Assembly: GCA_013140455.1 (NCBI GenBank)
Contig: JABFSU010000004.1
Location: 1-37,376 of the forward strand
Direction of reading: 5' to 3'
Length of the DNA: 37,376 bases
From: Nitrospira sp.
Lineage (GTDB): Bacteria; Nitrospirota; Nitrospiria; Nitrospirales; Nitrospiraceae
Numbering within the stretch: the first letter of the stretch is position 1; every line of letters starts with the position of its first letter. Positions 1-37,376 of the stretch are shown here, piece by piece. Below the pieces are notes generated by a model that saw nothing but the letters and a program-made list of their open reading frames with translations, was not told the DNA's origin and searched no databases. Made by a program: the position numbers and the translations under genes.

Positions 1-162
1 GGTTTTGACTTCGCGTTCCATGAGTTACCAGAGGAAGGCCGAACGACATGATACCAATCAGCGGGCTGGGCTGTATAACACACCGCCGAACCCCTTCTCA
101 ACGAGTCATCCCCTGCGCGAGATCCTCGAAACCACCCCTTCCATCCCTAAACATCCCTCCGC

Positions 163-168
163 TATAAT
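163..168 (+). promoter_or_regulatory. Putative -10 box (TATAAT) of the first gene
   Basis: A perfect TATAAT lies 25 bases before the ATG at 193. Transcription would start near 175, leaving a short leader that carries the AGGAG ribosome site. No good -35 box is visible at the right distance, so the call rests on the -10 box and its position alone. Confidence 0.4.
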
Positions 169-192
169 CGCGCTCCTTGAACAGGAGCACTT

Positions 193-1041
193 ATGGGAAC
201 CGCCAATAAAGAATATCAAGCGCAACTTCGCCAGCTCGCCGAACTCATGCTCGCCGTCTCGGGCGAATCCGTCACGATGATGAAGCGCAACGCCCCGGAG
301 CAGGCGCTGAAGCTGAAGCGGCAGGATGAGTGGGGCATCTATCTCGAATTCCTGAAAGTCATGTTCAACCTGACCGACCGGCTGACGGCGCTGCACATCC
401 CGATCAAGGGTCAACTGGAATTCATGAACGGACTGGAAGACGCGGTGACCACTCAACTGAAGACCGTGTTGGAGCCGGCATTCGGCAACAATGCAGACCA
501 GATGGAAATCGTCCTGACGGTCGGCAACGCCGTGGCGGAAAGCCGCGACCTTTACGAGAAGTACAAGTTCCTCATTACCGAAGACTCAAAACCGAAGAAT
601 GAACTCTTTCAGGCATTCGCTGAGCGCGTCGCCCAGACACTGGGAGCCCCGCAGAACGGCCAGGTCATCGCCGCCGCAACTCTGTGCGCGAGTGCCATTA
701 TTCCAGCCGTCAGCGCCGTGCTGCAAGGACAAGCGCCTCCTACCGCCGCGCCTTCAACTCCGGGTCAGCAGGCCCCGAAAGCTGCCGGCAACGGTGAGCC
801 GGCCAAGAAAGGTCCGACGGGACAGGACATCAAACTTGTGAGTCTCATGTCGAACGTGAGCGGCGAAGAAGTGGAAACGCGCTGGGGTCTCCATCCACGC
901 TTTCGCGGGGACCTCACGCCCGCCGAGCTACAACAACTCACCAAGCATCTGAACCGAGTTGCAAAAATCCTTGGCGAACGCTACGCCGCCGTGGCATTCT
1001 CCGAGGAATGGAACTCATGGCACAAGACCGGACACGCCTGA
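193..1041 (+). CDS. Conserved-looking hypothetical protein, helical, with Pro/Ala-rich linker
   Basis: The 282-aa product is not a family I recognise. The ATG at 193 is preceded by AGGAG at good spacing and by a TATAAT box. Residues 1-175 look like a helical, soluble domain rich in Leu, Glu and Lys. Residues about 178-210 form a Pro/Ala/Gly-rich flexible linker. Residues 211-282 form a second small domain with several Trp and His. There is no signal peptide or convincing membrane helix, although residues 157-178 are mildly hydrophobic. It stands alone before an inverted repeat and glgP. Codon use is consistent with a real gene. No function is proposed. Confidence 0.75.
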   Translation: MGTANKEYQAQLRQLAELMLAVSGESVTMMKRNAPEQALKLKRQDEWGIYLEFLKVMFNLTDRLTALHIPIKGQLEFMNGLEDAVTTQLKTVLEPAFGNNADQMEIVLTVGNAVAESRDLYEKYKFLITEDSKPKNELFQAFAERVAQTLGAPQNGQVIAAATLCASAIIPAVSAVLQGQAPPTAAPSTPGQQAPKAAGNGEPAKKGPTGQDIKLVSLMSNVSGEEVETRWGLHPRFRGDLTPAELQQLTKHLNRVAKILGERYAAVAFSEEWNSWHKTGHA

Positions 1042-1131
1042 CCGCTTCTCACAACACAGAAGCACTCCATCCGAACGCTCCGACCAGCGCACGCCATGCG
1101 GCGGAAATGCTCGGGTTTAGCCTCATAAGCG

Positions 1132-1254
1132 GCAGGATGCTCAAAAAGGCCGACCAGCCAGGCCGCAGCGAGCGAAGAGGCGAGACGTACGCTTCGGTAC
1201 GTTGAGTCTCTGAGCGATGCGAGAACGCCGCTGGGGGGCTTTTCAGCATCCTGC
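1132..1254. repeat. Long imperfect inverted repeat with inner hairpin (dispersed-repeat type)
   Basis: The outer arms GCAGGATGCT (1132-1141) and AGCATCCTGC (1245-1254) are perfect complements. Inside, AAAAGGCC-like and GGCTTTT-like stretches and two CGAG-rich segments continue the dyad imperfectly. The centre is ACGTAC (1185-1190), loop GCTTCG, GTACGT (1197-1202). The whole 123-bp unit could fold as one long hairpin. It sits in the 239-bp gap between the first gene and glgP and encodes nothing. The form resembles REP/MITE-like intergenic repeats. Only one copy is in this window, so dispersal cannot be shown here. It may also end transcription of the upstream gene. Confidence 0.7.
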
Positions 1255-1280
1255 AAACTGTCTCACGCAAAGGAGCCCGT

Positions 1281-3440
1281 GTGGATACTGTCGAGAACGC
1301 GAATCCTATTCCTAAACACCTCCCTCAGAATTTGATCCGTCTGGCCGAACTCTCACAAAACCTCTGGTGGAGCTGGACGCTGGAAGCCCGGCAGCTGTTC
1401 GAACTGATCGATCCGACTCTCTGGTACTTCACCCATCACAATCCGGTTCGCCTGCTCCAGGAAGTGAAGCCAGAACGGCTCCAGCAACTCGTGCACGATC
1501 CGATGTTCGTCCGGCACTACTCAGCGGTGATGAAAAGCTTTGACGAATACCGCCTGGGCAACGGCACGTGGTACGGCAAGAAGTTCGGCCATCCGAAGAG
1601 CCCGTCCATCGCCTATTTCTCGGCAGAATTCGGTCTGCACATTTCCATCCCCATCTATAGCGGCGGCCTGGGCATCCTCGCGGGCGACCATTGCAAAGAA
1701 GCCAGCGATCTGGGTGTGCCGCTCGTGGGCATCGGCTTCATGTATCCACAGGGCTACTTCCGTCAGCGGATCACGCCGGAGGGCTGGCAGGAAGCCGCCT
1801 ATGCGCCGTTCAACCGCGAAGAGTCCCCTATCCGCCCGGCCCTCACCCCATCAGGCACACCCTGCAAAATCACGGTCGTGATGGGCCATCGTACGGTGGC
1901 TGCACAGGTATGGCGCGTCGAAGTCGGACGCATCGTGCTCTATTTGATCGACACCGATGTCCCGGAAAACAATCCCGAGAACCGGGCACTGTCGGCACGC
2001 CTCTACGGTGGCGACCAGGAGATTCGTCTCTGCCAGGAAATCCTCCTCGGCATCGGCGGTGTGCGTATGCTGCGGGAACTCGGGATCAATCCGACCGTCT
2101 TCCATGCCAATGAAGGACACTCGGCTTTTCTAACGTTGGAACGCATCCGTGAATTCGTCCAGAAGGGATCGACCCACGCCGAAGCCAGTGAACTGGTTCG
2201 CCAGAGCACGGTCTTTACGACCCATACCCCGGTCCCGGCCGGCCATGATGTCTTCCCCCATCATTTGATGGATCGTTACTTCGCCGGCTATTGGGAACAA
2301 CTGGGATTGAGCCGCGATGAATTCCTCCGGCTGGGTGAGACACCGGAATCCCGCGGACAGGGTTTCAACATGACCGCGCTGGCCATGAACCAGGCGGCGC
2401 ATGTGAACGGCGTGAGCCGTGAACATGGCCGGGTCTCCCGCGAGATGTGGCAGCACCATTGGCCCGGGCTCGCGACGGATCTGGTGCCGATCAAGAGTGT
2501 GACGAACGGCATTCACGCTCCGACCTGGATCGGTCCGGAGATGAGCCAGCTCTACGGCAAATTCCTCGGCCCGGACTGGGCCGAGCGTTGCGACGAGCAG
2601 GCCATGTGGCAGCGCGTCAGCGATATTCCGGACAGCCAGCTCTGGGCCGTGCGGCAGCTCATGAAACGGAAACTGATGGGCTTCATCCGCGAGCGCGCCA
2701 GAACCGGCTGGATCAACGGCCATCTGCAGTCCTCGCAAGTCATCGCCCGTGGAACGTTGCTCGATCCGGAGGCCTTGACCCTGGGATTTGCCCGCCGCTT
2801 CGCCACCTATAAACGGGCCACGTTGCTCTTCCGCGATCTCGAACGGCTGAAGCGTCTGTTGCAAAATCATTGGCGGCCGGTGCAGCTCGTGTTCGCCGGC
2901 AAGGCCCATCCCGCCGATGAACCGGGGCGCTACTTCATCCATGAAGTCGTGAATTTCTGTAACGACCACAAGCTCGGCGGCCACATCGCCTTTCTCGAAG
3001 ACTACGACATGCACATGGCCAAGTTCTTAGTGCAGGGCGTGGATGTGTGGCTCAACTCCCCGCGCTTTCCGCTTGAAGCCAGCGGCACCAGCGGCATGAA
3101 AGCCGCGCTGAACGGCGTGATCAATTGCAGCGTGCTCGACGGCTGGTGGAAAGAAGGCTACAACGGCGCGAACGGCTGGGGCATCGACCCGCTGCCGCCC
3201 TCGACCGACCAGCACGAGCAGGATGTCCATGACTCGGAAGAGTTCTACCGCCTGCTTGAACAAGAAGTCGTACCCCTTTACTATCAGCGCGATCTCGACG
3301 GCACGCCGCGAGGCTGGCTCCAAATGGTGAAGGAATGCATCCGGACTGTCGCCCCTCAGTTCTGCACGAAGCGCATGGTGAAGGACTACGTCGAGACGAT
3401 GTACAGCGGAGCCTCTGCCCGCACGCCGTCGTCATGGTAA
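1281..3440 (+). CDS. glgP: Alpha-glucan (glycogen) phosphorylase
   Basis: This 719-aa enzyme removes glucose-1-phosphate from the ends of glycogen-like alpha-1,4-glucans, using pyridoxal phosphate in the cytoplasm. The PLP-lysine motif EASGTSGMKAALNG is present, with the lysine at residue 607. The motifs SAEFGLHISIPIYSGGLG and FHANEGHSAF and the ATYKRA segment fit the shorter, more distant branch of the family (alpha-glucan family phosphorylases), not the roughly 800-aa E. coli type. An N-terminal region of about 100 residues precedes the catalytic part, as in that branch. The start is GTG at 1281 with AGGAG five bases upstream. The stop overlaps the next gene's ATG by a few bases, which suggests translational coupling. 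It implies a glycogen store; no glycogen synthase is in the window. Confidence 0.93.
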   Translation: MDTVENANPIPKHLPQNLIRLAELSQNLWWSWTLEARQLFELIDPTLWYFTHHNPVRLLQEVKPERLQQLVHDPMFVRHYSAVMKSFDEYRLGNGTWYGKKFGHPKSPSIAYFSAEFGLHISIPIYSGGLGILAGDHCKEASDLGVPLVGIGFMYPQGYFRQRITPEGWQEAAYAPFNREESPIRPALTPSGTPCKITVVMGHRTVAAQVWRVEVGRIVLYLIDTDVPENNPENRALSARLYGGDQEIRLCQEILLGIGGVRMLRELGINPTVFHANEGHSAFLTLERIREFVQKGSTHAEASELVRQSTVFTTHTPVPAGHDVFPHHLMDRYFAGYWEQLGLSRDEFLRLGETPESRGQGFNMTALAMNQAAHVNGVSREHGRVSREMWQHHWPGLATDLVPIKSVTNGIHAPTWIGPEMSQLYGKFLGPDWAERCDEQAMWQRVSDIPDSQLWAVRQLMKRKLMGFIRERARTGWINGHLQSSQVIARGTLLDPEALTLGFARRFATYKRATLLFRDLERLKRLLQNHWRPVQLVFAGKAHPADEPGRYFIHEVVNFCNDHKLGGHIAFLEDYDMHMAKFLVQGVDVWLNSPRFPLEASGTSGMKAALNGVINCSVLDGWWKEGYNGANGWGIDPLPPSTDQHEQDVHDSEEFYRLLEQEVVPLYYQRDLDGTPRGWLQMVKECIRTVAPQFCTKRMVKDYVETMYSGASARTPSSW

Positions 3441-4843
3441 AAGCCTCCGCGGTGGGACTTCCATATCGTGCGCAGCGGAGTGCCGTTGCTGTGGCACTCT
3501 GCTGCGCCGTGATAGCTGTTCTGTCCCTCCTTCTTGCGGCACCGATTGAAACCCTGGCGGCGACCTCCCCGACTTCCGCCCAAGACAAAGACCTCTCCGC
3601 TCTCTTTAAAGCAGGCGACTACCCGGCCATCGTGCAACGCTTTCAGGCGCTCCCCAAAGACGCCGCGCCGTCAAAAGAAATGCTCCGCCTGGCCTTCCAG
3701 AGCTTTGTGAAACTCGGACGCGGGGAAGAAGCCCTGCCTTTGTATCCTCGTATCAAGACTGAAGGCCAACCAGACGATCTGACGTTGCTCAGCCCCCTCG
3801 CACTCAGCCTCGTGACCAGCCGCGTGCGCGATCAGAAAGAGCATGTGCGCATCGCGGCCTACACCGTCCTGGCCGAACTGGGTCTTCCGGAAACCGGCCC
3901 GCTGTTGGAAGACGGCCTGCTGAATAGCTCGGTGTTGGTGCGCGCACGCGCCGCAGAAGCGATCGGACGCGCCGGTCTCGCCGCCAAGTCAGGCGCACTG
4001 AAGCGGGCGATCAACGACGACGCACCGAGCGTTCGCATCGCCGCCATGAATGCGCTGGGCGATGCCCGTGTCATGGAGATGAAACCGCGGTTGATTGAAA
4101 TCGGCAGAACCGAAGAAGGCCCCGAGGCCATCTTCGCCTATGCGGCCCTCTATAAGATGGGCCAGACCGACATGCTCATCGACATCACGAACGCCGCCAC
4201 CTTGCCGGATGCCGAAGTCCGTATGGCCGCAATCGGTGTCCTGGGCCGGCTGAAACGGCCGGCAAGTCTGGCCGTGCTCAGTCAGGCGGTGTATGACCCC
4301 AATCCATCCGTGCGGGCCTTTGCCGCCGGAGCACTGGGAGAGTTCGGATCCCCCGGAGGAGTCGCCCCGCTGACTCATGCGCTGGGCGATGAAATGGCGA
4401 TGGTACGCGGTGTGGCAGCCGGCAGCCTGGGCCGGTTAGGGCTCAAAGAGAATCGTCCCTTGTTGCAAGCCCTCACCAGAGACCCCAGCCTACAAGTGCG
4501 AGCCAGCGCTGCGGAAAGCCTGCTTCGTCTAGGTGATTCATCGGTCCTGCTCATGGCGACCGACCTGGCGAGAAACCCGGACCCGTCCATTCGCGGAAGC
4601 GCGGCCCAAGCGTTGAGCGCAACGTCAGACAAGGAAGCGTTGTCGGTGCTGCAGGCGCTGCTCCAGGATCAACAACCGCTCCCGCGGCTCATGGCCGCAA
4701 AGGCCTTGGGTAAGCTCTCCGGGCCCGTGATCCCGATTCTTCTGAAAGGGCTGCAAGACTCCGATGAAGCCGTGCGGATCGCCGCAGCCGGCAGTCTCCT
4801 GCAACAGACCACACGCGCCGCACGCCCCGCGCGTCGGCCCTAG
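3434..4843 (+). CDS. Exported or membrane-anchored HEAT-repeat protein
   Basis: I place the start at the ATG at 3434, overlapping the glgP stop, giving 469 aa. The reading frame is open further upstream, but that part only shadows glgP. Residues about 12-38 form a hydrophobic signal or anchor segment ending in a plausible cleavage region (ETLAA). The rest is a short TPR-like or helical section followed by repeated units of about 30-37 residues. These units carry the HEAT/PBS-lyase pattern, for example VRIAAxxALG, VRAxAAEALGRLG and VRAFAAGALGEFG. Such helical solenoids usually act as binding scaffolds, and no catalytic site is visible. It is co-directional and coupled with glgP and followed by a small membrane protein. 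A link to glycogen metabolism is not supported by sequence. Confidence 0.85.
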   Translation: MVKASAVGLPYRAQRSAVAVALCCAVIAVLSLLLAAPIETLAATSPTSAQDKDLSALFKAGDYPAIVQRFQALPKDAAPSKEMLRLAFQSFVKLGRGEEALPLYPRIKTEGQPDDLTLLSPLALSLVTSRVRDQKEHVRIAAYTVLAELGLPETGPLLEDGLLNSSVLVRARAAEAIGRAGLAAKSGALKRAINDDAPSVRIAAMNALGDARVMEMKPRLIEIGRTEEGPEAIFAYAALYKMGQTDMLIDITNAATLPDAEVRMAAIGVLGRLKRPASLAVLSQAVYDPNPSVRAFAAGALGEFGSPGGVAPLTHALGDEMAMVRGVAAGSLGRLGLKENRPLLQALTRDPSLQVRASAAESLLRLGDSSVLLMATDLARNPDPSIRGSAAQALSATSDKEALSVLQALLQDQQPLPRLMAAKALGKLSGPVIPILLKGLQDSDEAVRIAAAGSLLQQTTRAARPARRP

Positions 4844-4857
4844 ACATTCGGAGGCCC

Positions 4858-5313
4858 ATGCTCAAATTTCTCGGCACGCTGATTCTGATCGCCGCTGCAT
4901 TCGGGGCCGGCTACTTTGTCGGTCAGCGTCCGGTTGGCACACTCCAACAGACCGTATCCGATCTCCAGCAATCGATCACCAAGCTGTCGCGCAATGTCCT
5001 GGATACCACGCAGGGCATTGAGCGCGATTTACGGCGGCGCCAGGGGCTCGTGGATGCGAAGTCACGGGTCGTGCAAGCGAAGGCCAACCTGTTTGATCGC
5101 AACTTCGGGGACGCCGCGAAGGAACTGGGGGAGGCAGTGACGGTCTTGGAACTCGCCACGAAGGGCGCAAAAGCCGATCCTACACTCGACGCGGTGCGGG
5201 AGCTGGCCAGCACGTTGCGGGAAGTACGCTTAGAAGTGGCGATGGGGAAATCGATGCCGATGAAACGGCTCGACGAGATCCAGCTGAGACTGGACAAAGA
5301 ACTGAGCCGGTAG
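4858..5313 (+). CDS. Small single-pass membrane protein with coiled-coil-like periplasmic part
   Basis: The 151-aa product starts at the ATG at 4858 with a strong CGGAGG site at 4849-4854. Residues 3-24 form one membrane helix with a GxGYFVG end. The remainder is charged and heptad-like (LQQTVSDLQQSITKL), then helical with many Lys, Glu and Arg, consistent with a coiled coil followed by a helical bundle. The gap from the HEAT-repeat gene is 14 bases, so they probably share a transcript. It converges with the minus-strand HEAT gene, and the two stop codons are one base apart. I do not recognise a named family. A role as an envelope partner of the upstream HEAT protein is possible but unproven. 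Confidence 0.75.
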   Translation: MLKFLGTLILIAAAFGAGYFVGQRPVGTLQQTVSDLQQSITKLSRNVLDTTQGIERDLRRRQGLVDAKSRVVQAKANLFDRNFGDAAKELGEAVTVLELATKGAKADPTLDAVRELASTLREVRLEVAMGKSMPMKRLDEIQLRLDKELSR

Positions 5314-5314
5314 G

Positions 5315-6145
5315 CTAGGCATTCGCCGGTTGGGACACCGGCTGCTTCTTCCACTTGGCCAGGATCCGCTCGACACGCATCTTCACGACCATATCGGGAT
5401 CCTTGAGCAACGGCTTGATCGCCTCGCGCCCCCGGTCATCGCCGATCGATTCCAATGCAGCCGCCGCAATCAATCTGGTAAACCAGTCTTTATCCTGCAA
5501 CATGGCGATGAGCGGATCGATCGACTCGCTGTGCTTGATCCGGCCCAATCCCAATACGGCGCTTTGTCGGACACTCTCGTCCTTGTCCTTGAGCGCGGCG
5601 ATAAACTTCGGCACCGCCGGCTCACCGAGTTCTACGAGCGCATTGATTGCGTCATCTTTGAACTCGTCGTTCCGCAGCTGCACCATCAAGGGATCCAAAA
5701 CCCGTTCATCGCGAATTTTCCCGAGTGCCAGGATGGCGTACTTCCGCACATCCCAGTCGCGGAGCAGCTTCAAGAGAATCTCGACGGCCGGGGAGCCGAC
5801 CTGCCCGAGCGCATCAATGGCCACTTCGCGCACTTGCCAGTCACCGTCGCGCAGCGCGCGTGACAGCGGCTCGACGCACCGCTCGTCCCCCATCTCGCCG
5901 AGCGTAATGACGGCTTCACGCCGCACCACCCAGTCCGGATCGCTGAGGAGATCGATTTGAATCTCGATCTCGTCCTTGACCTTCTCCTCTTCCAGAATGA
6001 CCTGGTCAGGAGCGACTGCCACGAGCTCCTGGGAAGCCGCAGGGGTCAACGCCAGGTCTTCAGCCACCTTGTCGGCCAGCTCATCACTGGCAGGAAGCCG
6101 GTCGGAGGTCTCAGCGGACGGGGATGCTTGACGGGGGTGTTCCAT
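5315..6145 (-). CDS. Soluble HEAT-repeat (PBS-lyase-like) protein
   Basis: This 276-aa protein has no signal peptide. After an acidic leader of about 60 residues come six to seven HEAT/PBS-lyase-type repeats of about 31 residues (for example DWVVRREAVITLGEMGDER and DWQVREVAIDALGQVG). It has the E/Z-type pattern of an acidic residue plus Trp at the start of each repeat. Related proteins bind bilins or act as protein scaffolds; none of these functions can be assigned here. The ATG at 6145 has AGGA upstream. It follows the tiny basic gene by 43 bases on the same strand, so the two may be co-transcribed. It is convergent with the small membrane protein. Confidence 0.88.
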   Translation of the reverse strand: MEHPRQASPSAETSDRLPASDELADKVAEDLALTPAASQELVAVAPDQVILEEEKVKDEIEIQIDLLSDPDWVVRREAVITLGEMGDERCVEPLSRALRDGDWQVREVAIDALGQVGSPAVEILLKLLRDWDVRKYAILALGKIRDERVLDPLMVQLRNDEFKDDAINALVELGEPAVPKFIAALKDKDESVRQSAVLGLGRIKHSESIDPLIAMLQDKDWFTRLIAAAALESIGDDRGREAIKPLLKDPDMVVKMRVERILAKWKKQPVSQPANA

Positions 6146-6188
6146 AGTTCAATCCTACAATATTCGCTCGCACATCATGATGACCGGA

Positions 6189-6383
6189 CTACTTCGCAGG
6201 CGTCGCGGCCTTCTTTCCTGCCGCATGCTTCTGCCTGAGTGCCAAGGATCGACGGCGGCGCTGTTCCCGCTTCAACCGCTTTCGCAAAGCCCGCACTGCG
6301 GCTCCGCCATCATCCGCTTTCTTCGTGGTGAGTTTCTTCTTCAACTTGGCTTCTTCGGATTCTCCTGCCGTCTTCTTCGCCAT
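6189..6383 (-). CDS. Very small Lys/Arg-rich protein
   Basis: The 64-aa product is made largely of Lys, Arg and Ala with clusters such as RKRLKREQRRRRS and a Lys/Ala-rich tail. This composition is typical of nucleic-acid-binding or ribosome-associated basic peptides. No named family is recognised. Two signals support it as real: GAGGAG upstream of the ATG at 6383, and a good sigma-70-type promoter at 6448-6477 with nothing else to serve before it. The 43-base gap to the HEAT gene suggests co-transcription. Length and composition bias leave some doubt. Confidence 0.6.
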   Translation of the reverse strand: MAKKTAGESEEAKLKKKLTTKKADDGGAAVRALRKRLKREQRRRRSLALRQKHAAGKKAATPAK

Positions 6384-6447
6384 GCCGTCTGACTCCTCTT
6401 CCTCAAATCGATAATGGGCGTGATCTGCCCTTGAATTTTGACGGCCC

Positions 6448-6477
6448 AGTGTAGAGGAGACCTTCCGGCACTGTCAA
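6448..6477 (-). promoter_or_regulatory. Sigma-70-type promoter of the small basic gene
   Basis: Read on the minus strand, TTGACA (6472-6477) and TACACT (6448-6453) are separated by 18 bases. The predicted start is near 6441, giving a leader of about 58 bases before the ATG at 6383. It lies just past the stop of the rlpA-like gene, so the small basic protein and HEAT gene can be transcribed separately from rlpA. Confidence 0.6.
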
Positions 6478-6495
6478 CCGCGCCGACTCCCGTCG

Positions 6496-7170
6496 CTATC
6501 CGATGACGAGCGTGATGTTTTCGGTATGGGCGGTATGGTCGGCCGCTAAGAAGGACGGCACTCGACGAATACGCCGCTGCATCAGCACATCGGTCGGCAG
6601 GATGCGAGGACGGTGCGCCGACGAGGAGATCGGCAATCCCAATGTGGAGACGGGAGGAACCCGGATTGCGAGCGGGTCGAGATGATGGACACTGAGAAGC
6701 GTGGATTGTGTCGAAGGGACCTCTTCTTCTGCCAGGACAAAGTCAGGACGGCGGTCTCCGACGACCTCCAATTGAATCACAGACAGTCCGTTCTGGACCA
6801 TGCCCAACTTCACGGCTGCAGCCTGGGAGAGATCGAGGATTCGGCCGTTCACATAGGGGCCGCGATCGTTGATCCGCACACGGACATGCTTCCCGTTGGT
6901 CAAATTCACCACCCGCACCATACTGCCGAGCGGAAGGGTCCGGTGCGCGGCAGTCAGGGCCTGCATGTCAAACAGCTCCCCGTTGGCAGCCTGCTTGCCA
7001 TGAAACTGCTCCCCGTACCAGGAGGCAATTCCCCGGTCCTTAATGCCGACATCCAGCCCTGTTTCCCCCTTCGGCACCCATGAGCAGGCCCCGAACGATA
7101 CACAGAGGGCGGCCACGAGGACCCCGGAAAGGCTGGTGCGCGTATGCGTCTTACAGATTTGGTGTGTCAT
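6496..7170 (-). CDS. rlpA: RlpA-family septal-ring/lytic transglycosylase-like lipoprotein
   Basis: RlpA proteins are outer-membrane lipoproteins with a double-psi beta-barrel that bind or cleave stripped peptidoglycan at the septum. This 224-aa copy has a lipoprotein signal ending at Cys29 (SFGAC). The barrel (about residues 50-130) shows the family hallmarks ASWYGEQFHGKQAANGE, LPLGSMVRVVNLTNGK, VRINDRGPY and RILDLSQAAA. The tail is disordered, with no SPOR domain, so it is the short form. I choose the ATG at 7170 because GGAGG lies 10 bases upstream. A GTG at 7188 in frame is possible but overlaps that site. It is transcribed alone or with downstream genes; no clear promoter is seen. Confidence 0.9.
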   Translation of the reverse strand: MTHQICKTHTRTSLSGVLVAALCVSFGACSWVPKGETGLDVGIKDRGIASWYGEQFHGKQAANGELFDMQALTAAHRTLPLGSMVRVVNLTNGKHVRVRINDRGPYVNGRILDLSQAAAVKLGMVQNGLSVIQLEVVGDRRPDFVLAEEEVPSTQSTLLSVHHLDPLAIRVPPVSTLGLPISSSAHRPRILPTDVLMQRRIRRVPSFLAADHTAHTENITLVIG

Positions 7171-7482
7171 TTTCGTTCGATCCTCCACTTGTAGGCTAGG
7201 ACGTCTGGCTCACAGGTGTCAGCCTACGGGAGGTTGCCGACCTCAACAATACCGACTGCGTACTCCTCACCCCCTACGTTTGTATGAGGGAAATCCCGTG
7301 CACATTCACAATCAGGTGGTACAAGAACGAACAAAACGGCATGTCTTCGAGAGAACGCGGTAACGCTATATATAGGGAGCATGGGAGGAGAGTCAACCTG
7401 CAGGCGGGGATAGCACCGGCCAAAACGACTGCCAGCAGTCCGGGAAGCCGACCTGGAGTCGGCTTCCCGGAACAGATGGCTG
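7171..7482. other. Intergenic stretch with one strong hairpin
   Basis: These 312 bases separate two minus-strand lipoprotein genes. Apart from the hairpin at 7440-7470 and the rlpA ribosome site, I see no ORF with coding character and no promoter of good quality. A short dyad GAGGT...ACCTC occurs near 7231-7245. Confidence 0.5.
7440..7470 (-). terminator. Perfect 13-bp hairpin downstream of lipoprotein gene
   Basis: CCGGGAAGCCGAC (7440-7452) and GTCGGCTTCCCGG (7458-7470) pair perfectly around a 5-base loop. It begins 12 bases past the stop of the minus-strand lipoprotein gene. No run of T follows on the minus strand, so it is either a U-less terminator or a transcript-stabilising stem. Confidence 0.55.
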
Positions 7483-8109
7483 TTAGCGGAAGCGCAATGC
7501 CGCTCCATCGAATTTGGTCGAACTCATGAATTTTTCAAAGTTCCGTTCCAGCACTTCGCTCAGCAGTTCCTCTCCATCTTCCGGGGCATACCAGAACACG
7601 GTGTAGTTCCCCGTGTGGCTATTGGTGCTGGTGATCGAACTTCCGTCCGTCTGGTTGGCCGCCTGAACGGTCACTTTATTCTTCGCAGTGATATCCGTGG
7701 ATCCGACCACTCCGTGCGCGTCAGCCGACAACTCGAGAATCTTCCCTGAGATCACCACATCCGCCCCCCCGGCCTGACTGGCTGAGGCCGCATACTGCGC
7801 CCGCCATCCCTTACGGGTCAGATAGTCGGCGAACGCTTTGGCCGTAGCCTCTCCAATTGTCCCGCTCTTGACGGTAAAGACCTGATCTGAACCCCAGAGC
7901 GAGTGACGCGTCCCCAGCTTCGTGCGGTCAGACCGGTCGTCCTGGAAAGGAATCACTACCACTTTGACCGAACTGACGGGAGCCGCCGAGGTCGACGTTG
8001 CGGCAGGTGTGATCCCCACATTCATCGGCACCTCTTCACCCTTGGCCGCACACCCCCCTAACCACACCAGGCTCCCCAATAGAATTGCACCCCAAGCCAT
8101 CTGTTTCAC
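7483..8109 (-). CDS. Putative lipoprotein, YajG-like in outline
   Basis: The 208-aa product has a textbook lipoprotein signal: a hydrophobic stretch then LGGC with Cys20. The mature part begins with a low-complexity Thr/Ala/Ser segment. It then has an alpha/beta fold in which VKVVVIPFQDDRSDRTKLG, a conserved-looking TIGEATAKAFADYLTRKG helix and ADVVISGKILELSADA strands resemble YajG and related envelope lipoproteins. The function of that group is unknown. The start is GTG at 8109 with AGGAGGT four bases upstream; an ATG three codons later is spaced too far. It is followed by a strong hairpin, which suggests a single-gene transcript. Confidence 0.8.
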   Translation of the reverse strand: MKQMAWGAILLGSLVWLGGCAAKGEEVPMNVGITPAATSTSAAPVSSVKVVVIPFQDDRSDRTKLGTRHSLWGSDQVFTVKSGTIGEATAKAFADYLTRKGWRAQYAASASQAGGADVVISGKILELSADAHGVVGSTDITAKNKVTVQAANQTDGSSITSTNSHTGNYTVFWYAPEDGEELLSEVLERNFEKFMSSTKFDGAALRFR

Positions 8110-8263
8110 ACGGACCTCCTCTGCGAGAAAAATTAAGTGACGATGATCGAGTCAGCGACGAATCGTATTCGACGACGCGGGGAAAAACTCTAGCAGGTCA
8201 CTCCCCAACTGTAAAGATTGCTTCTGCCGGTATCGACGGCCATCGACGTTGGCCGGTGCCGTA

Positions 8264-8292
8264 TTGACTGAGCCCGGCGGACTCAGTAAGAT
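8264..8292 (+). promoter_or_regulatory. Putative promoter of the ABC exporter operon
   Basis: TTGACT (8264-8269) and TAAGAT (8287-8292) are spaced by 17 bases. The predicted start near 8299 gives a leader of about 75 bases to the ATG at 8374. The -10 box matches the consensus at four of six positions. Confidence 0.45.
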
Positions 8293-8373
8293 CCGAAACG
8301 TGATGACGATGTGCTCGTTCAGTGTGAGTGTACGACAAACTCCTTCACAGTTGATCACCCCGACACCATAGTC

Positions 8374-9363
8374 ATGATTGACGTTCAGAACATTACCAAG
8401 CGGTATGGGAATCTCACGGCCATCGACCGGGTCACGTTTTCCGTGGCCAAAGGCGAGGTGTTGGCTTTTCTCGGCCCGAACGGCGCCGGGAAGACCACGA
8501 CCATGCGTATTCTCACCTGCTTCATGCCGGCTACTGAAGGCACGGCCAAAGTGGCAGGCTTCGATTGCGCCGATCATCCCCTCGAAGTGAAACGCCGCAT
8601 CGGCTATCTCCCGGAAACACCCCCGGTCTACCAGGAATTCACCGTCTCGGAATATCTGACCTTCGTGGGCCGGATGCGCGGCATGGTTGGTAAAAATCTC
8701 ACGACGGCGCTTGATCAATCCATTGAGAAGTTAGCCCTGGGCACCGTCCGCCATCGCCTGATCGGAAACCTGTCGAGAGGTTACCGTCAACGCGTGGGGC
8801 TGGCCCAGGCGGTCCTGCACGACCCGCCCGTTTTGATCCTCGATGAGCCGACTGTCGGGCTGGATCCGAAACAGATCATCGAAATTCGCGACCTGATCAA
8901 GAGTCTGGCCGGGTCGCATTCCGTGATTCTCAGCACTCACATACTCCCCGAAGCCACGGCAGTCTGCCAGCGGGTTGTCATCATCAGCGGCGGACGGATC
9001 GTTGCAGAAGACACCCCCGATCAACTCTCGGCCCGGCTCCGGCATTCGGAAAAGATTTCCGTCACGATCAAAGCTCCGCCGGACAACTGTCTGGCCAGGC
9101 TCCAATCCATCTCAGGCATTCTGAATGTATTTCAAGGCCAGTCCGCCGGCACGTTCCTCCTGGAATGTGCGCTGGGTCAGGACAAGCGTGATGAGGTCGC
9201 CCGGTTCATCATCGCCAATCAGTGGGGGCTCCTCGAATTGCGGACCATCTCCATGACGCTCGAAGACGTCTTCCTGCAACTGACCCGCCATGAAGAGGGC
9301 ATGACACCCCAAGTTGATCATGTGAGCGAGCTCCCCCAGACCACCCAGGAGACCGCCTCATGA
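8374..9363 (+). CDS. ABC transporter ATP-binding protein (GldA-like)
   Basis: This 329-aa ATPase powers the ABC-2 permease encoded next. Walker A (GPNGAGKT, about residues 34-41), signature (LSRGYRQRVGLAQAV) and Walker B with the catalytic Glu (LILDEPTVGLDP) are intact, as is the switch His (STHILPEA). A C-terminal extension of about 90 residues is typical of GldA/NatA-type subunits. The start is chosen at the ATG at 8374, where the family's usual N-terminus (MIDVQNITKRYG) begins. The frame is open to a GTG at 8311, but those 21 residues look non-native. No strong ribosome site precedes either start. The stop overlaps the next ATG (ATGA). The substrate is unknown. Confidence 0.92.
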   Translation: MIDVQNITKRYGNLTAIDRVTFSVAKGEVLAFLGPNGAGKTTTMRILTCFMPATEGTAKVAGFDCADHPLEVKRRIGYLPETPPVYQEFTVSEYLTFVGRMRGMVGKNLTTALDQSIEKLALGTVRHRLIGNLSRGYRQRVGLAQAVLHDPPVLILDEPTVGLDPKQIIEIRDLIKSLAGSHSVILSTHILPEATAVCQRVVIISGGRIVAEDTPDQLSARLRHSEKISVTIKAPPDNCLARLQSISGILNVFQGQSAGTFLLECALGQDKRDEVARFIIANQWGLLELRTISMTLEDVFLQLTRHEEGMTPQVDHVSELPQTTQETAS

Positions 9364-10130
9364 CTCCGGTGCAGGCCATTATCGCCAAAGAACTGCGCGG
9401 CTACTTTGTCTCTCCGGTCGTCTATGTAGTCGGAGCCATTTTCCTGCTCATCTTCGGATTCTTGTCCTACCTCTACGTGGTCTACGCCGGCTATCAGGCT
9501 ATTCAGATCATGCAGATGCAGGGCGGCCAGGCCCAGTTAAACTTGAACGACCTGGTCTTCCGGAATCTTTTCGCCAGCATGCGTTTTGTGCTCCTCATTA
9601 TTCTGCCCATACTGACGATGCGGCTCTTTGCGGAAGAGCGCAAACTGCGCACCTTCGAATTTCTGATGACCTCGCCGATCGGCATTAATGAGATCGTGGC
9701 CGGCAAATTCGTCAGCGTATTCCTTGTCTTCTTGAGCCTCCTCGGCCTGACCTGCCTCGTGCCGACGGTCCTGATGCTCTTCAGCGACTTCGACTGGAAT
9801 CCGATTTGGACCGGTTATCTCGGCATGACCTTGCTCGGCGCTCTCTTTATTTCAGTGGGCCTCCTCGCATCAGCGATCACGGAAAATCAGATCGTCGCCG
9901 CATTTCTCAGCTTCGGCATGTTACTGCTCATCTGGTTGATCTCCGGTCTGGGCGCACTGTTGGGCGACACGACTCTGGGACAAATCATTTCGTATGTCTC
10001 GTTCATGGACCATTACGATCGTCTGGTCCGCGGCCTGATCGACACCAAAGACCTGGTGTACTTCTTCAGCAGCCTGGCCTTCATGCTCTTTCTCACCCAC
10101 CGCGCGGTGGAATCGACTAGGTGGAAATGA
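9360..10130 (+). CDS. ABC-2 type permease (GldF-like)
   Basis: The 256-aa product has about six membrane helices: one near residues 18-42, a pair around 70-90, one near 112-136, then three in the C-terminal half. The loop MRLFAEERKLRTFEFLMTSP is the recognisable ABC-2/GldF motif. It forms the channel for the preceding ATPase. Both junctions are ATGA overlaps, upstream with the ATPase and downstream with the GldG-like gene, so the three are translationally coupled. Related sets occur in gliding Bacteroidetes and in many non-gliding phyla, so gliding should not be inferred. Confidence 0.9.
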   Translation: MTPVQAIIAKELRGYFVSPVVYVVGAIFLLIFGFLSYLYVVYAGYQAIQIMQMQGGQAQLNLNDLVFRNLFASMRFVLLIILPILTMRLFAEERKLRTFEFLMTSPIGINEIVAGKFVSVFLVFLSLLGLTCLVPTVLMLFSDFDWNPIWTGYLGMTLLGALFISVGLLASAITENQIVAAFLSFGMLLLIWLISGLGALLGDTTLGQIISYVSFMDHYDRLVRGLIDTKDLVYFFSSLAFMLFLTHRAVESTRWK

Positions 10131-11650
10131 GCCTGAAAGTCCTCCCGCTCGGCATCATTGGAACCGTGCTGGCTGTCGCCGGCCTGATCGCCTATAGCCT
10201 CAGCCCTGACCTGTTCTGGGCCGTCACCGTGGCGGAAGGACTGGCGCTCCTGTGCCTGGTCCTCTTTTTCATCCTGCATTTCGACGCCGTGAAAGCCTTC
10301 TCCAGCCGTCGCTCGACCCATATGGGGGCGAACAGTCTACTCATGATCCTGCTGGTCACGGCCATTCTCGTGATCGTGAACTTCCTGGCGTCTCGCCATT
10401 CCATCCGTTGGGATCTCTCGGAAAATCAGAATTTCACCCTGGCACCACAAACCTATCGCGTCCTCCGCAGTCTTCCGCAAGATGTGAAAATCACCGTCTT
10501 CACGCGCGAGAAAGACCCCGGCTATACCGGCTACAAAGAGCGGCTCGAAAGTTATCGCCAAGCCTCGAATAAGCTCACCGTCGAATTCGTCGATCCGGAA
10601 CGGCAACCGAAGATCGCGCAGAACTACGGCATCTTCCGGACCGACACGGCCATCTTCGAGAGCAACGGACAAACGATTCGCATCACCAGTCCATCGGAAG
10701 TCGAACTCACCGGCGCGCTGCTCCGTATTTCCAAGCCCGCCAAGAAACGCATCGTCTTTCTGGAGGGCCACAGCGAACGCAACCTGGAAGACAAAGAGCG
10801 TAACGGCCTATCCCTGGCAAAAGAAGCGCTGAGCAAACAGGGCTACGACATCGGCACCCTGTCGCTGCTGAAGGACGCGGCCGTACCGGACGACACCGCC
10901 GTGCTCGTCCTCGCCGGGCCGCGCAACCAGGTGACCAAAGAGGAACAGGGCCGCATTCAAACCTACGTGGACAAGGGCGGGCACCTGCTCGCGATGGTCG
11001 ACCCGGATACAAAGACTGAACTGGATCCACTGCTCGCCCACTACGGTCTGGGCCTGGGCCCGGGGGTGCTCGTCGATCTCCAAGATCGATTGGCCCAAGG
11101 GGACCTGACCTCCCTATTAGTCCGCACCTTCACGGAGCATGAAATTACCCAGGACCTGACAGCGGCGGTGCTGTTCCCGCTCGCCCGTCATCTGACGTTC
11201 GATGAACAGACGGGAAAAGACTGGGACTATGTGCCACTGGCGCGGACGTCGCCGAACAGCTGGGCCGAGACCAACATGCAAGGCCGGGTCGTCAGTCTGA
11301 ATGAAAAGGAAGACGTGAAGGGTCCGTTGCCCCTCGCCGCCGCGCTGTCTCCCAAGAAGGCACCGGAGGAAGGAAAGCCCAGGCCGGCCATCGTAGTCGT
11401 GGGCAACTCGACGTTCGCCACCAATGCGTTTTTCAACTTCCCCGGCAACACTGACTTCTTCTTGCACACTACCGGCTGGCTTGCCGAGGAGCGGGACCTG
11501 ATCTCCATTGTTCCCAAAGAGCCGGCCCTCCGGCCTTTCATTCCGAATCCCGCGCAAGAGCGGACCTTACTCTACATTCAAGTCCTCTTCCTCCCCATCA
11601 TGACCATGCTGACCGGCGTGATGGTCTGGAGAAAACGCCGCCGGCTGTAA
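10127..11650 (+). CDS. GldG-like ABC-associated membrane protein
   Basis: The 507-aa protein has an N-terminal pair of membrane helices (about residues 5-50), a third near 68-87, a large periplasmic region and a final helix near residue 485. The periplasmic part matches the GldG/IFT52-type pattern: SENQNFTLAPQTYRVL, VKITVFTREKDPGY, LEGHSERNLEDKERNG and YVDKGGHLLAMVDPD. It is the auxiliary, probably substrate-handling, subunit of the exporter. I place the start at the ATG at 10127, which overlaps the permease stop (ATGA). A GTG two codons earlier is less likely. The next gene starts four bases after the stop. Confidence 0.88.
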   Translation: MSLKVLPLGIIGTVLAVAGLIAYSLSPDLFWAVTVAEGLALLCLVLFFILHFDAVKAFSSRRSTHMGANSLLMILLVTAILVIVNFLASRHSIRWDLSENQNFTLAPQTYRVLRSLPQDVKITVFTREKDPGYTGYKERLESYRQASNKLTVEFVDPERQPKIAQNYGIFRTDTAIFESNGQTIRITSPSEVELTGALLRISKPAKKRIVFLEGHSERNLEDKERNGLSLAKEALSKQGYDIGTLSLLKDAAVPDDTAVLVLAGPRNQVTKEEQGRIQTYVDKGGHLLAMVDPDTKTELDPLLAHYGLGLGPGVLVDLQDRLAQGDLTSLLVRTFTEHEITQDLTAAVLFPLARHLTFDEQTGKDWDYVPLARTSPNSWAETNMQGRVVSLNEKEDVKGPLPLAAALSPKKAPEEGKPRPAIVVVGNSTFATNAFFNFPGNTDFFLHTTGWLAEERDLISIVPKEPALRPFIPNPAQERTLLYIQVLFLPIMTMLTGVMVWRKRRRL

Positions 11651-11654
11651 CCCT

Positions 11655-13034
11655 ATGCGCTATTGGCCTACACTACTGCTGCTGCTGATTCTGGCGGGAC
11701 TGGGGGGCTACCTCTATTTCGTCGAACTACCGGCCAAGCACACCGAAGAGAAGGCGACCGTTGCACAGCAGACCCTCCTCCCCTTCCCTGAAACCGACAT
11801 CACCGGACTCACCGTCTCCACGCCGCAGGGTGCGGTGGAAATGAAACGAAAAGAAACGAAAGGCTGGACCATCACCGCGCCGCTCCAGACCGACGCCGAT
11901 ATGCGGGAAGTTCAGTCCATGATTCGGGCGCTCGTCACCGGGAAGGTGCTCCGCAGCGTCGAAGAAAAGCCCAGCGCTCTGGCCCCGTTCGGACTCGAAC
12001 AACCGATCACGACCATCACCGTCACCGCGGGCACGCAACAGGAAACCCTGTCGATCGGCGACAACGGTCCCCTCTCATCGACGCTGTACGTCCATCGTCA
12101 TTCCTCGCACAGCGTCCTCTTGACGGACCTAACCACCAAGAACTTCGTCAATAAGACCCTGCTGACTTTCCGTCGAAAGGATCTGCTGCAATTTGTGCAA
12201 GCCGATCTCGACCGCGTGCGTCTGACCTACCCGACGACGGAAATCGTGCTCTACAATATGTCAAAAAATAAACCCAAACCGATCTGGAAAATCCGCTACC
12301 CGATCGAAGCCGAGGCGGACCAGACGGAAGTGCGCTCGCTGCTGTTCAAGCTGGAAGATTTGAAGGCCCTCAGCATCATCGATCCCGGTCCTGAGCGAAC
12401 CACGATCGCCAAGACGCTGACCACTCCGAAACTGAAAATCACCCTGCACTCCACCGACGGAGACCAGACGGTAAAGCTCTACCAGCCTGATCCGGACAGC
12501 GGGGAGGCCTTTGCCGAAACCAGACCGGATGCGCCGCTCTACCGGATCAACCCGCTGATCATCAAAGATCTGTCACGTGAGCTCTTTACCCTCCAGGACA
12601 AGCGCCTGCTGGGAATCGACTATACGGAGATCGCGATGCTCTCCGTGAAGACACGGGATAAACAGTATGTGTTGATCAATGAGAACAGCCAGTGGGTCCT
12701 CGAAGATCAACCGACCGAGAAACTCAACCAGGAAGCCGCTGATCTGCTCATCAGCCGCGTGGCCAATCTCCCGGCCGAAGAACGGGTCACCAAGCAAGCG
12801 GCCGCCCTGGCTCCTTACGGGCTCGTGGCACCGACCGCGGAATTCGTCGCCACCGGAAGAGACGGCAAGATCGCCGGACGACTCACACTCGGCAGCCAAG
12901 CCGGCAACCTCATTTATGCCACCGGCGAGCGCCTCCAAGGCGTCTTCCAGGCTCGCCCCGATCTCCTCAATCAGATTCCGGCCAAGGCCGAACTCCTGGC
13001 CAAACCGGCCGACAAGACTCAAGCGGCCCCCTAG
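11655..13034 (+). CDS. DUF4340 domain protein of the ABC exporter operon
   Basis: The 459-aa product has one N-terminal membrane helix (about residues 4-22). A repeated beta-rich periplasmic region follows, in which WTITAPLQTDADMREVQSMI, LAPFGLEQP and the later LAPYGLVAP mark two related halves. This is the layout of DUF4340 proteins, which regularly follow GldG-like genes. The function is unknown; it is presumed a periplasmic partner of the exporter. It ends the four-gene operon that starts at 8374. Confidence 0.85.
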   Translation: MRYWPTLLLLLILAGLGGYLYFVELPAKHTEEKATVAQQTLLPFPETDITGLTVSTPQGAVEMKRKETKGWTITAPLQTDADMREVQSMIRALVTGKVLRSVEEKPSALAPFGLEQPITTITVTAGTQQETLSIGDNGPLSSTLYVHRHSSHSVLLTDLTTKNFVNKTLLTFRRKDLLQFVQADLDRVRLTYPTTEIVLYNMSKNKPKPIWKIRYPIEAEADQTEVRSLLFKLEDLKALSIIDPGPERTTIAKTLTTPKLKITLHSTDGDQTVKLYQPDPDSGEAFAETRPDAPLYRINPLIIKDLSRELFTLQDKRLLGIDYTEIAMLSVKTRDKQYVLINENSQWVLEDQPTEKLNQEAADLLISRVANLPAEERVTKQAAALAPYGLVAPTAEFVATGRDGKIAGRLTLGSQAGNLIYATGERLQGVFQARPDLLNQIPAKAELLAKPADKTQAAP

Positions 13035-13148
13035 CGCAGGGCGCAACTTCAACTGACGAGGCGCCTGGGAGGCCACGCCATGGCCCCCATGGCAGCCCAT
13101 TTCAGTCGCCCACTAAATCCTATAGGCCTGCCCCTACAGATGAGGGAG

Positions 13149-13178
13149 TTGCCTCAACAGGGTGACTGGGACTATATT
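13149..13178 (+). promoter_or_regulatory. Putative promoter giving a leaderless DUF6502-like transcript
   Basis: TTGCCT (13149-13154) and TATATT (13173-13178) are 18 bases apart. The predicted start falls at or next to the ATG at 13185, so the message would be leaderless. The -10 box lies inside the dyad at 13167-13182. Confidence 0.5.
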
Positions 13179-13182
13179 CCCA
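13167..13182. promoter_or_regulatory. Dyad TGGGA-N6-TCCCA, site 1
   Basis: Perfect 5-bp arms flank CTATAT. The site covers the putative -10 box and ends two bases before the chosen start of the DUF6502-like gene, a position fit for a repressor. It differs by one base from site 31885-31900. Confidence 0.55.
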
Positions 13183-13184
13183 AC

Positions 13185-14012
13185 ATGCCGCAATCCAAGT
13201 CTCAGCGCCCCTTGTCTGCCGCAACGCTTCAACTCCTGCGTCCCTTAGTCAAAATCCTGCTTCGAAATAACGTCCCCCATCAGACTCTGGCTGAATGGGC
13301 CAAACAAGCCTACATCGACGTTGCCAATAGCGATTTTGGAATCGCCGGGAAGAAACAGACCGTCTCCCGCGTTGCCATTCTGACCGGGCTTACACGGAAA
13401 GAAGTCCAGCGCTTGCTGAACCGACCGGACAACGCACAACACGCCGACGGCGAAGAGTACCATCGCGCCTCCCGTGTCATTACGGGATGGGTCCGGGACC
13501 CGGACTTCGGGGATGGGAAAGGCCACCCTCACCCGCTTCGGATGGAAGCCAAAGGAGCCTCCTTTGCCGAACTGGTAAAACGCTACAGCGGGGATATGCC
13601 GGCTCGAGCCATGCTGGATGAGCTGCTCCGGGCTGGAGCGGTCAAACAGCTCAAGGACGGCCGGATCTGTTTACTGGCCCGCGGGTATGTGCCCCAAAAG
13701 GGCTCGTCGGAAAAGCTCAACATTCTCGGCAGCGATACGGCTGATCTCATTGCCACCATCGACCATAACCTCTACGAGAAACCCGCCAAGCCTCGCATTC
13801 AACGCAAAGTCATGTACGACAACGTGCCGGTCGAAGCGGCCAGGGAATTTCAGATCTTGGCGGCAGCGCAAAGCCAGGAGCTTCTGGAAGCGCTGGATCG
13901 ATGGCTTTCTCACCGCGACCGTGACGTCAATCCAGCTTCAAAGGGAACCGGTCGTGTCCGGGTCGGGCTCGGCCTGTATCACTTTGAGGAACGACTCGAT
14001 AAAGAATCCTAA
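13185..14012 (+). CDS. DUF6502-like protein
   Basis: The 275-aa product is soluble. The N-terminal segment LRPLVKILLRNNVPHQTLAEWAKQAYIDVA, together with KKQTVSRVAILTGLTRKEVQRLL, looks like a winged-helix or other helix-turn-helix region, as I recall for DUF6502 proteins. The C-terminal half is helical with a short basic stretch. DNA binding is plausible but unproven. Two starts compete. The ATG at 13080 has GGGAGG seven bases upstream and adds 35 residues of atypical sequence. The ATG at 13185 follows a good promoter and starts close to the conserved part. I favour 13185; start confidence is only moderate. Confidence 0.75.
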   Translation: MPQSKSQRPLSAATLQLLRPLVKILLRNNVPHQTLAEWAKQAYIDVANSDFGIAGKKQTVSRVAILTGLTRKEVQRLLNRPDNAQHADGEEYHRASRVITGWVRDPDFGDGKGHPHPLRMEAKGASFAELVKRYSGDMPARAMLDELLRAGAVKQLKDGRICLLARGYVPQKGSSEKLNILGSDTADLIATIDHNLYEKPAKPRIQRKVMYDNVPVEAAREFQILAAAQSQELLEALDRWLSHRDRDVNPASKGTGRVRVGLGLYHFEERLDKES

Positions 14013-14043
14013 GGCACGTGCGTTGCACTAATAATTGAAGACT

Positions 14044-15537
14044 ATGCGATCACGGTTGCTACATAGCCTCCTTGGCCTTGCCGCCCTTTTCCTGGCAATC
14101 GCCTCCTGTAGTCCTGCGGGTCCCACGCCTCAGGCCGGCGGCGGAATCGGCGGGACCGGGTCCGTCGCTACGGTCTCGTCCGGCCCTGTCACCAAATTCG
14201 GGAGCGTATTCGTCTCCGGAACGGAGTACGACAATACGAACACCCTGTATTGCATCGACGACACCCCCTGCACTGAGACGAACACCCTGAAGCTTGGAAT
14301 GGTCGTGCTCGTCAACGGCATGGCAACTGAAGATTACGCCACCAATCAATTAGGGATCCGGGTCGCGAACACAATCACCTACGAAGAGACCGTCGAAGGC
14401 GAAGTGCAATCGGTAGCCGCGGACGGCCTAAGTCTGATCGTGCTCGGCCAGGTGGTGCACATCGACCAGAACACGAATATCGATGCCAGTATTCCAGGAA
14501 AATCCATCGCCAATCTCGTACCAGGCACAGACGTCGTCGAAGTCAGCGGATTCATCGTGGGGGATGGCCATATTCTTGCCACGTTCATCGAATTGCAGAC
14601 CGGAACCCCACACTACGAAATACTGGGAGTGATCAAGAACCATGAGCCCGCGAAACTGCGATTCGACGTCGGCACACTCATGGTCGAGTACACCACCACA
14701 ACCGACACCAGCCAAATGCCGCCGCTGTCCCAGTCGGCACCCACATGGAACGGAATCGTCGTCCACGTTCGCGGCGATCAATGGAGTTCAGGCGGCCCAG
14801 GTCCATCCGGAGCGAAACTGACAGCGACACGAACCAAACCGCAAACCCTCGGTGTCACAAATATCGAAGATGCGGAAGTAGAGGGGTTCATTACACACCT
14901 GGATCCATCGGGAACTGTGTTCATCGATAATATACGCATCACCACGACCCCATCGACGGTTTTCGAAGGCGGCACCGCCCTCGATCTGATCCTCGACACG
15001 CGCATCGAAGTGCACGGCCGGGTCGTAAACGGCGTGCTGGAAGCAGAACACGTCTCGTTCAAAGGCGCCTTCGAACTTGAATCGAACGTGGCCTCGATCA
15101 ATCCCGGCGCGCGCAGCCTGACCCTGGTCGGCATTTCTGGGACGACGCTCTATGCTGATAATGAAACGGCCATCGACGGAGAAGGTAATCTTCGCCGCTT
15201 CGCAGACATCGCTGTCGGCGATCATTTAAAAATTCACGGACGCCCCGCCGGAAACACCGGCATCCTGATCACGGAGCTGGAACGAAGCGATCCCGGCTCA
15301 AAGGTCAAACTGCAGGGGCCGATTCAGTCGGTTCTCGATCCGACCCTCACAATTGCAGGGGCCAGAATCAATGCCTCAGGCATTTTGAATAACAGGTTTA
15401 TCGGAACCGATGGAACCGTTATCGGACGCTCCGGGTTCTTCCAGGGACTCGGGATCGGCCGAAAAGTGACCATCACCGGAACGGCCGCAGGCGATACGGT
15501 AACCTGGACCAGTGCGCGGATTTCTGCCGGAGACTAG
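14044..15537 (+). CDS. DUF5666-like repeat lipoprotein
   Basis: The 497-aa product begins with a lipoprotein signal, Cys22 in LAIASC, then a Gly-rich linker. The mature part is beta-rich and repeats the pattern (V/L)EGxVxS(V/I)... followed by a strand carrying a Thr/Asn-rich 'DxxTxI' and then GxxVxVxG. This is typical of OB-like DUF5666 modules, with five or so copies between about residues 110 and 490. The function is unknown; it is presumed at the outer membrane. A TTG at 14035 is in frame, but the ATG at 14044 gives a cleaner signal peptide. Ribosome sites are weak. It lies directly before the multiheme cytochrome, 36 bases apart, and may share its transcript. Confidence 0.78.
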   Translation: MRSRLLHSLLGLAALFLAIASCSPAGPTPQAGGGIGGTGSVATVSSGPVTKFGSVFVSGTEYDNTNTLYCIDDTPCTETNTLKLGMVVLVNGMATEDYATNQLGIRVANTITYEETVEGEVQSVAADGLSLIVLGQVVHIDQNTNIDASIPGKSIANLVPGTDVVEVSGFIVGDGHILATFIELQTGTPHYEILGVIKNHEPAKLRFDVGTLMVEYTTTTDTSQMPPLSQSAPTWNGIVVHVRGDQWSSGGPGPSGAKLTATRTKPQTLGVTNIEDAEVEGFITHLDPSGTVFIDNIRITTTPSTVFEGGTALDLILDTRIEVHGRVVNGVLEAEHVSFKGAFELESNVASINPGARSLTLVGISGTTLYADNETAIDGEGNLRRFADIAVGDHLKIHGRPAGNTGILITELERSDPGSKVKLQGPIQSVLDPTLTIAGARINASGILNNRFIGTDGTVIGRSGFFQGLGIGRKVTITGTAAGDTVTWTSARISAGD

Positions 15538-15573
15538 CAGCACCATTTCCCTTGACCGATGATGAATTGAGCT

Positions 15574-18390
15574 ATGTTCGTGTGCCACCTTCGCGACCAG
15601 TCGTTTCTCTTCACCGCCCTCCTCTTCGCATGTTTCTTTCCAACTTCGACATTTGCCGACTCGCTTGAATCCGCCCTCATGCCGGGCCAGGTCATTCAGG
15701 GGCACGCGAAATGGGAGGAGACCTGCGCCAAATGCCACAAGCGGTTCGATAAGGCGGCGCAAACTCAGCTGTGCCAGGACTGCCATAAAGACCTCCGCCA
15801 GGATATCGAAAGCAAGCAGCGCTTTCATGGCCGGCTGAAAGAACAACGGGAATGTCGCGAGTGCCATACCGACCACAAGGGGCGAGAAGAGAACATTGCG
15901 CCGATCAACGAATCCACCTTCGACCACGCCCAAACGAACTTTGCCCTCACAGGCGGCCACGCCGACACCAAGAAAGCCGAGTGCAAGGCCTGCCACAAAC
16001 CCAAGATCAAATATCGGGAGGCACCATCGGAATGCCTGGCCTGCCACAAGAAAGACGACACCCACAAAAGCAACTTCGGAGAAAAATGCGAGGGCTGTCA
16101 TACTGCAACGAATTGGAAAGAGATTATTTTCGACCATGAACGGGATACCAAGTACCCGTTACGAGACAAGCATCGATCCGCCAAGTGTGAAAGCTGCCAT
16201 ACAGGCCATCTCTACAAGGATAAACTCAAGACCGACTGTTACTCTTGCCATAAGAAAGACGACTATCACAAAGGCATCTTTGGCCAGAAATGCGAGACCT
16301 GCCATGGTGAAAAGGATTGGAAGACCTCCCCGTTCAACCATGACAAGGACACCAAATACCCATTATTAGGCAAGCACAAGACGACCAAGTGCGAAAGCTG
16401 CCACAAAGTGCCGGTGGCCAAAGAAAAAACGCCGACCGGTTGCTATGCCTGTCACAAGAAAGACGATAAACACGAAGACGCACTGGGACGAGCCTGTGAA
16501 TCCTGTCATACGGAGAAGGACTGGAAAGAGACACCCGCGTTTGACCATGGGAAGACCCTATTCCCCTTGCGGGGCAAACACATCGATACGAAATGCAAAG
16601 ACTGCCATCCCGATCAGCGATACAAGCCCACTCCCGTTGACTGCTACTCCTGCCACAAGAAAGACGACTACCATAAGGGCATCTTTAGCCAGAAATGCGA
16701 GACCTGCCATGGTGAAAAGGATTGGAAGACCTCCCCGTTCAACCATGACAAGGACACCAAATACCCATTATTAGGCAAGCACAAAACGACCAAGTGCGAA
16801 AGCTGCCACACCGTGCCGGTGGCTAAAGCGAAGACTCCCACGGCCTGTTACGCCTGTCACAAGAAAGATGACAAGCACGAGAACGCGCTGGGCCAAGCCT
16901 GCGAACAATGCCACACAGAAAAAGAGTGGAAAGACACCCGTCTCTTTGAGCACAATAAAACGAAATTCCCGCTACTCGGCAAACACGAAAAGGTCGATTG
17001 CAAAGGATGCCATCCCGACCGAAAGTACCGGCCCACGCCACTGACTTGTCACGCGTGCCACAAGAAAGACGATGTACATAAAGGAGACTACGGTGAGAAA
17101 TGCCAGACCTGCCATACGGACCGCACGTGGAAAGAGATCACCTTCGATCATGATCGGGATACCAAATTCGCCTTGCGTGAGAAGCATCGGAGCGTGACCT
17201 GCCGCGGCTGTCATGCCGGTCATCTCTACCAGGATAAACTGAAGACCGACTGTGGCTCCTGCCATCGAAAAGACGACATCCATAACGCCGTCTTTGGGGT
17301 GAAATGCGAAACCTGCCATTCGGAAAAAATGTGGAAACCTTCGCCGTTCAATCATGACCGCGATACGAAATATCTCCTGCTGGGCGCGCACGAACTCGTC
17401 ACCTGCGAGGAGTGCCACAGGGTTCCCGTGGCCAAAGAAAAAACGCCGACGACCTGTCAGGCGTGCCACCGCAAAGAGGACAAACACAAAGGCACATTTG
17501 GCGACCGATGCGAGACCTGCCATCGCGAGAAGAGTTGGAAGCTCATTCGATTCGACCACGACCGGGATACGAAATACCCCCTGAACGGGAAACATCGAAC
17601 CACAACCTGCACCAGCTGCCACAAAGGCCTTCTCTATAAGGACAAGACCCCGACCGACTGTGTGGCCTGTCACAAGAAAGACGATAAACACAAAGGATCA
17701 TTCGGGAGCGTGTGCGGGGATTGCCACAATGAACAAAAGTGGCAAAACATCCTTTTTGATCACGACCGGCAGACGAAATATTCGCTCCGAGGAAAGCACG
17801 TGGGGCTGAAATGCGACAGCTGCCATAAAGGCCATGTATATAAGGACAAGACCTCACCGGAGTGTTATGCCTGCCACAAGAAGGACGATAAACATAAGGG
17901 GCAGGAAGGCCAGCAGTGCGAGACCTGCCATCGTGAAGCATCCTGGAAAGCCGTGTCGTTCGACCACGACAAAGCCCGTTTCCCCCTGCGCGGGCAACAC
18001 GACATCCTTGACTGTCGAAAGTGTCACAAGTCATTGCTGTTTAAAGATGCCCCGTTGGACTGTGTCGGGTGTCATGCAAAGGAAGATGTGCACAAGCAGC
18101 GGTTCGGCACACAATGCGAAACCTGCCACACCGCCCGTGACTGGAAGTTATGGGACTTCGATCACGATGTGCGAACCAAATTCAAGCTGGATGGCGGGCA
18201 CAAGAAGGTTGATTGCTACGACTGCCATCACAAGCCAATGAAGGGGAAGCTCGTCACCTCGAATACCTGCAGCAGCTGCCACAAGAACGACGACAAACAT
18301 GAAGGCGGCTTCGGCCCCCAGTGCGACCAATGCCATACCACCTCGCTGTGGAAAACGATCAAGCCAGGAGGAGGGATTCGGAGGAAATGA
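15574..18390 (+). CDS. Giant multiheme cytochrome c with 39 CXXCH motifs
   Basis: The 938-aa protein has a signal peptide cleaved near residue 28 (TFA/DS), so it is exported and matured in the periplasm. I count 39 CXXCH heme sites: three in residues 29-115, then twelve tandem units of 66-70 residues (about 116-926), each with three. Each unit reads F(D/N)H...LxGKH...CxxCH...CxxCHKKDDxH...CxxCHxExxWK. Each thus adds three conserved non-motif histidines (FxH, GxH, DDxH), enough for bis-histidine ligation of every heme. No membrane anchor or catalytic domain is seen. The role is probably long-range electron conduction in or outside the periplasm. It is related to short cytochrome c3/c7-like modules, but I know no named homologue. 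A weak ribosome site precedes the ATG. Confidence 0.9.
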   Translation: MFVCHLRDQSFLFTALLFACFFPTSTFADSLESALMPGQVIQGHAKWEETCAKCHKRFDKAAQTQLCQDCHKDLRQDIESKQRFHGRLKEQRECRECHTDHKGREENIAPINESTFDHAQTNFALTGGHADTKKAECKACHKPKIKYREAPSECLACHKKDDTHKSNFGEKCEGCHTATNWKEIIFDHERDTKYPLRDKHRSAKCESCHTGHLYKDKLKTDCYSCHKKDDYHKGIFGQKCETCHGEKDWKTSPFNHDKDTKYPLLGKHKTTKCESCHKVPVAKEKTPTGCYACHKKDDKHEDALGRACESCHTEKDWKETPAFDHGKTLFPLRGKHIDTKCKDCHPDQRYKPTPVDCYSCHKKDDYHKGIFSQKCETCHGEKDWKTSPFNHDKDTKYPLLGKHKTTKCESCHTVPVAKAKTPTACYACHKKDDKHENALGQACEQCHTEKEWKDTRLFEHNKTKFPLLGKHEKVDCKGCHPDRKYRPTPLTCHACHKKDDVHKGDYGEKCQTCHTDRTWKEITFDHDRDTKFALREKHRSVTCRGCHAGHLYQDKLKTDCGSCHRKDDIHNAVFGVKCETCHSEKMWKPSPFNHDRDTKYLLLGAHELVTCEECHRVPVAKEKTPTTCQACHRKEDKHKGTFGDRCETCHREKSWKLIRFDHDRDTKYPLNGKHRTTTCTSCHKGLLYKDKTPTDCVACHKKDDKHKGSFGSVCGDCHNEQKWQNILFDHDRQTKYSLRGKHVGLKCDSCHKGHVYKDKTSPECYACHKKDDKHKGQEGQQCETCHREASWKAVSFDHDKARFPLRGQHDILDCRKCHKSLLFKDAPLDCVGCHAKEDVHKQRFGTQCETCHTARDWKLWDFDHDVRTKFKLDGGHKKVDCYDCHHKPMKGKLVTSNTCSSCHKNDDKHEGGFGPQCDQCHTTSLWKTIKPGGGIRRK
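16276..16809 (+). repeat. Near-identical internal DNA repeat, 405-bp offset
   Basis: About 130 bases from 16276 recur at 16681 with only two visible mismatches (TGGCC/TAGCC and CACAAG/CACAAA). They encode the same GIF-QKCETCHGEKDWK-SPFNHD region. The offset is 405 bases, or 135 codons, equal to two repeat units. Other units of the gene differ far more at DNA level, so this copy arose recently by duplication or gene conversion. Confidence 0.75.
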
Positions 18391-18443
18391 TCACGCTCCG
18401 TGCATCGACAGCGCCACACGGAACCGGATACTCTGCAGTCTGC

Positions 18444-19694
18444 TCATGGCATAATCCGTAGTACACAGTGATTGCCTGAATCCGCAACAAGAAGATTCCC
18501 CGCAGGGTCCCTGGTGAGTCCCATTGGATTATTCAGAGGGGCCGTCTCTGCAACCATCCCGTTGATTGAATGCCCCCGAAGGTCCGTCCCGGCAACCGTC
18601 GTGATGATTCCCGACTCCCCATCTATCCGCCTGATCCGGTTGTTAAACGTATCGCTGAGATAGACTGAGCCATCGGTATCGACGATAATCCCCGAAGGCT
18701 GCATCAGCCGGGCAAGGGTGGCACCGGCCCCATCACCGTCGAATCCTTCTTCCCCGGTTCCGGCGACGGTGCTCATGATCCCGCTGACGGCATCCACACG
18801 ACGCACTCGGTTGTTCATCGTGTCGGCAATCAACAGGTGACCGTTCCCGTCAACGGCCACTCCGCTCGGGTTATTGAGTTCGGCCTGCACAGCAAGCCCG
18901 CCATCCCCTGCCTCTCCCGCAATGCCGCTGCCGGCGACCGTCACAATGATCTGCTGCGCACGATCCAGCTTCCGAATGCGATGGTTTCCGCTATCCGCAA
19001 TGAAGAGGGTCCCATCAGCACCCATCGCGAGACCAGTCGGCCCACTCAATTGCGCCCGCACCGCAAGCCCCTCGTCCCCCGAAAACCCCTGTTCACCGGT
19101 CCCGGCGACCGTAGAAATGATTCCCGTCCGAGCGTCGACAGTCCGAATCCGGTTATTGAAACTGTCCGCAATGATAATATTACCCTTGTCGTCGATCGCC
19201 ACTCCCGAGGGGCTGTTCAACTGCGCCTCTGTTGCCAAGTCGCCGTCACCGGAGAATCCTTGCTGTCCCGTCCCAGCCACGGTCTCAATCTTTCCGCTTG
19301 CGGCATCCACCCGGCGGACCCGGTTATTAAACGAATCCGCGATCACAATATTCCCCGCTGCATCCACCGCAACACCGGCCGCAAACCACAGACGTGCTCG
19401 AGTCGCGAGTCCCCCGTCGCCGATAGACCCTAATTCTCCGGTGCCCGCAACCATATAGACCCTGGAAGTCCGACTCTTCGAGGCCTGTTCGGACAGGCCA
19501 AGACCAGCATCAGCCTCCAATGCGCGGAGCAGTTCCGGCGCAACATTCACCATCATAGTGCCGCCGGTCGGCATTTCTTCGACCGGAGGTTGGGCGACAG
19601 TCAGTCCCTGCGAAAAGCTCAGGCTGGGGACACCCGTCAGAACGACCACCGAAGAGAACAAGAGGTGGAAGGACATGCCGGTAATGCGGTTCAT
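18444..19694 (-). CDS. Secreted NHL-repeat beta-propeller protein
   Basis: The 416-aa protein has a signal peptide (about residues 1-29, SLSFSQ). Six NHL-type blades follow, each with VAGTGxxGxxGDGGLAxxAxLxxPxGVAVDxxGNxxIADxxNNRVRRVD. Six blades can close a complete propeller, normally a protein- or ligand-binding surface; no enzyme site is evident. AAGGAG lies six bases before the ATG at 19694. It converges with the 39-heme cytochrome gene (53-base gap). A consensus promoter and a dyad lie upstream at 19755-19812. Confidence 0.9.
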   Translation of the reverse strand: MNRITGMSFHLLFSSVVVLTGVPSLSFSQGLTVAQPPVEEMPTGGTMMVNVAPELLRALEADAGLGLSEQASKSRTSRVYMVAGTGELGSIGDGGLATRARLWFAAGVAVDAAGNIVIADSFNNRVRRVDAASGKIETVAGTGQQGFSGDGDLATEAQLNSPSGVAIDDKGNIIIADSFNNRIRTVDARTGIISTVAGTGEQGFSGDEGLAVRAQLSGPTGLAMGADGTLFIADSGNHRIRKLDRAQQIIVTVAGSGIAGEAGDGGLAVQAELNNPSGVAVDGNGHLLIADTMNNRVRRVDAVSGIMSTVAGTGEEGFDGDGAGATLARLMQPSGIIVDTDGSVYLSDTFNNRIRRIDGESGIITTVAGTDLRGHSINGMVAETAPLNNPMGLTRDPAGNLLVADSGNHCVLRIMP

Positions 19695-19742
19695 GGAAGA
19701 CTCCTTGATATAGAACGATGGGTTGTCGATAGCATGCGACGG

Positions 19743-19779
19743 CCCTACTGAAGATGGGACAAACTTCCCAAACGTAGGG
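19743..19779. promoter_or_regulatory. Nested dyad with TGGGA-N6-TCCCA core, site 2
   Basis: The core TGGGA (19755-19759), CAAACT, TCCCA (19766-19770) is enclosed by CCCTAC (19743-19748) and GTAGGG (19774-19779). It lies just downstream of the predicted transcription start of the minus-strand NHL gene, in its leader. A bound repressor or a leader hairpin could block transcription or translation. Confidence 0.55.
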
Positions 19780-19783
19780 ATGG

Positions 19784-19812
19784 ATTATACGTAGCAGCTC
19801 AAGACGTGTCTA
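19784..19812 (-). promoter_or_regulatory. Sigma-70-type promoter of the NHL gene
   Basis: On the minus strand TAGACA (19807-19812) and a perfect TATAAT (19784-19789) are separated by 17 bases. The predicted start is near 19777, giving a leader of about 80 bases that contains the nested dyad. Confidence 0.65.
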
Positions 19813-20401
19813 CCCCAAATACTGCCCTCATGACTAAATCTGACTAGCCCGATCGCGCGAGGAAATCCGGAAGGTTGGTGTTGTCGCAGACACGGCACAA
19901 GCATGTCACTGCTGGCGGTGGGAAGGAGATTGAGGTGATGGTCGTTAAGATCGAGAGGAATTACTACTCGTAACGGGCTTCCGAATGCCACGCGTTGAAA
20001 CGCTATTTTGCTCAGAGTTTTTCTCCGACCGAATTCTTACCATGATGGAAGATGTAGACATCAGCATCTGGACGTCCATCCAATTGCAGTTCATATATCC
20101 ATCAATCGTCATGACTGACCGCATAGAAGCTATCCACTCCGACTAGTATGGAGCGGAACCTGGCCCGATGAATCCGGCACCGTATACGGTGAGATGAGTG
20201 AAGAGGGAGATGCGATTACCTGGATAGACATGGAGAAGTGCGACCAACTTCGACCAATCAGCTCTCGACATGAGCCTGATCTTCAAACCTGCCCGCGAAT
20301 GAGAGGCTTCACTGAAACCCAAAGCCTAGAGAGAAAGATTAGGACACAGGGAAAACCGCTCCATCGTTCCACTGGGCGCGTCGGATCACAGGAGGGCAAA
20401 T

Positions 20402-21208
20402 CTACTTCCAGCTAATCATAGTTTCGGCAAAACTAAGGAGGTCATCGTCGCCTGTCCGGCGAAGCCTCCGCTCAACTTGCACCAGCGGAAGGGCAAACTC
20501 TCGATTGCCAGAAAACAGGAGAGCTGCCATGCCGACGCCTCCACCAAAAGCCGCACAAGCTGTCGGGTCGAGAATCTTAGCGGAGTCAAAATCGATCCAG
20601 TACCACGCATGGTGTATCGAGTTTCTGCGGATGACCTCTCCCACGTACGCGCCGACCCTGATCACAACATCAGACCACGCGTCCTCCATCCCGTGGCTCT
20701 GTCGGATCTGAGCAAGAAACGCATCGACGTGCCGAAGACTGTCACGTCCATAATCCAATTTCTTTCGATCAAGATACAGCGCACCAAAAATAGCAGGGCC
20801 TTTGTCGGCAACAAGCTGGTGCGCAAGAGCTCTCATTGCCTCAGTTCGATCATTCAGCGATTGCGCCATCAAACTGTGGAGGCACATTTCCGCAGCCTTG
20901 GATAGCGCCGTAAATTCAAGACCGAATTCCTGAGCCTTCCTCCATCTGACCCTAGCTACCTGGATGACCGTCGAAGAAGCCTGAGAAGGCAGTCGCAATG
21001 ACGCAGTCACCTGGTCACCGACTAAAGGAACAGTTTCACTGAGAACTTTTGCGCCGCGACGCGAGATATCAAAAACCACGCCCAATCCTTCCCGATTCCC
21101 CTCTGGTCCGCCATACCAACCTGAATATAGGAACGCACAGGGGAATGGAGTCCGCATTCTCACTCGTGGATACTGCCGTAATTCAGCTGCAGCCCCTTCT
21201 TGTCCCAT
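20402..21208 (-). CDS. PilZ-domain protein with C-terminal extension
   Basis: PilZ domains bind cyclic di-GMP and relay it to motility, secretion or polysaccharide systems. In this 268-aa protein the N-terminal domain (about residues 8-105) carries the RxxxR-type arginines in YPRVRMRTPF and the DxSxxG motif (DISRRG, residues 47-52), so it should bind the ligand. The remaining 160 residues are helical, contain several Trp and His, and match no family I recognise. It may be an output domain. GGGAGGAG precedes the ATG at 21208. It is isolated, flanked by over 700 non-coding bases on each side. Confidence 0.85.
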   Translation of the reverse strand: MGQEGAAAELRQYPRVRMRTPFPCAFLYSGWYGGPEGNREGLGVVFDISRRGAKVLSETVPLVGDQVTASLRLPSQASSTVIQVARVRWRKAQEFGLEFTALSKAAEMCLHSLMAQSLNDRTEAMRALAHQLVADKGPAIFGALYLDRKKLDYGRDSLRHVDAFLAQIRQSHGMEDAWSDVVIRVGAYVGEVIRRNSIHHAWYWIDFDSAKILDPTACAAFGGGVGMAALLFSGNREFALPLVQVERRLRRTGDDDLLSFAETMISWK

Positions 21209-21471
21209 ACCTGAATTCTCCTCCCGACAGACATCAGCCCGATGAACGAAGAGTGAAGGCCAGCGATCTCAGGTCAGCTTGAAAAGCAGAGAACATGGGT
21301 ACCGCTTGCGGGCAGAAGCAATACCAATGGACAAGAATGGGATATCTACCCGGCACAGGCGCCTTCTATAGTCTTCGGGACGCCCTTTGCTCCGACCGTC
21401 TTACCGGGACCAATGCCAATCATGCTCCTCTTGTCTGCCCTTCTACCCACACACCGACAATACTCCAATCC

Positions 21472-21487
21472 TGGGAAATAGATCCCA
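21472..21487. promoter_or_regulatory. Dyad TGGGA-N6-TCCCA, site 3
   Basis: Perfect 5-bp arms flank AATAGA. The site is 264 bases upstream of the PilZ start on the minus strand and 470 bases before the response regulator. On the minus strand a weak TTGGTT-N18-TATTTC pair places its -10 element inside the dyad, as at sites 1 and 4. Confidence 0.45.
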
Positions 21488-21925
21488 CTCCGATAACGAA
21501 CCAACCAGTGCAAGAGGCGCGCCCATAAGCCAACAGGGCCGAGCTATTTGATTCGCAGGAAATCCTGCAGCCATTAGGATAGGACGAATACGGACAGAGG
21601 CTCACATTTCGAACATGCAGGAATGGAAATACTCGCAACAGACAGGCCTATGCCAATGATCGCACAGTCCGCTTCACCCTGGTTTCTCCCGATCCGGCGA
21701 AACAGGAGCGTATATCTACCCACTACGGATCGGTAGCACCCTCACCTCTTTTCGTCATCGACGCCATAGAGAAAGACCTCTCGCCAACATATAGCACCGT
21801 AGGTAAATACTTGAGCCTGAACGCGCGCCGTTCCTCGTCCCACCTGCGCGATTCGCAAGAAGCTCGAACCTGCTGTTTTTTCGAAACTATTTTGAGAAGG
21901 GATACTACCGTGAGACAACATGCTG

Positions 21926-21941
21926 TGGGATAGTTTTCCCT
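21926..21941. promoter_or_regulatory. Dyad TGGGA-N6-TCCCT, site 5 (one mismatch)
   Basis: The arms pair at four of five positions around TAGTTT. It lies 20 bases before the TTG at 21961 of the response regulator, consistent with control of that gene, perhaps autoregulation. Confidence 0.4.
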
Positions 21942-21960
21942 TATCGCCAATATTAATTCC

Positions 21961-22779
21961 TTGACCGAAAACTACGCATCGCTCATGGGTACAAACCACG
22001 ACTTACAAAACAAACGTCCTTCGAGCCAAAAGGCCGAATCGCATGACACTGCCGCAAGCCACACGAACGGCAATTCCTCCCATTTGCCTGTTCGGATCTT
22101 GCTGGTGGAAGACCATACGCTCGTTCGAGAAGCGCTGGCATCCTTGCTGAGTCTTGATAAGAATATTCACATCATCGGCGAAACGGGGAACGGCACTGAA
22201 GCCGTACAACTCATCGCATCGCTTCAACCTGCCATTGTGCTCCTGGACCTCTCCTTACCAGGGCTTCATGGGACCGATATCATTCGCCAGGTGAAGGCGA
22301 GATTTCCGGACATCAAGTGCCTGGTCCTCACCGTTCATATGTCTGAGCCAATCGTCCGCGCCGCCCTACAGGCGGGAGCAGCCGGATATCTCCTCAAAGA
22401 GGCGTCTCATGCGGAACTCAAAACAGCTATTTACAGCGTGGCGCAAGGGAAGATGTATCTCAGCCCCATGATCACAGACAAAGTGCTCTCCGGGTACCTA
22501 GGCAACCCAGCCTCTGCTCCGAGCGAATCCAATCCATGGCATCGACTATCAGATCGTGAGCGGGAAGCGCTGAAGCTGGTGGCCGAAGGAGCCACAAGCA
22601 AGGAGATCGCCAAACAGTTGTGCATCAGTATCAGAACGGTAGAAAAACACCGCGCGAGTCTCATGAGCAAGCTCAACCTAAAATCTACGGCAGCCCTGAC
22701 CGCCTATGCCATTAAGCATGAACTCGTTTCAAGCGCCGATGTGCTGAGACTCGACCTGTTGCAAGAGGACAACCTATGA
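21961..22779 (+). CDS. NarL/FixJ-family response regulator
   Basis: The 272-aa regulator has a receiver domain (about residues 43-160) with acidic pocket ED (50-51), phospho-acceptor Asp96 (VLLDLSLPG) and the conserved Lys in GYLLKEAS. A LuxR-type helix-turn-helix follows (about 195-260: LSDREREALKLVAEGATSKEIA, RTVEKHRASLMSKL). It is expected to be phosphorylated by the NarX-type kinase encoded two genes downstream and to bind DNA as a dimer. The start is uncertain: TTG at 21961 or ATG at 21985, both with poor ribosome sites; the first 40 residues are disordered either way. It heads the six-gene plus-strand locus. Confidence 0.9.
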   Translation: MTENYASLMGTNHDLQNKRPSSQKAESHDTAASHTNGNSSHLPVRILLVEDHTLVREALASLLSLDKNIHIIGETGNGTEAVQLIASLQPAIVLLDLSLPGLHGTDIIRQVKARFPDIKCLVLTVHMSEPIVRAALQAGAAGYLLKEASHAELKTAIYSVAQGKMYLSPMITDKVLSGYLGNPASAPSESNPWHRLSDREREALKLVAEGATSKEIAKQLCISIRTVEKHRASLMSKLNLKSTAALTAYAIKHELVSSADVLRLDLLQEDNL

Positions 22780-22816
22780 GTCACTCATGTCCTGACATCC
22801 GCCAAGGAGACATCCC

Positions 22817-23545
22817 ATGTTCTTGATTATCTTGATAGTGACACTGCTCTTTCCAAACATGGCACCAGCCCAGACTCAGAAAGAACAGGGAGTCGTCACC
22901 ATACAGGTACTGTATCGCGGCGCAGTTCCTCCTCCGGCTGTCATGAAAGTGACCCGCGATGCAGACGTCTGCGGCATATCAATGCCGATGCACTCGTTGA
23001 CCGTCCACTCGCCTTCTAGGGGACTGAAGGATGCCGTGGTCACGATCGAGGGGATTCCTGCGCCAGACACAGAGCATGCGCCTCCGACACCGATGGTCTT
23101 GTCGAACTCTGGATGCGCGTTTTCCCCTCATGTGCTGCCCCTCAGAATGGGGTCACCGCTCGAGATCCACAACCAGGACCCCGTGATGCACAACACCCAT
23201 ATTACAAGCGACGTACGCACGTTCATCAATGTGGCCATGGTGGCAAAGGCTCGCCCTGTCGTCAAAAAGGTAGAGAAATCGGGACTGTATCGAGTCCAAT
23301 GCGATGCCCATAAATTCATGCGCGGATACGTGCTGGCGGCGGAGCATCCCTACTTCGGCATGACCGACGAACGCGGACATACCCGAATCCTCAACGTACC
23401 TCCGGGAAACCACGAGATCTCTGTCTGGCATGAGCAACTAGGACCGCTGCAGGCCCACGTGACGGTCCCTCCCAATGGAGAAGTCGTCGTGACACTCGAG
23501 TATTCCGAAGACCGAGCACACCATGGCGATCGTACGAATAAGTGA
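22817..23545 (+). CDS. Cupredoxin-like periplasmic copper protein
   Basis: The 242-aa product has a signal peptide (about residues 1-18, APAQ). The central domain looks like a type-1 copper fold: EIHNQDPVMHNTH supplies a His (125 or 128), and VQCDAHKFMRGYV supplies Cys162, His165 and Met168. A beta-sandwich resembling carboxypeptidase-regulatory domains follows (GHTRILNVPPGNHEISVWHE). Two further Cys (52, 100) could form a disulfide. Proteins of this outline are often annotated as plastocyanin-like or carboxypeptidase-regulatory-like. A role as a soluble electron carrier or copper sensor partner is inferred from the ligands and from cytochromes in the locus. AAGGAG precedes the ATG; the gap from the regulator is 37 bases. 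Confidence 0.8.
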   Translation: MFLIILIVTLLFPNMAPAQTQKEQGVVTIQVLYRGAVPPPAVMKVTRDADVCGISMPMHSLTVHSPSRGLKDAVVTIEGIPAPDTEHAPPTPMVLSNSGCAFSPHVLPLRMGSPLEIHNQDPVMHNTHITSDVRTFINVAMVAKARPVVKKVEKSGLYRVQCDAHKFMRGYVLAAEHPYFGMTDERGHTRILNVPPGNHEISVWHEQLGPLQAHVTVPPNGEVVVTLEYSEDRAHHGDRTNK

Positions 23546-23554
23546 GCGACACCC

Positions 23555-25477
23555 ATGCCGATTCCGCTCTACCCGATAACCACGCACGTGCGAGAAACCT
23601 GGAGAAAGAACTTTGGCCTTCGCCTCGGAGCAGGCCTGAGCCTCATTCTCATTCTCGTAATGGGCACCAGTGCCGCAATGCTTGTTCTTCATCAGAGCCA
23701 TGCATTGCGCCATGCTGCCGAGGAGCGGGCGCGCGCCGTAGCCCGCACGTTTGCCGCGGTCGGATCTGCCGCCGTACTCGACAACCTGTATCGCCTCCAG
23801 GAGTCGTTACAACTCTATCTGCAAGATGATTCCCTCATGGAGATCGACATTGTAGACCACGACAGCTTGGTCGTTGCGGCTAAACAACCGGCCAGAATTG
23901 GAACCGTTCTGGATGATCCGGAATGGCTTGAAGCCCGCCAGACAAAGCGTGAAGTCATCATTCAAACCCATCTGCGCGATGGACAACCGGCGCTGGTCAT
24001 TCTCGAGCCATTGTTTGATCGTGATGAACTCACCGCGTGGGTGCGCATGGCCATCTCGCTGGCGGAAGTTGAACAGGAACAGTCTCGCATGATCTGGCAG
24101 CTGCTTGCCGTCACCATCGCCATCATGGCAATCGGCTTGTATGCGATACGGCGCGTGCTGCGCCAAACATCCACCGTGCTGCACAGTGTGGTCTCAACGT
24201 TACACGCTGCGACCGTCCCCAGCCGAGGAAGCGACTCTTCTCAGGCCACTCTTCCCTCGCGCAATGAAGGGGATTATGAACAGCTCCTGACGGCCGCCAC
24301 ACAAGCGGCGTCAGCCTTGAGCACACGGTCAAGCATGCTCCAGGAACTTGCCCAAACGCTCGAAGGCAAAGTAGTCGAACGGACCGCTGAATTGGAAGCC
24401 GCCCGGCTGCACGCGGTGCGGTCGCTCGAAGATCTTCGCGACAATGAGGCTCGCCTGCGCTGTCTCGTCGAGACAGCCGCAGATGCGATCATAGTTGTCG
24501 ACGAACAAGGCGTCATCGAATCGGTCAATCCCGCAACTTGCACGCTCTTTGGTTATAGCATGACAGAACTGCGAGGCCTGCAGGCTCAGACCATGCTACT
24601 CCGCACATCGAACCGGCCGATACAAGGCGACGGACAATCGTATGCGACCATCAGATCTACTGCGGAAGCGGTTGGACGGCATAAGAACGGAACATCGTTT
24701 TCAGCCGAACTGTCTGTGAGTGAAATGACCCTCGCTGGGGCCATTCATTTCACACTCATCGTCCGCGATGTGACGGAACGACGGCACATGAAGGAAATGA
24801 AGCAGCATAGCGACCAGCGCCTACACCAGCTCGGCGAAGAACGGGCGCAACTGTACCATGACCTGCACAGCAGCCTGCTGCAATCCCTGTCGGCGGTGAG
24901 CATGGGGCTGGAAGCGACCAAACTTCTGCTGGAGCAATCCCCTGACCGCGCGCCCAAACAACTCGATCGCACATTGTCTCATTTGCACCGTGTGATCCAA
25001 GAAACACGTGATTACATCATGCGCCTTGAGCCTCGAACGGCCTCCCATGATCATTTCTTGCAATCGATGCAAATGCTGGTTCAGCCGAAAGAGGACTGGC
25101 CCTGTCCTCCATTTCTCATCGACATCGATCCACTCACTGACAGCCAGCTGTCTATCGATCAAGAAATCCATCTACTCTCGATCGCGCGGGAAGCCATCAG
25201 CAACATCGTGCATCACGCCCAAGCCCAGGCAGGAATTATCCGGCTGGGATCATGGGAGAACAAGATCCAACTGGAGATCAAGGACAACGGAAGGGGATTC
25301 AGCCCGGACGAAATCGGCCCCAGCAGCCCGGGCCTCACAAACATGTCCACCCATGCCAAGAAACTTCACGGACGTTTAACCATCGCATCGGCTCCCGGAG
25401 AAGGCACCACGATTCTTGTGACGATACCGCTCTCTCAAGAAGCTCAACATGCAGACGGCCTCGCCCATGCAAACTGA
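23555..25477 (+). CDS. NarX-type sensor histidine kinase with PAS domain
   Basis: The 640-aa kinase has TM1 (about residues 24-46), a periplasmic sensor of about 130 residues, TM2 (about 180-198), a linker or coiled coil, a PAS domain (about 298-410), a HisKA_3 dimerisation region and a C-terminal ATPase domain. The ATPase domain has an N-box (REAISNIVHHA) and G-boxes (DNGRGF, GEGTTI). The likely phospho-histidine is His438 in DLHSSLLQSL, because Gln443 sits at the usual H+5. The residue after the His is Ser, where the family normally has Asp or Glu. The sensor is clearly related to that of the hybrid kinase at 27911. It is nine bases from the cupredoxin-like gene, and the NarL-type regulator upstream is its natural partner. 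Confidence 0.9.
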   Translation: MPIPLYPITTHVRETWRKNFGLRLGAGLSLILILVMGTSAAMLVLHQSHALRHAAEERARAVARTFAAVGSAAVLDNLYRLQESLQLYLQDDSLMEIDIVDHDSLVVAAKQPARIGTVLDDPEWLEARQTKREVIIQTHLRDGQPALVILEPLFDRDELTAWVRMAISLAEVEQEQSRMIWQLLAVTIAIMAIGLYAIRRVLRQTSTVLHSVVSTLHAATVPSRGSDSSQATLPSRNEGDYEQLLTAATQAASALSTRSSMLQELAQTLEGKVVERTAELEAARLHAVRSLEDLRDNEARLRCLVETAADAIIVVDEQGVIESVNPATCTLFGYSMTELRGLQAQTMLLRTSNRPIQGDGQSYATIRSTAEAVGRHKNGTSFSAELSVSEMTLAGAIHFTLIVRDVTERRHMKEMKQHSDQRLHQLGEERAQLYHDLHSSLLQSLSAVSMGLEATKLLLEQSPDRAPKQLDRTLSHLHRVIQETRDYIMRLEPRTASHDHFLQSMQMLVQPKEDWPCPPFLIDIDPLTDSQLSIDQEIHLLSIAREAISNIVHHAQAQAGIIRLGSWENKIQLEIKDNGRGFSPDEIGPSSPGLTNMSTHAKKLHGRLTIASAPGEGTTILVTIPLSQEAQHADGLAHAN

Positions 25478-25601
25478 TCGTTCTGTCATGCAGTCCGAGA
25501 GACACCTGATCGTCGCGGTCTCCAACCCTTCCGTACCAAAGAGTGGCTGGACGACCTGCATTTCCTGCCCTGTCCGTCGACCGATGTGCAGGTGAATCTC
25601 A

Positions 25602-27041
25602 ATGAACGGCTATCCTGCGAATCCTCGTACCTCCCTGAACCGATTTGCCATGACTACGCGCTTCAACGCTCACATCGGGCGACCAGCCATTCATGCTCTG
25701 GGACCGTTCCTCTGCGCGATGGTTGGGATAACCGGTCTATTTCCTCCTTCTGAAGCCCAGGCCATTCCCGCCTTCGCGAGAAAATACGCTGTGGCCTGCA
25801 CAACCTGCCACACGGCGCCTCCACGCCTCAACACGTTCGGAGAGCGGTTTCTTGAAAACGGGTACCAGCTGCCGGGCACGGAAGATGGCGGAAGCATCGG
25901 GAAGAAAAATCTCGGCGACATCAGCCTCGACGACGTGTCTCATTACCTGGGCGTCCGGCTTCGGGGGAATGTACTCACACGCTACCGGTTTAAGCAACAG
26001 AGCCCGGCCGGCACAGAACCCGGCACCGTCGAAAACAAGTCTGAATTGGGGTTTCCTGAAGTGTTCAGCCTCTTCACGGCCGGCACCCTATCGAAAAATA
26101 TTGGATTCTTCGCCGAGTTGGAATCTAACCTGCATGAGCGTGTCACCGGCATTGAACGCGCATTCCTCACCTTCGATAATCTCCTAGGACAAGACGTCAT
26201 GCATATCCGGATCGGGCGGCTTGACCCGTCCGCAGCATCATCGTTTTCCACCCTGCGTCAGCAACTAGACGCCATCGGCGCAAGCATCAATCCGTCGTCC
26301 GATGTCGTCCAACGAGCCGGACTCCTCCCGCTGGCCACTGCAGGAAAATTCTACGGCCTGCGCGACCGGTCTGGAGCCGTCCTGTCGCCCTATACCCCCG
26401 CGCTCTATAACAGCGTGGCGGAAACCGGCATTGAGATCCGCGGCCGTCCCTTCGGCGAATGGTTCCTGTATCAGCTGGGCGTGCTCAACGGAGCGCATGA
26501 AGGATCCGGCGATTCCAATAAAGGGAAAGACATCTACGGCGCGATTCGTTTTGACTATGTCCGATCGAGCAATTTCTCGGCGAGCATGACGGGTTTCGCC
26601 TACATAGGAAACAGCAATGCGATGGTGTTTGATGGAGCCAACAATGCCAACGTGAGCTGGAACCGCTACGGGATTGCCGGCCATGCGCGATATAAAATGC
26701 TGGACCTGTACGGCATGTATACCATGGACTACATCAGGCATCTGCCGTCGGCGGTCTCGGCCACGTTCGATAAGACTGCCAGCGGCCTCTCAGTTGCGGC
26801 CGATGTCTACATGACGAATCAGACGCTCCTCTCAGTACGATACGATCACATGGATGCAGGCGGCGAACGGACGCAACGGGCGTCGCAGAGTGTTGTCGGG
26901 ACACAAATCAAGCACTACCTGCGGTCCAATGTCGCGATCTATGCACGTGGCGATGCCAACGTGCGCAAAGCGGAAGACGGGAATGCTGCGGCCCGCAATT
27001 TACGCAACGCCGTGTTTGTGGGAATCGACGTCGCGTACTAA
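25602..27041 (+). CDS. Monoheme cytochrome-porin fusion, Cyc2-like layout
   Basis: The 479-aa protein has a signal peptide ending near residue 54 (SEAQA/IPAFA). One heme site follows (CTTCH, residues 66-70) within AIPAFARKYAVACTTCHTAPPRLNTFGERF. About 380 residues of alternating, aromatic-edged beta strands end in a typical outer-membrane C-terminus (VFVGIDVAY). One N-terminal heme plugged into a porin is the layout of Cyc2, the outer-membrane iron oxidase. The PAFAR...CxxCH...P.LN.FG..F...GY pattern also fits. Such heme-porin proteins form a broad group, so Fe(II) oxidation is only a hypothesis. An alternative start is the ATG at 25650, which gives a shorter signal peptide. GGTGA precedes 25602. 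Confidence 0.78.
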   Translation: MNGYPANPRTSLNRFAMTTRFNAHIGRPAIHALGPFLCAMVGITGLFPPSEAQAIPAFARKYAVACTTCHTAPPRLNTFGERFLENGYQLPGTEDGGSIGKKNLGDISLDDVSHYLGVRLRGNVLTRYRFKQQSPAGTEPGTVENKSELGFPEVFSLFTAGTLSKNIGFFAELESNLHERVTGIERAFLTFDNLLGQDVMHIRIGRLDPSAASSFSTLRQQLDAIGASINPSSDVVQRAGLLPLATAGKFYGLRDRSGAVLSPYTPALYNSVAETGIEIRGRPFGEWFLYQLGVLNGAHEGSGDSNKGKDIYGAIRFDYVRSSNFSASMTGFAYIGNSNAMVFDGANNANVSWNRYGIAGHARYKMLDLYGMYTMDYIRHLPSAVSATFDKTASGLSVAADVYMTNQTLLSVRYDHMDAGGERTQRASQSVVGTQIKHYLRSNVAIYARGDANVRKAEDGNAAARNLRNAVFVGIDVAY

Positions 27042-27065
27042 CTCGTAATCCCTGGAGTCGAGGCT

Positions 27066-27839
27066 ATGCACACACGGAATCTTGCGCTGCTCGTCATGAT
27101 CACGCTGGTCACCGGGATCGCCCTGCCTGTGGGAGCCGAAAAGCCTGATGGCCACAGACAGACGCAGGAAAGAGGGCGCCATATCTATGAGCGGGCCTGC
27201 CTATGGTGCCATGGAACGGAGGGGCGAGGCGACGGACCGGCCGGCTGGACCATCGGCCGCTACACGGCGCCTCGCCCGCGAGATTTTGTGTCTGAAGGAT
27301 TCAAGTTTCGCAGCACCCCATCTGGAGAACTGCCGAGCGATCACGACCTCTTTCGCACCGTGACCCGAGGCATTCCCGGAGTCATGCCCCCGTTCGGGTC
27401 GTTGACGGAACAGGAGCGGTGGGAGGTCATCGCCTACATCAAGTCCTTCAATCCTGCATTCAAGGAGGCGCCGCCGATTCCTCTGAACGTTCCCATTCCC
27501 TCTATTCCCGCCTCCGAGACCAGCATCACACAAGGAAGAGCGATATACCTTCAGTTCGGCTGTCAAGGCTGCCATGGTGAAAACGGCACGGGGGACGGCC
27601 CCGTCCACCGAGCCGGAGAATTGCGAGACGAACAGAGACTCCGGATCGCCCCCACCGACTTGACCAACCGCGCGTCGTTCAAGAATGGGTCCGATCCCCG
27701 CGATATCTATCGGACCCTCATGACCGGCTTGGACGGAACACCCATGCCGTCGTACTCCGCCAACTTTGAGGGAAGCGAAGACAACGTGTGGCATCTCGTG
27801 AATTACCTTCTATCGCTCTCGCCGGAGCCATCTCAGTAA
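27066..27839 (+). CDS. Periplasmic diheme cytochrome c
   Basis: The 257-aa protein has a signal peptide (about residues 1-24) and two class-I cytochrome c domains. Heme 1 is CLWCH (45-49) with Met107 (GVMPPF) as likely distal ligand; heme 2 is CQGCH (166-170) with Met227 (GTPMPSY). Each heme site is followed by GxxGxGDGP, as in many diheme carriers of the CccA/cbb3-associated type. The role is electron shuttling between periplasmic partners. It starts 24 bases after the porin-cytochrome stop, so the two probably work together. The hybrid kinase follows by 71 bases. Confidence 0.9.
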
Positions 27840-27910
27840 CGGGTGCCACTCCGGCAAACCGCGCACAAAGCCGATATAGACAGGAGCATTCGGAACTCGA
27901 AAAGGCATTC

Positions 27911-30865
27911 ATGGACTTCTACCTCTTACAACCATGCCGGCGGCTCACCGAAACCTGGCGGAACTCACTCCGCTTTCGGATGACCGCCATACTCTGCACC
28001 CTCCTCACAGTTATCATGGGAATCATGTCGGCCGTGATGGTGGAATCACAGCGCGCACTTCTTCGTCAGTCTGCCGAAATCCGGGCGCACACCATCGTCA
28101 AAACGTTTGCGATCCTCGGCGCTGCCGCCGTAATCGACAATCTGTTCCGCATCCAGGAGGGCATCGGGCGCTATAGCCAAGACCCCGACGTGAAGGATCT
28201 CGATATTGTCGACTCCGACAGCCTCATTGTGGCGGCAAAAACCGCCTCGCGCATCGGGATGGTCCTCAGCGATCTGCAGTGGGCGTCGATGAGACAGGGA
28301 GGCCGGTCCGCCATGCTCGCAAGCCGGTCGGAACAAGGCGAGCCCCTGCTTATCCTCGTAGAACCGTTGTCCGAGGGTGGACAGAACTCCGCCTATGTGC
28401 GGGTCGTCTATTCCCTGCAAAGCATGCAGACCGCGCAGACAGAGATCGCCTGGAAAATGCTGGGGTTGACGGCGCTGCTGCTGCTGGGAGCACTCTTCGT
28501 GGTGCAGCGCATGCTGTCGTATATCGTCGTTCGATACACCATCATCGCTGAAACTCTCGGTACTGCCCTGGCGCGATTCTCGATGAGAGACACTGACAGA
28601 GAACCGGCGACGAGGGTCCCTGCCGCCACTCCAGCGGCAGGGACCGATTTCGAACAGATCGAACAGCTCGTGGCATCGACGGCTCGAACTCTTGAGAGGC
28701 AAGGGGAGTCCTTGCTTCGACTTACCCAGGAGCAGGAACGCACAATCCAGGAACGAACCGCGTCGCTGGAAGCCCATCAAATCCGGCTGCGGTCCATCAT
28801 CGAGACGGCGGTGGATGGCATCATTGTCATCGATACCCGTGGCGTGATCGAATCGATCAACCCAGCCGTCACAACATTATTCGGATATCCTCCTGAAGAG
28901 CTGCTTGGTCGAAACATCAGCACACTCATGCCGCTCCCGTATAGTCGGGAACACGACGGCTATCTCCGCAGCTACCTCACGAGCGGCATGAAAAAGATCA
29001 TCGGGGTCGGCCGTGAAGTACCCGCCCGGCGGAAAGACGGCAGTACGTTCCCTATTGAACTGTCTGTGACCGAGATGGACCTTCAGGGAACACGCAAATT
29101 TGTAGGAACGGTGCGGGACATTACGGATCGAATACGAGCGGAGGACTCGCTGGCTCAGGCTGCGCAGAATCTTGAATGGAAAAACTGGGAACTGTCGATG
29201 GCGAGAGATCAGGCACTGGAAGCCGTGCGCGCCAAGTCAGAATTCCTGGCGACGATGAGCCACGAGATTCGCACCCCGATGAACGGCGTCATTGGCATGA
29301 CCGGTCTGCTGCTGGAGACGACGCTCTCGGAAGAACAGCGTGAGTACGCGGAGGTCGTCCGGAGATCAGGCGATCATTTGCTGAACATCATCAACGACAT
29401 CCTCGACTTCTCTAAGTTCGAAGCAGGGAAAATCAGTCTGGAGATCCTCGACTTCGACGTGCGAGCGACGGTGGAAGATGCCGTTGGTCTCGTCGCCGAG
29501 CGCGCGTATGCCAAGGGCCTCGAGCTGGCCTGTCTCGTACAAGCCAGTGTACCGACGACGCTCACCAGTGATCCTGGCCGTCTCCGCCAGATCCTGGTGA
29601 ATCTCATCGGAAACGCCATCAAGTTTACCGATCAGGGCGAGGTCGTCATGACAGTCAGCCTGGTACACGCCTCTGATGCAACCATACCAAAAGAAGCGCT
29701 GGTGCGGTTCGAAGTGGCGGATACCGGCATCGGACTCACGCCCGAGCAAAGCGCCAAGCTCTTCAGGCCGTTCACACAGGCAGACAGCTCTACCACGAGA
29801 AAGTTCGGAGGCACCGGCCTCGGACTCGCCATCTGCAAACAATTGGCGGAGGCGATGGGAGGAGATATTGGTGTGATCAGCGAGCCAGGACAAGGAAGCA
29901 CCTTTTGGTTCACGGCCCGATGTGGAGTCCGACCCGAACAACAAATTCCCTCTCCTCCACTACCCCCGTCCCTTCAACGCAGTCGGATTCTCATCGTGGA
30001 TGATCATGCCGTAAACAGGAAGGTGCTTGAATATCAACTTCGCGACATGAAGCTCATCCATGAAAGCGCCGAAGACGGCTTTGAAGCACTGGACCTCTTG
30101 CGAACCGCAGTCAAGGAGGGTGCGCCCTTCGATCTCGCCATCTTGGATATGCAGATGCCAAAGATGGATGGGCTGGAACTGGCTCGCCGGATTACAGCAG
30201 ATCCGGCTCTCCGCTCGACTCGCATGATCCTCCTGACATCATTGGGCCGCCGCGGAGACGGCAAGGCGGCCCAAGAAGCCGGCATTTCGGCCTACCTGAC
30301 GAAACCCATACGCCCATCACAGCTTGCCGACTGCCTCCGCCTCATCCTGGCCAAATCACCGGCACTGTCTCCGGCTATTGCACCAATCATCACCCGCCAT
30401 AGCCTGTCCGAATCCCGCGCTCGCTCCAGAGGACATATTCTCCTCGCTGAAGACAACCCGATCAATCAGAAAGTCGCCGTGAAGATGATCGAGAAACTCG
30501 GCTATCGGATCGATGTCGCCGGGAACGGGCAAGAGGCTATTGAAGCGCTTGAGCGAATCCCGTACGGATTGGTGTTCATGGATTGCCAGATGCCTGAAAT
30601 GAACGGGCTCGACGCCACCAAGGCCATTCGTCGCCGGGAGAGTGGCGGACGGCATACACCAATCATCGCTATGACAGCCAATGCCATGCAGGAAGATCGT
30701 GACCGCTGTTTACACGCCGGCATGGACGACTTCGTCAGCAAGCCGGTGAGTGCGCAGCAGTTACAGAACATACTCCAGCGCTGGCTGCCTGGACCGGACG
30801 ACCCAGCAGCAATGAACGCGCGGCCGGCCTCCTCACTGGATCAAGCCAACCCCTCAGAGACCTGA
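27911..30865 (+). CDS. Hybrid sensor histidine kinase with two receiver domains
   Basis: The 984-aa protein reads TM1 (about residues 24-44), periplasmic sensor (45-180), TM2 (about 184-204), PAS (293-410), HisKA with His451 ([11 protein letters not shown]), ATPase domain ([19 protein letters not shown]; about 553-670), receiver 1 with Asp746 (ILDMQMP) and receiver 2 with Asp891 (FMDCQMP). No HPt domain is present, so a separate phosphotransfer protein or direct transfer is needed for output. Its sensor segment matches that of the kinase at 23555 in order and spacing ([20 protein letters not shown] against RTFAAVGSAAVLDNLYRLQE). The start is the ATG at 27911 with AAAGG upstream. An earlier frame start overlaps the cytochrome gene and lacks a membrane-proximal match. 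Confidence 0.9.
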
Positions 30866-30874
30866 GCTCAGGTC
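30859..30874. other. Perfect 16-bp palindrome at the kinase stop codon
   Basis: GACCTGAG and CTCAGGTC abut with no spacer and include the TGA stop (30863-30865). With no loop and no T-run it is a poor terminator. It might be a protein site or chance. Confidence 0.3.
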
Positions 30875-30982
30875 ACACCTATCACCGTCGAATCTTCCGC
30901 AACCGGATATTCGGTCTTATTCGGGTGAATCCGCATGCATTGCCGGTCTGCTCATTGAAACCACAACCTCCGGGACCAGAGA

Positions 30983-31405
30983 TTATCTGATGTGCTCCCT
31001 TCCCGTCAGAATACTCCCGATGCGCCGGACGAGTTCCTTCATGCCGGTTTGGGGATACTGCAAGACATAGATAGAATGGTCGGCAAGACGATCGAAGAGG
31101 GCCTGCGATATCCGTGAAATCCCGACGAGCACGACAGGATAATCGACCGTGCGCTGCACAGCCGCCAGATCATCGACGAGAGTGAGGTCAAACACTTCCC
31201 CTTGGACCGCTCGCCTGATGGCCAGCACAACGGCCGTGCCTAACCGGCCGGATATCAGCAGATTATTCCCGTGCGGGACGGCGGTTCCCTCGCAGCCGGG
31301 AAGGGCCGTGACGCAATACCCCTTGCGCAGGAGATCACCGCAAAGGAAGGTCATTGCACCCGTGAGAAAAGCATCTCGCTTCGCATCCGCATGCGTCTCC
31401 GGCAT
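30983..31405 (-). CDS. Hypothetical protein downstream of PilZ gene
   Basis: The 140-aa product is soluble and alpha/beta in character, with hydrophobic strands such as NLLISGRLGTAVVLAI and YPVVLVGISRI. I recognise no family or active site. The frame is open 40 codons further upstream into the PilZ gene, but the ATG at 31405 has GGGAG at good spacing, so I start there. It follows the PilZ gene by 44 bases and probably shares its promoter. Confidence 0.65.
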   Translation of the reverse strand: MPETHADAKRDAFLTGAMTFLCGDLLRKGYCVTALPGCEGTAVPHGNNLLISGRLGTAVVLAIRRAVQGEVFDLTLVDDLAAVQRTVDYPVVLVGISRISQALFDRLADHSIYVLQYPQTGMKELVRRIGSILTGREHIR

Positions 31406-31449
31406 GGCAATCTCCCGACAATCTGACGAATCGGAACTGCGGGAAGGAT

Positions 31450-31815
31450 TCAGTGGGCGCGGAGAAACTTCACCCCAACAAAACAAACACCGCCTTGCAA
31501 GAGCGCCGGCACGGATCGCGTCCAACAGACTTCGACCAACTCCGAAGCCACCTCATTCGTTGAGTTCCGCCGCAAGCCGACTCTCAGCTGTTGCTGCAAC
31601 GCCGGCTGCCCCTCCATCATCAACAACATACCGCCTTGCGAGAGATTCACTGAAAGCGCCTGTCCTTGCTTCGCCGAATGAGCCTGCACGCCAGCCGCCG
31701 CATTGCGCTGATCGTCAAGCGCCTCGTAGGGAATCGCTCGTATGAACGCCATCCGGTCGGCATGACCCGGCCTGGGCTGCTTCAAGGACCACGTCCATGG
31801 CTGTTTGCGAGGCAT
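31450..31815 (-). CDS. Small PilZ-domain protein
   Basis: The 121-aa protein is essentially one PilZ domain. An N-terminal Arg pair (Arg21, Arg26 in RMAFIRAIPY) and the NxSxGG motif (NLSQGG, residues 57-62) are the cyclic di-GMP contacts, although the first motif is looser than usual. AAAGGAAG precedes the ATG at 31815. A consensus promoter with an embedded dyad lies about 75 bases upstream. It is the first of two minus-strand genes, followed by the unknown 140-aa protein. It is similar in size and layout to the PilZ protein at 32219, possibly a paralogue. Confidence 0.82.
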   Translation of the reverse strand: MPRKQPWTWSLKQPRPGHADRMAFIRAIPYEALDDQRNAAAGVQAHSAKQGQALSVNLSQGGMLLMMEGQPALQQQLRVGLRRNSTNEVASELVEVCWTRSVPALLQGGVCFVGVKFLRAH

Positions 31816-31884
31816 AGTGACTTCCTTTCACATCGGCGCCGGCGTTTCCCGATACGATCATCTGGCTTCCCCAGATCGCTGAGT

Positions 31885-31900
31885 TGGGATTATATTCCCA
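31885..31900. promoter_or_regulatory. Dyad TGGGA-N6-TCCCA, site 4
   Basis: Perfect 5-bp arms flank TTATAT. The dyad encloses the whole -10 box of the minus-strand PilZ promoter, so binding would block RNA polymerase. Confidence 0.6.
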
Positions 31901-31917
31901 CGCTCACAACCTGTCAA
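31889..31917 (-). promoter_or_regulatory. Full-consensus sigma-70 promoter of the PilZ gene pair
   Basis: On the minus strand TTGACA (31912-31917) and TATAAT (31889-31894) are spaced by exactly 17 bases, matching the housekeeping consensus at all 12 positions. The predicted start is near 31882, about 67 bases before the ATG at 31815. A promoter this strong usually needs repression, and the dyad over the -10 box fits that. Confidence 0.75.
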
Positions 31918-32166
31918 CGATGGAGGAGGGAATATCGTCCGTGCCATCAGACAGAATCGTTGGCCGGGTTCAGCACGAAAACGATCACGGCAAGTCATGC
32001 TCAAGAACGGATCAGCGCCTATGATTCACGAGAGAGGCGGGACCTGCCGCCAGGCATTTAGCCGGACACGGGGGAGACGAGATCGAGGGGCAGAGCAGCG
32101 CGGCGGTCTAGCCCGCATGCCCCGTGAACACGTCGGCAGCCATCGCGGATTCACCCCTGCGACCAG

Positions 32167-32193
32167 CCTGGACGCGGCAACTCAGCGTCCAGG
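32167..32193 (-). terminator. Hairpin downstream of second small PilZ gene
   Basis: CCTGGACGC (32167-32175) and GCGTCCAGG (32185-32193) pair perfectly around a 9-base loop, starting 25 bases after the minus-strand stop. No T-run follows. Confidence 0.45.
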
Positions 32194-32218
32194 CCGGCGG
32201 GCTCGCGACGAAGGCTCT

Positions 32219-32575
32219 TCACAGAATGAACCGCAATCCCACAAAATAAACAGGATGGGCATCGCCGCTCAGGAGCGGCATCTTCCTTGTCCATCTCACT
32301 TCACTCAAAGTCGGTGTGCCCACCTCGTACACCGGAGAGGGAACGAGAATCCGCAAGACCTGGTCCACCTCAGGCTCCCGATCCATGAGCACGAGCAGCC
32401 CCTTCGGGCTGATGTTGAGCGTCAGCGCCTGACCTGAGACAGAAAAATCCTGACAACCATTCAGAGTCGTCCCAGTGGCAACCATCTCAATATCGATAGT
32501 CCGCATGAGAGGCGCCCGGTCAGTGTGGGGCTTTGGGGGCACCTTCGTCTCCCACTCGAACAATCTCTTAGCCAT
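32219..32575 (-). CDS. Small PilZ-domain protein
   Basis: The 118-aa product has Arg20 and Arg25 before the barrel and NISPKG (residues 54-59), a NxSxxG motif. The rest shows alternating strands ending in VYFVGLRFIL, as PilZ domains do. The arginine motif is imperfect, so ligand binding is likely but not certain. AAGGAG precedes the ATG at 32575. It is followed by a hairpin and probably forms its own transcript. Length, charge and motif spacing resemble the PilZ protein at 31450. Confidence 0.75.
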   Translation of the reverse strand: MAKRLFEWETKVPPKPHTDRAPLMRTIDIEMVATGTTLNGCQDFSVSGQALTLNISPKGLLVLMDREPEVDQVLRILVPSPVYEVGTPTLSEVRWTRKMPLLSGDAHPVYFVGLRFIL

Positions 32576-32673
32576 CGGCGCTCCTTCGGTCCGTCAGATT
32601 CATTCCAAAGCCATTACAAACGCGCACTCCAAGGAACAAGCCGACCGCGTGAAACCTCATGACTGGATGTTGC

Positions 32674-32700
32674 CCGTCTTCGCCGACTCGGCGAAGACGG
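32674..32700 (-). terminator. Perfect 13-bp hairpin downstream of PEP-CTERM-like gene
   Basis: CCGTCTTCGCCGA (32674-32686) and TCGGCGAAGACGG (32688-32700) are exact complements; the central pairs must open to form the loop. It lies 53 bases past the minus-strand stop. As with the other hairpins in this window, there is no T-run. Confidence 0.5.
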
Positions 32701-32753
32701 TGCGAGCCCTCTCGATCAACTTCGTCTGGTATGGCCATCTGGACAAGCCCCGT

Positions 32754-33407
32754 TCATGCAGCCAGTTGACTCCTCTTGGGTCTCCAGCTTCCGGCTCCGA
32801 GACCGACGAGCGCCACAAGCCCTGCCCCAAACAGCACGACTGCCGCCGGCAAGGGGACTGCGGTCAACTGGCTCATTTGTCCTATCACTACCTTCCCGCC
32901 AGAAAAATTCAACCGCCACTCGTTCTTGACGTTAAACGACGAGATGGATGGAACTGTCGTGGGCAGCGCGGTGCTGTTGAAGAGGCTCTGGGGCCCCCGC
33001 AGATCCATTGTCAAATACGATGGGGTAAAGCCATTCACCCCCGCCCCACTCACCTGCTTAATCGCATAGAATCGGTCAATGATCGAGGGAGGATTCAATG
33101 CGCCATTGTTATTCTGAATGATCACGCTGCCGGAACCGGTCTCTGTAAACTGATACCCACCGATGCTCACGATGAGGCTCTGAATCGGATAGGTCCCGAC
33201 ATCGCTGACAGTCATCTGACCCGACATCGTCTGGCTCGTATTGAACGGGGAACCCGAAACATTCGGAGCATTCACGACATTAGTCACCGTTCCGGCAAAG
33301 GTGTAGGTAATGGCCCCTGCTTCCGCCTGGTTCACAGCCAGACCTCCCCACAGCACCGAGCTGACCAAAATCCCAAGGTAAAGAAAACGAGTTGTTCGAC
33401 GGTCCAT
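32754..33407 (-). CDS. Secreted protein with PEP-CTERM-like (VPLPAA) sorting tail
   Basis: The 217-aa protein has a signal peptide (about residues 1-30, NQAEA/GA) and a Ser/Thr/Asn-rich beta-type body. Its tail, VPLPAAVVLFGAGLVALVGLG, then a basic WRPKR stretch, is the VPLPA variant of the PEP-CTERM signal. Exosortase systems recognise such tails and often pair them with exopolysaccharide. No exosortase gene is in the window. AAGGAG precedes the ATG at 33407; upstream in-frame starts lack a site. The next genes upstream on the same strand are pseudopilins, 171 bases away. Confidence 0.85.
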   Translation of the reverse strand: MDRRTTRFLYLGILVSSVLWGGLAVNQAEAGAITYTFAGTVTNVVNAPNVSGSPFNTSQTMSGQMTVSDVGTYPIQSLIVSIGGYQFTETGSGSVIIQNNNGALNPPSIIDRFYAIKQVSGAGVNGFTPSYLTMDLRGPQSLFNSTALPTTVPSISSFNVKNEWRLNFSGGKVVIGQMSQLTAVPLPAAVVLFGAGLVALVGLGAGSWRPKRSQLAA

Positions 33408-33578
33408 CATGACTCCTTTCATGGTACGGGCAATGTATTGGGACATCTCAAACGGTTGATTGATCCAGACAGTCAGGCACGTTCCATACACGTCTCCCTT
33501 CGCGTTCGCAGGCCCGCATTCCGCAGGCGCGTTCCTCCAATACCGCCGCCGTGCGCGCCGCTTCGTCTATGCTGAGTC

Positions 33579-34256
33579 CTACCGGGCGTCATTCAACATC
33601 TCCGTCTGGGCAGGCCCTTCCATGGTAGCTGGCAGCGGATCGCCGAACCGCCCCGGTTGAGGAGGCTGCGCCACAAGCTGCTCCAGATCCGGCGCGGCGT
33701 GTCCGAATGGCGTTGGGCCACCGACCTGACTCGGCGCCGATGCCCCGAGAGGCTGCCCGGGCAAATAGACGAATTTCCATTCTGAATACTTTGCCTTCCG
33801 CTCCAAATGCCGGTCGATCGGATGAAACATGGCATTCTTGATCGGTTTGCGGTTTGACTTGCTGTACACGCCGAGGATGCTGCCGTCGGGCGTCTTGAGC
33901 AGGCCCCAATCCGTCGAACCGGTCATCGGATCGACGTACAATTTGCGAAGATACCGGATACTGCCTGGGTGACGCGGGTCACGGAGCAAATCCTCCAGAC
34001 GCTTGGGATATTCCTTTTGAGGCCCTGCCTGGTTCAGATAGTACCGGCCGATCGCGAGTCTGAATTGATTTCCGATAAACAGCAGATCGCTTTCCCGTTG
34101 GCGCTGCTGCGCGAAATGCCACAGGATGCCGGCTGCGGCCATACCGGCCGTCAGCATCGCCGTCAGGATCAGCACGCCGAGATACGTCAAACCTGTGTCG
34201 CCTCTCAACCATTCCCGCCTATCGCGTCGGCCGCCTTGCTTATCTTGCGTCAACAT
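33579..34256 (-). CDS. Atypical type II secretion-like pseudopilin
   Basis: The 225-aa product has a basic leader, then G22 followed by LTYLGVLILTAMLTAGMAAAG, which matches the position and hydrophobicity of a prepilin N-helix but lacks the usual Glu at +5. The body contains YPKRLEDLLRDPR and LRKLYVDPMTGSTDWGL, which is the GspG-like C-terminal pattern, then an unusual Pro-rich tail of about 50 residues. It starts at the ATG at 34256, five bases after the stop of the GspG-like gene, so it is coupled. It may be a minor pseudopilin or a non-processed anchor protein. A TTG at 34268 is less likely. Confidence 0.75.
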   Translation of the reverse strand: MLTQDKQGGRRDRREWLRGDTGLTYLGVLILTAMLTAGMAAAGILWHFAQQRQRESDLLFIGNQFRLAIGRYYLNQAGPQKEYPKRLEDLLRDPRHPGSIRYLRKLYVDPMTGSTDWGLLKTPDGSILGVYSKSNRKPIKNAMFHPIDRHLERKAKYSEWKFVYLPGQPLGASAPSQVGGPTPFGHAAPDLEQLVAQPPQPGRFGDPLPATMEGPAQTEMLNDAR

Positions 34257-34261
34257 AGCGG

Positions 34262-34657
34262 TTACCAATCACTGTAGGAGGTTCCGGCTGTGCTTGCACC
34301 TGACGCGCCGCTCTTGACATTGAAGACCGCCCCAAGCTCCGGATCTGCGGGTGGCACCGCCTGCCAGGTCGTACTGCTGTCGGTCATGGGATCGACCGGA
34401 ACAGCGCGCAGATACTTCTGCTCGACCAGCTCCTCCAGCGAACCGGGATACTTCCCCAGATCGCCATAGTATTTGTCGAGCGCATCGCGCATCACCCAGA
34501 GATCTTCTTTCAGCACCGCCTCCTTCGACTTTTCAAGGCTCCGCATATAGCGTGGCGCGGCGATAGTCACGAGCAAAGCGACGATGGCCATCACAATAAT
34601 CAACTCGATCAGTGTGAAGCCGTCTGCGCGCGCAAGAGGAGAGTTACGTTGCGTCAT
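34262..34657 (-). CDS. gspG: GspG-like major pseudopilin
   Basis: The 131-aa protein has a short basic leader and the classic prepilin site G/FTLIELIIVMAIVALLVTIAAP with Glu at +5. A GspG-type body follows: LDKYYGDLGKYPGSLEELVEQKYLRAVPVDPMTDSSTTW. The length fits GspG. It would be cleaved and N-methylated by a prepilin peptidase (not in the window) and polymerise into the pseudopilus. The gaps to the genes on either side are only a few bases, so it is in one operon with gspD and the two other pseudopilins. Confidence 0.88.
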   Translation of the reverse strand: MTQRNSPLARADGFTLIELIIVMAIVALLVTIAAPRYMRSLEKSKEAVLKEDLWVMRDALDKYYGDLGKYPGSLEELVEQKYLRAVPVDPMTDSSTTWQAVPPADPELGAVFNVKSGASGASTAGTSYSDW

Positions 34658-34660
34658 CGA

Positions 34661-35134
34661 TCACCATTGCGAATATGGAATGCCGTTCAAGCCGACTTCC
34701 TGCGAGAGCGAAAAGACATCGAACACATCATTGCCTGGAGAAGGGCTATCCGGTGGACTCTCATAACTTCTGATGCCCCAGGTCTCGGAAGCCGGCACTG
34801 ACGCGTCTGTGAACGTCGGATCGCGCGGAACCCGACGAAGGAAATAGATGCGCGTCTTCTTCGGATTCTTGGCATCCTCAACGCCCTCGACTAAGATCTC
34901 AAGGCTCTTGGGATAGCCCGACTCAAGAGCGCCTTTCATCACGCGGCCATCATCCACGGCCAGCCGGTAGGCATCGATCGCGTCACGCACCTGCCGCAAA
35001 GAGATCCGCAGCTCTTGCTCCTTGTGCCGCTTGGATACCAGATTGGCCATAGGCATTACCGCCGTCGCCAGTACGCCGATGATCGCGATCGTGATCACCA
35101 GCTCGATTAACGTGAATCCTGCATCTCGGCGCAT
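34661..35134 (-). CDS. Type II secretion-like pseudopilin
   Basis: The 157-aa product starts with MRRDAG/FTLIELVITIAIIGVLATAVMP, a complete prepilin signal with Glu at +5. The body (ISLRQVRDAIDAYRLAVDDG, GYPKSLEILVEG, FLRRVPRDPTFTD) is a GspG variant with a longer C-terminus. The true start is one of two adjacent ATGs (35137 or 35134) after GGGGGAG; the second has the better spacing. The frame is open further upstream, but that part shadows the secretin gene. It begins about 14 bases after the gspD stop. Confidence 0.85.
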   Translation of the reverse strand: MRRDAGFTLIELVITIAIIGVLATAVMPMANLVSKRHKEQELRISLRQVRDAIDAYRLAVDDGRVMKGALESGYPKSLEILVEGVEDAKNPKKTRIYFLRRVPRDPTFTDASVPASETWGIRSYESPPDSPSPGNDVFDVFSLSQEVGLNGIPYSQW

Positions 35135-35150
35135 CATCTCCCCCACGCCA

Positions 35151-37151
35151 TTACTTGTCCGGTTCCGGAATCGTGGCCTCACCCGGCTCCGGTGGCGGCG
35201 GCTCGGTCTTAGACGATGACCCGCTCGGATCGAAGGTGGCGGGTGGCGTGAACATGTCGGGAGGCGCGAGAGGCCGAGAGGGCGCTGCCGCGGGTGCTGG
35301 AACCGGCGCGGCTCCCGTTTCAATGCTCGAAGCCCCGCCTTTGGCATCGTCCGATGATTTGAGCGCCAGTGAACTCCCGCGCATCGTATCGGTCCCGAAG
35401 AGAAACTCGGTTAGACGCGGATCAGCATGCGGCGCGGTGCGGACCACGTGCGGCGTGATCGACAGCACGAGCTCCGACTTTTTCGTCTCGTCGCGTTGAG
35501 AGGAAAATAGACGGCCAAGAATCGGCAAGTCGCCCAGCCCCGGGATCCGGTTCGAGGCTTGCCGTTCGTCATCGGTGATCAATCCGGCCAACACCTGCGT
35601 TTCACCATCCCTGAGCTGGAGCAGCGTCGACGCCGTCCTGGTTCCGATCTGAAAAGCTTGCGTGCCTGAAATCGGGTTCAGAATTTCCTTCACAATGCTG
35701 CTGACTTCCAAAGTCAGCTTAATGGCGACATCGCTATCACGATGAACCACCGGTTCGACATCGAGCTTAATCCCCACATCGATATACTGCACACTACCCG
35801 TGACGACACTCGCGCCGATCGTCGGCGTCACGGCATTCGTAATGACGGGAACCCGGTCTCCGATGAGAATCTTGGCCTTCTCGCGATTGCGCACGCGGAT
35901 TCTGGGGCTGGCAAGAATATCGGCGGCGGTGATTTCACGCCGCAGATCTGCCGTCGCGCTCAGGGACGTGGACGTGATGTCCGGCTTGGTCAAGGCCAGC
36001 ACCTTATCGAGCGTCAGCGCGGCGCCTCCGGCCGCTCCGGCGGCCCCGGCAGCCGACAAGGTCCATTGCGTCGGATACTTGATGCCCAGCTCCATCAACT
36101 TGGAGCGCTGAATCTCGATCACCTCGACTTCCAGCATGACCTCGGCCTCGGACATATCCAATGTGCCCATCAGCTTTTCAGCCATCCGCACCGCTTCCGG
36201 GCTATCGCGCATCACCACCAGCCGCGCTTTTTCATCCATGAACAGCACTTTGGTCTCGAGCATCGTCTTCAGGAGATTCATCGCCTGCTTCGGTTCGGCA
36301 TGCGTCAGATAGAACGACTTGACGATTTGCTCGTCGTAGAGCTTTCGCTTTTCAGGCGTATTGGGATAGACCAGGACGGTGTTACCGGCCAGCACTTTTC
36401 GCCGCAAGGCTTGCTGGGCTACGAGCAAGTCGAGCGCGGAGTTCACGGAGAGATCCTTGATGTGAATGGAGGTTTTCGTGTCCCCTTTCACATCCTTGTC
36501 GATGACAAAATTCAACCCGCTGGCGCGGGATAAGGCCTCGAACACGATCGAGAGCTTAGCGTCGCGGAATTCCAGATTCACCGGCTTGTCCTGCTTGGGA
36601 TTCCCGTTCCCGGCCCCTCCCGCCTCTCGCGCCTGCTGTTCCTCAAGATCGCCCAGAAGCTTGCTCGCCTCCGCATGGGACGGATTCGCCTCCACCACAT
36701 GTCGAAGCCTGGCGCGAGCGGCCGCCAGATCGCCTCGCGTCATCTGGTCCTTGGCCACACGCACCTCATGATCGTGCTGCGCGGCCTGCTCCACCAGTTC
36801 CAGCCCCTCACGGGCGCTGGCATTCTGCCCATCGATTTCCAAGACACGCCGATAGTCGAACTTGGCATCCTGCCATCGAGCTGAGGTCCGCGCCGCGTCC
36901 GCAGATCTCAGGAGATTGGTCACCCACGCGCGCTTCCACCGTTTCACGTCTGCGCGCAACACCAGATTCTCCGGATCGCGCCGAACCGCCTCCTCCAGCT
37001 TAGCAATACCCTGTTCCATGCGACCCATATTGAAATCGATACGGGCGTCATCCTGCAACCACCTGGCCGTGCAGCCGGTAAAGGCCAGCACCAACACCAC
37101 TCCAACGATCGGACGAACATATCGAGACAGAACAAAAGTAGTCATCATCAT
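35151..37151 (-). CDS. gspD: GspD/PilQ-family secretin lipoprotein with N-terminal TPR region
   Basis: The 666-aa protein has a lipoprotein signal with Cys27 (LAFTGC). A TPR-like region follows (about residues 30-175), then an STN-type N0 domain (about 190-250) and an N1-like ring domain (to about 330). The secretin core (about 390-590) shows RVRNREKAKILIGDRVPV, LRDGETQVLAGLI and the hallmark IPGLGDLPILGRLFSS. The C-terminal 70 residues are Pro-rich. The N-terminal TPR fusion is like MSHA/MshL-type or Nitrospira-type secretins more than classic GspD. It forms the outer-membrane gate for the pseudopilins encoded downstream. Three consecutive ATGs follow AGGA; any could be the start. Confidence 0.9.
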   Translation of the reverse strand: MMMTTFVLSRYVRPIVGVVLVLAFTGCTARWLQDDARIDFNMGRMEQGIAKLEEAVRRDPENLVLRADVKRWKRAWVTNLLRSADAARTSARWQDAKFDYRRVLEIDGQNASAREGLELVEQAAQHDHEVRVAKDQMTRGDLAAARARLRHVVEANPSHAEASKLLGDLEEQQAREAGGAGNGNPKQDKPVNLEFRDAKLSIVFEALSRASGLNFVIDKDVKGDTKTSIHIKDLSVNSALDLLVAQQALRRKVLAGNTVLVYPNTPEKRKLYDEQIVKSFYLTHAEPKQAMNLLKTMLETKVLFMDEKARLVVMRDSPEAVRMAEKLMGTLDMSEAEVMLEVEVIEIQRSKLMELGIKYPTQWTLSAAGAAGAAGGAALTLDKVLALTKPDITSTSLSATADLRREITAADILASPRIRVRNREKAKILIGDRVPVITNAVTPTIGASVVTGSVQYIDVGIKLDVEPVVHRDSDVAIKLTLEVSSIVKEILNPISGTQAFQIGTRTASTLLQLRDGETQVLAGLITDDERQASNRIPGLGDLPILGRLFSSQRDETKKSELVLSITPHVVRTAPHADPRLTEFLFGTDTMRGSSLALKSSDDAKGGASSIETGAAPVPAPAAAPSRPLAPPDMFTPPATFDPSGSSSKTEPPPPEPGEATIPEPDK

Positions 37152-37375
37152 GGTCCTACAGTTAAGGTTTGTGCGATGCGTAACGGCTTGTACGTGAGCC
37201 GCAACTGATTACCGGCCTCTCCGTCGAACGAATAGGCCTCATCGATATCTTCTCCGGCTTTCACCATGTAGAGCTTGTCTCCTTTGACAAGGAAATAGAC
37301 CGTTCGCTCACCCTCTTCGAACTTTCCGATATAGGCAAAGGGAACAGCCGGGGGCTTGGGAGGCGGAGGGGGCGG
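37148..37375 (-). CDS. 3' end of a secretion-associated periplasmic protein (truncated by window)
   Basis: Read on the minus strand from the window edge, an open frame of 75 codons ends at a TGA (37148-37150) that overlaps the secretin ATG. It encodes a Pro-rich run (PPPPPPKPP) followed by VPFAYIGKFEEGERTVYFLV, KAGEDIDEAYSFD and LRLTYKPLRIAQTL. This pattern (Pro-rich linker, then a small beta domain with 'YxGK...VYFLxxGDxxYxVKxGxxI') is familiar from proteins encoded just before secretins in type II/MSHA-like clusters, comparable to GspC/PilP-type connectors. The N-terminus is outside the window. The overlap supports membership in the same operon. Confidence 0.7.
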   Translation of the reverse strand, partial: PPPPPPKPPAVPFAYIGKFEEGERTVYFLVKGDKLYMVKAGEDIDEAYSFDGEAGNQLRLTYKPLRIAQTLTVGP

Positions 37376-37376
37376 T

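Follow-up and report, generated by a model that had tools for sequence, protein, structure and literature searches.

The window analyzed here is a 37,376-nt stretch of DNA from a Nitrospira metagenome assembly (G000, close to Nitrospira sp. CG24D). It contains a conserved gene cassette in the order DUF6502 protein, DUF5666 lipoprotein, multiheme cytochrome and convergent NHL protein, together with a downstream module that includes a one-heme protein (Table 1). The cytochrome carries 39 CXXCH motifs in 938 residues, equivalent to 24 residues per heme. In 2000 composition-preserving shuffles of its residues, CXXCH occurred 0.59 times on average and at most six times, and the other five frames contained none, ruling out a chance or wrong-frame origin. 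The count given by the first-pass annotation is therefore exact, and the twelve three-heme repeats it described were borne out, with three further motifs at the ends (two N-terminal, one C-terminal). The units are 66–69 residues long, except for the first with 78 residues, and each holds three extra histidines in the contexts F-D/N-H, G-K-H and DDxH, which do not vary among 89 three-unit fragments of this protein and other family members. Together with H44, H85 and H101, the 36 histidines of the units give exactly 39 distal histidines, each of which is histidine in a 30-member alignment wherever the aligned sequence has a residue; six more histidines lie outside this set. As the protein has 39 distal histidines and only four methionines, it is most naturally read as having a complete bis-His set, and all 39 hemes can be bis-His ligated, as had been proposed. 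The Pfam families matched are c7 (Cytochrome_C7), c3 and class III cytochrome. At the putative signal peptide cleavage position, orthologues carry AWA/DS or AWA/DN. The gene is under purifying selection (dN/dS of 0.12 against the orthologue of S2bin.15); this value and the intact motifs rule out a pseudogene.

Table 1 Positions of the cytochrome gene, its internal features and neighboring genes in the window.
Feature	Position	Strand	Basis or remark
DUF6502 protein	13080..14012	+	First cassette gene
DUF5666 lipoprotein	14035..15537	+	Lipobox LAIAS/C; gene conserved directly ahead of the cytochrome in all solo loci examined
Cytochrome c of 938 aa with 39 hemes; solo paralogue of the periplasmic multiheme subunit of PCC3	15574..18390	+	Motif count, Pfam, tree
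Probable Sec signal peptide, residues 1–28	15574..15657	+	Cleavage near TFA/DS; judged from the sequence
N-terminal region carrying hemes 1 and 2	15658..15852	+	Conserved ALMPGQVI.GHAKWEE.C..CH; third motif starts at 15853
Twelve triheme units (motifs 3–38); three CXXCH plus three conserved distal His per unit	15853..18321	+	
Segment holding the 405 bp absent from Nitrospira CG24D	16407..16823	+	Junction in 11-nt identity, gene nt ~834–845
NHL-repeat (beta-propeller) secreted protein, convergent	18444..19694	-	Conserved in solo loci whose downstream side was covered
LuxR-type regulator, cupredoxin-like protein, histidine kinase, single-CXXCH probable outer-membrane protein, diheme cytochrome c	21961..27839	+	

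The relationship of the 39-heme protein became apparent from a second homologue in this genome, which has 27 hemes and is encoded on contig C64. There, the neighboring genes encode a beta-barrel-like protein, a divergent 43-heme cytochrome of the extracellular type, rich in Thr, Ser, Ala and Gly, and an inner-membrane protein that contains SGXXG and two WX3HX13H motifs. This gene content matches the published definition of PCC3, a putative porin-cytochrome complex described by He et al. 2017 as an inner-membrane protein of ~300 aa with these motifs, a periplasmic multiheme cytochrome, an extracellular cytochrome and a porin (PMC5566968). In the window itself, we found no such inner-membrane protein, no large beta-barrel porin gene and no Thr/Ser/Ala/Gly-rich extracellular multiheme cytochrome, whereas C64 holds one of each. 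The 39-heme protein resembles PCC3 periplasmic cytochromes in sequence and tree position, in heme counts that are multiples of three and in high heme density. It differs in heme number (39 versus 21–27) and in its neighbors, which are the DUF6502, DUF5666 and NHL proteins instead of the PCC3 components. Judged by homology to the C64 paralogue and to proteobacterial copies (41–100% identity with the relatives aligned), it is an enlarged and relocated paralogue of the PCC3 periplasmic subunit. The idea of a stand-alone new architecture is thus not supported, as porin, inner-membrane protein and extracellular cytochrome of PCC3 are encoded in the same genome. Within the PCC3 literature covered, we found no mention of Nitrospirota, so PCC3 in Nitrospira may so far be unreported. 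These findings place a PCC3 conduit with an enlarged extra periplasmic subunit in organisms known for nitrite oxidation; a comammox context was rejected, with no AMO found in this genome.

Heme number was compared among 34 loci of named genomes and additional ones. Intact copies adjoining the inner-membrane protein have 21, 24 or 27 hemes, while the seven intact copies in Nitrospiraceae that lack PCC3 neighbors, here called solo, have 30, 33 or 39. In a tree built from both terminal regions, these seven form one clade (support 0.99) that is sister to the Nitrospira PCC3 copies, and proteobacterial PCC3-type copies fall outside this grouping. The 39-heme protein is not the longest of its kind: in other Nitrospirota lineages, long relatives with 36 to 68 CXXCH occur, with no PCC3 neighbors in the stretch fetched (L079 8919–13835; L077, L078, L081, L082, L087–L090).

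The cassette, which the solo copies have in common, provides further links to PCC3. Only 36 bp separate the DUF5666 and cytochrome genes, and the lipobox was found in the DUF5666 copies inspected. Due to this lipobox, the lipoprotein is a possible anchor for the 39-heme cytochrome. The first-pass annotation had the protein lacking an anchor, porin partner or enzyme domain; while an enzyme domain is indeed absent, the porin is missing from the immediate neighbors only, and the DUF5666 lipoprotein offers a candidate for the anchor. The DUF6502-DUF5666 pair also occurs in PCC3 super-loci of several Nitrospira and UBA2082, and a Piscinibacter MAG has a weak counterpart immediately next to PCC3. 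Among 79 Nitrospira genomes, DUF6502 was present in 10/12 with the cytochrome family versus 12/67 without it (Fisher p = 2e-5, uncorrected for phylogeny). The solo cassette of CG24C lies about 11 kb from the PCC3 porin gene, with the extracellular cytochrome also near, the solo gene of CG24D about 49 kb and a frameshifted solo copy in UBA2082 about 3 kb from the porin, fine distances being uncertain owing to contig breaks in the repetitive cytochrome genes. Two uncharacterised families, DUF6502 and DUF5666, are in this way tied to PCC3. In WB-IL-04 (G309, 99% complete), however, the solo cassette is present, yet no PCC3 inner-membrane protein or porin was detected, so the partner of the solo cytochrome need not be PCC3. 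As separate observations, the short UBA2082 copy (L063 7703–9070, G045 C16) adjoins the PCC3 cluster and is either decaying or mis-assembled, and the window DUF5666 protein shares only 56% identity with its S2bin.15 counterpart (L016 7688–9166; dS 1.19), compared to 94% for DUF6502 (dS 0.16) and 89% for the cytochrome. The DUF5666 allele looks as if it had been replaced by recombination.

A full-length AlphaFold2 model built with 30 relatives reached a pLDDT of 44 and was set aside; a three-unit fragment gave moderate values (pLDDT 77.5, pTM 0.44). With this fragment, Foldseek returned no PDB match and a second structural aligner run against one chain found nothing at Z 2; a single-sequence PDB search with the 39-heme protein likewise gave no match. 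Profile searches matched the Geobacter "nanowire of hemes" GSU1996/GSU2210 (PDB 3OV0, E 3.8e-7) and the sixteen-heme HmcA (1Z1N), with scores inflated because they are partly driven by the CXXCH motifs. Like the former, the 39-heme protein would be a monomeric chain of triheme modules, and its twelve units and Cytochrome_C7 assignment might point to tandem c7 domains of the GSU1996 type, though no fold match was obtained. Presumably, the order of distal histidines and CXXCH in its units differs from that in PpcA. GSU1996 has 12 hemes with one His-Met heme per domain (PMC10138318), in contrast to the full bis-His set and few methionines found here. HmcA shares tandem class III cytochrome modules and weak profile matches, but the protein scores 34 bits against a family cut-off of 400 (NF045713), and no Hmc operon was seen in the window.

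The proposal that the architecture is consistent with a heme wire and unlike OmcS/OmcZ polymers holds up, as do the triheme repeat and the full bis-His set. OmcS, OmcE and OmcZ are likewise c-type heme chains proposed for long-range transfer, but they are extracellular polymers of 4–8-heme subunits, whereas the 39-heme protein would form one covalent chain; its size and family placement argue against this type of polymer. That it is an extracellular protein working as, or polymerising into, a conductive filament appears highly improbable: it is secreted, repetitive and heme-dense, but its family is that of the lysine/aspartate-rich periplasmic PCC3 subunit and not of the Thr/Ser/Ala/Gly-rich extracellular one, and neither similarity nor structure hints at polymerisation.

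Comparison with CG24D, a metagenome assembly of the same species, revealed a natural heme-repeat-number polymorphism between near-identical strains. The CG24D gene shows zero mismatches to the window gene over 2412 nt and lacks exactly 405 bp, corresponding to 135 aa, two units and six hemes, resulting in a 33-heme gene. The junction falls within 11 identical nucleotides that follow two mismatches and are located just beyond the longest stretch of identity (97 nt), and the S2bin.15 gene (89% identity), from an independent assembly, has 39 hemes in colinear order. Both points disfavor assembly collapse in CG24D, and with the 39 hemes of S2bin.15 retained in that order, a loss in CG24D is the more parsimonious scenario. 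Two same-species assemblies differing in this gene by six hemes only represent a natural experiment on heme number in a putative molecular wire.

A molecular-wire role has already been proposed for the 21–27-heme PCC3 periplasmic cytochromes; those of Gallionellaceae, with 21, 24 or 27 hemes, are long and mostly linear in models (PMC10734462), and PCC3 itself lacks a functional test (PMC12442390). For the 39-heme protein, we consider it fairly likely that it is an exported, probably periplasmic wire of triheme modules, derived from duplication of the PCC3 subunit, that passes electrons between carriers of the inner membrane or periplasm and an exit in the outer membrane. The duplication would have taken place in Nitrospiraceae and modules would have been gained, and also lost, to arrive at 30–39 hemes compared to 21–27 in cluster-bound copies. 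Twelve c3/c7-like modules, with two histidines per heme, would be strung on one chain along which electrons could pass, in either direction, between neighboring hemes close enough for contact. Candidate exits are the porin and extracellular cytochrome of the PCC3 cluster in this genome, or else the probable outer-membrane protein with a single heme that is encoded 7 kb downstream, with the DUF5666 lipoprotein perhaps holding the cytochrome at the outer membrane. One alternative explanation could be an electron reservoir, a capacitor whose hemes mainly store electrons in a wide periplasm and thereby bridge times when no acceptor is available, so that heme number would mean capacity and not reach. 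Monomeric periplasmic polyheme cytochromes of the GSU1996 type have been proposed as capacitors in Geobacter (PMC10138318), and storage would fit nearly as well as a wire: the six-heme loss in the otherwise unchanged CG24D gene is tolerated, as graded capacity would predict, and the cassette has no dedicated outer-membrane porin. We nevertheless regard a reservoir as rather unlikely, since the conserved lipoprotein and the linkage to genes for the PCC3 porin and extracellular cytochrome point to an outer-membrane route.

Under the wire reading, the added length may be suited to the wide Nitrospira periplasm, for which a width of 34–41 nm is often quoted. This periplasm is unusually large (PMC3600790, PMC13049253), and linear scaling from the ten-heme MtrA, about 100 angstrom long as cited by He et al. 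(PMC5566968), would give some 39 nm for 39 hemes. The match between a wide periplasm and long solo cytochromes is suggestive. Taken further, solo cytochromes could be length-adjustable periplasmic rulers, in which a covalent heme chain tuned by recombination and held by the DUF5666 lipoprotein would bridge both membranes as a branch separate from PCC3, a version we think improbable. If length did equal periplasm width, the long-discussed spanning of the periplasm by a single cytochrome would become directly testable.

The downstream module is complete in the window, CG24D and WB-IL-04 and partial in CG24C. Its one-heme protein (25602–27041, +) has 479 aa; a signal-like N-terminus precedes its single CXXCH (FARKYAVACTTCHTAPPRLNTFGERF), and about 400 residues with an aromatic end follow. 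These features are those of a probable Cyc2-like cytochrome-porin, but it matched no Pfam family, and no PDB hit was significant. The solo cytochrome could serve this protein, together with the cupredoxin-like and diheme proteins, in a pathway independent of PCC3. The presence of the module beside the cassette in all three genomes with a complete copy would agree with this, as would WB-IL-04 with its undetected PCC3, and in PCC3-less Nitrospira, one-heme proteins of weak relatedness are likewise encoded near DUF6502-DUF5666. On the other hand, the solo loci of CG24E and CG24C have no one-heme protein nearby, and in the window seven kilobases, the convergent gene and a PilZ gene separate cytochrome and one-heme gene, so that we rate such a dedicated pathway as unlikely.

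Two further observations concern PCC3 loci as such. In about 20 Nitrospira PCC3 loci, the periplasmic cytochrome is trailed by a ~525-aa TPR and peptidase-MA-like protein (for example L011 3644–5221), which stands outside the four components of the published description (PMC5566968). In addition, a gammaproteobacterial PCC3-type locus (L036 11744–23959, +) contains, next to the inner-membrane protein and a 24-heme cytochrome, a 4071-aa open reading frame with 133 CXXCH, exceeding the 85 given by He et al. 2017.
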